The notes under the pieces were generated by a model, which was not told the DNA's origin, searched no databases, and saw nothing but the letters and a program-made list of their open reading frames with translations. From assembly GCA_025356595.1 (NCBI GenBank), contig JANXSQ010000412.1:1-60890 (forward strand): DNA of 60,890 nucleotides. Reading direction: 5' to 3'. Position numbers and translations under genes: made by a program. This DNA is from Janthinobacterium sp. Its GTDB lineage: Bacteria > Pseudomonadota > Gammaproteobacteria > Burkholderiales > Burkholderiaceae_D. This document shows, piece after piece, positions 1-60,890 of this stretch; the first letter of the stretch is position 1, and each line of letters starts with the position of its first letter.

Positions 1-485
1 CGCCGCGCCGCGCGCCCGTCCGCGCGTCGATGTAAGATTTCGCGCCCTCAAGCAGGGCAAAAATCCACCGCCGCGGCGCGCGCCGTCCGTCTCCCGCGCC
101 CGCCTGCGCCGGCATTGAGCCGCCGCCCCGCCCATTCCCGCCATATCGCAGCAAGCGAGCGCCGCCGCGCGTTTTTTCAGGTCCACGCCCGTGCGCCGCT
201 GCGCGCCGCCGCCATTTCCAAGCTGATTTTTGGCGCGATGCCACCAGTTGTTGGCGTGATTTTCCCTTGCAGGCCGTCAAGCGGAGCGCTCTGTACCCTT
301 AGCGCATGAGGCCGATGGACCTTTGCGGCGGCGCTGGAAAGCCGCGCCGCCGCGCCGGCGCGGATGGGCAGCCGGAGGCGGCCGGCGCGCCCCTGACGCG
401 GACGCGCGCCGGTCGGGGTAAAATTAAAGCGTCAATCCGGCCGCGCCGCGCGCAGGCTTGACGTTGCTTCAGGTAAAATCGCTGC
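1..485. other. GC-rich non-coding stretch upstream of surE
   Basis: I see no convincing gene here. The open frames are short, arginine- and proline-rich, and have no ribosome binding site. Two TAAAAT hexamers (419-424 and 474-479) are possible -10 elements. A G+C-rich inverted stretch around 325-355 could fold, but I cannot assign it to a known RNA. Confidence 0.5.
474..479 (+). promoter_or_regulatory. Possible -10 element of surE
   Basis: TAAAAT ends six bases before the surE ATG, so a transcript from it would start at or next to the start codon and have almost no leader. A TTGACG at 458-463 is too close to be its -35, so this is weak. No clear Shine-Dalgarno sequence precedes surE. Confidence 0.3.
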
Positions 486-1223
486 ATGAGAATTCTTATC
501 AGTAACGACGACGGCTATCTGGCCCCCGGCATCGCCGCGCTGGCCGAGGCCCTCGCGTGCATCGCCGACATCGTCGTCGTGGCGCCCGACAGCAACCGCT
601 CCGGCGCCTCCAACTCGCTGTCGCTGGACCGGCCGCTGTCGGTGCAGCGGGCCGCCAACGGTTTCTATTTTGTCAACGGCACGCCGACCGACTGCGTCCA
701 CGTGGCGCTGACGGGCATGCTCATCGAGCGCCCCGACCTGGTGGTCTCGGGCATCAACAACGGCGCCAATATGGGCGACGACACCCTGTATTCGGGCACC
801 GTGGCGGCCGCCACCGAGGGCTTCCTGTTCGGCATTCCGGCGCTGGCCTTCTCGCAGGTCAACTACGGCTGGGCGCACCTGGACGCGGCCGCGCGCGTCG
901 CCCGCGACATCGTGCAGCGCCGCTTCGAGGCGCTGCAGCAGCCCTATCTGCTCAACGTCAACATTCCCAACCTGCCCTACGAGCAAATCGGCGCCGCCGT
1001 CGCCACGCGCCTGGGACGGCGCCATTCGGCCGAGCCGGTGATCAAGGCGCTCGACCCGCGCGGGCGCGAGATCTTCTGGATCGGCCCGCCCGGCGCCACC
1101 CGCGACGCCGGCGAGGGCACCGACTTCCACGCCACGGCGCAGGGCCTGGTGTCGATCACGCCGCTGCAGGTCGACCTGACCCACAAGGGCCAACTCGCGG
1201 CATTGGCGCAAGGCCTGGCATGA
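486..1223 (+). CDS. surE: 5'/3'-nucleotidase SurE
   Basis: SurE is a cytosolic, metal-dependent survival-protein phosphatase that removes phosphate from nucleoside 5'- and 3'-monophosphates and short polyphosphate. The protein is 245 residues, normal for the family. It opens with the metal-binding motif NDDG (residues 7-10) and carries the conserved [12 protein letters not shown] segment (about residues 90-101) and the S-G-T-V-A-A turn that follows it. It is the first gene of surE-pcm-nlpD-rpoS, and its stop overlaps the pcm start as ATGA, so the two are translationally coupled. This order is conserved in beta- and gammaproteobacteria. Confidence 0.97.
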
Positions 1224-2098
1224 GCAAGAAACCCCGCACTTTCCCGCTCTCCCTGGCGGCCGTGGCCGACAAATCGGTGAAGAACGCCCCGGCCTTCGCG
1301 CCGGCCCGCGTGGCCACGCCGCAGACGGCGACGCAGAACGCGGCGCGCACGGCGGCGCAGAAGGGGCCGGCGCAGGCGATCCCGGGCGCCTCGCCCTCGC
1401 GCGCCCACGCCTACGCGCTGGAGCGGGAGCGGGCGCCGGCGCCGGCCGCGCCGCGGCAGAATCCGCTCGTCTCGGAGGCGGTGCGGCGCGCCATGGTGGC
1501 GCGCGTGGCCAAACAGGGCGTCAAGGACAGCGTCGTGCTGGGCGCGCTGGAAACGGTGCCGCGCCACCTCTTCATGGAGGAGGCGATGGCCTCGCAGGCC
1601 TATATCGACGCCTCGCTGCCGATCGGCCACCAGCAGACCATTTCCCAGCCCTACATCGTGGCGCGCATGATCGAGTTGCTGCGCAACGGCGGCGCCCTGC
1701 AGCGCGTGCTGGAGATCGGCACCGGCTGCGGCTACCAGGCGGCCGTGCTGTCGCTGGTGGCGCGCGAGGTGTATTCGATCGAGCGCATCAAGCCCCTGCA
1801 CGAGCTGGCCAAGGCCAATTTGCGGCCGCTGCGCGTGGCGAATCTGCGTTTGCACTACGGAGATGGTATGCTAGGCCTGCCGCAAGCGGCGCCCTTCGAC
1901 GGCATCATCCTTGCCGCGGCCGGCCTGGAAGTGCCACAAGCCCTGCTCGACCAACTGACCATAGGCGGGCGCCTGGTCGCCCCGGTGGGCGAGCGCTCGC
2001 AGCATCTGCAATTGATTTCCCGCGTCGCCAAGCAGGAGTGGATCAGCGAAACCCTGGAGGCTTGCCATTTCGTGCCCCTGCGTCCGGGAACCGCCTGA
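1220..2098 (+). CDS. pcm: Protein-L-isoaspartate O-methyltransferase
   Basis: Pcm uses S-adenosylmethionine to methylate isoaspartyl residues in aged proteins so that they can be repaired. The catalytic domain covers about residues 85-290, with the SAM motif LEIGTGCGY at about 164-172 and the preceding [15 protein letters not shown] segment typical of the family. The start is the ATG overlapping the surE stop. The first 80 or so residues are a low-complexity Ala/Pro/Thr/Arg extension absent from the roughly 210-residue classical enzyme; similar extensions are common in Burkholderiales. An internal start near residue 85 cannot be excluded, but the ATGA coupling favours the long form. Confidence 0.95.
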
Positions 2099-2143
2099 CG
2101 CTTGCCGAGTGACAAAGCCGGACGCACTGAATTGACACACATT

Positions 2144-3049
2144 ATGAGAATGATTAAAAAAAGCCACCTAGCAGCAATGACCATTTCGCTGGGCCTGCTT
2201 AGCGCCTGCAGCAGCACCTCCCACCGCGCCCCGGTCGTCGACCGCACCTCGGTCGAGGCCACCAAGGGCATCGTCGACGACGCGCGCAACCGCGACCCGG
2301 CCTATTACACCGTCAAGAAGGGCGACACGCTGCTGCGCATCGCCCTCGAGTACGGACAGAATTACCGCGACCTCGTGAGCTGGAACAATCTCTCCAACCC
2401 GAACGACATCAAGGTCGACCAGGTGCTGCGCGTGGCGCCGCCGGAGGCCGGCTCGGGCGCGCAAACGGTGGCCGTGCAGATGCCGCCGGTCGAAACGCGG
2501 CCGGCGCCGGCGCCGCCGGTGCCGAAGAAATCGACGCCGCGCGGCGACAAGCGCGCCTATTCCGACGCCGCGCTGGCCGAACTGCAGCGCGCCGACGGCG
2601 CCCCGGCCAAGCCGGAGATCGTCGCCACGGCGGCGCGCGTGGCGCCGGCCGCCGCGGCCGTCGCCTCGAGCGCCGAGGACGAGCGGCTGACCTGGATGTG
2701 GCCGTCCGACGGGCGCATCATCGCCACCTTCGACGAGGGCAAGAACAAGGGCATCGACATCGCCGGCAAGGCCGGCCAGCAGGTGATGGCGGCCGGCGCC
2801 GGAAAAGTCATGTACGCCGGCAGCGGCATCCGCGGATATGGTAATCTCGTCATTGTGAAGCACACCAATAGTTTGTTGTCGGCGTACGCGCACAACCGCA
2901 GCATCGTCGTCAAGGAAGGCCAGAACGTCAACAAGGGCCAGATGATCGCCGAGATGGGCGATTCCGACAGCGACGGCGTGAAGCTGCATTTTGAAATACG
3001 TCAGCAGGGAAAACCGGTCGATCCTTCGAAATTCTTGCCTAACCGTTAG
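2144..3049 (+). CDS. nlpD: NlpD-type lipoprotein (LysM plus degenerate M23)
   Basis: NlpD is an outer-membrane lipoprotein that activates a periplasmic amidase (AmiC) during daughter-cell separation. The sequence shows a signal peptide ending in the lipobox LLSAC, a LysM peptidoglycan-binding domain (about residues 47-90), a Pro/Ala linker, and a C-terminal M23 domain (about 195-300). The first zinc histidine of an active M23 enzyme is replaced (KGIDI where active members have H-x-G-x-D), as in known NlpD proteins, so it should be a non-catalytic activator. I start at ATG 2144, directly before the basic signal peptide; ATG 2150 is equally possible. It lies between pcm and rpoS. In other bacteria nlpD contains the main rpoS promoter. 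Confidence 0.93.
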
Positions 3050-3057
3050 ATACCGCA

Positions 3058-4062
3058 ATGACACACTCGCCGCACGACCATCTGGAAGACGACCCGCCAC
3101 CGGACGATCCGCTGGACGAGATGGACGGCGATGGCGGCGAGGCGGCGGACGAGGAGGAGGGCGGCGACGTCGTCGTGGCGGCGCTCGAGAGCGTCGACGA
3201 ATTGAAGAAGGTGCTGGCGGCCGAGCTCTCGACCGACACCACGCAGCACTACCTGAACCAGATCGGCACGCGCGCGCTGCTGACGGCGCCGCAGGAGGTG
3301 CATTACGCGACGCTGGCCAAGCAGGGCAATTTCGCCGCCCGCCAGACCATGATCGAGCACAATCTGCGCCTGGTGGTGTCGATCGCCAAGCACTACATCA
3401 ACCGCGGCGTGGTCCTGCTCGACATGATAGAGGAGGGCAACATCGGCCTGATGCGGGCGATCGACAAGTTCGAACCGGAGCGCGGCTTCCGCTTCTCCAC
3501 CTACGCCACCTGGTGGATACGCCAGAGCATAGAGCGGGCCATCATGAACCAGGCCCGCACGGTGCGCCTGCCGGTGCACATGGTGCGCGAGCTGAACCAG
3601 ATCCTGCGCGGCAAATACCACCTCGAGGCGCAGCACCACAACGGCAAGGACGCCACCGCCGAGGACATCGCCCAGCTGGTCGGGCGCTCGGTCGAGGAGG
3701 TGCAGGATATCCTGGCCCTGTCCGAGCACGCCACCTCGCTCGACGCGCCGCTCGACAACGACCCGCAGTCGTCGCTGATGGACATGCTGCCGGGCGACGC
3801 CGACGCCAGCCCCGACGCGCGCGCCGAGCACCACGAAATGACGGTGCTGGTGCGCGACTGGCTCACCAAGCTGCCCGACAAGCAGCGCATCGTCATCATG
3901 CGCCGCTTCGGGCTCGACAACGACGATCCGGCCACGCTGGAAACGCTGGCCGAGGAAATGGGCGTCACGCGCGAGCGGGTGCGGCAGATCCAGCAGGAGG
4001 CGCTGGTCAAGCTGAAGCGCGCGATGGCGGCGCGCGGCGTCGTGCGCGATTCCCTGCTGTAG
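3058..4062 (+). CDS. rpoS: RNA polymerase sigma factor RpoS
   Basis: Sigma-38, the stationary-phase and general stress sigma factor. Region 2 ([20 protein letters not shown], then [16 protein letters not shown]), region 3 and region 4 with the helix-turn-helix [18 protein letters not shown] are intact over 334 residues. It starts 8 bases after nlpD. The first 45-50 residues are strongly acidic and rich in Asp, Glu and Pro, longer and more acidic than the E. coli N-terminus. This tail is a visible peculiarity; its role is unknown to me. Confidence 0.97.
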
Positions 4063-4269
4063 GCGGCGGCGCGCCGGCCGTCCCGCGGGCTCCGCCCGGA
4101 CCCGCGTCCGCGGTTCCGGCCGGCGCCGCTCTGCCCGCGGCGCCCGCCATCCAGGCCCCGGGCCGCATCTGCTATCATACGACCCGCTCGCGGCGTCGCC
4201 ATCGCGCCCATCCCCCCATTCCGCAGTCGGGCCGCCCCGCGCCTGGCCCACTTTTTTATATTGATCGCT

Positions 4270-5610
4270 ATGCAAGAAAATATCATCGAAATCGAATCGC
4301 TCGACATGGACGCCCGCGGCGTCGGCCATCTGCAGAACGAGGACGGCAGTCCGGGCAAGGTGGTGTTCGTCGAGGGGGCCTTGCCGGGCGAGCGCGTGAG
4401 CTACCTGACGCTGAAGAAAAAGAAGAATTGGGAAGTCGGCCGCATGACCGTGATGCACCGCGAATCGGCGCTGCGCATGAAGCCGAAGTGCGTGCATTTC
4501 GAGACCTGCGGCGGTTGCTCGATGCAGCATCTGGAGCCGTCGGCCCAGGTCGCCGTCAAGCAGCGCGTGCTGGAGGACAATCTCGCGCGCATCGGCAAGG
4601 TGCGTCCGGAAACCATCATGCGTCCCATGTACGGCCCGACCTGGGGCTACCGCTACCGCGCCCGCCTGTCGGTGCGCTATGTGCAGAAGAAGGACACGGT
4701 GCTGGTCGGCTTCCATGAAAAGAAATCGGCCTATGTCGCCGACATCAGCAGCTGCGAAATCCTGCCGCCGCATGTGTCGAAGATGCTGCTGCCGCTGCGC
4801 GCCCTGATCGGCGCCCTGTCGATCTTCGAGCAACTGCCGCAGATCGAACTGGCCGTCGGCGACAACGTCACCGCGATGGTGCTGCGCATCATGGCGCCGT
4901 TGACGCCCGCCGATGAGCTCAAGCTGAAGGCCTTCGCCGACGCCTGGGACGTGCAGTGGTGGTTGCAGGAGAAGGGCCCCGAAACGGCCGCGCCCTATTA
5001 TCCGCTGGACAAGGAGCTGTATTACCTCTTGCCCGAATTCGGCGTCAAGATGCCCTTCAAGCCGGTCGATTTCACCCAGGTGAACCACCTGATCAACCGG
5101 GTGCTGGTGGCCAAGGCGCTGCGCCTTTTGGCCGTCGAAGCGCAAGACCGCGTCGCCGACCTGTTCTGCGGCCTGGGCAACTTCACTCTGCCGCTGGCCA
5201 CGCAGGGCAGGGAAGTCGTCGGCATCGAAGGCAGCACCGCGCTGACCGAGCGGGCGCTGGAAAACGCCAGGGCGAACGGCCTGTCGGCCAAGACCTCCTT
5301 CTCGACGCGCAATCTGTTCGACATGACGACCGCGGACTTGATCGCGCTGGGCAAGTTCGACCGCATGCTGATCGACCCGCCGCGCGACGGCGCCATGGCC
5401 GTCTGCGAGGCGCTGGCCGGCCTGCGCCAGAGCCGTCCCGAGCTGCTGCCCAAGCGCATCGTGTATGTCTCGTGCAGCCCGTCCACGCTGGCGCGCGACG
5501 CCGGCGTGCTGGTGCTGGAGGCCGGTTACGTGCTCAAGCAGGCCGGCGTCGTCAATATGTTCCCGCACACCTCGCACGTCGAATCGATGGCGGTGTTCGA
5601 GCTGGCTTAA
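4270..5610 (+). CDS. rlmD: 23S rRNA (uracil-1939-C5)-methyltransferase RlmD
   Basis: RlmD (RumA) methylates U1939 of 23S rRNA with SAM. An N-terminal TRAM domain (about residues 3-62) is followed by the iron-sulfur cysteines Cys74, Cys80 and Cys83 (C-x5-C-x2-C) and the later SSCEILPP cysteine. The C-terminal Rossmann methyltransferase has the DLFCGLGNFTLPLA SAM motif and the catalytic-cysteine block YVSCSPSTLARD. I take ATG 4270 rather than the in-frame TTG nine bases earlier. The 207 bases before it, after rpoS, are GC-rich and hold no other gene. Confidence 0.95.
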   Translation: MQENIIEIESLDMDARGVGHLQNEDGSPGKVVFVEGALPGERVSYLTLKKKKNWEVGRMTVMHRESALRMKPKCVHFETCGGCSMQHLEPSAQVAVKQRVLEDNLARIGKVRPETIMRPMYGPTWGYRYRARLSVRYVQKKDTVLVGFHEKKSAYVADISSCEILPPHVSKMLLPLRALIGALSIFEQLPQIELAVGDNVTAMVLRIMAPLTPADELKLKAFADAWDVQWWLQEKGPETAAPYYPLDKELYYLLPEFGVKMPFKPVDFTQVNHLINRVLVAKALRLLAVEAQDRVADLFCGLGNFTLPLATQGREVVGIEGSTALTERALENARANGLSAKTSFSTRNLFDMTTADLIALGKFDRMLIDPPRDGAMAVCEALAGLRQSRPELLPKRIVYVSCSPSTLARDAGVLVLEAGYVLKQAGVVNMFPHTSHVESMAVFELA

Positions 5611-6060
5611 GCGTCTTTGCCGGATGGGCGGCCCTTGCCGCCCATTCCTGTCGATGCGCGCGCCGGCGCGGCACGATGCCACTTCAAAATCGCCGGAAAA
5701 TTGGTCTTGTTCACCGCTGGTCCGATTTTTCGCGCCGCGCGCCTGCACGCGCCGCCGCCATGTTTCCCTTTCCTGTCCTTCAGCGCCGCCGTGCCCCTAC
5801 GGAGCGGCGTCTGGCTGCTTCGCGTGGCGGCCCTGCACCCGGTCGTGGCCCGTCGTTTCTTGCATATCCGCCTGGTTTTTTGCCCCGCTACACCCCCTGC
5901 ACATATATTGGTATTGAAAATTTAATGCCACTATAAAACCACTTGACTGCCAATTTTTTCGGCAGCATGCTCGACTCCGGTATGTCGCCGTCGAAGCGCT
6001 CGCTTTTGCGGCAAAAGAAACCGCGCAGTCGGGCTTTCGCAAACCTACAGAGGAGACACA
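5611..6060. other. 450-base gap: probable long leader of the chitinase gene
   Basis: No gene is supported. The distal part (5900-6060) is relatively AT-rich next to its surroundings and contains promoter-like patches such as TTGAAA at 5914, TATAAA at 5932 and TTGACT at 5943, none correctly spaced. A small hairpin CTTTT-gcggc-AAAAG lies near 6002. The stretch ends with an AGAGGAGA ribosome site 5-6 bases before the GTG at 6061. I compared it with the cyclic-di-GMP riboswitch consensus and found no match. Confidence 0.5.
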
Positions 6061-8001
<1,941 letters not shown>

Positions 8002-8014
8002 TCGGCAGACCGGG

Positions 8015-8051
8015 ACGGCGGGCGCGGCTGCACCGGCCCGCCGTTTTTTTT
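8015..8051 (+). terminator. Rho-independent terminator after chitinase
   Basis: A nine-base-pair stem ACGGCGGGC / GCCCGCCGT (8015-8023 with 8036-8044) runs into an eight-base T tract. It separates the chitinase from the next gene, whose ribosome site starts only 13 bases later. Confidence 0.85.
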
Positions 8052-8073
8052 CGATGCTATGAAGGAGGTGGGA

Positions 8074-9093
8074 ATGTATAGAGTGCGCTCCCCGGCGCCT
8101 GAATTGAGTCATGAGTGGCGGCGCTGGATCGCCGAAAACCTGATCCTGGGCACGCATCCCGCCAGCCTGATTCCCCTGCTGCTGCAGAACGGCATCGCCG
8201 AGCGGGACGCCGTCACCGAGGTGGAGCTGGCGTTGCGCAGCCCGTACATCGAGGGCGCCGGCCGGCTGAAGAACCGCCTGGCCAAGCGCGACTGGGTGCT
8301 CGAAATCCAGTCCAAGCTGAACCGCCTGAGCGCGCCGCGGATCGCGCGCCGCCAGCGCCTGTCGGGCGAGGAATTTCTGGCCGATTATTACAGCGCGAAC
8401 CGGCCGGTGATCATCACCGGCATGATGGACGATTGGCCGGCGCTGCAGAAATGGACGCCGGATTACTTCCGCGCCAATTACGCCGGGCGCGAGGTGGAGG
8501 TCCAGTTCGGCCGCGACGCCGATCAGGATTATGAGTTGAACAGCATCGCGCACAAGCGCAAGATGCCTTTCGGCGCCTATGTCGACCTGGTGCAAAACAG
8601 CGGCAGCAGCAATGATTTCTATATGACGGCAAATAACGATTCATTGAACCGCCAGGCGTTGACGGAGCTGTGGGCCGACATCGGGCAATTGCCGGAATAC
8701 CTGGCCCGGGAGGCGCAGCCGCGCGGCTTCTTCTGGTTCGGCCCGGCCGGCACCGTCACGCCCTTCCACCATGACTTGACGAACAACTTCATGGCCCAGG
8801 TGTTCGGGCGCAAGCGCGTGCGCATCATCCCTGCCTGCGAAGTGGCCAAGGTGTACAACCAGCGGCACTGCTTTTCCCTGCTGGACGGGCGCGCCATCGA
8901 TCTGGCCCGCTTTCCCGACGCGGCCGGCGCGCAAGTGCTCGAATGCGTGCTGGAGCCGGGCGAGATCCTCTTCCTGCCGGTCGGTTGCTGGCACTTCGTC
9001 GAGGCGCTGGACATCTCGGCGACCATCGCCTTCATCAACTTCCACTGGGATAATGATTTCTACAGCAATTATCCGAGCAAGCACGAGTTTTGA
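8074..9093 (+). CDS. Cupin-like (JmjC/FIH-type) oxygenase family protein
   Basis: The protein is 339 residues and resembles bacterial cupin_8/JmjC-like iron(II)- and 2-oxoglutarate-dependent proteins. The phrase RPVIITGMMDDWPALQKW is the typical start of the fold. The metal facial triad is visible as the H-x-D of TPFHHDLTNN (about residue 229) and the distal His of GCWHFVEAL. I start at ATG 8074 because it has a textbook GGAGGTG four bases upstream; an ATG at 8059 does not. The N-terminal 100 residues are helical and not recognised. The substrate is unknown; relatives hydroxylate protein or small-molecule targets. Its closeness to the chitinase suggests no obvious link, since a terminator separates them. 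Confidence 0.75.
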   Translation: MYRVRSPAPELSHEWRRWIAENLILGTHPASLIPLLLQNGIAERDAVTEVELALRSPYIEGAGRLKNRLAKRDWVLEIQSKLNRLSAPRIARRQRLSGEEFLADYYSANRPVIITGMMDDWPALQKWTPDYFRANYAGREVEVQFGRDADQDYELNSIAHKRKMPFGAYVDLVQNSGSSNDFYMTANNDSLNRQALTELWADIGQLPEYLAREAQPRGFFWFGPAGTVTPFHHDLTNNFMAQVFGRKRVRIIPACEVAKVYNQRHCFSLLDGRAIDLARFPDAAGAQVLECVLEPGEILFLPVGCWHFVEALDISATIAFINFHWDNDFYSNYPSKHEF

Positions 9094-9142
9094 CGCATCC
9101 GAGGATCGCCGGCATCCAGGCGTTCGCGCCGGGCCGGGACGT

Positions 9143-9173
9143 AAAAAAGCCGACCTCGCGGGTCGGCTTTTTA
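9143..9173. terminator. Bidirectional terminator between convergent genes
   Basis: Stem GCCGACC / GGTCGGC with loop TCGCG, flanked by six A on the left and five T on the right, so it can stop transcription from the cupin gene (+) and from the convergent Bax-inhibitor gene (-). Confidence 0.9.
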
Positions 9174-9186
9174 CTGGCTGGCGCGC

Positions 9187-9870
9187 TTAATCGCGGCTGC
9201 CGCCCAGGCCCAGCAGGGAGAGCAGGCTGGTGAAGATGTTGTAGACGTCGAGGTAGATGCGCAGCGTCGCCGAGATGTAGTTGGTCTCGCCGCCGTTGAT
9301 GATCTGCTGCACGTCGTACAGGATGTAGGCCGAGAAGATACCGATCGCCATCACCGAGATCGCGATCGACAGCGCCGACATGCCCAGGAAGATGTTGGCC
9401 ACGGAGGCCAGCAACAGCACGATGACGCCGGCGAACAGCCATTTGCCCATTTGCGAGAAGTCGCGCTTGGAGACGGTGGCGATGGTCGCCATCACGGCCA
9501 GGATGGTGGCGGTGCCGCCGAAGGCCGTCATGATCAGCGTGCCGCCGTTCGAGTAACCAAGGGTGCGCGTCAGGATGGGGGTCAGCATCAGGCCCATGAA
9601 GAAGGTGAAGCCCAGCAGCACGGCCACGCCGAGGCCGGAGTTCTTGGTCTTTTCGATGGCGAAGATGAAGCCGAAGGCGACCGCCATGAACAGCAGCATG
9701 CCCATGCCGCCGCCCATCATCGGCAGGTGCATCTGCACGCCGACGAAGGCGCCGAAGACGGTCGGTATCATCGACAGGGCCAGCAGCCAGTAGGTGTTGC
9801 GCAGCACGCGGTGGCGCACTTGCTGCATGCCACCCGACAGGTCATAGGTTTGTTGCATGTTTTGGTTCAT
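9187..9870 (-). CDS. Bax inhibitor-1/YccA family membrane protein
   Basis: A 227-residue polytopic inner-membrane protein of the BI-1 (UPF0005) family. About seven hydrophobic segments are visible, and the polar C-terminal helix region contains the conserved acidic residues (YILYDVQQIINGG). E. coli YccA of this family interacts with the FtsH-HflKC protease complex, whose hflK and hflC homologues lie 11 kb downstream here. The ATG is preceded by GGAGG five bases upstream on the minus strand. It is a single-gene unit, divergent from ndk. Confidence 0.9.
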   Translation of the reverse strand: MNQNMQQTYDLSGGMQQVRHRVLRNTYWLLALSMIPTVFGAFVGVQMHLPMMGGGMGMLLFMAVAFGFIFAIEKTKNSGLGVAVLLGFTFFMGLMLTPILTRTLGYSNGGTLIMTAFGGTATILAVMATIATVSKRDFSQMGKWLFAGVIVLLLASVANIFLGMSALSIAISVMAIGIFSAYILYDVQQIINGGETNYISATLRIYLDVYNIFTSLLSLLGLGGSRD

Positions 9871-9985
9871 AATGCCTCCGAGTCATTGGATCAGTTTACT
9901 ACTTGGTCCAAGCATAGCACGGCTGCCGATTTTCACAAAAAATCTAGCTTAAGAATCAATTAAACGCAGGATATGCGGGGCCGGA

Positions 9986-10008
9986 CGCCTCCCCGCGAGG
10001 CGGTTTTT
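9986..10008 (+). terminator. Terminator-like hairpin upstream of ndk
   Basis: Stem CGCCTC / GAGGCG, loop CCCGC, followed by GTTTTT. It lies between the divergent yccA-like gene and ndk, with no plus-strand gene before it. It may be a chance structure, an attenuator of an upstream transcript, or a remnant. A TAAAAT at 10032-10037 downstream may be the ndk -10. Confidence 0.35.
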
Positions 10009-10098
10009 GGGTGCCGCGGGGTGTAGTATGGTAAAATCGAAGGTTGATTGAGTTATCAATTTTGTTTTAAACCTTTCTTTTTATTGGAGTTTTTACAC

Positions 10099-10515
10099 AT
10101 GGCTATCGAACGCACCCTGTCGATCATCAAACCAGACGCAGTCGCTAAAAACGTCATCGGCCAAATCTACAGCCGCTTTGAAGGCGCTGGCCTGAAGATC
10201 ATCGCAGCACGCATGACCCAACTGTCGCGCGAAGAAGCTGAAGGCTTCTACGCGGCGCACAAGGAACGCGGTTTCTTCAAGGACCTGGTTGACTTCATGG
10301 TTTCCGGTCCTGTCATGATCCAAGCCCTGGAAGGCGAAAACGCCGTCCTGGCCCACCGCGACCTGATGGGTGCGACGGATCCTAAGAAAGCGGAAAAAGG
10401 CACGATCCGCGCCGATTTCGCTGAATCGATCGACGCCAACGCAGTGCACGGCTCCGACGCCGTCGACGCCGCCAAGGTCGAAATCGCTTACTTCTTCCCA
10501 GGCTTCGCAGCCTAA
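10099..10515 (+). CDS. ndk: Nucleoside diphosphate kinase
   Basis: Ndk equilibrates nucleoside tri- and diphosphates through a phosphohistidine. The 138-residue protein begins [14 protein letters not shown] and has the active-site block NAVHGSD. The ATG at 10099 has GGAG about ten bases upstream and is the family start. The C-terminus is shorter and different from most relatives (it ends in Phe-Pro-Gly-Phe-Ala-Ala rather than the usual Tyr-Ser-Arg-type end). It begins the long housekeeping run but is closed by its own terminator. Confidence 0.97.
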
Positions 10516-10541
10516 GTTCTGCCCGCTTTGACCGATGTATA

Positions 10542-10580
10542 CCGTTCCCGCCGCGCCTCGCGCGCGGGAACGGATTTTTT
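10542..10580 (+). terminator. Rho-independent terminator after ndk
   Basis: A long inverted repeat CCGTTCCCGC / GCGGGAACGG around a GC-rich loop, followed by ATTTTTT, 26 bases after the ndk stop. Confidence 0.85.
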
Positions 10581-10601
10581 AGAATTGTTTTGAAACCGAT
10601 T

Positions 10602-11773
<1,172 letters not shown>

Positions 11774-11774
<1 letters not shown>

Positions 11775-12592
11775 TGACGGGCCTGGCTCAGCGCTGCGCG
11801 CTCGCCCTGCTCGCCTGCTGCCTGCTCGGGCCGCTGGGCGGCTGCGCGACGGGCGGCGGCGCGGGGCAGAGCGGGCGCGCCGAGCTGGCCACCAGCTCGG
11901 ACCAGTCGACGGCGCAAAAGCGCGCGGCGATCCGCATGCAACTGGCCGTCGGCTATTATGAGCAGGGCCAGTTCGAGGTCGCGCTGGACGAGATCAAGCA
12001 GGCGCTGCAGGCCGACCCGGAGTTCGCCGACGCCTACGGCGTGCGCGCCCTGATCTACATGGGCATGGGGCAGACGGCGCTGGCCGAGGATAATTTCCTG
12101 CGCGCGCTGAAACTGGCGCCGCAGCACCCGGACTTGAGCAATAATTACGGCTCCTTCCTGTGCCAGAACGGCCGCGCCGCCCAGTCCATCGCCTATTTCG
12201 AGACGGCGCTGAAGAATCCGGCCTACCAGTCGCCGGGCCAGGCCTACAATAACGCCGGCTCGTGCAGCCTGAAGGTCAAGGACAACGCCGGCGCCGAGCG
12301 CTACCTGCTGCGGGCGCTGCAATTCACGCCCGAGTCGCCGGCGACGAACGCCAATCTGGCGCGCGTTTATTATGAGCGGCGCGATTACGCGCGGGCGGGA
12401 TTGTTCGTTTCCCGCTTGACGAAAGTAGCGAAAATGGAGAGCCTGACGGCCGATGTGCTGTGGCTCGCGATCAAGGTGCAGCATCAGCTCGGTGATGCGG
12501 GCGCGGAAGCAAGCATGGCGACGCAATTGCGCCGTCATCATTCCGCCTCGCCCGAGTATGCTGCTTATCAACGTGGGGCGTTTGATGAGTGA
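11774..12592 (+). CDS. pilW: Type IV pilus biogenesis TPR lipoprotein PilW/PilF
   Basis: An outer-membrane pilotin-like lipoprotein needed for assembly of the PilQ secretin. The signal peptide ends in the lipobox LGGC. Tetratricopeptide repeats then fill most of the 272-residue protein (for example the segments beginning MQLAVGYYEQGQFEVALDEI and DLSNNYGSFLCQNGRAAQSI). The position rlmN-pilW-rodZ-ispG is the conserved beta/gammaproteobacterial order. It overlaps rlmN by one base and ends next to rodZ. Confidence 0.93.
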
Positions 12593-12605
12593 GACAGGGA
12601 AACCA

Positions 12606-13544
12606 ATGAATTCAGAGTGGGCAGAACAGCCGCAGTCCCAGGGTGGCCTGGGGGCGCCCGGAGCACAATTGAAGGCGCAGCGAGAAAGCTTGGGCTGGAC
12701 GGTGGAGAACGTCGCCGATCAGTTGAAGCTGGCGCCGCGCCAGGTGGTGGCGCTGGAGGAGGGCGACTTCGCCTCCCTGCCGAACCTGGCCGTGGTGCGC
12801 GGTTTCGTGCGCGCCTACGCCAAGGTGGTCAAGCTGGACGCCGCGCCCCTGGTGGCGATGATCGAGGTCAATCCCGTTCCCAGCGCCGAAGCGGCGCCGG
12901 CGCGGCGCGAGATTTCCGCCTCCTTCTCCGAGGCGCGTTTCCCCTCCATGACGCAGCGCGGCACCAAGCCGGCCGTGTGGATCGCCGGCGCCGTCGTGGC
13001 GGCCGTGGCCGCCGCGCTGGTGGCCTACAAGCTCGGCTATATTTCGCCGACCCTGCTGACGCGCGCCGACAAGGACGCCCCGGCCGCCAGCGCGCCGGCG
13101 GCCGCCGCCGCGCCGGTCGAGACGACCCTGATCAAGCCGGGCCAGGAATTGACGCCGCTGCAAACGCCGTCGGTGCCGCTCATTTCGGTGCCGGCCGCCG
13201 CCGGCAGCCCGTCCAGCGCGCCGGCCAGCGCTTCGCCCAACACGCCGGCCAGCGCGCCGGCGGCCGAGGCGCCGGTTCCGGCCGCCGCCCCGGTCGCCGC
13301 CGCCACCGGCGACGCGCTGGTGCTGACGGTGACGCAGGATTCCTGGGTCGAGATCCGCCGCGCCCGCGGCGCGCCGCTGATTTCGCGCACCGTCAAGGCC
13401 GGCAGCACGGAGACCTTCAACATCACCGAACCGGTGCAACTGGTGGTCGGCAAGCCGGCCGGCGTCGAGGCCAGCCTGCGCGGCGCCAAGCTGGAGCTGA
13501 CGCCCGTGCCAGGCGGCACCACTTCACGTTTGAGCATCAAATAA
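12606..13544 (+). CDS. rodZ: RodZ-like helix-turn-helix membrane protein
   Basis: A bitopic inner-membrane cytoskeletal protein linked to MreB-dependent cell shape. The N-terminal helix-turn-helix (about residues 18-80, [20 protein letters not shown]) is cytosolic. One transmembrane segment follows (about 122-142), then an Ala/Pro/Ser-rich periplasmic linker and a C-terminal DUF4115 beta domain (about 235-312, beginning [18 protein letters not shown]). I use ATG 12606, preceded by CAGGGA; ATG 12585, which overlaps the pilW stop, would add seven residues and is a real alternative. Confidence 0.88.
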
Positions 13545-13545
13545 T

Positions 13546-14802
<1,257 letters not shown>

Positions 14803-14859
14803 ACGCCGGCGCGGCCTTGCCGCGCGACGCTTATCCCAGTCACAGAATAGAAGAACACT

Positions 14860-16212
14860 ATGTCAGAGAATAAAAAAGCCGAGAAGATCACCGCCGTCAA
14901 AGGCATGAACGACGTCCTGCCGGCCGACGCGCCGCTGTGGGAATTGTTCGAGAACACGGCGCAATCGGTCATGCAGAGCTACGGCTTCCAGCAGATCCGC
15001 ACGCCCATCGTCGAAGAGACCAAGCTGTTCGCGCGCGCCATCGGCGCCGTCACCGACATCGTCGAGAAGGAAATGTATTCCTTCACCGATTCGATGAACG
15101 GCGACATGCTGACCCTGCGCCCCGAGGGCACGGCCGGCGTGGTGCGCGCCGTCGTCGAGCACAACCTGGTGTATGAAGGTCCGAAGCGCCTCTGGTACAA
15201 GGGCCAGATGTTCCGCCACGAGAAGCCGCAGAAGGGCCGCTATCGCCAGTTCTACCAGTTCGGCGCGGAAGCGGTCGGCTTCACCGGCCCGGACATCGAC
15301 GCCGAGATGATCATGCTGTGCCGCCGCCTGTGGGACGATCTGGGCCTGGAGAACATCCGCCTCGAGCTGAACTCGATCGGCGACGCGGCCGAGCGCCAGC
15401 GCCACCGCGCCGACCTGATCGCCTATCTGGAAAGCCATATGGACGCGCTCGACGAGGAGGCCAAGCGCCGCCTGCACAGCAATCCGCTGCGCATCCTCGA
15501 CACCAAGAATCCGGCCATGCAGGCCCTGGTCAACGCCGCGCCCAAGCTGCTCGACTACCTGGGCGCGGAATCGCTGGCCCACTTCGACGGCGTGCAGAAG
15601 ATCCTGAACCACAACAACATCCCGTTCACGATCAATCCGCGCCTGGTGCGCGGCCTCGATTACTACAACCGCACCGTCTTCGAGTGGGTCAGCGACGCGC
15701 TCGGCGCGCAGGGCACGGTGTGCGCCGGCGGCCGCTACGACGGCATGGTCGAAATGTTCGGCGGCAAACCGACGCCGGCCGTCGGTTTCGCCATGGGCAT
15801 CGAGCGCCTGGTGTTGCTGATGAAGGACGCGGGCGAACCGGAAATGCCGGGCCAGTGCGACGTCTACATGGTGCACCAGGGCGAGGGCGCGCAACTGCAA
15901 GCTTTCGTGCTGGCGGAACGGATTCGCGATGCCGGCCTCGACGTTGTGCTACATTGCGCTGCGAGCAACGGCGGCGGCAGCTTCAAGACGCAGATGAAAA
16001 AGGCCGACGCCAGCGGCGCCGCTTTCGCCATCATCCTCGGCGAGGACGAAGTGGAGAAGCATGTCGCCAACGTGAAGGCGCTGCGCGCCTCCGACGCGGG
16101 CCAGCAGCAGAGCACGGTGCCCTTCGACGAGGTGGTCGATTTCGTGGTCGACCAGATCGTCGGCTGCCAGGATCCCAGCCACGACCATGGCCACACGCAT
16201 TTCCACCACTGA
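14860..16212 (+). CDS. hisS: Histidine-tRNA ligase
   Basis: A class II aminoacyl-tRNA synthetase charging tRNA-His. Motif 2 ([19 protein letters not shown]), the histidine-binding loop [15 protein letters not shown] and motif 3 ([15 protein letters not shown]) are intact, with the anticodon-binding domain at the C-terminus. It has 450 residues, with a short His-rich tail ([11 protein letters not shown]) that is not part of the fold and could bind metal. It belongs to the ispG-hisS-yfgM-bamB-der unit. Confidence 0.97.
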
Positions 16213-16294
16213 CTTGCCCGCTTCAAGCGCGGGCGGGACGGCCGGCCCGGGCGATTTTATTTTTTGAACCATTAACCATTACAAGCTCACACTC

Positions 16295-16948
16295 ATGGCA
16301 TACGATCTCGAAGAACAAGAACAAATCGCTACCCTCAAGGCGTGGTGGAAGCAGTACGGCAACCTGACATCGTGGGTGCTGATCGTCGCGATGGGCTCGT
16401 ACAGCGCCTGGACGGCGTGGAATTACTACCAGCGCAACCAGTCGCTGCAAGCCTCGCAGTTGTACGACGAGCTGCAGAACGCCGTGCAGGCCAAGGACAA
16501 CACCAAGGTGCAGCGCGCCGCCGGCGACATGCAGAGCCGCTTCGGCTCCACCGCCTACGCGCCGATGAGCGCGCTGGCCGCGGCCAAGAGCGCTTACGAG
16601 GCGAAAGACCTGAAGGCGGCGAAGACCCAGTTGCAATGGGTGGCCGAGCACGGCGCCGACGAGTACAAGGCCGTCGCCAAGCTGCGCCTGGCCGGCGTGC
16701 TGCTCGACGAGAAAGCCTACGACGAGGCGCTGAAGGCGCTGTCGGGCGAGCTGCCGGCGCAATTCGCCGGCGCCGTGGCCGACCGCAAGGGCGACATCCT
16801 GGTGGCGCAGAACAAGCTGGTCGAGGCGCGCGCCGCCTACGTCGCCGCGCTGGCCGCGACCGACAAGAAGAACCCTGGCCGCCAGCTGATCGAGATCAAA
16901 CTCGAAGCCATCGGCGGCAGCCTGCCGGAAGCGAAAGCGGCCGCCTGA
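16295..16948 (+). CDS. YfgM-type TPR membrane protein (SecYEG ancillary subunit)
   Basis: A 217-residue single-pass inner-membrane protein with a short cytosolic N-terminus, one transmembrane helix (about residues 22-45) and a periplasmic tetratricopeptide domain (TPR_21). E. coli YfgM joins the SecYEG translocon and helps periplasmic chaperones. The N-terminal sequence MAYDLEEQEQIATLKAWWK and the position between hisS and bamB are diagnostic. Confidence 0.9.
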   Translation: MAYDLEEQEQIATLKAWWKQYGNLTSWVLIVAMGSYSAWTAWNYYQRNQSLQASQLYDELQNAVQAKDNTKVQRAAGDMQSRFGSTAYAPMSALAAAKSAYEAKDLKAAKTQLQWVAEHGADEYKAVAKLRLAGVLLDEKAYDEALKALSGELPAQFAGAVADRKGDILVAQNKLVEARAAYVAALAATDKKNPGRQLIEIKLEAIGGSLPEAKAAA

Positions 16949-17042
16949 GCCGGTCCTGAGACGGCCCGCGGCCCCGGCCGCCGGCCCCGTGCCCGACGCT
17001 GCGGCGGGGCGTGCGTGAACAGTAAAATGCAAGGTTAAACTT

Positions 17043-18188
17043 ATGCGTATCACCGAAAAGCTGCTTGGTCTGAGTCTGTTGGTCCTGATGGCCGGCTGTT
17101 CCTCCCTGAATCCCTTCGCGTCCAAGCCGACGAAGAACCAGCCGGTCAAGCTGGTCGAGCTGAAGTCCGCGCTGGCCGTGCGCAGCGCCTGGAAGCAATC
17201 GATTGGCAAGGCCGGCGTCTACTCCTTCACGCCGGCGCTGGCCAAGGACAGCCTGTTCGTGGCCGGCAACGACGGCGCCATCGCGCGCCTGGACGCGGCC
17301 AGCGGGCGCGAAGTGTGGCGCATCAAGGCCGGCATGGACTTGACGGCTGGCGTGGGCAGCGACGGCGAGGTCGTCGTGGTGGGCGCCGCGAAGGGCGTGA
17401 TCCTGGCCTACGACGCCGACGGCAAGCAGTTGTGGAAGCAGCAGGCCTCGAGCGAGATCCTGTCGGCCCCGGTGGTCGGCATGGGCGTCGTCGTGGTGCG
17501 CAGCGTCGACAACCGCATCGTCGCCTACGACGCCAAGACCGGCGCCAAGAAATGGAACGTGCAGCGCGCCACGCCGGCGCTGACCCTGCGCAACGCGCCG
17601 GGCATGCTGGTGGCCGGCCCCAACGTGTATGTCGCCCAGCCGGGCGGCAAGCTGCTGGCGCTGACCCTGGCGGCCGGCGTGCCGCGCTGGGAGGTGGTGG
17701 TGGGCGAACCGCGCGGCGCCACCGAACTGGAACGCGTCACCGACATCGCCGGCACGCCGGTCCTGTTCGACAAGGACGTCTGCGCCGTCTCGTATCAAGG
17801 CCGGGTCGGCTGCTTCGACGCGGCCACCGGCGCGGCGCGCTGGACCAAGGAGCAATCCTCGGACGTCGGCGTGGCCGTCGACCAGCGCTTCGTCTTCACC
17901 GCCGACGAAAAAGGCGCGGTCGCCGCGTTCAGCCGCGAAGGCGGCCAGAGCGCCTGGAAAACCGAGGCGCTCGGCTACCGCCGCCTGTCGACCCCGGCCT
18001 CCTTCGGCCGCACGGTCGCGGTCGGCGATTTTGAAGGTTTCATCCACTTCCTGTCACGGGAAGATGGCGCATTAATAGGTCGCGTCAGCACCGACGGCAG
18101 CCCGATCACATCGGTTCCCGTCATCGCCGGCACGAATTTGATTTTTCAAACCCAATCAGGGACAGTGACCGCTCTCGCGGTCGAGTAA
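17043..18188 (+). CDS. bamB: Outer membrane assembly lipoprotein BamB
   Basis: BamB is the beta-propeller lipoprotein of the BAM complex that inserts beta-barrel proteins into the outer membrane. A signal peptide ends in the lipobox LMAGC, and the remaining 360 residues are PQQ-like propeller repeats (for example [52 protein letters not shown]). It is four bases from der, so the two are co-transcribed. Confidence 0.96.
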
Positions 18189-18192
18189 TACA

Positions 18193-19536
18193 ATGAAGCC
18201 GGTAATTGCACTAGTAGGTCGACCCAATGTTGGGAAATCGACTTTATTCAATCGTCTCACCCGCTCGCGCGATGCGCTGGTGGCCGACCTCCCTGGGTTG
18301 ACGCGCGATCGTCACTATGGCGAAGGTCGCGTGGGCGAACGTCCCTTCCTGGTCATCGATACGGGTGGTTTCGAACCCGTCGCCAAGGAAGGCATCATGC
18401 ACCAGATGGCGCTGCAGACCAAGCAGGCGGTGGCCGAGGCCGACGTCGTGATCTTCATCGTCGACGGCCGCCAGGGCCTGACGCCGCACGACAAGACCAT
18501 CACCGACTTCCTGCGCAAGAGCGGCCGGCCGGTGATGCTGGTCGTGAACAAGGCCGAGGGCATGCGCTACACCGCCGTCGTCTCCGAGTTCTATGAGCTG
18601 GGCATGGGCGATCCGATCGCCATCTCCTCGGCCCACGGCGACGGCGTCAACGACCTGGTCGAGGAGGCGCTCAACACCGCCTTCGCCCAGCGTCCGCCGG
18701 AAGCGGAAGAGCTCGAGCCGGTCGCGCGCGGCATCAAGATCGCCATCGTCGGCCGTCCCAACGTGGGCAAGTCGACCCTGGTCAACACCCTGCTGGGCGA
18801 GGAGCGCGTGATCGCCTTCGACATGCCGGGCACGACCCGCGATTCGATCGAAATCCCCTTCGAGCGCGACGGCCAGCAGTACACCCTGATCGACACGGCC
18901 GGCATCCGCCGCCGCGGCAAGGTCTTCGAGGCGATCGAGAAATTCTCCGTCGTCAAGACGCTGCAATCGATCTCCGAGGCGAACGTCGTGGTGCTGCTGC
19001 TCGACGCCCAGCAGGACATCTCCGAGCAGGACGCGCACATCGCCGGCTTCGTGCTCGAGACGGGCCGCGCGCTGGTGGTGGCGGTGAACAAATGGGACGG
19101 CCTGCAGTCGAGCGAGCGCGACGAGATCAAGATCGACATCGACCGCAAGCTCGATTTCCTCTCCTTCGCGCAGACCCACTTCATTTCGGCGCTGAAGGGC
19201 TCCGGCATCGCGCCGCTGATGAAGTCGCTCAACGCGGCCTACGCGGCCGCCATGTGCGACCTGTCGACGCCGAAGCTGACGCGCGCCCTGATCGAGGCCG
19301 TGGAGAAGCAGGAACCGCGCCGCAAGGGCTCGATCCGTCCGAAACTGCGCTATGCGCATCAGGGCGGCATGAACCCGCCGATCATCGTGATTCACGGTAA
19401 CGCCCTGGACGCCGTCGGCGATCCCTACAAGCGCTACCTGGAAAAGCATTTCCGCGACACCTTCTCGCTGGTCGGCACGCCGCTGCGCATTGAGTTGCGC
19501 ACAGGTAAGAACCCGTTTAACAAAACGCAGAAATAA
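18193..19536 (+). CDS. der: Ribosome biogenesis GTPase Der
   Basis: Der (EngA) is the double-GTPase needed for 50S subunit maturation. Two complete G domains are visible, each starting with GRPNVGKST (about residues 8 and 188) and carrying DTAG or DTGG and NKxx motifs. A KH-like domain forms the C-terminus ([22 protein letters not shown]). It has 447 residues, normal length. Confidence 0.97.
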
Positions 19537-19587
19537 GCGGCGCGTGCGCGACATGCGGCGCGTAAACAGGTTACAGTGGCTTCTAAG

Positions 19588-19614
19588 CATCATTCTCTTC
19601 CGGGAGAATGATGC
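19588..19614 (+). promoter_or_regulatory. Perfect hairpin in the hfq leader
   Basis: An 11-base-pair perfect stem GCATCATTCTC / GAGAATGATGC with loop TTCCG, 65 bases before hfq. No T tract follows, so it is not a standard terminator. It may end the der transcript with Rho, stabilise an mRNA end, or take part in hfq autoregulation, which is known in E. coli. Confidence 0.5.
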
Positions 19615-19678
19615 ATTAGCACTTGAAATCGAGCGAGTCGTCTCCAAATCTTAACTACAACAACATCACGGAGCTGTT

Positions 19679-19915
19679 ATGAGCAACAAAGGGCAACTGT
19701 TACAAGACCCATTCCTCAATGCATTACGCAAAGAGCATGTTCCTGTCTCGATCTACCTGGTCAACGGCATCAAGCTGCAGGGCCACATCGAATCCTTCGA
19801 TCAATACGTCGTCTTGCTGCGCAATACGGTCACCCAGATGGTGTACAAGCACGCCATCTCGACCGTCGTGCCGGCGCGCGCCGTCAATCTCAATATTGAA
19901 GCCGAAGCGGAATAA
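19679..19915 (+). CDS. hfq: RNA chaperone Hfq
   Basis: Hfq is a ring-forming Sm-like protein that pairs small RNAs with mRNAs. The 78-residue protein has both Sm motifs: Sm1 ([20 protein letters not shown]) and Sm2 with the invariant YKHA. The C-terminal tail is very short ([10 protein letters not shown]), as in other beta-proteobacteria. The start is preceded by GGAGCTGTT. hflX follows after 42 bases. Confidence 0.98.
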
Positions 19916-19957
19916 GGCCTTGCGCCAGACTTTCCTTCCCAACCGCCCGATCCCGTC

Positions 19958-21163
19958 ATGCGCGCGGCCTTAGTCGGCGTCGACTTCGGCCAGGGCGACT
20001 TTGCCGCCAGCGTCGAGGAATTGATGCTGCTCGCGCGTTCCGCGGGGGTGGAGCCGATCACGACCATCACGGCGAAGCGCTCCAGTCCGGACTCGGCCTA
20101 TTTCGTCGGCAGCGGCAAGGCCGACGAGATCGGCGACGCGGTGGTCAATGACGGGCTTGAAATCGTCATTTTCAACCACGCCCTGTCGCCGGCCCAGCAA
20201 CGCAACCTGGAAAAGCGCCTCAACATCCGGGTGCTCGACCGCACCAGCCTGATCCTCGACATCTTCGCGCAGCGCGCCAAGAGCCACGAGGGCAAGCTGC
20301 AGGTCGAGCTGGCCCAGTTGCAGCATCTGGCCACCCGCCTGATCCGCGGCTGGACCCATCTGGAACGGCAAAAGGGCGGCATCGGCTTGCGCGGCCCGGG
20401 CGAAACCCAGCTCGAGACCGACCGCCGGCTGATCGGCGACCGCGTCAAGGCGCTGCGCGCGCGGCTCGAAAAACTCCACAAGCAACGCGAAACCCAACGC
20501 CGCGCGCGCGGTCGCAACCACACCTTTTCGGTCTCCCTGGTCGGCTACACCAACGCCGGCAAGTCGACCCTGTTCAACGCCCTGACCAAGGCCGGCGTGT
20601 ACGTCGCCGACCAGTTGTTCGCGACGCTGGACACCACCTCGCGCCGGGTCTACCTGGGGCAGGAGGTGGGCAATGTGGTGATCTCGGACACGGTCGGTTT
20701 CGTGCGCGAATTGCCGCATCAATTGGTGGCGGCCTTCCGCGCCACGCTGGAAGAGACCATCCACGCCGATCTCCTGCTGCACGTCGTCGACGCCGCGTCG
20801 CCGGTGCGCATGGAGCAGATCGAGCAGGTGAACCTGGTCTTGAAGGAAATCGGCGCCGATCACATTCCGCAGATACTGGTGTGGAACAAGATCGACGCGG
20901 CCGGCCTCGAACCGTCCGTCGAGCGCGATGAGGACGGCAAGCTGCACCGCGTCTTCGTCAGCGCCCAGAAGGGCACCGGGCTGGATCTGCTGCGCGCGGC
21001 CATCGTCGAATCGGCCAGGGACGCGCCCGCCGCGGCCCATCTGTACCAGGACGACGCCGAGCCGTCCGAGGACGATGCGCAGGACGAAGCAAGCCCGGAT
21101 CAGGCTGACGAAGCTGAGCAGGCCGAGAGCAATCCCACCAACATCCATGCCGGAACACGATAG
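19958..21163 (+). CDS. hflX: GTPase HflX
   Basis: HflX is a ribosome-splitting GTPase that rescues heat-stalled 50S subunits. The N-terminal HflX domain contains GIGLRGPGETQLETDRR. The G domain begins with the P-loop GYTNAGKST and continues with DTVGF and NKID. The C-terminal 35 residues are an acidic Asp/Glu/Ala tail. It lies between hfq and hflK as in E. coli and Burkholderiales. Confidence 0.95.
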   Translation: MRAALVGVDFGQGDFAASVEELMLLARSAGVEPITTITAKRSSPDSAYFVGSGKADEIGDAVVNDGLEIVIFNHALSPAQQRNLEKRLNIRVLDRTSLILDIFAQRAKSHEGKLQVELAQLQHLATRLIRGWTHLERQKGGIGLRGPGETQLETDRRLIGDRVKALRARLEKLHKQRETQRRARGRNHTFSVSLVGYTNAGKSTLFNALTKAGVYVADQLFATLDTTSRRVYLGQEVGNVVISDTVGFVRELPHQLVAAFRATLEETIHADLLLHVVDAASPVRMEQIEQVNLVLKEIGADHIPQILVWNKIDAAGLEPSVERDEDGKLHRVFVSAQKGTGLDLLRAAIVESARDAPAAAHLYQDDAEPSEDDAQDEASPDQADEAEQAESNPTNIHAGTR

Positions 21164-21164
21164 T

Positions 21165-22448
21165 ATGCTTGTCTCCCTAAAGAAGAAAATCGGCCTGAAG
21201 CTGTCCCTCAACGATCCCCATTGGGGCAATCAGAAGGACGACGCCAAGAAAGCCCAAGAGGGCAAAAAGCCCGGCGAGGGTCCGCCCGACCTGGATCAGC
21301 TGTGGCGCGATTTCAACGCCCGCCTGAACGCCTTTTTCGGTCAGAAGAACCGCCCCGAGAATAACGGCGGCGGCGGCATGCGCCCCGACATGAAGGGCGC
21401 CGGCATCACCGTCGGCGTCGCCGCCGCCGTGGTGGCGCTGATCTGGCTGGCCAGCGGCTCCTTCATTGTGCAGGAGGGCCAGACCGGCGTCGTGATGACC
21501 TTCGGCCGCTACAGCCACTCCACGCCGGCCGGTTTCAACTGGCGCTGGCCATACCCCTTCCAGACCGACGAGACGGTCAACGTCTCGCAGGTGCGCACCG
21601 TCGAAGTGGGTTACCGCTCGACCGTCAAGAACAAGCAGGCCAAGGAATCGCTGATGCTGACCGACGATGAGAACATCATCGACATCCAGTTCGCGGTGCA
21701 GTACACGCTGAAGGATCCGGTCGCCTGGTTGTTCAACAACCGCGACCAGGAGGAGACGCTGCGCCAGGTCGCCGAAACCTCGATCCGCGAGATCGTCGGG
21801 CGCAGCAAGATGGACTTCGTGCTCTACGAGGGCCGCGAAAAGGTCGCCCTCGACACCCAGCAGTTGATGCAGCAGATTCTCGACCGCTACGCCGTCGGCG
21901 CCGTCGTCACCAACGTGACGATGCAGGCCGTGCAGCCGCCCGAGCAGGTGCAGACCGCCTTCGACGACGCCGTCAAGGCCGGCCAGGACCGCGAACGGCA
22001 GAAGAACGAGGGCCAGGCCTACGCCAACCAGGTGGTGCCGGTGGCGCGCGGCAACGCCTTCCGCCTGCTGCAGGAGGCCGAGGCCTACCGCTCCATGGTC
22101 ACCGAGAACGCCATCGGCAACGCCTCGCGCTTCACCCAGGTGCTGGGCGAGTACCAGAAGGCGCCCGGCGTGACGCGCGACCGCATGTACCTCGAGACCA
22201 TGCAGCAGATCTTCTCGAGCGCCAGCAAGGTCATGATCGACGCCAAGAGCGGCAGCAATCTGCTGTATCTGCCGCTCGACAAGCTGATCGCGCAAAGCGC
22301 CGCGCAGGACGCCGGCGCGGCCGCCGCGAAGGCCGCCAGCACCCCGCCGGCCGCCGCGACGCTGCCGTCGGACATCATGCAAACAGTGGAATCGCCACGC
22401 CGCGACGGCCGTTCCCGGGAAACGTCGCGTGATCGGGAGGGTCGCTAA
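21165..22448 (+). CDS. hflK: FtsH protease regulator HflK
   Basis: HflK forms, with HflC, the large SPFH/prohibitin cage that surrounds and restrains the FtsH protease. A glycine- and charge-rich cytosolic N-terminus (with a DLDQLWRDFNARLNAFFG segment) precedes one transmembrane helix (about residues 77-97). The SPFH/band-7 domain follows, and the tail is Ala-rich. I start at ATG 21165, one base after the hflX stop; ATG 21147 inside hflX would add six residues. Its TAA overlaps the hflC ATG. Confidence 0.95.
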   Translation: MLVSLKKKIGLKLSLNDPHWGNQKDDAKKAQEGKKPGEGPPDLDQLWRDFNARLNAFFGQKNRPENNGGGGMRPDMKGAGITVGVAAAVVALIWLASGSFIVQEGQTGVVMTFGRYSHSTPAGFNWRWPYPFQTDETVNVSQVRTVEVGYRSTVKNKQAKESLMLTDDENIIDIQFAVQYTLKDPVAWLFNNRDQEETLRQVAETSIREIVGRSKMDFVLYEGREKVALDTQQLMQQILDRYAVGAVVTNVTMQAVQPPEQVQTAFDDAVKAGQDRERQKNEGQAYANQVVPVARGNAFRLLQEAEAYRSMVTENAIGNASRFTQVLGEYQKAPGVTRDRMYLETMQQIFSSASKVMIDAKSGSNLLYLPLDKLIAQSAAQDAGAAAAKAASTPPAAATLPSDIMQTVESPRRDGRSRETSRDREGR

Positions 22449-23338
22449 TGAACCGCATCGTTACAACCGTGGTCGCGGGCTTCATCGCGCTGATGCTGCT
22501 CTCCTCGACCGTCTTCATCGTCGACCAGCGCAAGTACGCCATCGTCTTCGCCCTGGGCGAAGTGAAGCAGGTGATCAGCGAGCCGGGGCTGCATTTCAAA
22601 CTGCCGCCGCCGTTCCAGAACGTGCTCTTCCTCGACAAGCGCGTGCTGACCATCGAATCGCAGGAGGCCGACCGCTTCATCACGGCCGAGAAGATGAACA
22701 TCCTCGTCGACGCCTTCGTGAAGTGGCGCATCGTCGAGCCGAAGCTGTACTTCGTCAGCTTCGGCGGCGATGAAAGCCGCGCGCGCGACCGCCTGTCGCA
22801 GATCGTCAAGGCCTCGCTGAACGACGAAATCACCAAGCGCACGGTGCGCGAAGTGATCTCCGGCCAGCGCGGCAAGGTGATGGAGTCGATCCGCGCCAAG
22901 GTGATCGCCGAATCGAAGCTGATCGGCGTCGAGATCATCGACGTGCGCCTGAAGCGCGTCGACTACGTCGAGCAGATCAACAACTCGGTGTACGACCGCA
23001 TGAAGTCGGAGCGGGTGCGCGTGGCCAACGAGCTGCGTTCGACCGGTTCGGCCGATTCCGAGAAGATCCGCGCCGACGCCGACAAGCAGCGCACCGTGAT
23101 CCTCGCCGAAGCCTACCGCGAAGCGGAGAAAATCCGCGGCGAGGGCGACGCCAAGGCCTCGCTGACCTACGCCCAGGCCTTCGGCAAGAATCCGGAGTTC
23201 TACAAGTTCTACCGCAGCCTGGAAGCCTACCGCGCGACGTTCAAGAACCACAGCGACGTGATGGTGGTGGACGCCAATTCGGACTTCTTCAAGTACTTCA
23301 AGGGTTCCGGCGGCGCCTCGGCGCCGGCCAAGAAGTAG
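22448..23338 (+). CDS. hflC: FtsH protease regulator HflC
   Basis: The partner of HflK in the membrane cage regulating FtsH. A single N-terminal transmembrane helix (about residues 5-27) anchors a periplasmic SPFH domain and coiled coil (SEKIRADADKQRTVILAEAY). It has 296 residues. The start overlaps the hflK stop as TAATG, indicating coupled synthesis of the two subunits. Confidence 0.96.
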   Translation: MNRIVTTVVAGFIALMLLSSTVFIVDQRKYAIVFALGEVKQVISEPGLHFKLPPPFQNVLFLDKRVLTIESQEADRFITAEKMNILVDAFVKWRIVEPKLYFVSFGGDESRARDRLSQIVKASLNDEITKRTVREVISGQRGKVMESIRAKVIAESKLIGVEIIDVRLKRVDYVEQINNSVYDRMKSERVRVANELRSTGSADSEKIRADADKQRTVILAEAYREAEKIRGEGDAKASLTYAQAFGKNPEFYKFYRSLEAYRATFKNHSDVMVVDANSDFFKYFKGSGGASAPAKK

Positions 23339-23365
23339 GCGCGGGCGGCGCTTGAAAACCTGCGG

Positions 23366-23403
23366 CGGGCCCGCCTTCCACGCGAAGGCGGGCCCGTTTT
23401 TTT
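23366..23403 (+). terminator. Rho-independent terminator after hflC
   Basis: A 13-base-pair perfect stem CGGGCCCGCCTTC / GAAGGCGGGCCCG, loop CACGC, followed by seven T. It ends the hfq-hflX-hflK-hflC unit and separates it from hisZ. Confidence 0.93.
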
Positions 23404-23447
23404 ATGCGCCGCGAACGCCTAAGTGGCTGCTTCTTAAGGTTTTTTCG

Positions 23448-23461
23448 CCTGTCTAGACAGG
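23448..23461 (+). promoter_or_regulatory. 14-base perfect palindrome upstream of hisZ
   Basis: CCTGTCTAGACAGG is a perfect palindrome between the hflC terminator and hisZ. A TAAAAT at 23524-23529 could be the hisZ -10. The palindrome could be an operator, but no cognate regulator is evident here. Confidence 0.35.
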
Positions 23462-23613
23462 AATTTCGCGGGCCGGTTTTGCGCCCGCGCAGCGACTTTC
23501 TCCCTCTTCCCGGACATTTTCGCGTAAAATATCAGGTTCGGCCTTCTGCCCGGCGCGCGCCTAGCCGCCCCGTGGAACGCATTTTTCAACTTTCTTCAAT
23601 CTCCTGTTCCCCC

Positions 23614-24774
23614 ATGCCGAATTGGCTTTTGCCCGAAAATATTGCCGATGTACTGCCATCGGAAGCGCGCAAGATTGAAGAGTTGCGTCGACTCATGCTG
23701 GATAATTTCCGTCTCTACGGATATGAACTGGTCATGCCGCCGTTGCTCGAGTATCTGGAGTCGCTGCTGACCGGCGCCGGCAAGGATACCGACTTGCGCA
23801 CCTTCAAACTGGTCGACCAGTTGTCCGGGCGCATGCTCGGCCTGCGCGCCGACATGACCATCCAGGTCGCGCGCATCGACGCCCACCTGCTGAACCGGGC
23901 CTCGGTGACGCGCCTGTGCTACGCCGGCAGCGTGCTGCACACCCGTCCCTCGGGCCTGCACGCGACGCGCGAGCCGCTGCAGATCGGCGCCGAAATCTAC
24001 GGCCACGCCGGCCTGGAGGCGGACGCCGAGATCCAGGAACTGGCGCTGGCCTCGCTGGCCCTGGCCGGCTTCGACGCCGTGCGCCTGGACCTGTCGCACG
24101 TCGGCGTGCTGCGCGCCATCCTCGCCGAGGACGGCGCCGCCGCGCGCGACGAGGCGGCCCTGTACGCGCTGCTGCGCGCCAAGGACACGCCCGGCCTGCG
24201 CGAACTGACGGCGCACTACCAGCCGGCCACGCGCGAGGCGCTGCTGGCCTTGCCCGGCCTGTACGGCGACATCGAGGTGCTGGCGCGCGCCCGCGCGGTG
24301 CTGCCGCCCTTGCCCGGCATCGGCAAGGCGCTGGCGGAGCTGGCCGCGCTGGCCGGCTCGGCCCTGGGGCGCGCCGAAGTGGCGATCGACCTGGCCGACC
24401 TGCGCGGCTACCAATATGAAAGCGGCGCGATGTTCGCGCTGTACGTGCCGGGCCTGCCGAACACCGTCGCGCGCGGCGGCCGCTACGACCATGTCGGCGA
24501 AGCGTTCGGCCGGGCCCGTCCCGCGACCGGCTTTTCGCTCGACCTGCGCGAACTGGCGCGGCTGCTGCCGACCGCCGAGCGCAAGCATTCGATCCGCGCG
24601 CCCTGGGGCAACGCGCCCGAGCTGAAGGAAAAAATCGCCGCCCTGCGCAAGGACGGCGAGGTGGTGATCCAGAGCATGCCGGGTCACAGCAATGAACAAG
24701 ACGAGTTCGAGTGCGATCGCGCCCTCGTTCTTGATGATAGTGGTAGTAGCTGGATTCTTAAAAACTTAGGTTGA
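23614..24774 (+). CDS. hisZ: ATP phosphoribosyltransferase regulatory subunit HisZ
   Basis: HisZ is the catalytically inactive HisS paralogue that activates short-form HisG in histidine biosynthesis. The protein (386 residues) keeps the class II synthetase fold, with [13 protein letters not shown] and [14 protein letters not shown], but lacks the anticodon-binding domain. Start ATG 23614 gives the canonical [15 protein letters not shown]; the frame stays open upstream but is not family-like. purA starts two bases after the stop, the standard beta-proteobacterial arrangement. Confidence 0.95.
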
Positions 24775-24776
24775 GT

Positions 24777-26090
24777 ATGTCAAAGAAAATTATGGCTAAA
24801 AACGTCGTCGTCATCGGTACCCAGTGGGGCGATGAAGGTAAGGGCAAAATCGTCGATTGGTTGACCGATCACGCCCAGGGTGTGGTGCGCTTCCAGGGCG
24901 GCCACAACGCGGGACACACGCTGGTCATCGGCGGCGTCAAAACCGCCCTGCAGCTGATCCCCTCGGGCATCATGCGCCCGGGCGTGGCCTGCTACATCGG
25001 CAACGGTGTGGTGGTCTCGGTGCCGGACGTGCTGCGCGAAATCGACAAGCTGCAGGCGGTCGGCGTCGAAGTCGCCTCGCGCCTGAAGATCTCGGAAGCC
25101 TGCCCGGTCATCCTGCCCTACCACTCGGCTCTGGACGCGGCGCGCGAAGCGGCCCGCGGCGCCGCCAAGATCGGCACCACCGGCAAGGGCATCGGCCCGG
25201 CCTACGAAGACAAAGTGGCGCGCCGCGCGATCCGCATCGCCGACCTGCTCAACGAGACCCGCTTCGCCGAGAAACTGGCGGAGAACCTCGACTACCATAA
25301 CTTCGTGCTGGAAAACTACCTGAAGGCGCCGAAAGTCGACTATCAGAAGACCCTCGACGACGCGCTGGCCTATGTGCCGCGCCTGCGTCCGATGGTCGCC
25401 GACGTCTCGAGCGCGCTGTACGCGGCCCACAAGGCCGGCGCCAACCTGTTGTTCGAAGGCGCGCAGGGCAGCCTGCTCGACGTCGACCACGGCACCTATC
25501 CCTTCGTGACCTCGTCGAACTGCGTGGCCGGCAACGCCGCCGCCGGTTCCGGCGTCGGCCCGAACATGCTGCACTACATCCTGGGCATCACCAAGGCCTA
25601 CACGACGCGCGTCGGCTCCGGTCCGTTCCCGTCCGAACTGAGCACCGATGACGGCGTCGGCCATCACCTGTCGGCCGTCGGCCACGAGTTCGGCACCGTC
25701 ACCGGCCGCGCCCGTCGTTGCGGCTGGTTCGACGCCGCTTTGCTGCGCCGCTCGGTGCAGATCAACGGCGTCTCGGGCATGTGCCTGACCAAGTTGGACG
25801 TGCTGGACGGCCTGGAAACGCTGAAGCTGTGCACCGGCTACAAGCTGGACGGCCGCACGGTCGACATCTTCCCGGTCGGCGCCGAAGACGCGGCGCGCTG
25901 CGAGCCGATCTACGAAGAAATGCCGGGCTGGAAAGACAGCACCGTCGGCGCGAAATCGCTGGCCGCCCTGCCTGCCGCCGCGCGCGCCTACATCAAGCGC
26001 ATCGAAGAACTGGTCGGCGTGCCGATCGACATGGTCTCGACCGGTCCGGATCGCGAAGAAACGATCGTCCTGCGTCACCCATTCGAATAA
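24777..26090 (+). CDS. purA: Adenylosuccinate synthetase
   Basis: PurA joins IMP and aspartate using GTP in the first step from IMP to AMP. The N-terminal [16 protein letters not shown] loop, the HNAGHT segment and the GxGxGP block are present. It has 437 residues with start ATG 24777, preceded by AGGTTGAG; ATG 24792 would drop five residues and is possible. It is co-transcribed with hisZ. Confidence 0.97.
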
Positions 26091-26110
26091 AAACAGATAG
26101 AAAAAGTTAT

Positions 26111-26656
26111 ATGACTACGCCTCAAACGAACGAAAAACACCTCTGGGTCTCCTGGGACGAATACCACCGCCTGATCGAGCGCCTGGCGCTCAAGGTGTAC
26201 GAATCGGGCTGGAAATTCGACCAGGTGCTGTGCCTGGCGCGCGGCGGCGTGCGCCCCGGCGACGTCTTCTCGCGCATCTTCGACGTGCCGCTGGCGATCC
26301 TCTCGACCAGCTCCTACCGCGAGGAAGCGGGCACCGTGCGCGGCGATCTCGACATCGCCAAGTACATGACGATGACCAAGGGCCCGCTGGCCGGCCGCAT
26401 CCTGCTGGTCGACGATCTGGTCGATTCCGGCGTGACGCTGGAAAAAGTCACCAAGCACCTGAGCGAGAACTTCGCCGGCGTCACCGAGGTGCGTTCGGCC
26501 GTCATCTGGACCAAGGGTTGCTCGTCGATCCGTCCCGACTACTGCATGGAAGACCTGCCGCACAATCCGTGGATCCATCAGCCCTTCGAGGACTACGACG
26601 GCCTGCGTCCGCACCAGCTGGCGGCGTGGTTGAAGAAGGACGACAGCGCCGCGTAA
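26111..26656 (+). CDS. Phosphoribosyltransferase family protein
   Basis: A 181-residue type I phosphoribosyltransferase with the PRPP-binding motif ILLVDDLVDSGVTLEKV (about residues 96-112) and a hood region beginning LWVSWDEYHRLIERLALK. The family resembles xanthine-guanine or hypoxanthine phosphoribosyltransferases. Linkage to purA (20-base gap) fits purine salvage, but the exact base is not shown by sequence. Confidence 0.88.
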   Translation: MTTPQTNEKHLWVSWDEYHRLIERLALKVYESGWKFDQVLCLARGGVRPGDVFSRIFDVPLAILSTSSYREEAGTVRGDLDIAKYMTMTKGPLAGRILLVDDLVDSGVTLEKVTKHLSENFAGVTEVRSAVIWTKGCSSIRPDYCMEDLPHNPWIHQPFEDYDGLRPHQLAAWLKKDDSAA

Positions 26657-26672
26657 TCGGCCTGTCGCGATG

Positions 26673-26712
26673 AAAATGGCGGGTGAGCTTGACGGCTCAC
26701 CCGCCATTTTTT
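26673..26712. terminator. Strong terminator after the purA unit
   Basis: Stem AAAATGGCGGGTGAGC / GCTCACCCGCCATTTT with loop TTGACG, followed by further T. The A-rich left arm makes it bidirectional, serving also the convergent MocR-type gene. Confidence 0.92.
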
Positions 26713-26771
26713 ATTGGCCCTTCGCGTCGAAGCGGCGCCTGCCGCTTGCCGTCGCCGGGCGGCGCGGCTCA

Positions 26772-28256
26772 CTACACGGTGCCGCCGGATGTGGTTTCGC
26801 GGCTGCGCGGCTGCGGCGGCCGGGCGGCCAGTTTTTGCGCCGCCGCGCCCACCGTCCGGATCGCCGTTTCGATCAGTTGCGAAAAGGGCGCGCCTATGCT
26901 CAGGCGGATGTGGCGCTCAAATTGTCGGCCGGACGAGAAAATGACACCGGGCGCGACGTTCACGCCCTGCTCGAACGCCAGTTCGCTCAAACGCACCGCG
27001 TCGATGTTCTCCGGCAGTTCGATCCAGAAGACGTAGCCGCCGCTGGGCTCGCTCACCCGCGTGCCGCTCGGGAAGTGGCGCAGGATGGCCTCCCGCACGC
27101 GCGGCACCTGGCATGAAAACACCTCGCGCAAATGGGACACGTGGCGTTGATAGTCGCGCTTGGCCAGATAGTGCGCCAGCACGGCCTGGGGCAGGGCGCT
27201 GGGACTGGCCGCGCGCACGGTCCTCTGTTCGAGCAGACGCGTCTTCCAGATCCCCGGAATGATCCAGCCGACCCGCCAGTTCGATGACAGGGTCTTGGAA
27301 AACGAGGAGAAATACACCACCCGGCCGCTGCGGTCGTAGCTGAGCAGCGCGGCCGAGCTGCGTTTCTGGAAATGCAGGTCGCCGTACACGTCGTCGTCGA
27401 TGACGGTTGCGCCGTGCCGGTCGGCAAGCTCGAGCAAGGCGATTTTCGCTTCGGGCGACATGCTGAAGCCGAGCGGGTTCTGGCAGTTGGAGGTGACGAT
27501 GACGGCGCTGATGGTGTCCCGTTCGAACGCGCGGGCGAGCGCCTCCAGGTCGATCCCGGTCTTGCCGTCGGTGGCCACTTCCAGCGTGCGCAGGCCGAGC
27601 GCCTCGATGGCCTGCAAATTACCGAAATAGGTGGGGCATTCCACCGCCACCAGGCCGCCCGGCGGCACCAGGATCTGCAGGATGGTTTCCAGGCAGTGGC
27701 CGTCGCCCGAGGTGATCAGGATGTCGTCCGGCGCGACGTGGACGTTGCGTCCGGCCATGAGCTTGGCGATCTGCATGCGCAGGCCGTAGTGGCCCAGCGC
27801 CGGCAGGGCGCCCAGGTGGCCTTGGGTGCGCGCCACGGCGGCCAGCGAGCGGTTGAGCGAGTGCACCGGAACCAGGCCGGGGTCGAGCGTTGTCGATCCC
27901 ATCGACAGCAGCGGCGCGCCGCCCTTGGGCGCGGGCGCGAGCACGCGCAGCACCAATTCCCCGGTCCCCGCCTGGGGCACGGGCGCGACCGCCCTAGCGG
28001 CCGGCGGCGGCGCCGGCTTGCGCGCCAAGTACCAGCCGGAACGCGGCACCGAGCGCAGCACGCCCGCGCTTTCGAGCAGGATCAAGGCGCGCACCACCGT
28101 CGACATGCTGGCCTCGTATTCGTGCATGAAATGCCGCACCGATGGCAGGCGCTCGTCCCGCATCCAGTGGTTGGCGTCGACGCGCCGTTGTATGGCGTCG
28201 GCGATGCGCTGGTATCGGTAAGCCTTCGTGTCAGGCGCCTGATCTGCCGCGCGCAT
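26772..28256 (-). CDS. MocR-type (GntR/aminotransferase fusion) transcription regulator
   Basis: A 494-residue PLP-dependent regulator. The N-terminal GntR winged helix (about residues 12-80, RIADAIQRRVDANHWMRDERLPSVRHFM) is fused to a fold-type I aminotransferase domain. The PLP lysine is Lys321 in SSFSKTLSS, with the SNCQNPLG and DDDVYGDL motifs upstream. The start ATG 28256 directly precedes the DNA-binding domain; the frame is open 50 residues further but that part is AT-rich promoter. It is divergent from a tautomerase gene across an AT-rich 91-base region, and MocR proteins commonly control the divergent gene. The ligand is unknown. Confidence 0.92.
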   Translation of the reverse strand: MRAADQAPDTKAYRYQRIADAIQRRVDANHWMRDERLPSVRHFMHEYEASMSTVVRALILLESAGVLRSVPRSGWYLARKPAPPPAARAVAPVPQAGTGELVLRVLAPAPKGGAPLLSMGSTTLDPGLVPVHSLNRSLAAVARTQGHLGALPALGHYGLRMQIAKLMAGRNVHVAPDDILITSGDGHCLETILQILVPPGGLVAVECPTYFGNLQAIEALGLRTLEVATDGKTGIDLEALARAFERDTISAVIVTSNCQNPLGFSMSPEAKIALLELADRHGATVIDDDVYGDLHFQKRSSAALLSYDRSGRVVYFSSFSKTLSSNWRVGWIIPGIWKTRLLEQRTVRAASPSALPQAVLAHYLAKRDYQRHVSHLREVFSCQVPRVREAILRHFPSGTRVSEPSGGYVFWIELPENIDAVRLSELAFEQGVNVAPGVIFSSGRQFERHIRLSIGAPFSQLIETAIRTVGAAAQKLAARPPQPRSRETTSGGTV

Positions 28257-28347
28257 GCTTCTGTATCGTGAATTTGCTTCCAATGTGTATATCTTATTTA
28301 TTCTTATCTTTGAATATACTCTTTTTTTAATTATTGGAAGGACCCAT

Positions 28348-28755
28348 ATGCCGTTTATTCGCCTCGCAGTTAAGAAGGGCACCGGCCCGGTACAAAAGGA
28401 CGCCATCGTTCAAGGCGTGCATCGCGCGCTGGTCGAGAGCATCAATATGCCGGCGGACGAGCTGTTCAACCTGGTATCCGAATACGATCCCGAGGATTTT
28501 TTCTACGACAGGAAATTCAACGGCGTGGCCCGCTCGGACAACGTGGTCGTCGTCGAGATCACCATGCGCCGCGGCCGCAGCGATGCGATGAAAAAATCCC
28601 TGTACGCCAAAATCGCGGAAAACCTGGAGGCCGATGCCAAGGTGTCGCCGAAGGACGTCTTCATCTTCATGCACGAGAACGACTACTCCGATTGGTCGGT
28701 CGGCAACGGCCAGTTTGCCATGGCGCTCGCCCAGCAACGCGGCGCGGATGCCTGA
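28348..28755 (+). CDS. Tautomerase family protein
   Basis: A 135-residue protein of the tautomerase superfamily (longer, tautomerase_2-like form). After removal of Met the N-terminal residue would be Pro, the catalytic base of the superfamily (Met-Pro-Phe-Ile-Arg). The ATG has GGAAGGA seven bases upstream. It is divergent from the MocR-type regulator, so it is the probable regulated gene. The substrate is unknown. The intergenic region carries a TATACT at 28315-28320. Confidence 0.85.
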   Translation: MPFIRLAVKKGTGPVQKDAIVQGVHRALVESINMPADELFNLVSEYDPEDFFYDRKFNGVARSDNVVVVEITMRRGRSDAMKKSLYAKIAENLEADAKVSPKDVFIFMHENDYSDWSVGNGQFAMALAQQRGADA

Positions 28756-28759
28756 TTAG

Positions 28760-29064
28760 CGGAGCGCGGCGGGCGGCGCCCGCTTCTTGCTCAACAAGCA
28801 GATGTGCGATTTTTCCAGCAAGCCGGGCCTGGCCAATCAATTCGGCGTCGTCGGCAATATGCGCGCGCACCACCAGTTGTTCCCCGCCGATACCCTGTTC
28901 TGGGAGCAGATCAATCCGCCGGGCGTCGAGCTGCGCGATGGCTTGACGGCGCGCGGCTACAACCGGCAGGCGCAGCCGGCGCCGGGCGACATCCAGGCGA
29001 TCGGGAGCGGCGGCGGCATCCCCGTCGCCGTGTCCGATCCGCTCGGACCCGTCCGCCGCTTCAG
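28760..29064 (+). pseudogene. Coding-like remnant of an unrecognised gene
   Basis: A frame with no ATG near its beginning (open from 28760, TTG at 28787) shows strong codon-position GC bias and a protein-like composition (for example DFSSKPGLANQFGVVGNMRA). The bias ends near 29065, at the 3' end of the convergent uvrB, inside which the frame loses sense. I do not recognise the family. It may be an interior fragment of a deleted gene. Confidence 0.35.
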
Positions 29065-31148
29065 GAGCCCAGCAGGGCGTCCATATTGTCGCTGCCGGGC
29101 GCGCCGAACAGTTGTTGCTTGAGCAGGTGCAACTGGTCGCGCGCCTGGGCCGCTTTTTCGAACTCGAGGTTCTTGGCGTGGTCGAGCATCTGTTTCTCCA
29201 GGCGCTTGATTTCCTTGCTGATTTGCTTCTCGCTCATGGCCTCGTACTTGGCCGCCTCCTGCGCCACTTCGAGGTTGTCGTGCGCCTCCTGCGGGCTGTA
29301 GACGCCGTCGATGAGTTCCTTGATGCTCTTCTTGATGCCGACCGGCGTGATGCCGTTGGCGGCGTTGAAGGCGATCTGCTTGGCGCGGCGCCGCTCCGTT
29401 TCGTCGATGGCGCGGCGCATCGAGTCGGTGATGCGGTCGCCGTACAGGATCGCCATGCCGTTCAGGTTGCGCGCGGCCCGGCCTATGGTCTGGATCAGGC
29501 TGCGCTCGGAGCGCAGGAAGCCCTCCTTGTCGGCGTCCAGGATGGCCACCAGCGACACCTCGGGCAGGTCGAGGCCCTCGCGCAGCAGGTTGATGCCGAC
29601 CAGGACGTGGAAGGTGCCGATGCGCAGGTCGCGCAGGATCTCGACGCGCTCTACCGTCTCGATGTCGCTGTGCAGGTAGCGCACCTTGATGCCGTGGTCG
29701 CTCAGGTATTCGGTCAGCTGTTCGGACATGCGCTTGGTGAGCGTCGTCACCAGCACCCGCTCGTCCTTCTTGACCCGGTCGAGGATCTCCGACATCAGGT
29801 CGTCCACCTGGCTGCTGGCCGGGCGCACGATGATCAGCGGGTCGACCAGGCCGGTCGGGCGCACCACCTGCTCGACCACCTGGTCGGAATGGGTCTTCTC
29901 GTAGTCGGCCGGGGTGGCCGAGACGAAGACGGTCTGGCGCAGCTTGCCCTCGAACTCGTCGAAGCGCAGCGGCCGGTTGTCCAGCGCCGAGGGCAGGCGG
30001 AAGCCGTAGTCGACCAGGTTGGTCTTGCGCGAGCGGTCGCCGTTGTACATGGCGCTGAGCTGGCCGATCAGCACGTGCGACTCGTCGAGGAACATCAGGG
30101 CGTCGGCCGGCAGGTAGTCGATCAGCGTCGGCGGCGGCTCGCCGGGCAGGGCGCCGCTCAGGTGGCGCGAATAGTTTTCGATGCCCTTGGTGAAGCCGAT
30201 CTCGGTCATCATCTCCAGGTCGAAGCGGGTGCGCTGCTCGAGGCGCTGCTCCTCGATCAGGCGGTTCTCCTGGCGGAAGAACTCCAGTCGCTCGCGCAGT
30301 TCGTCCTTGATGGTTTCGATGGCGCGCAGCACGGTGGCGCGCGGCGTCACGTAGTGCGAACCGGGATAGACGGTGAAGCGCGGGATCTTCTGGCGCACGC
30401 GCCCGGTCAGCGGGTCGAACAGCTGGATCGATTCCAGCTCGTCGCCGAACATCTCCAGGCGCACCGCCAGTTCGGCGTGCTCGGCCGGGAAGATGTCGAT
30501 GGTGTCGCCGCGCACGCGGAAGGTGCCGCGGCCGAAGTCGACCTCGTTGCGCGTGTACTGCATCTGGATCAGGCGGGCGATGATGTCGCGCTGGCTGACC
30601 CGGTCCTTGACGCGCAGCGTCAGGATCATCTGGTGGTATTCCTTGGGATTGCCGATACCGTAGATGGCCGACACGGTGGCGACGATGACGACGTCGCGCC
30701 GCTCCATCAGCGACTTGGTGCAGGACAGGCGCATCTGTTCGATGTGCTCGTTGATCGAGGAATCCTTCTCGATGAACAGGTCGCGCTGCGGCACGTAGGC
30801 TTCCGGCTGGTAGTAATCGTAGTAGCTGACGAAGTATTCGACGGCGTTCTGCGGGAAGAACTCGCGGAATTCGCTGTAGAGCTGGGCCGCCAGCGTCTTG
30901 TTCGGCGCGAAGATGATGGCCGGCCGGCCCATGCGCGCGATGACGTTGGCCATGGTGTAGGTCTTGCCGGAACCGGTCACGCCGAGCAGGGTCTGGTAGG
31001 CCAGGCCGTCCTCGATGCCCTCGCTTAATTGGGCGATGGCGGTGGGCTGGTCGCCGGCCGGCAAAAAGGGCTGATGCAGCTTGAACGGGGAATCGGGAAA
31101 CGACACCACGCCCGGTGATGTGTCATTTGCAACGGATAAATCAGCCAT
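29061..31148 (-). CDS. uvrB: Excinuclease ABC subunit UvrB
   Basis: UvrB is the helicase-like damage-verification subunit of nucleotide excision repair. The Walker A motif GVTGSGKT, the beta-hairpin region ([20 protein letters not shown]), the DEAD-like DESH box and helicase motif VI (QTIGRAARN) are intact. A C-terminal UVR motif ([20 protein letters not shown]) binds UvrC. The start ATG 31148 gives 695 residues. The frame extends far upstream, but that part is antisense to the aminotransferase gene. Confidence 0.97.
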
Positions 31149-31262
31149 ACGAATCAGACCTTTGTTAGAATGGTGCCCTGCTGGCGGCCCTGGAACGGTT
31201 ATTGGGGGCCGCTGTCTACGACTCCGCTGCGAACCCTGCTTCCAATCGAATTCAATCTTATC

Positions 31263-32480
31263 ATGACGAACCCTTCTTCTTCTGCCAGCCTGTTTAGTGC
31301 CATCGAGATGGCTCCCCGCGACCCTATCCTGGGCATCACCGAAGCATTTAATGCGGATAAGAATCCGGCCAAGATCAACCTCGGCGTTGGCGTCTATTAT
31401 GACGAAAACGGCAAGGTTCCGCTGCTGTCCTGCGTGCGCAAAGCCGAAGCCATCCTGATCGAGCAGGCGTCGCCGCGCACCTACCTGCCCATCGAAGGCC
31501 TGGCCACCTACGACGCCGCCGTGCAAGAACTGGTCTTCGGCGCCGACAGCGCCGTCATCAAGGAACGCCGCGCCATCACCGTGCAAGCGGTGGGCGGCAC
31601 GGGCGCGCTGAAACTGGGCGCCGATTTCCTGCAGCGCTTCGCGCCGGGCGCGCAAGTCTACATCAGCGACCCGAGCTGGGAAAACCACCGCGCCCTGTTC
31701 GAAAGCGCCGGTTTCGTCGTCAACAACTACGCCTACTACGACGCGGCCACCCGCGGCGTGAACTTCGCCGGCATGCTGGCCGACCTGCAAGCGATGCCGC
31801 GCGGCTCCATCGTGCTGATGCACGCCTGCTGCCACAACCCGACCGGCGCCGACCTGAGCACCGAACAATGGGGTGAAGTGATCGCCGCCGTCAGCGCCGG
31901 CGGCCTGATTCCCTTCCTCGACATGGCTTACCAGGGCTTCGGCGCGGGCATCGAAGAAGACGGCGCCGTGGTGCGCCGCTTCGTCGCGGCCGGCGGCCCG
32001 CTGCTGATCTCGAACTCGTTCTCGAAATCGTTCTCGCTGTACGGCGAGCGCGTCGGCGCCCTGAGCGTCGTCGCCGAGAGCGCCGAGGAAGCGGCGCGCC
32101 TGCTGTCGCAACTGAAGCGCGTCGTGCGCACCAACTACTCGAACCCGCCCGTGCACGGCGGCAAGGTCGTCGCCACCGTGCTGACCACGCCGGAACTGCG
32201 CCAGTTGTGGGAAGACGAGCTGGCCGCGATGCGCGTGCGCATCCGTGAAATGCGCGAAGCCTTCGTGACGAAACTGAAAGAGAAGGCCCCCGGCCACGAT
32301 TTCGATTTCGTGCGCAAGCAAGTGGGCATGTTCTCGTACTCGGGCCTGACCAAGGCCCAGGTCGAAACGCTGGCCCGCGAGCACTCGGTGTACGCCGTCG
32401 ACACCGGCCGCATTTGCGTGGCGCCGCTGAACATGGCGAATATCGATAAGGTCATTGACGCGATCGCCAAAGTCCTTTAA
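31263..32480 (+). CDS. tyrB: Aromatic/aspartate aminotransferase (class I)
   Basis: A PLP-dependent aminotransferase of the aspartate/aromatic family (TyrB/AspC group), 405 residues. The PLP lysine is Lys255 in [16 protein letters not shown]; the [10 protein letters not shown] and [13 protein letters not shown] motifs are typical. It probably interconverts Tyr, Phe, Asp and their 2-oxo acids. The start ATG 31263 matches the family start. It is divergent from uvrB over 114 bases. The choice between tyrB and aspC naming cannot be made from sequence alone. Confidence 0.92.
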
Positions 32481-32559
32481 GATCTTGTTTCTTCGGGTTG
32501 AGCGGAAGCTTGATCCGGAAGGCGGCGGAAACGCTCTCGATAGTGCAGAATCAGAAAGC

Positions 32560-32588
32560 TTGATGATGTAACTAAGAAAGTATATAAT
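32560..32588 (+). promoter_or_regulatory. Sigma-70 promoter of the first tRNA-Asn gene
   Basis: TTGATG, a 17-base spacer and TATAAT, ending 11 bases before the tRNA. Near-consensus, as expected for a stable RNA gene. Confidence 0.8.
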
Positions 32589-32599
32589 GTTGCCTCTTT

Positions 32600-32675
32600 T
32601 CCCTGATAGCTCAGTTGGTAGAGCGACGGACTGTTAATCCGCAGGTCCCTGGTTCGAGTCCAGGTCGGGGAGCCA
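32600..32675 (+). tRNA. tRNA-Asn (GTT), copy 1
   Basis: A 76-base cloverleaf with acceptor stem TCCCTGA / TCGGGGA, D arm GCTCAGTTGGTAGAGC, anticodon loop CTGTTAA (anticodon GTT) and T arm CCTGGTTCGAGTCCAGG. The CCA end is encoded at 32673-32675. It is identical to the copy at 35497. Confidence 0.97.
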
Positions 32676-32688
32676 GAATTGAGTATTG

Positions 32689-32722
32689 AAAAAAGAGCCG
32701 CAGCGATGCGGCTCTTTTTTTT
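32689..32722 (+). terminator. Terminator of tRNA-Asn copy 1
   Basis: Stem AAAAGAGCCGC / GCGGCTCTTTT with loop AGCGAT, followed by a T tract, 20 bases after the tRNA. Confidence 0.9.
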
Positions 32723-32847
32723 CGTTCCGGCGCGTGGGGCCGCCCGGCCTGTCGCGTTTCTCCAATCGCCCCCGCCGCGCTGGCTGATACATTCCTGTCT
32801 TCGCCGCGCGCCCTTTGCGCGCGGCCCATTCCGAGGGGATTATCACG

Positions 32848-33342
32848 ATGCGATTGCGATTCAATGGGGCGGCCGGCGTGGCCGCGTGTATTCTTTCCCT
32901 TGCTTTACCGGGCGCGCAGGCGTCACCCATCACCACGAAGGAGGCAGTGCACATGCATGCAACAGGATCATTCGACATCACATTGACGCCGCAAACGGCG
33001 GCGCCGGCGATCGCGGACGCCAAGCTTGGCCGCATGACGATAGAGAAGCAATTCCATGGCGACCTGGAGGCGGCCAGCCTCGGCGAGATGCTGTCCGTGC
33101 GCACGGAAGTGCAGGGCTCGGCCGGCTACGTGGCGCTGGAGCGCGTGACGGGCACCCTGCACGGGCGCAAGGGCAGCTTCGTGCTGCAACACAGCGGCAC
33201 CATGAGCCGCGGCGCCGCGTCGCTGGTGCTGAGCGTCGTGCCCGATTCAGGCAGCGAGGAGTTGATCGGGCTGAGCGGCGCGATGAGCATCCAGATTGAC
33301 CAGGGCAAGCACAGTTACACGATGGACTATCTTCTGCCCTAG
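32848..33342 (+). CDS. DUF3224 domain protein with signal peptide
   Basis: A 164-residue protein. A cleavable-looking signal peptide (about residues 1-26, ending GAQAS) precedes a DUF3224 beta-barrel domain, recognised by GRMTIEKQFHGDLEA, GSAGYVALERVTGTLHGR and GSFVLQHSGTM. The domain's function is unknown; most homologues lack a signal peptide. The ATG at 32848 has GAGGGGA upstream. It sits between tRNA-Asn copy 1 and the decayed tRNA, and looks like accessory cargo. Confidence 0.82.
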   Translation: MRLRFNGAAGVAACILSLALPGAQASPITTKEAVHMHATGSFDITLTPQTAAPAIADAKLGRMTIEKQFHGDLEAASLGEMLSVRTEVQGSAGYVALERVTGTLHGRKGSFVLQHSGTMSRGAASLVLSVVPDSGSEELIGLSGAMSIQIDQGKHSYTMDYLLP

Positions 33343-33475
33343 TTTGCGCGCGGCGCTTGCATGCCGCTTGCATGGGAGGTGGCGGCGATTTTTCGTCTAT
33401 ACTTGCCATTTCGGCCATGCGGGCGGTCTTGGGCCGGGCTCGGTGGCGCCACTCAACAGGGGAAGGGTTTCAATC

Positions 33476-33790
33476 ATGAATAACTTGTCAGGCTTGCGCC
33501 ACGTCGTGTTGTGCGCTTTCCGCGCCGACTGTCCGGCCGAGCAGCGCGCCGAGCTGCTGCGCGAGTTTGCGCTGCTGCGGGAAAAAATCGCCGCCGTGCG
33601 CCACTTCGAGCACGGCGTCAACAACAGCCCGGAAGGCCTGAGCGACGGCTACACCGACTGCTTCACGCTGCTCTTCGACGGCACCGAGGGGCGCGACGCC
33701 TATCTGCTTGATCCGGCCCATCTGCGCTTCGTCGAGCTGCTCAAGCCCTGGCTGGCGAAAGCCCTGGTGGTCGACTACCTGCCGCAATGA
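33476..33790 (+). CDS. Dabb (stress-responsive alpha/beta barrel) family protein
   Basis: A 104-residue ferredoxin-like dimeric alpha/beta barrel. It has the HVVLCAFR first strand, the FEHGVNNSPEG turn and the LDPAHLRFVELLKPWL helix common to Dabb proteins. The ATG has GGGGAAGGG about ten bases upstream. Function is not known; members include stress proteins and small enzymes such as cyclases. Confidence 0.82.
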   Translation: MNNLSGLRHVVLCAFRADCPAEQRAELLREFALLREKIAAVRHFEHGVNNSPEGLSDGYTDCFTLLFDGTEGRDAYLLDPAHLRFVELLKPWLAKALVVDYLPQ

Positions 33791-33815
33791 GCTTGTTTAG
33801 CTAGTAGAAAAACCG

Positions 33816-33869
33816 GCGACAGACTGAGATAATCCGCGGTTCCCTGGTTCGAGTCCGGGTCGGGGGCCA
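33816..33869 (+). pseudogene. Decayed tRNA-Asn remnant
   Basis: The stretch matches the 3' half of the two tRNA-Asn genes: the anticodon-stem 3' side AATCCGCGG, the T arm CCTGGTTCGAGTCCGGG and the end TCGGGGGCCA are recognisable. The 5' half is scrambled (some D-arm-like bases near 33796-33810), the anticodon triplet is lost and no TATAAT precedes it. It cannot fold as a tRNA. Confidence 0.75.
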
Positions 33870-33879
33870 GAATGCCGAG

Positions 33880-33907
33880 GGGGTGACGTGGAAGCGTCAC
33901 CCCTTTT
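33880..33907 (+). terminator. Terminator after the tRNA remnant
   Basis: Stem GGGGTGACG / CGTCACCCC with loop TGGAAG, then four T. It sits at the same distance behind the decayed tRNA as the terminators behind the two intact copies. Confidence 0.75.
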
Positions 33908-33999
33908 CGCTATGCGCAATCACTTTGCGCCGGCCTCGTTTTCCAGTGCCGGCCCCGACACTTCTCCATTTCCACCGGCTATCGCTTTGTCGGGTCGGA

Positions 34000-34776
34000 C
34001 TAGCGGAACGTGCCCGGCGTAGCGCCCAGCACTTCGCGGAACGCCGCGACGTAGGCGGCGGAGCTCGCAAATCCCATTGCGTGCGCGACGAACTTGGTGG
34101 CGCGGTGCGCCGCCAGCAAATCAAGCGAGGCGACGATGCGCGCGCGCTGCCGCCATTGTCGGAAACTCAAGCCGACTTCCGCGCTGAAGCGCCGGGTGAA
34201 GGTGCGGCCGGACATGGCCGCGCGGGACGCCACCTCGTCCATCGGCAACAGCCAGTTGTTGCTGGCCATCAGCTCCGTCAAGGCCGTGCGCAGCCGCGCC
34301 TCGCTTGGCATCGGCAAGTAGGTCGGCAGGGTGGCGGCTTCTCCCAGCGCATGCAGCAGCAGGCCCGCCATCAGCTCGCGCATGTCGTGGCTGCGCCGGG
34401 TGTCAAACAGGCCGAACACCAGTTCCTTGATCAGCGGCGATGCGACAAGCGCATGCACCTGTCGGTGGCGCGCAAACCCCGTGCATTGCCCAATCAACGC
34501 CGGTTGCACGTAGACGGTGCGCATTTCGGTGTCCGAGAACATCTGGATCGCGTGCGGATGCTGGGGCGGCACCCAGAGCGCGCGCTGCGGCGGCACTGTC
34601 CAGTGGCCTTGCCCGGTTTTCACCTGCATGACGCCGCTGGTGGCGAATATCAGTTGTCCGGCGCGGTGCTGATGCGGCGGCAATAGGGCGCCTTGCGGAT
34701 GGCGTTTGGCCAGCGCGCTCCACAAATCGCCATTTTGGCGTGTCGGCGATATCTCTTGGCGTTCAGGGTTTGTCAT
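34000..34776 (-). CDS. AraC-family regulator with cupin sensor domain
   Basis: A 258-residue regulator. The N-terminal cupin sensor (about residues 20-140) contains HQHRAGQLIFATSGVMQV. The C-terminal AraC domain has two helix-turn-helix motifs, the second including ATKFVAHAMGFASSAAYVAAFRE and ending TPGTFR. The start ATG 34776 lies 45 bases from the divergent gamma-glutamylcyclotransferase-like gene, its likely target. The effector is unknown. Confidence 0.9.
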   Translation of the reverse strand: MTNPERQEISPTRQNGDLWSALAKRHPQGALLPPHQHRAGQLIFATSGVMQVKTGQGHWTVPPQRALWVPPQHPHAIQMFSDTEMRTVYVQPALIGQCTGFARHRQVHALVASPLIKELVFGLFDTRRSHDMRELMAGLLLHALGEAATLPTYLPMPSEARLRTALTELMASNNWLLPMDEVASRAAMSGRTFTRRFSAEVGLSFRQWRQRARIVASLDLLAAHRATKFVAHAMGFASSAAYVAAFREVLGATPGTFR

Positions 34777-34821
34777 GCCGACATAATATCGAAGTTCGAT
34801 CTCCCACATCAAGGTGCCCCC

Positions 34822-35295
34822 ATGCAAAGCGACAACCATTCCCACCATGTGGACTCGGCCGGCGACACGCCGCCATCGGTTCCGCGGCGGATCGCCGTGT
34901 TCTTCTATGGTAGCTTCATGCGCCGCGAGGTGATGGCGCGCGGCGGTTTCAAGCCGGATCATATCGAGGTGGTCAAGCTGAACGGTTTCGATATCCATAT
35001 TGATCCGCACGCCAACATCAGCCGCTCCGACCGCCACGCCATTTACGGCGTCCTGGTGCGCGCCACCCACGAGGAACTGGCTCGCCTGTACTCGATGGAT
35101 GGGGTCGGCGTTTTCCTGCCGGAGGCCGTGCTGGTGGAGACGCGGAGCGGGGCGTTACGGCCGGCGCTGTGCTATATCCCGCCGGCGCGCGGCGACCGTC
35201 CGGCTGAGCGCGAGTACGTCGAACGACTGCTTGCGGTGGCGCGCGAGTACGGTTTTCCGCAGTGGTACATTGAACGCCTGGAAAGCTTCCTGTAA
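34822..35295 (+). CDS. Gamma-glutamylcyclotransferase-like protein
   Basis: A 157-residue protein with the GGCT-like fold. It has the substrate-loop motif VFFYGSFM (about residues 26-33; the family has YGSL/N), the YGVLVRATHEELARLYSMDGVG segment, and a Glu-rich C-terminal half. Family members cyclise gamma-glutamyl or gamma-glutamylamine groups. I cannot confirm the catalytic Glu; Glu104 or Glu109 are candidates. It is divergent from the AraC regulator, with a very short shared control region. Confidence 0.75.
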   Translation: MQSDNHSHHVDSAGDTPPSVPRRIAVFFYGSFMRREVMARGGFKPDHIEVVKLNGFDIHIDPHANISRSDRHAIYGVLVRATHEELARLYSMDGVGVFLPEAVLVETRSGALRPALCYIPPARGDRPAEREYVERLLAVAREYGFPQWYIERLESFL

Positions 35296-35376
35296 CGCCG
35301 TTGATGCGCCGGGCGCGACCCCGAAAGCGGCTCCGGAAATATTTTTTTGCCACGATTGTCGAGTAATTCTTTCTTC

Positions 35377-35419
35377 AAAATCGTCGACTCGGCGTTCCCG
35401 TCCGTCCCTGGTTTTCTGG
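35377..35419 (+). repeat. Degenerate REP-like repeat half
   Basis: The segment GACTCGGCGTTCCCGTCCGT and the following CCCTGGTTTTCTGG match, with a few changes, the right half of the palindromic element at 47054-47128. The left half is mostly lost. It lies in the 160 bases before the tRNA-Asn copy 2 promoter. Confidence 0.6.
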
Positions 35420-35456
35420 CCGGGACGGGGTGGGATTTATTTTGCTTCCCAAAATC

Positions 35457-35485
35457 TGGACAAGCGGATTTTCGCCGTATATAAT
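35457..35485 (+). promoter_or_regulatory. Sigma-70 promoter of the second tRNA-Asn gene
   Basis: TGGACA, a 17-base spacer and TATAAT, then a CCTCTTT stretch and the tRNA. The bases from TATATAATG to the tRNA are almost the same as for copy 1, so the duplication includes the core promoter. Confidence 0.82.
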
Positions 35486-35496
35486 GCGGCCTCTTT

Positions 35497-35572
35497 TCCC
35501 TGATAGCTCAGTTGGTAGAGCGACGGACTGTTAATCCGCAGGTCCCTGGTTCGAGTCCAGGTCGGGGAGCCA
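35497..35572 (+). tRNA. tRNA-Asn (GTT), copy 2
   Basis: Identical over all 76 bases to the copy at 32600, including the encoded CCA and anticodon GTT. The first bases downstream (CAGAA...TATTGAAAAAA) also match copy 1 before the terminator arms diverge. Confidence 0.97.
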
Positions 35573-35585
35573 GAACATTGTATTG

Positions 35586-35622
35586 AAAAAATGGTTACGA
35601 GCAATCGTAGCCATTTTTTTTT
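35586..35622 (+). terminator. Terminator of tRNA-Asn copy 2
   Basis: Stem ATGGTTACGA / TCGTAGCCAT (one G-T pair), loop GCAA, followed by eight to nine T. Confidence 0.9.
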
Positions 35623-35716
35623 GTTATATGCTTGCGGTGCGCCGCCGCGGCGTCCCGCCCACCCACCCACCGTCCCGCGGCCGCAAGCCGCCGGCGCTAC
35701 CGTAAAGACAACCCCG

Positions 35717-36100
35717 ATGTCGCTGCAACGCCAATTCCTCCGCTTCGCCGCCGTCGGCGCCTCCGGCACCGCCGTGCAGTATTCCGTGCTGTGGCTGGGC
35801 GTCGAGCTGCTCGGCGTCAGCGCCGCCGCCGCCTCGGGCGCCGGCTATATGCTGGGCGCGGTGGTCAACTACATCCTCAATTACTTCTTCACATTCCAGA
35901 GCAGCAAGTCGCACGGCGAGGCGATCAGCAAGTATTTCACGCTGCTGGCCATAGGCTGGTGCATGAACACCGGCCTGGTCTGGTTCCTGGCGCATGAGCA
36001 GGGCTGGAACTATTGGCTGGCGCAAATACTGGCGACGGGCATCGGCCTGGCCTGGAATTTCGCCGGCAGCCGCTGGTGGGCCTTCAAGCCGGCCGAGTGA
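35717..36100 (+). CDS. GtrA-family membrane protein
   Basis: A 127-residue protein with four predicted transmembrane segments (about residues 7-28, 35-56, 72-92, 98-118), typical of the GtrA/DPMS family that helps flip undecaprenyl-linked sugars or partners glycosyltransferases. The family signature NYILNYFFTFQ is clear. No glycosyltransferase gene is adjacent, so the partner is unknown. Confidence 0.85.
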   Translation: MSLQRQFLRFAAVGASGTAVQYSVLWLGVELLGVSAAAASGAGYMLGAVVNYILNYFFTFQSSKSHGEAISKYFTLLAIGWCMNTGLVWFLAHEQGWNYWLAQILATGIGLAWNFAGSRWWAFKPAE

Positions 36101-36218
36101 GGCGCGGCGCCCGTGCGGCGCGCGCCTGGCTTTGCGTGGTAAGCTCGACCGGGTTACGGGCGTGGACGATGGGCCATCGGCTGATCGTTCGCTTGCCCCG
36201 TTTATCGCGGAGAGCGCC

Positions 36219-36464
36219 ATGTCATCCGAGCAAATTGGTGAGTATGAAATCGACTGCGTCGGCGTGCCCGTGCCGCTGGGCGAGGGCTGGACGGCCCAGC
36301 TGAGCATTTACGGCCCGTCGCCGAATCCCATGCACCGCAACCGCATCTTCCCCTGCCAGCGGGTGGCGGTCTCCTGCGTTTTCGGCAGCGAGGCGGAGGC
36401 GGAGGCGGAGGCGCGCAAGGTGGCGCTGGCGATGCTGGCGCCGGCGCGTCCGGCCGCGCCTTGA
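36219..36464 (+). CDS. Small protein of unknown function
   Basis: An 81-residue acidic protein (start MSSEQIGEYEIDCVGVPVPL) with GC-rich codon positions like its neighbours. I do not recognise a domain. The second half contains an Ala-Glu repeat encoded by a four-copy GAGGCG tract. The ATG at 36219 has GGAGAG eight bases upstream. Confidence 0.6.
   Translation: MSSEQIGEYEIDCVGVPVPLGEGWTAQLSIYGPSPNPMHRNRIFPCQRVAVSCVFGSEAEAEAEARKVALAMLAPARPAAP
36390..36413 (+). repeat. Hexanucleotide tandem repeat (GAGGCG x4)
   Basis: Four perfect in-frame copies of GAGGCG coding for alternating Glu and Ala inside the small gene at 36219. Copy-number change would lengthen or shorten the helix without a frameshift. 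Confidence 0.85.
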
Positions 36465-36621
36465 TGCGGCCGCAACGGCGGGCCGGGCGGGCGATTCGTG
36501 CACGCCGGAGATTTTTCATCAGGTAGCGCTTGCAGGGCCGGCGTTATTTGGCTAAGGTTAACTCCCCAGCCGCATCGAATATCGCAGCAGCGGCGAGTCC
36601 TGCAGCAACAGGAGTGCAAAT

Positions 36622-36942
36622 ATGGAGCAAGATGAAAAATGTCGTCCGGCCAGTTCGGCGGCGCCAGAGCATCGCAATCCCGAGCTCGTCATGCCACCTT
36701 TGGTCTTGGTGGAGCTTGATCCGCTGGCGATCGTCGCCGGCGAGCGTCACGACGATATCTACGTCGCCCCGGACGTCCACACCCAGGGCGACATGCGTGA
36801 AACCTGTCCCGAATGTAAAAATGTGCATCTGAAGCTGGTGTTGCGCCAGGACGATGTGCGCGCCGCGCACCTGTATTGTGCGCAATGCCTGCGTTGTTTC
36901 GATGCCCGCTTCGCCGACGGTTCGCCCGCCCTGGAGTACTGA
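36622..36942 (+). CDS. Cysteine-rich zinc-ribbon-like protein, paralogue A
   Basis: A 106-residue protein of no family I know. A conserved core starts at LVELDPLAIVAGE. It carries Cys62-x2-Cys65, then Cys86-x2-Cys89-x2-Cys92, a spacing that could bind zinc or another metal: DMRETCPECKNVHLKLVLRQ followed by HLYCAQCLRCFDA. The ATG follows CAGGAGTG. It is about two thirds identical by eye over 80 residues to the next gene. Their leaders are also similar, each with a GGTTAAC box and a TCCTG-CA-GGAG block, so this is a recent tandem duplication. Confidence 0.72.
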   Translation: MEQDEKCRPASSAAPEHRNPELVMPPLVLVELDPLAIVAGERHDDIYVAPDVHTQGDMRETCPECKNVHLKLVLRQDDVRAAHLYCAQCLRCFDARFADGSPALEY

Positions 36943-37140
36943 CGGTTCCGGCCGGCGCCGGCCGGCGCATCGCTGCGATCCTGCGTCCGGCAGGCGGACT
37001 CATCCTTTTCAATGGTTGAGTTTGACACATTATTTCCACATTTGTTCCTTGCAAAATGACCATGCTATGACTATGGTTAACATTCCTAGCTGCACAACGC
37101 ACGCCTTCGCGGGTGTGTCCTGACACCACGGGAGAGCGCA

Positions 37141-37455
37141 ATGAAACAGGGTCAAGGGGATTGTTTAATCAAGGAGGCGGAAAGCCTGCACGCCGATTCG
37201 ATGATGCCGGCGCTGACGCTGGTGGAACTGGATCCCGCCACCATCGTCGTCGGCGAGGCGTTCGCGGAGATGTATCTGGCGGAGGATGTGCGCACCTGCG
37301 GCGAAATGCGCGAGACTTGCCCCCACTGCAAGGGGGTGCATCTGCATCTGGTGCTGCGCCAGAAGGATGTGCGCGTGGCGCACCTGTTCTGCGCCGGCTG
37401 CACACGCTGCTACGACGCCTGTTTTTCCGACGGCGCCTCGGCTTTGAACGCCTGA
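37141..37455 (+). CDS. Cysteine-rich zinc-ribbon-like protein, paralogue B
   Basis: A 104-residue paralogue of the preceding gene with the same cysteine spacing (Cys60, Cys63, Cys84, Cys87, Cys90) plus extra cysteines at 8, 53 and 94. The first 20 residues differ. Upstream is a possible promoter, TTGCAA (37049), 17 bases, TATGGT (37072). The function is unknown. It is convergent with the LysR gene. Confidence 0.72.
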   Translation: MKQGQGDCLIKEAESLHADSMMPALTLVELDPATIVVGEAFAEMYLAEDVRTCGEMRETCPHCKGVHLHLVLRQKDVRVAHLFCAGCTRCYDACFSDGASALNA

Positions 37456-37490
37456 ACCGGCCAGCCCCCAGGCACGGCCGGTCGGCCGCC

Positions 37491-38414
37491 TCAGGCCATC
37501 CGGGCCGCCGCGCGCGCGGCGAATTGCGCCTGCACGGCCATCCATAGCCCCGCTTGTTCGCGTAACCACGCGAGAAACACCCGCACCGCGCGCATGTCGG
37601 CGCAATCCTCCCGCACCAGCACGAGATTGTCGCGCGCCGACGCGCACAACACGTCGCTGGCCAGCACCAGGCTACCCGCCTCCAGGCGGCGCCAGGCGAT
37701 CGACAGGCGCGTCAATGCCACCCCCAAGCCGCAACTTGCCGCCTCCAGCATCACGTCGGCGTCGTTGAAGGCCATCCCTTGCGGCGTGAAACCTTGCCCC
37801 AGTCCGGCGGCGGCCATCCAGCCGCGCGTCTCCATCGTGACGTGCCGCAATATCGCGCGCGCCGGCCATTGTTGCGCATCCCGGCCCAGCGTCTCCAGCA
37901 GGGCCGGGGCGGCGACCGCGACCAGCATGTCCTCGAACAAGGTCTCGCAGGCGAGTTCCGTGGCGTGCCGCGCGCCGTGCCGGATCGCCACCATGGCCAC
38001 GCGCGGGGCGGGGCGCAGCAGGGCATAGTCGGTTTGAATCAGCAGGCCGATCTCCGGATGGGCGGCGCTGAAGGTGTGCAGGCGCGGGATCAGCCATTCC
38101 TTGGCGGTCGAGCCGAGGATGGCGATGTGCAGCGTTTCGACAACGTCGGCGGCCGCCGGATAGACGGCCTGGTGCAGGGCCGCCAGCGGGCCGCACAGGC
38201 GCGTCAGCAAGGCCGTGCCCGCCTCGGTCAGGCTGAGCTTGGGACCCTTGCGTTCGAACAGCGTCAGCGCGCACCAGTCTTCCAACTGGCGGATCTGGCG
38301 GCTGACCGCGCCCGGCGTCAGGTGCAATTCCCTGGCGGCGCGGCTGAAACTGTTCAGCCGCGAGGCGGCCTCGAATGCCTGCAGGGTGAACAGGGGCGGC
38401 AATTTGTCGCGCAT
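37491..38414 (-). CDS. LysR-family regulator (GcvA-like)
   Basis: A 307-residue LysR protein. The N-terminal winged helix (PPLFTLQAFEAASRLNSFSR, with LTPGAVSRQIRQLE) resembles GcvA/AmpR members, and a substrate-binding domain follows. It is divergent from the truncated oxidoreductase start and the ridA-aminotransferase pair, which it probably controls. The co-inducer is unknown. Confidence 0.9.
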   Translation of the reverse strand: MRDKLPPLFTLQAFEAASRLNSFSRAARELHLTPGAVSRQIRQLEDWCALTLFERKGPKLSLTEAGTALLTRLCGPLAALHQAVYPAAADVVETLHIAILGSTAKEWLIPRLHTFSAAHPEIGLLIQTDYALLRPAPRVAMVAIRHGARHATELACETLFEDMLVAVAAPALLETLGRDAQQWPARAILRHVTMETRGWMAAAGLGQGFTPQGMAFNDADVMLEAASCGLGVALTRLSIAWRRLEAGSLVLASDVLCASARDNLVLVREDCADMRAVRVFLAWLREQAGLWMAVQAQFAARAAARMA

Positions 38415-38515
38415 TATGAATTTCCATCAACATTAACTTGCGTAAGTATCGTTTTTCCCGCGCCGCCGGCAAGTCGACAATGCATGCTTCTCAACCAAGA
38501 CCTGCGAGTGTGACC

Positions 38516-38638
38516 ATGAAAGTAATTGTTGTCGAGCGCTTCGGTGGCCCCGCCGCGCCCTGGATGCAAGAGAGGCCGGCTTGCGCCGCCCGTCGCGGCG
38601 CGACGCGCGCGATCGCCACGGCCGGGAGTCGGCGATGA
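38516..38638 (+). pseudogene. 5' stump of a quinone oxidoreductase (MDR) gene
   Basis: The first 12 codons (MKVIVVERFGGP) are the standard N-terminus of NADPH:quinone oxidoreductases. After that the frame turns into Arg/Ala-rich nonsense and stops at 38638. It looks like a deletion that joined the promoter and start of this gene to the front of ridA. The stop overlaps the ridA ATG, so translation of the stump may still feed ridA. Confidence 0.6.
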
Positions 38639-39108
38639 GTCGCATCGCCGAGGCATTGGCCGCGCTGGGCCACACACTGCCGCCATTGAAGGTGCCGGCG
38701 GCGAATTATTTGAGCTATACCCTGCATGGCGAGCTGCTGACGATTTCCGGTCAAGTCGGCCAGCCGGGCGCGGCCAGGGGCGGGGCGGTCGGCAAGGGCT
38801 TGGACGTGCTGGCGGCGCGCGCCGACGCGCAGCGGGCGGCGCTGGGCGTGCTGGCCGCCATCGACGCGGCCCTGGACGGCGACGCCGGGCGTATCGTGCA
38901 AGTCTTGCGGCTGGGCGTGTACATCGCGGCGGCGCCCGATTTCGAGGCCCACGGCCTGGTGGCGAACGGCGCCTCCGATCTGCTGGTCGCCGCGCTGGGC
39001 GAGCGCGGCCGCCACGCCCGCACGGCGATCGGCGTGCTTAGTTTGCCGGGCGGCGCCGCCGTCGAGGTGGACGCCGTCGTGCGCGTGCGCGATGGGGCCG
39101 GCGCATGA
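38635..39108 (+). CDS. RidA-family protein
   Basis: A 157-residue member of the YjgF/YER057c/UK114 (RidA) family, longer form. Classical RidA hydrolyses reactive enamine/imine intermediates made by PLP enzymes. The motif YTLHGELLTISGQVGQ and the C-terminal VEVDAVVRVRD are typical; the key arginine of true deaminases lies in a different context here, so activity is not assured. The stop overlaps the next start as ATGA, coupling it to a PLP aminotransferase, a sensible pairing. Confidence 0.85.
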   Translation: MSRIAEALAALGHTLPPLKVPAANYLSYTLHGELLTISGQVGQPGAARGGAVGKGLDVLAARADAQRAALGVLAAIDAALDGDAGRIVQVLRLGVYIAAAPDFEAHGLVANGASDLLVAALGERGRHARTAIGVLSLPGGAAVEVDAVVRVRDGAGA

Positions 39109-40295
39109 TCCCGGAAGCGCAACTGGCGGCGCTGCGCGCGCGCACGCCGGGCCTGAACGCCGGCGCGCATTTCAACCACGCCGGCGCGTCCTTGTTGCCG
39201 GCCGCCGCGCTGGCGGCCATCCATGCGCATCTGGCGCTGGAGTCGCGCGTCGGCCCGATGCAGGCGGCGCTGCTGGCCGCGCCCCTGCGGGAGCAGTTGC
39301 GGCGCGACGCGGCGACCCTGCTCAAGGCCGACGCGGAGGAAATCGCCTTCACCCCGTCCGGCTCCAGCGCGCTCGGGCAATGCTTCGCCGCGCTGCCGGC
39401 GCTGCGCGCCGGCGAGCGCATCCTGGTGGGGCGCCAGGAGTGGGGCGGCAACCTGGCCAACTACCAGCGCGCCGCGCAGCGGGCCGGCGCGCGCGTCGAG
39501 CTGATCCCCTCGCGCGCGGACGGCAGCGTCGACGCCGAGGCGCTGGCCGCCCGCATCAACGACGGGGTGCGGCTGATTTCCCTGACCTGGCTGGCGGCGA
39601 ACGGCGGCGTGATCAATGACGCCGCCGCCGTCGGCAGGGTGGCGAAGGCGGCCGGCGTCGCGTATTTCATCGACGCCGCGCAAGCGCTCGGGCAGTTGCC
39701 GGTCGACGTACGCGCGCTGCATTGCGACGTGCTGGCGGGCTCCGGCCGCAAGCACCTGCGCGGGCCGCGCGGCGCGGCCCTGCTGTATGTGCGGCGCGGT
39801 TTTCTGGAGCGCCTCGATCCGCCCTGGGTGGACGTGTTCTCGGCCCCTTACGTCGAGGGCGCTTTCGCCCTGCGCGCCGATGCGCGCCGTTTCGAAACCA
39901 GCGAGGCGGCCATCGCCTTGCAGCTCGGCCTGGGCGCGGCGATCGCCCTGGCCCTGTCGCTGGGGCCGCAGCGCATCGCCGCGGTGGTGGCGCGCAAGGC
40001 GCAGGCCTTGCGCGAGCGCCTCGCCGGGATTCCCGGCCTGACGCTGCGCGATCCGGACGGCGCGCAGGGCCACGGCCTGGTGACGTTCACCCTGCGGGGG
40101 CATGCGGCGTTCGACCTGAAGGCGGCGCTGGCGCAGCGGAAGATCTACATCGGCGCCCACGGCGTGCCGTTTACGCCGCTGGACATGCGGGCGCGCGGAC
40201 TGGAGGCCGTCGCGCGCGTTTCGCTGTCCTATCTGAACACGGACGAGGACGTCGAGGCGCTGCTGAGGGCGCTGGGCGCCCTGGCCCGGGCGTGA
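39105..40295 (+). CDS. Class V aminotransferase (PLP enzyme)
   Basis: A 396-residue fold-type I PLP enzyme of class V (isopenicillin-N-epimerase/cysteine-desulfurase-like group). The cofactor lysine is Lys216 in SGRKHLRG, with FIDAAQALGQLPVDV before it. There is no desulfurase-type catalytic cysteine loop. The substrate is unknown. It is coupled to ridA. Confidence 0.87.
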   Translation: MIPEAQLAALRARTPGLNAGAHFNHAGASLLPAAALAAIHAHLALESRVGPMQAALLAAPLREQLRRDAATLLKADAEEIAFTPSGSSALGQCFAALPALRAGERILVGRQEWGGNLANYQRAAQRAGARVELIPSRADGSVDAEALAARINDGVRLISLTWLAANGGVINDAAAVGRVAKAAGVAYFIDAAQALGQLPVDVRALHCDVLAGSGRKHLRGPRGAALLYVRRGFLERLDPPWVDVFSAPYVEGAFALRADARRFETSEAAIALQLGLGAAIALALSLGPQRIAAVVARKAQALRERLAGIPGLTLRDPDGAQGHGLVTFTLRGHAAFDLKAALAQRKIYIGAHGVPFTPLDMRARGLEAVARVSLSYLNTDEDVEALLRALGALARA

Positions 40296-40308
40296 TTTGC
40301 CCGGCGGC

Positions 40309-40329
40309 GGCGGGGCGCCGCCCCGCCGT
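40309..40329. terminator. GC hairpin between convergent genes
   Basis: Perfect stem CGGCGGGGC / GCCCCGCCG with loop GCC, in the 41 bases between the aminotransferase and the ammonia-lyase. It has no T tract; termination may be Rho-dependent or inefficient. Confidence 0.5.
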
Positions 40330-40336
40330 CCATGCC

Positions 40337-41968
40337 TCAGGCGGCGAAGGCGCCGATGCTGGCCTCGACCGCCTTGCGCACCGAGCCGCTGGTGATGAAG
40401 GATCGCGCCACCACGATATCGTCGTGGAACCAGCGGTCGCCGTCCAGGCAGGCCGGAATCTGCCGCCGCACCTCGTCGTAGGCCGCCTGCGTGCCTTTGC
40501 CCAGCACATGGCCGGGCAACAAGTCCCGCGTCATCGTCAGCGCCTGCGCCGCCAACAACATTTCCACTCCGACGATGTATTGCGTGTTCGCCACCACGGT
40601 GGCCGCCTTGCGCGCGCACCAGGTCGAGTTCGAGACGTGGTCTTCGCTGTTGCCCTTGGCGGGGATGCTGTCCACGCTGCCGGGCATGCACAGCGTGCGG
40701 TTCTCCATCACCAGCGAACTGAGCGAGCACTGCACCACAGGGTAGCCGGTGTTCACGCCGGCCGTGCCCGACATCAGGTTGCGCGGCAAGCCCCAGGACA
40801 GGGTCGGGTCGATCAGGCGCGCCACGCGCCGCTCGCAGATGCTGCCCAGGTCGGCGACGGCCATCGCCAGCAAGTCCATCGCCTGGGCCAGGTATTGGCC
40901 GTGGAAATTGCCGCCGGAAATGATCTCGAAGCCGCCGCCGTCCTTGCCGAAGATCAGGGGATTGTCGGTCGCCGAGTTGGTTTCCTTGCCGATGATGGTG
41001 TCGATGTAGTCCAGCGCGTCGAACACCGGGCCGTACACCTGCGGCGCGCAGCGCAGCGAGTACACGTCCTGGATGCGCGCCGTGTAGGGGATGTCGCTGC
41101 GCCGCAGCTCGGCCGGAAACTGCACGGCGCGCGCCTCGTGCGTGGTGCGGGTCGAGCCCTCCAGCAGCGCGCGCACGATGGCGGCCGTCTTGATCTGGCC
41201 GGCGTGCGGACGGGCCTGGTGGATGCGCGGGTCGAAGGCGGCCATCTCGGCGCGCATCGCCTCCAGCGTCAGGCCCAGCGACAGGCAGGCGTCGGCCAGC
41301 AGATTGCGCGCGTCGTGGGCGGCCAGCACGGCCACCGCCAGCGAGACGGTGCAGCCGTTGATCAGCGCCGAGGCGTCCTTGGCCTTCAGGTCGAACTTGA
41401 CGGGGCCGATGCCGGCCGCCTCGATGGCCCGCGCGGCCGGCATGCGCTGGCCCCGGTACATCACCTCGGCCTCGTCGAAGCCGGCGATGGCGGCCGCCAG
41501 ATAGGCCAGCGGCGCCAAGTCGCCGGAGGCGCCGACCGAACCCTTCTGCGGCATGATCGGATGGATGCCGGCGTTGACGAAGGCCAGCAGGCGCTCGACC
41601 ACCTCGACCCGCGGCGCAGAATAGTTGGAGGCGAAGGCGTTGGCGCGCAGCAGCATGGTGGCGCGGCTGACGTCCTCGGCGAAGGGCTCGCCCATGCCGG
41701 CCGCGTGGGCGCGGATCAGCTGGGTCTGGAACAGCACGATGTCCTCGACCTTGACGCGGGTGTCCTTGAGCAGGCCGACGCCGGTGTTGAAGCTGTACAT
41801 CATGGGCGCCTCGTCGTGCATCCAGGTCGCTTCGATGTAGTCGCGGCTCTCCTTCAGGGCGGCGCGCGAGGAGGGCGCCAGCGCGACCTGGCTGGAGAAG
41901 TCGCGGGCGATGGCGGCCACTTGCGCCGCGCTCAGGGTGAAACCGTCGATGAGGGTGGGGGTGCTCAT
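40337..41968 (-). CDS. Aromatic amino acid (histidine-type) ammonia-lyase
   Basis: A 543-residue MIO-enzyme that eliminates ammonia from an aromatic amino acid. The Ala147-Ser148-Gly149 triad that cyclises to the MIO cofactor is in GSVGASGDLAPLAY. The selectivity residue aligned with His83 of HutH is present (His88 in LIRAHAAGMG), as is the Glu of LVMEN, suggesting histidine as substrate. However, the sequence departs from usual HutH (NTGVGLLKD, GNSEDHVSN), and hutU, hutI and hutG are absent. It lies divergent from a purine permease, with a GntR-type operator in its promoter. Confidence 0.85.
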   Translation of the reverse strand: MSTPTLIDGFTLSAAQVAAIARDFSSQVALAPSSRAALKESRDYIEATWMHDEAPMMYSFNTGVGLLKDTRVKVEDIVLFQTQLIRAHAAGMGEPFAEDVSRATMLLRANAFASNYSAPRVEVVERLLAFVNAGIHPIMPQKGSVGASGDLAPLAYLAAAIAGFDEAEVMYRGQRMPAARAIEAAGIGPVKFDLKAKDASALINGCTVSLAVAVLAAHDARNLLADACLSLGLTLEAMRAEMAAFDPRIHQARPHAGQIKTAAIVRALLEGSTRTTHEARAVQFPAELRRSDIPYTARIQDVYSLRCAPQVYGPVFDALDYIDTIIGKETNSATDNPLIFGKDGGGFEIISGGNFHGQYLAQAMDLLAMAVADLGSICERRVARLIDPTLSWGLPRNLMSGTAGVNTGYPVVQCSLSSLVMENRTLCMPGSVDSIPAKGNSEDHVSNSTWCARKAATVVANTQYIVGVEMLLAAQALTMTRDLLPGHVLGKGTQAAYDEVRRQIPACLDGDRWFHDDIVVARSFITSGSVRKAVEASIGAFAA

Positions 41969-42032
41969 GCTGCTCCTTTTGGTGGGGTGGCGTCGATGTT
42001 GCGCAGATAAATTATATTCTGGTATTCCAAAA

Positions 42033-42042
42033 TTGTATACAA
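42033..42042. promoter_or_regulatory. GntR-type operator TTGTATACAA, site 1
   Basis: A perfect 10-base palindrome 65 bases before the ammonia-lyase start. On the minus strand a TATAAT (42011-42016) lies 17 bases from TATACA inside the palindrome, so a bound protein would cover the -35. It lies in the region shared with the divergent AzgA-like permease. Confidence 0.75.
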
Positions 42043-42271
42043 AATACGCGGACAAGGGGCGGAAATGTAAATTTCATGGCGGGACGGCGCGCGCTGGGGG
42101 ATAATCTTGCCCTTCGCCGGCTGGCACTATCACCGGATCGCAATACCGCCTATGTCCGCGGACAGCAATTGCTGCGCCCCGATGTGAGCGACATTACATC
42201 ACCCGAATGGCGCGCGGCGCAGGCCGCAGCGTGTGGGACTTGGATGTCGATAATAAAATGAGGAGCATGAA

Positions 42272-43573
42272 ATGCAATTTCTGGAGAAATTTTTCAAACT
42301 GAAGGAGAACGGGACCGACGTACGCACCGAGCTGCTCGCCGGTCTCACCACCTTCCTGACGATGGCCTACATCATCTTTGTTAACCCGTCCATCCTCGGC
42401 GATGCGGGCATGCCGAAGGATTCCGTCTTCGTCGCCACCTGCCTGGCGGCGGCGCTGGGCACCCTGATCATGGGCCTGTACGCCAACTACCCGATCGCCC
42501 TGGCGCCGGGCATGGGCTTGAACGCCTACTTCTCCTACGCCGTCGTGAAGGGCATGGGCATACCATGGGAAGTGGCGCTCGGTTCGGTCTTCATCTCCGG
42601 CTGCCTGTTCATCCTGGTCAGCGTCTTCAAGATCCGCGAGATGATCATCGGCGCCATTCCGCAATCGCTGCGCACGGCGATCACCGTCGGCATCGGCCTG
42701 TTCCTGGCCATCATCTCCCTGAAAAGCTCGGGCCTCGTCGTCGCCAATCCGGACACCCTGGTCGCGCTGGGCAATCTGCACAAAGCGCCGCCCATCCTGG
42801 CCATCATCGGCTTCTTCCTCATCGTCGCGCTGGACCGCCTGAAGGTGCGCGGCGCGATCTTGATCGGCATCGTCGCCGTCACCCTGCTCAGCTTCGTCTT
42901 CGGCGGCAACGCGTTCCACGGCATCGTCTCGGCGCCGCCCTCGCTGGAACCGACCCTGTTCAAGCTCGACATCATGGGCGCGCTGTCGGCCGGCATCCTC
43001 AACATCGTGCTGGTGTTCTTCCTGGTCGAACTGTTCGACGCCACCGGCACCCTGATGGGCGTGGCCAACCGCGCCGGCCTGCTGAAGAACGGCAAGATGG
43101 ACCGTCTCAACAAGTCCCTGCTGGCCGACAGCGCGGCCATCGTCGCCGGCTCCGTGCTGGGCACCTCCAGCACCACCGCCTACATCGAAAGCGCCGCCGG
43201 CGTGCAGGCGGGCGGGCGCACCGGCCTGACCGCCGTCGCCGTCGCCGTGCTGTTCCTGGCCTGCCTGTTCATCGCCCCGCTGGCCGGCACCGTGCCCGCC
43301 TACGCGACGGCGCCGGCGCTGTTCTACGTGGCCTGCCTGATGCTGCGCGAACTGACCGAAATCGACTGGTCCGATTCCACCGAAAGCGTGCCGGCCGCCG
43401 TCACGGCGCTGATGATGCCCTTCACCTATTCGATCGCCAACGGCGTCGCCTTCGGCTTCATCAGCTACGTCGTGCTGAAAGTGGCGACCGGGCGCGTCAA
43501 ACAAGTCTCGGCGCTGGCCGCGGTCATCTCCGGCGTCTTCCTCTTCAAGTTCGTCTACCTCGGCGCGGGCTGA
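42272..43573 (+). CDS. AzgA-like purine permease (NCS2 family)
   Basis: A 433-residue inner-membrane permease of the AzgA subgroup of NCS2 transporters, which import adenine, guanine or hypoxanthine with protons. The conserved N-terminal block is RTELLAGLTTFLTMAYIIFV. Further motifs are APGMGLNAYFSYAVV and the SSTTAYIESAAGVQAGGRTG segment. About 12 hydrophobic segments are visible. It is preceded by ATGAGGAGC. A strong terminator follows. Confidence 0.93.
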   Translation: MQFLEKFFKLKENGTDVRTELLAGLTTFLTMAYIIFVNPSILGDAGMPKDSVFVATCLAAALGTLIMGLYANYPIALAPGMGLNAYFSYAVVKGMGIPWEVALGSVFISGCLFILVSVFKIREMIIGAIPQSLRTAITVGIGLFLAIISLKSSGLVVANPDTLVALGNLHKAPPILAIIGFFLIVALDRLKVRGAILIGIVAVTLLSFVFGGNAFHGIVSAPPSLEPTLFKLDIMGALSAGILNIVLVFFLVELFDATGTLMGVANRAGLLKNGKMDRLNKSLLADSAAIVAGSVLGTSSTTAYIESAAGVQAGGRTGLTAVAVAVLFLACLFIAPLAGTVPAYATAPALFYVACLMLRELTEIDWSDSTESVPAAVTALMMPFTYSIANGVAFGFISYVVLKVATGRVKQVSALAAVISGVFLFKFVYLGAG

Positions 43574-43582
43574 CAACGGCGG

Positions 43583-43638
43583 CGCGGGGCCGGACGCCCC
43601 CCCGGGGTCCGCGTCCGGCCCCGCGTCGCTGTTTTTTT
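43583..43638 (+). terminator. Rho-independent terminator after the AzgA-like gene
   Basis: A 15-base-pair perfect stem CGCGGGGCCGGACGC / GCGTCCGGCCCCGCG, then a short gap and seven T (43632-43638). Confidence 0.8.
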
Positions 43639-43782
43639 GCGATCCCCGCCATCATGGCGGGCGTTGCCTGGGCGCTGCCGCCACCTGCAGCGCACGCGCA
43701 TCCCGACCGCCTCCATCCGCCTTTATCCGGTTTTATCCACACTACGCATGCGGCATCATTCGATACTTTTCATACTCAATTA

Positions 43783-43792
43783 CTGTATACAA
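43783..43792. promoter_or_regulatory. GntR-type operator CTGTATACAA, site 2
   Basis: One mismatch from TTGTATACAA. A consensus -35 TTGACA starts six bases after it (43799). The same layout, palindrome then TTGACG, occurs at site 3. A repressor here would block a promoter reading into the UacT-like permease. Confidence 0.7.
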
Positions 43793-43917
43793 AGTCGGTT
43801 GACAATGTGTTTCGGCATGGGCATCATCGTCTGTGTCGGATTCAATTGTTGAGCCGATAAGCACGACGTCGACCGCAGAAGCGACGCACCAGCGCCCACG
43901 CCCAATGGAGAGACCCA

Positions 43918-44093
43918 TGCGTACCAAGCCAGCCGTCGCCGTGCCTGTAACGCCGCCGTCGCGCCGCGTCCCTATCCGGGGCCGCGCGCCGCTCCCATCC
44001 TTCCCATCCCCAGACCAGCAACGCCCGGCCATCCGCCGCGCGCGCATCCACGCGGCGGGCCACCCCCGCCGCGCCGCTTCACCCCGCCTTTGA
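43918..44093 (+). CDS. Possible leader ORF before the xanthine/urate permease
   Basis: A 58-codon frame with ATG five bases after GGAGAGA. The product is Pro/Arg-rich and matches nothing I know. Codon-position GC bias is weaker than in neighbouring genes. It could be a leader peptide, the stump of a lost gene, or chance. Confidence 0.25.
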
Positions 44094-44165
44094 TGTGCGC
44101 GCGGCCAGGGCACGCCGCGCGAGTAGTGTAGTGCCGCCTATAAAAATATACGATGGAGACAAAAC

Positions 44166-45521
44166 ATGAATCACTTGCTGTTCCAGGTCGAGGATAGACC
44201 GCCGCTGCTCACCTCACTCCTGCTGGCCGCCCAGCACATGCTCGCCGCCCTGGGCGGCATCATCGCCGTGCCGCTGGTGGTCGGCGCCGCCCTGCGCCTG
44301 CCGGCCGACCAGGTCATCGCCCTGATCAACGCCGCGCTGCTCGGCTCCGGCGTCGTCACCTTCATCCAGTGCAAGGGCGTCGGCCCGGTCGGTATCCGCC
44401 TGCCGTGCGTGATGGGCACCAGCTTCGCCTTCGTCGGCGCCGCCATCAGCGTCGGCCTCGAACACGGCGTGCCGGGCATCCTCGGTTCCTCCCTGGTCGC
44501 CTCGCTGGTGATGATCATCGGCAGCCGCTTCATGCCCTGCATCCGCAAACTCTTCCCGCACGCCGTCACCGGCGTCGTCGTCACCATGATCGGCCTGTCG
44601 CTGACGCCGGTGGCGATCGACTGGGCCGCCGGCGGCGTGCCGCGCGGCAGCCTGGGCTACGGCGCGCCGGCCAATTTGGGCGTGGCCCTGTTCGTGCTCG
44701 TGACGGTGATCGCGCTGGTCCAGTTCGGCAAGGGCATCGTCTCGGCGGCCGCCGTGGTCATCGGCATGTCGATCGGCTATCTGGTCTGCCTGGGGCTGGG
44801 CATGGTGGACTTCGCGCCGGTGCAGCGCGCGCCCATCTTCGCCGTCCCGCAGCCGCTGATGTACGGCATGAGCTTCCCCATCGGCGGCATTGTCGCCATG
44901 GCCATCGCCTTTATGGTCACCATGGTCGAAACCACGGGCGCTTTCATGGCGCTGGGCGCGGCGACCCAGACCAAGATCCGCGGCAGCAATCTGGCGCGCG
45001 GCATCCTGTGCGACGGCGTCGGTTCGGCCTTCGCCGCCATCATGTCCAGCCCGCCCGTGTCGACCTTCGCGCAAAACGTCGGCGTCATCTCGCTGACCGG
45101 CGTCGCCAGCCGCCACGTGGTGGCGCTGACCGGCGTGATGCTGTTCATGGCCGGCCTGTTCCCGGTGCTGGGCGCGCTGGTGGTGACGATACCCAAGCCG
45201 GTCATCGGCGGCGCCGGCCTGATGATGTTCGCGATGATCATCTCGGCCGGCATCCAGCTGCTCAGCAACGTCGAGCACAACAAGCGCAATGGCATCATCA
45301 TGGCGGTCTCGATCGGCTGCGGCCTGGCCGTGGCGGTGCGTCCCGAATTGCTGGGCAAGCTGCCGGCCTTCGTCAAGGAAATCTTCGGTTCCGGCATCAC
45401 CGTCGGCGCCCTGGTCGCCATCACGCTGAACCTGGTTCTGCCGGAGCGTCCCGTGGAAACCCTGGAGGACGAGGACGACGTGCCGCAGGCTTTCATCACC
45501 AAGGAGCTGGAGGTGGCGTAA
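44166..45521 (+). CDS. NCS2 xanthine/uric acid permease (UacT/XanQ-like)
   Basis: A 451-residue NCS2 symporter of the uracil-xanthine permease subgroup. It has the QHMLAALGGIIAVPLVVG N-terminus, the GVPGILGSSLVASLVMIIGS helix, and the FAQNVGVISLTGVASR motif in the substrate-binding region, with twelve or more membrane segments. Neighbouring PuuD, UraH and 8-oxoguanine deaminase suggest xanthine or urate as substrate. GATGGAGAC precedes the ATG. Confidence 0.93.
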   Translation: MNHLLFQVEDRPPLLTSLLLAAQHMLAALGGIIAVPLVVGAALRLPADQVIALINAALLGSGVVTFIQCKGVGPVGIRLPCVMGTSFAFVGAAISVGLEHGVPGILGSSLVASLVMIIGSRFMPCIRKLFPHAVTGVVVTMIGLSLTPVAIDWAAGGVPRGSLGYGAPANLGVALFVLVTVIALVQFGKGIVSAAAVVIGMSIGYLVCLGLGMVDFAPVQRAPIFAVPQPLMYGMSFPIGGIVAMAIAFMVTMVETTGAFMALGAATQTKIRGSNLARGILCDGVGSAFAAIMSSPPVSTFAQNVGVISLTGVASRHVVALTGVMLFMAGLFPVLGALVVTIPKPVIGGAGLMMFAMIISAGIQLLSNVEHNKRNGIIMAVSIGCGLAVAVRPELLGKLPAFVKEIFGSGITVGALVAITLNLVLPERPVETLEDEDDVPQAFITKELEVA

Positions 45522-45592
45522 ACTGTCGCCCAGCAGGGGAGCCGGCGCGGAGCGTAGTGATGCGATGCCGGCGCCGCTGCCCTGTTTTCCCA

Positions 45593-45630
45593 CATTGTTT
45601 CCGCAGTGCGCAGGCATTGTTTCCGCAGTG
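45593..45630 (+). repeat. Two direct 16-base repeats
   Basis: CATTGTTTCCGCAGTG occurs at 45593-45608 and again at 45615-45630, a 22-base period, just before the deaminase gene. The first copy follows a GC-rich inverted repeat (GCCGGCGC near 45541 and 45567) that could end the permease transcript. Confidence 0.8.
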
Positions 45631-45658
45631 TTTTTTCATTCCTTCTTTGCGACTAAAA

Positions 45659-47032
45659 ATGACTAAAACCCTTTTGATTCAACATGCCCGCGTGCTCGTG
45701 ACGATGGACGAGGAGCGGCGCGAAATCGCCGACGGCGCCGTCTTCATCCGCGACAACGTGATCGTCCAGGTGGGCGCGACGGCCGAGCTGCCGCAGCAGG
45801 CCGACGAAGTGATCGACGCCACCAACCACGTCGTCATGCCTGGCCTGATCAACACCCACCACCATATGTACCAGAGCCTGACGCGGGTGATACCGACGGC
45901 GCAGAACGGCGAATTGTTCAACTGGCTGACCAATCTGTACCCGATCTGGGCCAACCTGAGCGCCGAGATGGTGCACGTTTCGAGCCTGACGGCGATGTCG
46001 GAGCTGATCCTGTCGGGCTGCACCACCAGCAGCGACCACCTGTACATCTACCCGAACGACTGCACGCTGGACGAGAGCATCGCGGCGGCGCGCCAGGTCG
46101 GCATGCGCTTCCACGCGGCGCGCGGCTCGATGAGCGTGGGCCAGTCGAAGGGCGGCCTGCCGCCGGACTGCGTGGTGGAGGAGGAGGGCGCGATCCTGCG
46201 CGACACGCAGCGTCTGATCGAGACCCATCACGACGCCGGCCGCTACGCGATGCAGCGCATCGTGGTCGCGCCGTGCTCGCCGTTCTCCGTCTCGCGCGAG
46301 CTGATGAAGGAGTCGGCGGCGATGGCGCGCAGCTTCGGCGTCTCGCTGCACACGCACCTGGCGGAGAACGCCAACGACATCGCCTACAGCCGCGAGAAAT
46401 TCAACATGACGCCGGCCGAATACGCCGAGGACTGCGGCTGGGTCGGACACGACGTCTGGCACGCCCACTGCGTGCAGCTCGACGACGCCGGCATACGCAT
46501 GTTTGGGCGCACCGGCACCGGCATCGCCCACTGTCCCTGCTCGAACATGCGGCTGGCGTCGGGCATCGCGCCGATCCGCAAGATGCTCGACCTGGGCGTT
46601 TCGGTGGGTTTGGGCGTGGACGGCTGCGCCTCGAACGACTCGGGCCACATGCTCGGCGAAGTGCGCCAGGCCATGCTGCTGCAGCGGGTCGGCTTCGGGC
46701 CGGACGCCATGACGGCGCGGCAGGCGCTGGAAATGGCCACCCTGGGCGGCGCCAAAGTCCTCAACCGCGACGACATCGGCGCGCTCAAGCCGGGCATGGC
46801 GGCCGACATCGTCATGTTCAAGATGGACCAGATCGGCTTCGCCGGCGCGCTGCACGACCCGGTCGCGGCGTTGGTGTTCTGCACGCCGGCCAACGTGTCA
46901 TGCAGCATCATCAACGGCAAAGTGGTGGTGCGCGACGGCGCGCTCGTCACGCTCGACCTGCCCCTCGTCATCGAACGCCACAACCACCTCGCGCGCACCC
47001 TGGCGCTGGCCGCCGGCGTCAAACCGAGCTAA
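45659..47032 (+). CDS. 8-oxoguanine deaminase (amidohydrolase)
   Basis: A 457-residue zinc amidohydrolase of the TrzN/AtzB-related group that deaminates 8-oxoguanine to urate. The H-x-H metal pair is in GLINTHHHMYQS (His67, His69). The other metal ligands fit HTHLAEN, HAHCVQL and GVDGCASND. Its product urate is the substrate of PuuD encoded in the same cluster. The ATG at 45659 follows the direct repeats; no strong Shine-Dalgarno is visible. Confidence 0.88.
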   Translation: MTKTLLIQHARVLVTMDEERREIADGAVFIRDNVIVQVGATAELPQQADEVIDATNHVVMPGLINTHHHMYQSLTRVIPTAQNGELFNWLTNLYPIWANLSAEMVHVSSLTAMSELILSGCTTSSDHLYIYPNDCTLDESIAAARQVGMRFHAARGSMSVGQSKGGLPPDCVVEEEGAILRDTQRLIETHHDAGRYAMQRIVVAPCSPFSVSRELMKESAAMARSFGVSLHTHLAENANDIAYSREKFNMTPAEYAEDCGWVGHDVWHAHCVQLDDAGIRMFGRTGTGIAHCPCSNMRLASGIAPIRKMLDLGVSVGLGVDGCASNDSGHMLGEVRQAMLLQRVGFGPDAMTARQALEMATLGGAKVLNRDDIGALKPGMAADIVMFKMDQIGFAGALHDPVAALVFCTPANVSCSIINGKVVVRDGALVTLDLPLVIERHNHLARTLALAAGVKPS

Positions 47033-47053
47033 AGGGGCCGCCGTCAAAAAAAC

Positions 47054-47128
47054 GGGGACAGACCACGTTTTTCGGGAAATATTTCCCGAAAAACGTGGAC
47101 TCGGCGTCCCCGTCTGTCCCCGGTTTTT
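47054..47128. repeat. Palindromic REP-like element
   Basis: An inner perfect inverted repeat of 2 x 18 bases (CCACGTTTTTCGGGAAAT and its complement, 47063-47098) lies within outer arms GGGGACAGA (47054-47062) and TCTGTCCCC (47113-47121). It fills the 100 bases between the convergent deaminase and GntR genes and can act as a bidirectional terminator. The GGGGACAG-type arm is a motif I associate with dispersed proteobacterial repeats moved by REP-associated transposases; none is in this window. Confidence 0.75.
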
Positions 47129-47132
47129 CGGT

Positions 47133-47843
47133 TTACATCAACAGGGCGGAGACCAGGTCTTTTTTGCCTTCGTTGGCGCGGCCGTCGAATTGCAGGGCCG
47201 CTTCGACGTGGCTCAGGTGGTGCAGCATCAGCTGGGCCGCTTTGTCGGCGTCGCCGGCTTTGGCGGCGTCGAGGAATTCGCTGTGCTCGTCGGAGGAGCA
47301 GACGGCGTCGCGGTCCGATTGGTACAGCATGGTGATGAGCGAGCTGCGCCCGACGAGTTCGCGGACGATTTCCTTGAGCACCTGGTTGCCGACGATGTCG
47401 GCCAGCAGGACGTGGAAGTCGCCCAGCAGTTGCGAGCGGATCTTCGAGTTTTCGCCGGACAGGGCGCTGCGCTCGGCCTTCAGATGCTTCTCCAGCATCT
47501 TGTAGTCGGCCGCCTTGGCCTTGGCGACGAATTCGCGCGCCAGCGCCGCTTCGATGATGCGCCGCGCCGCGAAGATGTCGCGCGATTCGCTTTCGCTGGG
47601 CTGGCTGACGAAGGCGCCCTTGTCGGGGATGATGTTGATCAGCTTGTCCTTCGACAGGCTGAGCAGCGCGGCGCGGATCTTGGTGCGGCTCACCGAGTAC
47701 AGGCGGCACAGCGCTTCCTCGCGCAGCTTGGTCCCCGGCGGCAGTTTGCGCGCCGCGATCGCCTCGGCGATGTCGTTGGCGATCTCGCCGGAGCTGTCGC
47801 CGCTGGCGGGCTTTTCTGCGCTTGCTGGGTTGGATGTGGCCAT
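47133..47843 (-). CDS. GntR-family (FCD) transcription regulator
   Basis: A 236-residue GntR protein. The winged helix (about residues 20-85) includes PPGTKLREEALCRLYSVSRT and RAALLSLSKDKLINIIPDKGAFV. The C-terminal FCD ligand domain has the FHVLLADIVGN and H-S-E-F metal-ligand helices. Its position inside the purine cluster, and three TTGTATACAA-type palindromes typical of this class, make it the probable local repressor. Start ATG 47843; the upstream extension is GC-rich nonsense. Confidence 0.92.
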   Translation of the reverse strand: MATSNPASAEKPASGDSSGEIANDIAEAIAARKLPPGTKLREEALCRLYSVSRTKIRAALLSLSKDKLINIIPDKGAFVSQPSESESRDIFAARRIIEAALAREFVAKAKAADYKMLEKHLKAERSALSGENSKIRSQLLGDFHVLLADIVGNQVLKEIVRELVGRSSLITMLYQSDRDAVCSSDEHSEFLDAAKAGDADKAAQLMLHHLSHVEAALQFDGRANEGKKDLVSALLM

Positions 47844-47934
47844 AGAGTCGGGACGAGATACCTTTGAGTGTGTGGGCTGCCGGCGCCGGGCGCGGCGCCC
47901 GTAAACGATCTTGCCATGATACATGGGCGGGCCG

Positions 47935-48918
47935 CTATTGACTATCCTGCGCCCGCCCGTCCGGCGCCTCGCCGGCCATCACTTCGCGCGACGCTCCGGC
48001 CACCAGCTTGCGCAGCCATTGCACCTCCGGCGCCGCGTGCGCGCGCTCGTGCCAGAGCATGAAGAAGCGCATCTTCGGCATCGCCAGCGGCATCGGCAGC
48101 ACGGCGATCGGCCACTGCCGGCTGAAGTGGCGCGCGAAGCAGCGGCTGGTGGTGAAGACCATGTCGGTCTGCGCCAGCACATAGGGCACCATGCCGAAGT
48201 AGGGGATGGTCATCTTGATCTGGCGCTTCAAGCCTTGCTCGGCCAGCGCGCTGTCGATGATGCTGCGGTGGCCCATCATGTAGGGCGTCGGCGCCAGGTG
48301 GGCCATGTCCAGGTAGTATTTCAGCGACAGGCCCTTCTTGACCACCGGGTGTTCGCTGTTGAGCATGCAGACCAGTTCGTCCTCGAAAAGCTGGGCCAGA
48401 TGCAGGTGCTGCGGTTGCTCCGGCCAGTTGCCGATGACCAGGTCGAGCGCGCCGCTCTCCAGCGCGGCGGCGTAGTCGAAGTCGGCGCTGAGCGCGTGCA
48501 CGATCAGGCCGGCGTTGGGCGCGCGCCGGCGCACGCCGGCCATGATCAGGGGGATCAGCAGCACGCTCAGGTAGTCCGGCGCGCCGAGGTGGAAGACCCG
48601 CTGCGAGGACTCCGGCTCGAAGGCGGGCGCCGGGCTGGCGATGCTCTCCATCACGGCCAGGCCTTGACTGGCCAGGCGCAGCAACTCCTCGCCGCGCCCG
48701 GTCGGCGCCAGGCCGTTCCTGCCGGCGACGAGGATGGGGTCGCCGGTGATGTCGCGCAGGCGGCGCAGCAGATTGCTGATGGCCGGCTGCGATTTGCCCA
48801 GCTTGAGCGCGGTGCGCGTGACGCTGCGCTCGGTCAGCAGCGTGTGCAGCACGCGCAGCAGATTGGCGTCGAGGTGGTCGGTCTGGCGGGCGCCGGTGGC
48901 GCTGTTTGGGGTGTTCAT
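47935..48918 (-). CDS. LysR-family regulator
   Basis: A 327-residue LysR protein of the NodD/NahR-like branch (helix-turn-helix LDANLLRVLHTLLTERSVTR, then KLGKSQPAISNLLRRLRDI). It lies 124 bases downstream of puuD on the same strand and may be co-transcribed with uraH-puuD. It could be the activator of urate breakdown; this is inference from position. Confidence 0.88.
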   Translation of the reverse strand: MNTPNSATGARQTDHLDANLLRVLHTLLTERSVTRTALKLGKSQPAISNLLRRLRDITGDPILVAGRNGLAPTGRGEELLRLASQGLAVMESIASPAPAFEPESSQRVFHLGAPDYLSVLLIPLIMAGVRRRAPNAGLIVHALSADFDYAAALESGALDLVIGNWPEQPQHLHLAQLFEDELVCMLNSEHPVVKKGLSLKYYLDMAHLAPTPYMMGHRSIIDSALAEQGLKRQIKMTIPYFGMVPYVLAQTDMVFTTSRCFARHFSRQWPIAVLPMPLAMPKMRFFMLWHERAHAAPEVQWLRKLVAGASREVMAGEAPDGRAQDSQ

Positions 48919-49042
48919 GAATGATTTCGGCGCGCCGCTGGATGGATGAGAGGGAAGGGCATGGCGGCGGCTCGGGCCCGTTGGCTCCGGGCGCGCTTCC
49001 GCGCCTTTGGTTTTGTCTGGACAGCGGCCCGGGCCGGGCCGC

Positions 49043-50254
49043 CTACATGGCCCCGGCCTCGTGCCATTCGGCGATGACGGCGCGCTCCTGGTCGGTGATC
49101 TGCGTCAGGTTCCCCAGCGGCATGGCCTTTTGCAGCACCACCTGCTGGTAGATCAACTGGCCGCTGGCCTTGATCTGTTCCGGCGTCTCGAACATCAATC
49201 CCTTGGCGGCGCTCGGCATGAGGGTCGGTTTGGCGGCGTGGCATTGCACGCAGCGGGCCTGGACGATGCGCTGCACGGCGTCCATGCCGTGCGTCGCCGC
49301 AGCAGCGGGAGCGCCGGCCGAGGCGTGCCGCTCGACGGATGCCGGGGCGGTGGCCGGCGCGATGCAGGCGATCACCGCCACCAGCAGGCCGATCGCGGCG
49401 GTCGGGAACATCAGATTGTTGACGCCCTTGTGGCGCATGATGAAGAACTGGCGTATCAGCACGCCGGCGAGCATGATCGTCACCAGCACCAGCCAGTTGT
49501 AGGGGGTGTTGTAGGTCATGCTGTAGTGGTTCGACAGCATCGCCAGCAGCACCGGCAGGGTGAAGTAGGTGTTGTGCACGCTGCGCTGCTTGGCGCGCTG
49601 GCCGTGGATGGGGTCGACCGGCAGGCCCGCCTTCATCGAGGCGACGGTGCTGCGCTGGCCGGGGATGATCCAGAAGAACACGTTCGCGCTCATGATGGTG
49701 GCGATCATCGCGCCGACGATGAGGAAGGCGGCCCGGCCGGAGAACAAATGGCAGGCGGCGTAGGCGGCGCCGATCACGTACATGACGATCAGCGCGGCCA
49801 GCAGTTTTTCCCGGGTGCGCAGCAGGCGGCAGGCGCAGTCGTAGACCAGCCAGCCGACGACCAGGAAGGCCAGGGCCAGCATCACGGCGAGGCCCGGCGC
49901 CAGGGCGGCGACGCTCGGATCGATCAGGAAGACCTTCGGATTGAACAGGTAGAGCACCGAGAACAGCGCGAAGCCGGACAGCCAGGTGCTGTACGATTCC
50001 CAGTAAAACCAGTGCAGATCGTCGGGCAGGTCGCGCGGCGCGCCCAGGTATTTTTGCGGGTTGTAGAAGCCGCCGCCGTGCACGGCCCACAGTTCGCCGC
50101 CGACGCCCTTGTCCTTGAGCTCCTTGTCCTTGGGCGCACGCAGGCTGTTGTCGAGCCAGACGAAGTAGAACGAGGAGCCGATCCACGCTATCGCGACGAT
50201 CACGTGCAGCCACCGCAACAGCAGGTTGGCCCAATCCAGAATATACCCTTGCAT
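49043..50254 (-). CDS. puuD: Urate hydroxylase PuuD (membrane, cytochrome c domain)
   Basis: PuuD converts urate to 5-hydroxyisourate in the membrane. The 403-residue protein has about eight transmembrane helices in the N-terminal 300 residues (starting YILDWANLLLRWLHVIVAIA, then WIGSSFYFVWLDNSLR). A C-terminal cytochrome c domain carries the haem site CVQCH (near residue 335) and a downstream Met. This links urate oxidation to the respiratory chain rather than to free oxygen. It is 46 bases from uraH, which makes the next enzyme. Confidence 0.93.
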   Translation of the reverse strand: MQGYILDWANLLLRWLHVIVAIAWIGSSFYFVWLDNSLRAPKDKELKDKGVGGELWAVHGGGFYNPQKYLGAPRDLPDDLHWFYWESYSTWLSGFALFSVLYLFNPKVFLIDPSVAALAPGLAVMLALAFLVVGWLVYDCACRLLRTREKLLAALIVMYVIGAAYAACHLFSGRAAFLIVGAMIATIMSANVFFWIIPGQRSTVASMKAGLPVDPIHGQRAKQRSVHNTYFTLPVLLAMLSNHYSMTYNTPYNWLVLVTIMLAGVLIRQFFIMRHKGVNNLMFPTAAIGLLVAVIACIAPATAPASVERHASAGAPAAAATHGMDAVQRIVQARCVQCHAAKPTLMPSAAKGLMFETPEQIKASGQLIYQQVVLQKAMPLGNLTQITDQERAVIAEWHEAGAM

Positions 50255-50300
50255 ACGCCTGTCTCTTTCTATTTTATGGTGGTCTTGATGGCGGCAGGGG

Positions 50301-50654
50301 TCAGCTGCCGCGGTAGGTCGAATAGCTCCACGGGCTGACCGTCAGCGGCACGTGGTAGTGCGCCGCCGCGTCGGCCACGCCGAAGCGCAGCGTGACGATG
50401 TCGAGGAAGTTCGGCTGCGGCAGCGCCACGCCGAGGGCTGCGAAGTAGGGGCCGACGTGGAACTCGAGTTCGTAGACGCCGGCCAGCAGCGCCGCGCCCT
50501 CCAGCAGCGGCGCGGCGCAGCGGCCGTCCGGCCCGGTCCGGGCGCTACAGATGAAAGTGCGCGCGGCGCCGTCGATGCGGTGCAGCTGAATCTGAACGTC
50601 GTTGCCCGGTCTGCCGTGCGCAGTGTCCAGGACGTGGGTGCTTAAACGGCCCAT
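50301..50654 (-). CDS. uraH: 5-hydroxyisourate hydrolase
   Basis: A transthyretin-like hydrolase that opens 5-hydroxyisourate to OHCU. The 117-residue protein has the N-terminal LSTHVLDTAHGRPG and the C-terminal signature tetrapeptide YRGS. The frame is open upstream through the operator, but ATG 50654 gives the family start. It is the first gene of the uraH-puuD-lysR transcript. Confidence 0.95.
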   Translation of the reverse strand: MGRLSTHVLDTAHGRPGNDVQIQLHRIDGAARTFICSARTGPDGRCAAPLLEGAALLAGVYELEFHVGPYFAALGVALPQPNFLDIVTLRFGVADAAAHYHVPLTVSPWSYSTYRGS

Positions 50655-50745
50655 ATGGTCTCCAAGGTGGGAAGGCGCTTGACGCCTCTGATTGTCCAGC
50701 CGCGCGGCGCCATCGCCGGGTGCCGCGCGTTTTAGATATTCATTA

Positions 50746-50757
50746 ATTGTATACAAT
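50746..50757. promoter_or_regulatory. GntR-type operator ATTGTATACAAT, site 3
   Basis: A perfect 12-base palindrome containing TTGTATACAA, 92 bases before uraH. It is followed on the plus strand by TTGACG (50763), as at site 2, although no plus-strand gene follows here. It is the strongest of the three sites. Confidence 0.78.
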
Positions 50758-50886
50758 AAGTGTTGACGATATTATGCCGCAGTGTGGTCCGTGTCAACCG
50801 GGAATTCGCTCTTTCCCGGCCGCGGGCGGGAAAAACGGCGCGCCGTGCCACAGCGCCCGACGCCGCGCCGGTGATCTCGTCCAGGC

Positions 50887-52317
50887 TTATCCGGCCGCCG
50901 CGGGCCACACCTCGGCGATGCGCAGCAGGTTGGTGCTGCCCGGTTCGCCGAAGGGCATGCCGGCCGTGATGGCCACCTGCTCGCCGGCCCTGGCGAAGCC
51001 TTCCTTGAGGGCCGTGCGGCAGGCCAGGGCCACCATGTCGTCGACGCTGTGGACGTCGCCGCCTACGCTCGAATGCACGCCCCAGACCAGGGCCAGGCGG
51101 CGCGCCGTGGCGCGGTTCGGGGTGATGCTGAGGATGGGCGCCGAGGGCCGCTGGCGCGCCGCGCGCAGGCTGGTGTGGCCGGAGGTGGTGTAGGTGACGG
51201 TGGCGACCGCGCCGACGATCTGCGTCACGCTGCGCAGCGCGGCGCAGATGGCGTCGCCCTTGTTCGACAGCGGCGGCGGGTGCTGGGCGTCGATGATGTC
51301 GCGGTACAGGGGATCCTGCTCGACTTCGGCGATGATGCGGTTCATCATCGCCACCGCCTGCAGCGGGTAGGCGCCGCTGGCCGATTCGGCCGACAGCATG
51401 ACGGCGTCGGCGCCGTCGTAGATGGCGCTGGCGACGTCGGACGCCTCGGCGCGCGTCGGCACCGGCGCCGTGATCATCGATTCGAGCATCTGCGTGGCGA
51501 TGATGACCGGCACGCCGTGTATCCGGCAGCTGCGCAGGATGCGCTTCTGCGCGCCCGGCACCTGCTCCGGCGGCAGTTCCACGCCCAGGTCGCCGCGCGC
51601 CACCATGACGGCGTCCGAGGCATGGACGATGGCGTCGAGCTGGCGCAGCGCGGCCGGTTTCTCCAGCTTGGCCAGCACGCCGGCGCGCCCGCCGATCAGG
51701 GCGCGCGCTTCGCTGACGTCCTCGGGCCGCTGCACGAAGGACAGCGCGATCCAGTCGGCACCCATGTCCAGCGCGAAGGCCAGGTCGCGCCTGTCCTTCT
51801 CGGTCAGGGCGGGGATGGGCAACACCGCGTCGGGCACGTTGACGCCCTTGCGGTCGGACAGAACTCCGCCGTTGACGACGCGGGTGCGGATGCGGGCGGC
51901 GTCGCTGTCGAGCACTTCGAGGCGCAGCTTGCCGTCGTCGAGCAGCAGCGACTGGCCGGCCGCGATGACGGCGAACAGTTCGGGATGCGGCAGGCAGACG
52001 CGGCGCGCGTTGCCGGGCGCGCTATCCCGGTCGAGGCTGAATTCCTGGCCCGCCTGCAGGGTCACTTTGCCGACCTCGAACTGGCCGATGCGCAGCTTGG
52101 GGCCCTGCATGTCGGCCAGCACGGCGATCGGCCGGCCGATGTCGCGCTCGATGTCGCGCACGATGTCGTAGCGGGCCTGGTGGTCGGCGTGCGTGCCGTG
52201 GCTGAAGTTGAAACGGAAGACATCGGCGCCGGCCTCGAACAGCGCCAGGATGGTGGCGCGGTCGGAGCTGGCGGGGCCGAGGGTGGCGACGATTTTTGCG
52301 TGACGGAGACGGCGCAT
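50887..52317 (-). CDS. pyk: Pyruvate kinase
   Basis: Converts phosphoenolpyruvate and ADP to pyruvate and ATP. It has 476 residues with the ADIQGP-like ADMQGPKLRIG loop, the MVARGDLGVELP signature and ATQMLESMI. It lies downstream of glxK on the same strand (126-base gap), so it can carry glycerate-derived carbon to pyruvate. Start ATG 52317; an upstream in-frame TTG is less likely. It is probably the PykA/PykF-type enzyme of the glyoxylate cluster, with another pyk likely elsewhere. Confidence 0.94.
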   Translation of the reverse strand: MRRLRHAKIVATLGPASSDRATILALFEAGADVFRFNFSHGTHADHQARYDIVRDIERDIGRPIAVLADMQGPKLRIGQFEVGKVTLQAGQEFSLDRDSAPGNARRVCLPHPELFAVIAAGQSLLLDDGKLRLEVLDSDAARIRTRVVNGGVLSDRKGVNVPDAVLPIPALTEKDRRDLAFALDMGADWIALSFVQRPEDVSEARALIGGRAGVLAKLEKPAALRQLDAIVHASDAVMVARGDLGVELPPEQVPGAQKRILRSCRIHGVPVIIATQMLESMITAPVPTRAEASDVASAIYDGADAVMLSAESASGAYPLQAVAMMNRIIAEVEQDPLYRDIIDAQHPPPLSNKGDAICAALRSVTQIVGAVATVTYTTSGHTSLRAARQRPSAPILSITPNRATARRLALVWGVHSSVGGDVHSVDDMVALACRTALKEGFARAGEQVAITAGMPFGEPGSTNLLRIAEVWPAAAG

Positions 52318-52443
52318 GGTGTTTTTTTCGATCGTAAGAGGAGAGGGGGCGAAGTTCAAGCCAGGGGCCGGAGCCGGAGCCCGGCCCCGGCGGGAGCGGG
52401 CCCGGGGCCGGTTTGTGCTTGCGCTGCGGCTGGCCGGCCCGGA

Positions 52444-53712
52444 CTACAGGATCAGGATGGCGCGGAAGTCGTTGACGTTGGTGCGCGTCGGCCCGCTGAC
52501 GATCAGATCGTCGAGCGCTAAAAAGAAGCCGTAGCCGTCGTTGTTTTCCAACATAGACTTGGGGCGGATCTGCTGGCGTTCGGCGCGCGCCAGCGAATCC
52601 GGGCCGTACAGCGCGCCGGCGTTGTCCTCCGAGCCGTCGATGCCGTCGGTGTCGCAGGCCAGCGCGTAGATGTCGGGGTGTCCATCGAGCGCGACGGCGA
52701 GGGCGAGCAGGAACTCGGCGTTGCGCCCGCCGCGTCCCGTGCCGCGCACGGTGACGGTGGTTTCGCCACCCGACAGCAGCAGGCAGGGCCGCTCGAAGGG
52801 CTGGCCGCGGGCGTGCACCTGGCGCGCCAGCGCGGCGTGGACCAGGGCGACGTCGCGCGCCTCGCCCTCGATGCCGTCGGACAGGATGTGGGTCGTCACG
52901 CCGGCCGCGCGCGCCGTGCGGGCGGCCGCCTCCAGCGCGTCCTGGGCGACGGCGATGATGTGGTGTTCATTGCGGGCGAAGCGCGCGTCGTGCGCCGTCG
53001 GCGTCGCGCCGGCGCCGCTGCGCAAGTGCTCGGCGATGTTCTCCGGCACCTCGATCGCGTATTTTTTCAGGATCGCCAGCGCCTGCTCGCATGTGCTGTC
53101 GTCGGGCAGCGTCGGGCCGCTGGCGATGGTGGCGGCGTCGTCGCCCGGCACGTCCGAAATGAGCAGCGTCACCACGCGCGCCGGCGCGCAGGCCAGGGCC
53201 AGGCGGCCGCCCTTGATGGCCGACAGGTGCTTGCGCACGCAGTTCATTTCGCCGATGGCGGCGCCGCTTTTCAGCAGCGCCTTGTTGACGGCCTGCTTCT
53301 GCGCCAGCGTGATGCCGGGCGCCGGCAGCGCCAGCAGGGCCGAGCCGCCGCCGGTGATCAGGCAGATCACCAGATCGTTTTCGGTCAGGCCGGCGACCAT
53401 CTCGAGGATGCGCCGCGCGGCCGCCTGGCCGGCTTCGTCCGGCACCGGATGGGCCGCTTCGACCACCTCGATGCGGCGGCAGTCGGCGCCGTGGCCGTAG
53501 CGGGTCACGACCAGGCCGCTCAACTCGCCCTGCCAGTGCTGCTCGACGACCTGGGCCATGGCGGCGGCGCCCTTGCCGGCGCCGATCACCAGCGTGCGGC
53601 CCTTGGCGGGCGGCTGCGGCAGGAAGGCCGGCAGGCGGCTTGCGGCGCCGACGGCGTCGAGCGCGCTGTCGTACACGGCGCGTAGAAACTGCTTGGGATG
53701 GGACGGTGTCAT
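52444..53712 (-). CDS. Glycerate 2-kinase (MOFRL family)
   Basis: A 422-residue enzyme of the GckA/TtuD family (DUF4147 plus C-terminal MOFRL domain) that phosphorylates D-glycerate to 2-phosphoglycerate. Some members are annotated as hydroxypyruvate reductase TtuD. Motifs LVIGAGKGAAAMAQV, LITGGGSALLALPAPG and the MOFRL block GGETTVTVRGTGRGGRNAEF are intact. It follows glxR by 15 bases, completing the path from glyoxylate to glycolysis. Confidence 0.92.
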   Translation of the reverse strand: MTPSHPKQFLRAVYDSALDAVGAASRLPAFLPQPPAKGRTLVIGAGKGAAAMAQVVEQHWQGELSGLVVTRYGHGADCRRIEVVEAAHPVPDEAGQAAARRILEMVAGLTENDLVICLITGGGSALLALPAPGITLAQKQAVNKALLKSGAAIGEMNCVRKHLSAIKGGRLALACAPARVVTLLISDVPGDDAATIASGPTLPDDSTCEQALAILKKYAIEVPENIAEHLRSGAGATPTAHDARFARNEHHIIAVAQDALEAAARTARAAGVTTHILSDGIEGEARDVALVHAALARQVHARGQPFERPCLLLSGGETTVTVRGTGRGGRNAEFLLALAVALDGHPDIYALACDTDGIDGSEDNAGALYGPDSLARAERQQIRPKSMLENNDGYGFFLALDDLIVSGPTRTNVNDFRAILIL

Positions 53713-53727
53713 GCTGGCGCTCCCGGT

Positions 53728-54615
53728 TTACGCCGCGGCGATCTGGTGGTTCGACATGATCTCGATGGCGCGGCACAGCGCCGAGTGGTCCATGCCGCCC
53801 AGGCCGTGCGCGGCGCAGCAGTTCATCAGCTCCTGCGCGGTGGCGGTGTTGGGCAGGGCGATGCCGAGCGCCTTCGCGCCCTGCAGCGCCAGGTTCAGAT
53901 CCTTCTGGTGCAGCTCGATGCGGAAGCCCGGATTGAAGGTGCGCTTGACCATCCGCTCGCCGTGCACTTCCAGGATGCGCGAGGCGGCGAAACCACCCAT
54001 CAGCGCCTGGCGCACCTTGGCCGGATCGGCGCCGGCCTTGGAGGCGAACAGCAGCGCCTCGGCCACCGCCTGGATGTTCAGCGCGACGATGATCTGGTTG
54101 GCCACCTTGGTGGTCTGGCCGTCGCCGTTGGCGCCGACCAGGGTGATGTTCTTGCCCATCAGTTCGAACAACGGCAAGGCCGTGTCGAAGGCCGCCTGCG
54201 GGCCGCCGACCATGATCGTCAGCGAGGCCGCCTTCGCGCCCACTTCACCGCCCGACACCGGAGCGTCCAGATAGTCGCACTGCAGGGCGTTGATGCGCTG
54301 GGCGAATTCCTTGGTGGCGATGGGCGAGATGGAGCTCATGTCGATGACGAGCTTGCCGGCGCTGAGTCCGGCGGCCACGCCCTCGTCGCCGAACAGCACG
54401 GCCTCGACATGCGGCGTGTCCGGCACCATGACGATGACGATGTCGGCCCGCTTCGCCACTTCGGCGCCGGAGGTGCAGACGGTGGCGCCGCCTTCGATCA
54501 GGCTGAAGGGGGGATTCTTATGGTCGAACAAATACAGTTTGTGGTCGCCCTTTTGCAGGTTTTCCGCCATCGGCGCGCCCATGATGCCCAGTCCGATAAA
54601 GCCGATTTTTGCCAT
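53728..54615 (-). CDS. glxR: 2-hydroxy-3-oxopropionate (tartronate semialdehyde) reductase
   Basis: A 295-residue NADH-dependent beta-hydroxyacid dehydrogenase reducing tartronate semialdehyde to D-glycerate. The dinucleotide motif GFIGLGIMGAPMA is at the N-terminus, the substrate motif DAPVSGGEVGA at about 120, and the catalytic lysine in TTKVANQ. Operon order gcl-hyi-glxR-glxK. Confidence 0.96.
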   Translation of the reverse strand: MAKIGFIGLGIMGAPMAENLQKGDHKLYLFDHKNPPFSLIEGGATVCTSGAEVAKRADIVIVMVPDTPHVEAVLFGDEGVAAGLSAGKLVIDMSSISPIATKEFAQRINALQCDYLDAPVSGGEVGAKAASLTIMVGGPQAAFDTALPLFELMGKNITLVGANGDGQTTKVANQIIVALNIQAVAEALLFASKAGADPAKVRQALMGGFAASRILEVHGERMVKRTFNPGFRIELHQKDLNLALQGAKALGIALPNTATAQELMNCCAAHGLGGMDHSALCRAIEIMSNHQIAAA

Positions 54616-54672
54616 GATAGTTCTCCTGAAAGTGAATGAATGATTGACTGAGTGAGCGTGTGCGGGTGTGGC

Positions 54673-55452
54673 TCAGAGGCCGTGCGCGGCGCGCCAGTCC
54701 AGGCCGGCCAGGGTGGCGCCGCGCGGCTTGTACTCGCAGCCTATCCAGCCCTCGTAGCCCAGGGTGTCGAGCAGTTCGAACAGGTAGCGGTAGTTGATTT
54801 CGCCGCTGCCCGGTTCTCCCCGGCCCGGATTGTCGGCCAGTTGCACATGGCCGATCAGCGGCAGATTGGCCTTGATGGTGTTGGCCAGTTCGCCCTCCAT
54901 TCGCTGCATGTGATAAATGTCGTACTGGACGAAGAGATTGTCGGAGCCCGTCGCGGCGATCAGCTCGAGGGCCTGCGCCGTGCCGGACAGGAAGAAGCCG
55001 GGAATGTCGAAGGTGTTGATCGGTTCGATCAGCAGGCGGATGCCGGCCTGCTTCAGGGTGCCGGCCGCGTAGGTGAGGTTGGCGACCAGGGTCTGCTGGG
55101 CGCGCTCGGCGCTGACGCCGGGCGGCAGGATGCCGGCCAGGCAGTTCAACTGCGTGACGCCGAGCGCCTTGGCGTAGACGATGGCGTCGGCCACGCCCCG
55201 GCGGAATTCATCGACCCGGTCCGGGTGGCAGGCGATGCCGCGTTCGCCCCGCTCCCAAGCGCCGGCCGGCAGGTTGTGCAGCACCAGTCGCAGCTGGTGG
55301 GCGTCGAGCTGGGCGGCGATGTCGGCGGCCGGATAGGCGTAGGGGAAGAGGAATTCCACGCCCTTGAAGCCGGCGTGCGCGGCGGCCGCGAAGCGCTCCA
55401 TGAAGGGCACTTCGTTGAACAGCATGGTCAGATTGGCTGCCAGTTTGGTCAT
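54673..55452 (-). CDS. hyi: Hydroxypyruvate isomerase
   Basis: A 259-residue xylose-isomerase-like TIM barrel that interconverts hydroxypyruvate and tartronate semialdehyde. Conserved metal-site segments include LIEPINTFDIPGFFL, QYDIYHMQRMEG and IGHVQLADNPGRGEPG. The ATG at 55452 has AAAGGATCC nearby; 13 bases separate it from gcl. Confidence 0.96.
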   Translation of the reverse strand: MTKLAANLTMLFNEVPFMERFAAAAHAGFKGVEFLFPYAYPAADIAAQLDAHQLRLVLHNLPAGAWERGERGIACHPDRVDEFRRGVADAIVYAKALGVTQLNCLAGILPPGVSAERAQQTLVANLTYAAGTLKQAGIRLLIEPINTFDIPGFFLSGTAQALELIAATGSDNLFVQYDIYHMQRMEGELANTIKANLPLIGHVQLADNPGRGEPGSGEINYRYLFELLDTLGYEGWIGCEYKPRGATLAGLDWRAAHGL

Positions 55453-55465
55453 GATGGATCCTTTC

Positions 55466-57241
<1,776 letters not shown>

Positions 57242-57269
57242 GATGCTCTCTCCTGTTGTGGTTGCTATT

Positions 57270-57284
57270 CGATGAAATACATCG
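57270..57284. promoter_or_regulatory. LysR-box-like palindrome between gcl and lysR
   Basis: CGATG-AAATA-CATCG is a perfect interrupted palindrome 29 bases from the gcl start. A second, ATAC-CTGAT-GTAT, is at 57334-57346, close to the lysR start. Both fit the LysR-type interrupted palindrome and may be the activation and autoregulation sites. Confidence 0.55.
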
Positions 57285-57375
57285 TAATGCGAAACATAAA
57301 GTTTGATAAGGGGACAAAAAATCGTATTATTCGATACCTGATGTATTGAATCGATGTCGCCGGAAGGGCTGGAAA

Positions 57376-58284
57376 ATGGACAAGCTGAAGCAGATCGAAG
57401 CCTTCGTCGACGTCGTCGAACATGGCAGCCTGGCGCGCGCGGCGCTGGGGCAGAACATCACGCCGGTGATGCTGGGGCGGCGCATCGACGCGCTGGAAAA
57501 GCGCCTCGGCGTCAAGCTGATGCACCGCAGCACGCGGCATCTGCGCCTGACGGAGGAGGGCACGGTCTTCCTCGACCACTGCAAGACCCTGCTCAGCGAC
57601 CTGGACAACGCCGAGAAGATCATTTCCGAGGGCCGCCACAAGGCCACCGGGCATCTGGTGGTGTCGGCGCCGGCCGCCTACGGGCGCATGCACGTGGCGC
57701 CGCACGCGCCGGGCTTCCTGGCCGAGCATCCGGACGTGAAGATTTCGTTCAACCTGACCGACCGCGTGGTCGACCTGGTGCGCGAAGGCTACGACGTGAG
57801 CATCCGCATCGGCGGCGCGATCGATCCCAGCTTCGTCGCCATCAAGCTGGCCAGCAACCGCCGCGTGGTGTGCGCGACGCCCGACTACCTGCGCCGCAAG
57901 GGCGTCCCGCGTACCCTGGACGACCTGGAAAAACACAACTGCCTGGCCTTCAATCTGCAGGGCGGACAGCAGCGCGGCTGGTACTTCCAGCACAACGGCA
58001 AGCCGGTGACGATGCGCGTCGAGGGCGACCTCGATTGCAACGACGGCGAGCTGCTGCACCGCTGGGCCAGCGAGGGCCTGGGACTGGCGTGGCGCTCGAC
58101 CTGGGAGATCCAGGCGCAACTGGCGGCGGGCGAGCTGATCACCGTGCTCGACGACTACGCCCTGCCGGACTACAACATCATGGCCGTGTATCCGCAGCAG
58201 CGCCACCTGCCGGCCAAGGTGCGTTTTTTCGTCGAGAAACTGAAGACGCTGTATGCGCAGCCGGGGTATTGGATACGCGGCTGA
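57376..58284 (+). CDS. LysR-family regulator of the gcl operon
   Basis: A 302-residue LysR protein with the common N-terminus [20 protein letters not shown] and a full substrate-binding domain. It is divergent from gcl-hyi-glxR-glxK across 134 bases containing two palindromes, so it is the probable activator of glyoxylate use. GGAAGGGCTGG precedes the ATG. Confidence 0.9.
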
Positions 58285-58613
58285 GCGCGCCGGCGGTGGT
58301 CGGACTCTGGTAAACTGCGCTCATCTGTTACGTTTTTTACACACCGGCACGCCGTACGCCGACACCGCTTTCCATCCTGGAGCGGCGCCGGGTCAGACGG
58401 CCCTGTGCGCGGCTGGTGCGTAAAAATCGTGGCTGAATGTACCGTTTCCAAGCGCTGCCATCATGCAGGTCAGCAGAACATGTCGAGGTGCGTCACGGCG
58501 GGCCGGATCGGCCGCCTGCTTGCGTTCATGCGCGCGGTTTTTCCCGCGCGGCCTCCCCGTCTCTTGCTGTCCCATGCCATGGCGGCGCCCTTCGCTATCG
58601 CCTAAAGGATGCC
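58285..58613. other. 329-base gap upstream of the last operon
   Basis: The short open frames have no ribosome sites and no recognisable product. Presumably it holds the promoter of the acyl-CoA-dehydrogenase-like operon; a TAAACT near 58311 is a weak -10 candidate. Confidence 0.45.
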
Positions 58614-59732
58614 ATGACTTATCTGCAAAAACTCGACACCATCGTCAACGCCACCATCATGCCGGCGGCGCAGGCCACCGACCGCGACGCGCTGTTCCCG
58701 CGCGCCGCCATCGACGCGCTGGGCGCGGCCGGGCTGCTCGGCCTGGTCAGCGACAAGGAGGTCGGCGGCATGGGCCTCGGCCTGGCCGAGGCCGCGCAAG
58801 TGATCGAGCGCATCGCCAAGGCCTGCCCGTCGACGGCGATGGTCGTCTGCATGCACTTTTGCGCCAGCACGGTGCTGGAGAAATTCGGCGACATCGCGGT
58901 GCGGCGCGACATCGCGGCCGGGCGCCATCTGAGCACCCTGGCCTGGTCCGACAGCGGCTCGCGCAGCCACTTCTGGGCGCCGGTCGGCACGGCGCGCGCC
59001 GACGGCGACGGCGTGCTGCTGGACGGCAGCAAGACCATGGTCACCTCGGCCGGCGAGGCCGACTCCTATGTCTGGTCGACCAAGCCGCTGGCCGGCGAGG
59101 GCGCGAGCACCCTGTGGTTGCTCGCCAGCGACACGGCCGGCATCAGCGAAGCGAAATTCTTCGACGGCATGGGCTTGCGCGGCAACCGTTCCTCGCCGCT
59201 GACGGCGCAGGCGGCGCGCCTGCCCGCCGCCGCGATGCTGGGCGCCGACGGCGGCGGCTTCGACATCATGATCGGCACCGTTCTGCCGCTCTTCGCCACC
59301 CTGATCGCATCGTGCTCGATGGGCCAGATGGAGGCCGTGCTCGAGGCATCCTGCGCCCATGTGAGCGCCAGCAAGCTCGAGCACCTGGGCAGCGCCCTGG
59401 CCGACCTGCCGACCATCCGCGCCTACCTGGCGCGGGCGCGCATCCAGGCCGACATGGTGCGCACCCTGCGCGACGACACGGTGGCGGCGCTGGCCGTGGG
59501 CCGCGCCGACGCGATGCTGCGCGTGATGCAGGTGAAGGCGGCGGCGGCCGAGGCGGCCCTGGAAGTGACCGACACGGCGATGCGGGTCTGCGGCGGCGCC
59601 GCCTTCCGCAAGGACCTCGGCGTGGAGCGCTATTTCCGCGACGCGCGGGCCGCCTCGGTGATGGCGCCGACCTCGGATGTCTTGTTCGATTTCATTGGCA
59701 AGGCCGTGTGCGGCATGCCGGTGTTCGGTTAA
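58614..59732 (+). CDS. Acyl-CoA-dehydrogenase-family flavoprotein
   Basis: A 372-residue protein of the acyl-CoA dehydrogenase fold: an N-terminal helical domain with GLVSDKEVGGMGLGLAEAA, a middle beta domain (STLAWSDSGSRSHFWAPVGT), and a C-terminal helical domain ending MRVCGGAAFRKDLGVERYFRD. The FAD-contact G-G-A-A motif is present. I do not see the usual catalytic Glu in its standard context, so it may be a monooxygenase-like or desulfurising relative rather than a true acyl-CoA dehydrogenase. First gene of a three-gene operon; AAAGGAT precedes the ATG. Confidence 0.82.
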   Translation: MTYLQKLDTIVNATIMPAAQATDRDALFPRAAIDALGAAGLLGLVSDKEVGGMGLGLAEAAQVIERIAKACPSTAMVVCMHFCASTVLEKFGDIAVRRDIAAGRHLSTLAWSDSGSRSHFWAPVGTARADGDGVLLDGSKTMVTSAGEADSYVWSTKPLAGEGASTLWLLASDTAGISEAKFFDGMGLRGNRSSPLTAQAARLPAAAMLGADGGGFDIMIGTVLPLFATLIASCSMGQMEAVLEASCAHVSASKLEHLGSALADLPTIRAYLARARIQADMVRTLRDDTVAALAVGRADAMLRVMQVKAAAAEAALEVTDTAMRVCGGAAFRKDLGVERYFRDARAASVMAPTSDVLFDFIGKAVCGMPVFG

Positions 59733-59742
59733 GGGGGGCGCG

Positions 59743-60609
59743 ATGACATCTCCATTGATGATGGGCGCGGTCGCCTACGCGCCGAAAGTGGTGACTATCT
59801 GGGAAGGCTTCAAGGAGTACTTCCGGCGCCACGATTTCGCCTTCGACTACATCCTGTATTCGAACTACGAGCGCCAGGTCGAGGCGCAATTCGAGGGCGC
59901 CATCGCGCTCGCCTGGAATTCGCCGCTGGCTTGGGTGCGCGCCGACCGCATCGCGCGCAGCCGCGGCCAGCAGGCGCATGCGGTGGCCATGCGCGACACC
60001 GACCGCGACCTGACCTCGGTGCTGGTGGCGCGCGCCGACAGTGCGCTCGGCGCCAGCGGCGCGCTGACCGATCTGGCCGGCGCGGTGGTCGGTTTCGGCG
60101 CCATCGATTCGCCCCAGGCGCGGCTGATTCCTCTGGACCATCTGCGCCAGCACGGCCTGATCGCCGGGCGCGACTACACGGCGCGGCGCTTCGATGTGCT
60201 CGGCGGTAAACACGGCGACCATATCGGCGGCGAACGCGATGCCGCGCTGGCCTTGATGGCGGGTGAGATCGACGCCGCCTGGATGATCGACGGCAATCAC
60301 ATGGCGTTTTCGCGCGAGGGCATCCTGCCGGCCGGCGCGACGCGCATCGTGGCGCGCACCGGCGCCTTCGATCACTGCAACTTCACCGTCAGCCCGGGCG
60401 CGCCGCAAGCGCAGATCGAGCGCTTCACCGAACTGCTGCTGGCCATGAGCTGGGACGATCCGGAAGTGCGCCCCCTGCTCGAACTGGAGGGGCTCAAGAC
60501 CTGGTTGCCGGGCCGCACCAGCGGCTACGAGGCGCTGATACGGGCCACCGACGACGAAGGTTTCTACGACCGGGAGGGCAACATCCGTGCCGTCGACTAT
60601 CAATATTGA
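59743..60609 (+). CDS. PhnD-like substrate-binding protein without signal peptide
   Basis: A 288-residue protein resembling the phosphate/phosphonate ABC binding-protein (PhnD) fold. Key segments are FAFDYILYSNYERQVEAQFE, IALAWNSPLAWVRAD and VVGFGAIDSPQARLIPLDHL. No signal peptide or lipobox is present: the start MTSPLMMGAVAYAPKV goes straight into the first strand, so it should be cytosolic. No permease or ATPase gene follows. It begins ten bases after the flavoprotein gene, with GGGGGG upstream, and overlaps the next gene. Confidence 0.78.
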   Translation: MTSPLMMGAVAYAPKVVTIWEGFKEYFRRHDFAFDYILYSNYERQVEAQFEGAIALAWNSPLAWVRADRIARSRGQQAHAVAMRDTDRDLTSVLVARADSALGASGALTDLAGAVVGFGAIDSPQARLIPLDHLRQHGLIAGRDYTARRFDVLGGKHGDHIGGERDAALALMAGEIDAAWMIDGNHMAFSREGILPAGATRIVARTGAFDHCNFTVSPGAPQAQIERFTELLLAMSWDDPEVRPLLELEGLKTWLPGRTSGYEALIRATDDEGFYDREGNIRAVDYQY

Positions 60610-60890
60610 GGACCTCGGCTTCGACGCGGGCGCCCATCTGCTGGTCAAGCATGGCCTGATGCAACTGGCGCCCGGCGGCGAGTTGCGCGTCGTGGGCAAC
60701 AGTCCCGGCTGGGAAAGCCAGCTCGCCGCCTGGTGCCGCAACCAGGGCCACGCCTGCCGGATCAGCGGGCCGGACGGCGACGCGGTCGCGCGGGTGGTGC
60801 GCGGCGACGCCGAGGCCGGGCGCTGGCGCGGCGCGCTGCACAGCGGCCACGCCGACCCCGCGCGCGAGGGCGCGGTGGCCGAACACGCGC
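60587..60890 (+). CDS. TusA-like protein, partial (runs off the window)
   Basis: The visible 101 codons start at a GTG inside the end of the previous gene, after GGGAGG. The first 60 residues look like a TusA/SirA fold (IEDLGFDAGAHLLVKHGLMQ, then GGELRVVGNSPGWESQLAAW, then GHACRI). The Cys-Pro-x-Pro motif that carries persulfide in TusA is replaced (FDAGA). What follows is Arg/Gly/Asp-rich and continues beyond the edge, so it is a larger protein. The function is unknown. Confidence 0.6.
   Translation, partial: MPSTINIEDLGFDAGAHLLVKHGLMQLAPGGELRVVGNSPGWESQLAAWCRNQGHACRISGPDGDAVARVVRGDAEAGRWRGALHSGHADPAREGAVAEHA

Follow-up and report, generated by a model that had tools for sequence, protein, structure and literature searches.

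Among the closest known systems is the mycobacterial set Rv1679 (FadE16), Rv1680 (SBP-like) and Rv1681 (radical SAM; NF049984, NF049985 and NF049973), which has the same pair of acyl-CoA dehydrogenase (ACAD)-fold protein and binding protein as the three-gene locus, or trio, analysed here. The third gene encodes a radical SAM protein in that type, whereas in the proteobacterial trio it encodes a fusion of a TusA-like domain with a diiron domain. Searches with Rv1679, Rv1680, Rv1681, moeX and fadE16 returned no paper on function among the matches listed. The putative selenate SBP TIGR04553 is related in fold to the trio binding protein and adjoins selD in the window's genus; it has a signal peptide (judged by eye) and ABC partners, whereas the trio protein shows no sign of either and is marked by an invariant His-Cys pair.

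Among systems tied to selenium, Type I mlp clusters are, like the trio, accessory clusters linked to sel genes, and according to the accessible text of PMC10418091 they salvage methyl-selenide by corrinoid methyltransferases, with a proposed role in the recovery of selenium from methylated forms. They are corrinoid-dependent and anaerobic, whereas the trio combines a flavoprotein with a diiron protein; no corrinoid protein or UroD-type methyltransferase was noticed among the trio neighbours that were annotated or scanned (a minority of the neighbours). The selenium accessory genes YedE, YedF, DUF3343 and LysR_Se were found through selD context, as given in the accessible text of PMC5322559, and thus by the same kind of evidence, but they belong to families different from those of the trio. 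The accessible text of two reviews (PMC9312934, PMC13188914) states that no specific high-affinity system for prokaryotic selenium uptake is known. In the literature searched on selenium metabolism (titles and abstract beginnings, with few subscription papers) the trio was not described, and the main texts of PMC5322559, PMC9312934, PMC13188914 and PMC5029168 contained no match for acyl-CoA dehydrogenase, phosphonate or TusA. The selenium link of the trio is a new result of the present analysis.

The window, that is, the whole stretch of DNA analysed (60,890 bases), is the entire contig C238, the end of which falls inside codon 102 of the third gene (Table 1). The tight coupling described in the initial annotation was confirmed, with a gap of 10 bases between the ACAD and PhnD-like ORFs and an overlap of 23 bases between the PhnD-like and third ORFs.

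Table 1. Coordinates of the three genes in the window.
Feature	Position	Strand	Details
ACAD-fold flavoprotein ORF	58614..59732	+	372 aa; ACAD Pfam domains
PhnD-like binding-protein-fold ORF, presumably cytosolic	59743..60609	+	288 aa; Phosphonate-bd Pfam
Third gene, first 101 codons, TusA-like N-terminal domain	60587..60890	+	start GTG 60587; contig end cuts gene

The trio of ACAD, binding protein and third gene is real and beyond chance, its gene order recurring across distant lineages. Burkholderiales, Nitrosomonadales and one Acidobacteriota MAG (L117) have the genes arranged as ACAD, then binding protein, then fusion protein; Luteimonas, Lampropedia and Planctomycetota have them rearranged. 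Of 250 genomes sampled across the order, five had the binding protein, and the same five had the fusion protein. In the Mycolicibacterium locus L120 the ACAD gene comes first, next the binding-protein gene and then one for a radical SAM protein of the Rv1681 family (536 bits, cut-off 380), and in Gemella (L118) a MetE-type protein replaces the diiron gene, the only such case known among the loci examined. The binding proteins of the Mycolicibacterium and Rhodococcus plasmids form a distant branch of the gene tree, and no sel genes were present in the two plasmid stretches read. Control by a riboswitch was rejected because an Rfam scan at gathering scores, run on 8 loci out of the 83 from relatives (L039-L121), matched only a tRNA-Sec, in L119.

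The first ORF matches the N-terminal, middle and C-terminal ACAD domains (PF02771, PF02770 and PF00441), all above the Pfam cut-off, which bears out its assignment to the ACAD fold. Its best NCBIfam relative is Rv1679/FadE16 (377.6 bits, below the cut-off of 600), and its relatives in the same search include sulfur enzymes, e.g. SfnB and DszC. In the alignment, A351 of the window protein stands at the position of the SCAD catalytic Glu (in YEGTSE), and the Glu is missing from 79 of 79 sequences, of which 76 show M-A/G/S-P by pattern and the other three were judged by eye to have no Glu. Because of this loss, an ordinary acyl-CoA dehydrogenase was ruled out.

The second ORF scores 90 bits against Phosphonate-bd (PF12974), far above the cut-off of 27, which bears out the PhnD-like fold. 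Its best NCBIfam relative is Rv1680 SBP-like (232.3 bits, below the cut-off of 400), followed by the putative selenate SBP TIGR04553 (59 bits); with TIGR03431, the PhnD equivalog, the score of 30.5 bits stayed below the cut-off (261.1). The pair H211-C212 is invariant in 28 of 28 sequences, and further invariant residues are R84-D85-D87, D122-S123, H157-G-D159 and E164. In the alignment the protein has S-P-Q where PtxB has S-T-S, its anion-binding stretch. Export was assessed by a crude test, namely the start-codon position and the hydrophobicity over 15 residues compared with a signal-peptided control. In each of the 83 loci a start codon lies no more than 13 residues from the start of the fold, and every upstream stretch of 15 residues is less hydrophobic than the control (highest value 1.59 versus 1.76). 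In nearly all loci the adjoining genes are those for the ACAD and fusion proteins and not phnC/phnE, and no ABC genes are listed in three annotated plasmid stretches. A PhnD transporter component was ruled out by the TIGR03431 score, the non-ABC adjoining genes and the crude signal tests, and the protein is presumably cytosolic. As far as tested, homologues with signal peptides beside phnC/phnE were not encountered. The initial annotation is supported in its view of three tightly coupled, uncharacterised genes, with a binding-protein fold that has no evident export signal and is used away from transport partners.

In relatives, the third gene encodes a protein of ~400 aa with an N-terminal TusA-like domain and a C-terminal ferritin-like diiron domain (AurF/VlmB-like), and 70 of 80 loci carry the complete fusion gene. 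The window's own genome yielded the N-terminal piece only, and we infer the diiron half in this organism from its relatives. A free TusA-like protein, as first proposed, was ruled out because the contig end truncates a fusion gene; the other part of that proposal, a TusA-like domain devoid of the persulfide Cys, held. The window piece scores 23.0 bits against TusA (PF01206), below the cut-off of 28.6, and the likeness to TusA/SirA-like sulfur carriers is weak but uniform, with a TusA Pfam match in the N-terminal domain of 21 of 21 members scanned (E up to 1, best 4e-6). The TusA motif is CPxP with its persulfide Cys. In the alignment of the N-terminal domains no Cys occupies the CPxP position, and the sole well-conserved Cys of the third-gene alignment lies in WCR (25 of 26 rows). 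The domain thus differs from the carriers both in the missing CPxP persulfide Cys and in its covalent joining to a diiron domain.

An AurF-like diiron site has four Glu and two His ligands, a pair of the Glu belonging to E-x-x-H motifs, and AurF carries an extra His ligand. The ligand positions of the fusion lie beyond the window end and were read from relatives alone, in which E179, E181, E213-H216, E263 and E293-H296 (L044 numbering) are invariant in 21 of 21 sequences. The C-terminal domain shares with AurF/VlmB both E-x-x-H motifs as well as additional invariant Glu; an invariant counterpart of the extra His was not seen by eye at the corresponding place. The best sequence matches of this domain are AurF/VlmB-homolog diiron oxygenases (PF11583; PDB 6d9f), although the similarity to 6d9f is weak (E 2e-5) and the trio protein differs by its TusA-like fusion. 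PF11583 scored 30.2 against the C-terminal domain of L044 and 27.4-29.0 against three full-length fusion proteins (cut-off 29.6). As far as tested, the third gene is not clearly covered by any Pfam or NCBIfam family to which a function has been assigned.

The flanks were searched by BLAST for selA, selB, selD and fdhD only, and some flanks were short. In the available flank (up to 10 kb), selD, selA or selB was found in 13 of 80 loci, of which one comes from a strain represented twice, and one plasmid had such a gene as well; the remaining 67 loci had no sel gene in the available flank, which counts against a selenium link. In seven loci, selD directly follows the trio with gaps of -3 to 46 bases (L081/L111, which are the same strain, L083, L084, L091, L093 and L108, the last with a rearranged gene order); this SelD was recognised with an HMM in L084 and L108, whereas the others rest on BLAST. 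Three Ideonella loci have selA-selB upstream and fdhD downstream of the trio, Ramlibacter L107 has selA-selB upstream, two Luteimonas loci have selD, selB and selA nearby on the opposite strand, and Miltoncostaea L119 carries selB-selA-selD and a tRNA-Sec at the trio locus. Coordinates place a convergent ybbB next to the cluster of trio and selD in G313, G315 and G322. By chance, selD would be expected inside 50 such loci ~0.2 times, whereas it was observed eight times in three clades (P ~0.001 counted as clades), and the selenium-neighbour label needs about seven changes on a gene tree of 69 rows. Within the window's genus, SelD adjoins a weak binding-protein match in 22 of 28 loci, and in the relative L019 selD adjoins the gene of a TIGR04553 protein (407 bits) that is accompanied by genes named, by eye, as ATPase and permease.

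Genome-wide, SelD is present in 78 of 80 trio genomes, among them the window's own and those of Planctomycetota, Acidobacteriota and Gemella, compared with 179 of 250 genomes in the order-wide sample (Fisher P ~5e-8 with the sample's five trio genomes left out, a value that overstates the case given that genomes are related, L081/L111 is duplicated and the sample includes lineages far from trio carriers). The co-occurrence is in part shared ancestry, SelD being common in these bacteria, and a test within the window's genus is uninformative because 39 of its 40 genomes have SelD. The two trio genomes devoid of SelD are the MAGs G339 and G341. G029, the sole SelD-less genome of the 40, carries the binding protein; its contig coordinates match those of L039/G339, and the two are apparently one MAG.

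Among 51 trio genomes, SelA is present in 36, YbbB in 46 and SenB in 18, and all 51 have SelD together with SelA or YbbB. The trio is thus not bound to any single selenium sink, which is what a supply step would be expected to show. A role in selenocysteine only was ruled out by the 15 genomes missing SelA, and one in selenoneine only by the restriction of SenB to 18 genomes. The earlier suggestion of sulfur or C-P/C-S compound use was not borne out, as the sel and ybbB neighbours and the co-occurrence with SelD point to selenium. Because the trio is nearly always found in selenium users and sometimes inside selenium clusters, it probably helps to obtain or recycle selenium. Judged from such genomic context, membership in selenium metabolism is likely, and we favour, with less assurance, a selenium-handling module upstream of SelD that would obtain or salvage selenium for selenophosphate. 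In such a module, the cytosolic PhnD-like protein would bind a selenium compound, with the invariant His-Cys in or near the cleft, and the ACAD-fold protein, which has lost its base, would act on the bound compound as an oxygen- or redox-using flavoenzyme. The TusA-like/diiron protein, with its conserved ligand positions, may then oxidise a C-Se or methyl-Se group. Lacking the CPxP Cys, the TusA-like domain of this protein would serve for docking or hand-over and not as a persulfide carrier, and the freed selenide would pass to SelD, the genomically linked partner, to give selenophosphate. The specific cleavage of organoselenium or methyl-selenium is a tentative proposal.

It is unlikely that the trio instead builds a selenium-containing small molecule from SelD selenophosphate, as SenB/SenA do for selenoneine, with selD as the supplier in the operon. 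Oxygenase-type enzymes next to selD do resemble a biosynthetic cluster, the window organism's own selD, the only SelD match in its genome, lies on a different contig in a selenoneine (senAB) cluster, and the Miltoncostaea cluster also has rSAM, glycosyltransferase and DUF2064 genes. However, few other neighbour clusters are common to different families (most neighbours are without annotation, and a recurring carrier or ligase is possible), and in L081/G313 the genome's sole SelD match is the trio-linked one, with SelA and YbbB also present for it to supply. Lower still is the probability that the trio acts on a sulfur or molybdenum/formate dehydrogenase target and that its sel neighbours reflect co-location with accessory genes of a Sec-formate dehydrogenase, e.g. 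fdhD. In favour are the TusA-like fold, the ACAD relatives SfnB and DszC, and fdhD itself, which comes directly after the trio in Ideonella and lies close to it in Lampropedia, but the 15 of 51 trio genomes without SelA all have SelD and YbbB, and loci of the Xenophilus group have ybbB and selD neighbours and no fdhD match. The view of the initial annotation, that the trio uses or senses a phosphonate or organosulfur compound independently of uptake, is very improbable despite the Phosphonate-bd score and the ACAD-fold relatives in sulfur acquisition, given the low PhnD score, the replacement of the PtxB S-T-S and the neighbours annotated or scanned, among which neither a C-P lyase gene nor a sulfonate gene was noticed.

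If the trio does feed SelD, it offers a concrete, testable gene set for how aerobic bacteria obtain scarce selenium. The same reading would imply two unusual uses of proteins, a binding-protein fold acting as a cytosolic partner and a diiron oxygenase that carries a fused TusA-like domain, and would give a lead to the function of the uncharacterised Rv1679-Rv1681 families. A further conjecture by analogy, slightly more doubtful than the cleavage chemistry itself, is that the trio is the oxygen-using counterpart of anaerobic corrinoid methyl-selenide salvage and that its third component is swapped with lifestyle. The binding protein would capture organic or methylated selenium, the flavoenzyme and diiron oxygenase would strip the carbon, and the selenide would go to SelD; the third component would be the diiron protein in aerobic Proteobacteria, the radical SAM protein in Actinobacteria and the MetE-type methyltransferase in Gemella. 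For a candidate TusA-like domain shared by the diiron and radical SAM proteins, hhalign gave a probability of 5.9% (E 0.0064), and the Pfam match in L120 had an E of 0.2.

The window is the whole of contig C238 (60890 bases), from a source genome of 5.67 Mb in 419 contigs. The initial annotation described three tightly coupled genes, and the ORF coordinates agree, with 10 bases between the first and second genes and a 23-base overlap between the second and third. Upstream of the trio, we noted by eye a LysR-type regulator gene (57346-58284, + strand) and three genes on the - strand (53728-57241), presumably encoding tartronate semialdehyde reductase, hydroxypyruvate isomerase and glyoxylate carboligase, that are probably a glyoxylate operon unrelated to the trio.

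Features of the trio and of a selenium-related cluster in the same genome (G000)
Feature	Location	Evidence
ACAD-fold gene	window, 58614-59732 (+)	ORF calling; ACAD domains (Pfam)
Binding-protein gene	window, 59743-60609 (+)	ORF calling; Phosphonate-bd, 90 bits (Pfam)
Third gene, 3′ end open	window, 60587-60890 (+)	ORF calling; TusA 23.0 vs cut-off 28.6 (Pfam, sub-threshold)
senA, senB, selD cluster	L122 (G000:C270:1-9500), 2239-5530	SenA 527.5 bits (cut-off 420), SenB 432 (cut-off 300)

The acyl-CoA-dehydrogenase fold proposed for the first protein is borne out by its Pfam domains, and its nearest NCBIfam family is Rv1679/FadE16, with a score below the cut-off. The alignment places Ala at the position of the catalytic Glu of the comparison protein SCAD, and none of the 79 ACAD-fold sequences has Glu there, as is typical for ACAD-fold enzymes other than acyl-CoA dehydrogenases. 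The binding protein is nearest to the Rv1680 SBP-like family, also below the cut-off, followed by TIGR04553 (putative selenate SBP). It had been described as lacking an export signal, and none was evident in 83 of 83 loci by a crude test: a start codon lies at most 13 residues from the start of the fold in all 83, and the most hydrophobic 15-residue stretch upstream scores 1.59, below the 1.76 of the signal-peptided control. Ten residues are invariant in 28 of 28 binding proteins (R84, D85, D87, D122, S123, H157, D159, E164, H211 and C212). Because S123-P-Q aligns with the S-T-S stretch of PtxB, its anion-binding site, these residues plausibly line the cleft.

To place the trio among its relatives, we scanned genome contigs, took the best 80 of 124 relatives as loci, added three plasmid loci, and derived gene content by mechanical ORF calling and clustering. 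In these loci the usual order is ACAD gene, binding-protein gene and a gene of about 400 codons; it differs in Luteimonas, Lampropedia and a Planctomycetota MAG. The first ~100 residues of this longer protein correspond to the TusA-like domain of the window, so what the window shows as its third gene is a fusion protein cut short. The domain and the absence of its CPxP persulfide cysteine, both noted initially, stand in the alignment; the stand-alone protein does not. Because the remaining 300 residues carry two D-E-x-R-H motifs and further invariant Glu residues, match the AurF profile in 21 of 21 cases (E up to 0.1), and have the VlmB homolog 6d9f as best PDB match (E 2e-5), this part is predicted to be a diiron ferritin-like protein. 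Nothing of the third gene beyond the N-terminal piece was found in the window's genome, so we infer the diiron half there from the relatives.

By tblastn, the third gene is full length in 70 of the best 80 of 124 loci and broken off by a contig end in L039, L078, L107 and L109; the contigs of L087 and L115 stop before it could appear, and it was not found in L110, L118 or the three plasmid loci. Only a C-terminal piece was detected in L086 (about 10855-11214) and L092 (about 10891-11097), where it adjoins the binding-protein gene. At G123:C23:33480-34645 the binding-protein gene lies in two frames and the fusion gene contains a stop. These three copies are decayed or misassembled, and loss of the module may be under way in some lineages.

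Selenium genes recur beside the trio. HMM searches identified SelD 3′ of it in L084 (431.6 bits) and L108 (426.2 bits; cut-off 125) and FdhD 3′ of it in Ideonella L075 (177.4 bits; cut-off 140.9). BLAST placed SelD within nine loci (L081, L083, L084, L091, L093, L108, L111, L102 and L103) and selA and selB in Ideonella (L075, L077, L080), Ramlibacter (L107) and Luteimonas (L102, L103), and the Miltoncostaea plasmid L119 carries annotated selB-selA-selD and a tRNA-Sec. In the Xenophilus group (G313, G315, G322), ybbB is convergent to the trio-selD cluster. Within flanks of at most 10 kb, and often less, a sel gene occurred in 13 of the best 80 of 124 loci (12 without L111, the same strain as L081), and no selenium neighbour was found in the other 67; two plasmid stretches of mycobacterial type, a branch distant on the binding-protein tree, had no sel genes. 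By a rough Poisson calculation, 50 loci would be expected to have 0.2 selD neighbours; 8 were observed, or three when counted as clades (P about 0.001). The binding-protein tree has 69 rows, with 15 of the 83 loci omitted; 13 of its rows, including the plasmid, carry the selenium-neighbour label, which needs 7 changes, at least 6 of them forced by well-supported branches. Thus, this state was gained or lost several times.

Genome-wide, SelD was found in 51 of 51 and 28 of 30 trio genomes, the set of 30 counting G000 again and leaving out L116, together 78 of 80 distinct entries, with one strain present twice (L081, L111). Among the carriers are L112 (Planctomycetota), L117 (Acidobacteriota) and L118 (Gemella); the SelD match of each of these three contains one in-frame TGA. 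In a sample of the order, 179 of 250 genomes have SelD, including all five trio genomes there; without these five, Fisher P was about 5e-8, which overstates the case owing to relatedness among the genomes and the inclusion of distant lineages in the sample. Within the window's genus, SelD is present in 39 of 40 genomes, so the association says nothing there. SelA occurs in 36 of 51 trio genomes compared with 69 of 250 in the order sample. Counted from the trio genomes alone, YbbB occurs in 46 of 51, the remaining five having SelA, and SenB in 18 of 51. Because SelD is common to trio genomes and no one sink is, a role in selenium supply is favoured. The window's own genome has YbbB and a selenoneine cluster (senA-senB-selD) and yielded no SelA match.

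Separately, in 22 of 28 genus loci (L011-L038) SelD adjoins a weak binding-protein match; in L019 this protein is TIGR04553 (407 bits), followed by ATPase and permease genes (by eye). In L130 (G000:C87:1-8000) of the window's genome, reading by eye gives EgtB and EgtD genes and, beside them, a signal-peptided binding protein resembling TIGR04553 along with genes for an ATPase and a permease, possibly a selenium transporter next to hercynine genes.

We found no description of the trio in the literature searched on selenium genes and the Rv1679-Rv1681 families; as an uncharacterised module its architecture is solid, and its selenium link is reproducible. In Mycolicibacterium L120 the third gene encodes an Rv1681-family radical SAM protein (535.7 bits against a cut-off of 380), Miltoncostaea has an Rv1681-like protein (225.5 bits, below the cut-off) three genes upstream of the ACAD gene, and in Gemella genes for a MetE-type methyltransferase and an OsmC protein come after the binding-protein gene and two ACAD genes. 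For anaerobic type I mlp clusters, which are linked to sel genes, selenium recovery from methyl-selenide by corrinoid methyltransferases has been proposed (PMC10418091). Together with the third-gene variants, this suggests the hypothesis that the substrate is an organoselenium compound from which the trio removes carbon, with O2-based chemistry in aerobes.

In Gemella sanguinis L118 (about 7560-12460), two ACAD genes lie in a row with the genes for the binding protein, a MetE-type protein and an OsmC protein. L119 (about 500-14850) combines selB-selA-selD and tRNA-Sec with genes for DM13, DoxX, carboxymuconolactone decarboxylase family, radical SAM, glycosyltransferase, DUF2064, ACAD, binding, DUF2515 and rSAM/SPASM proteins, and may be a selenium-dependent biosynthetic cluster.
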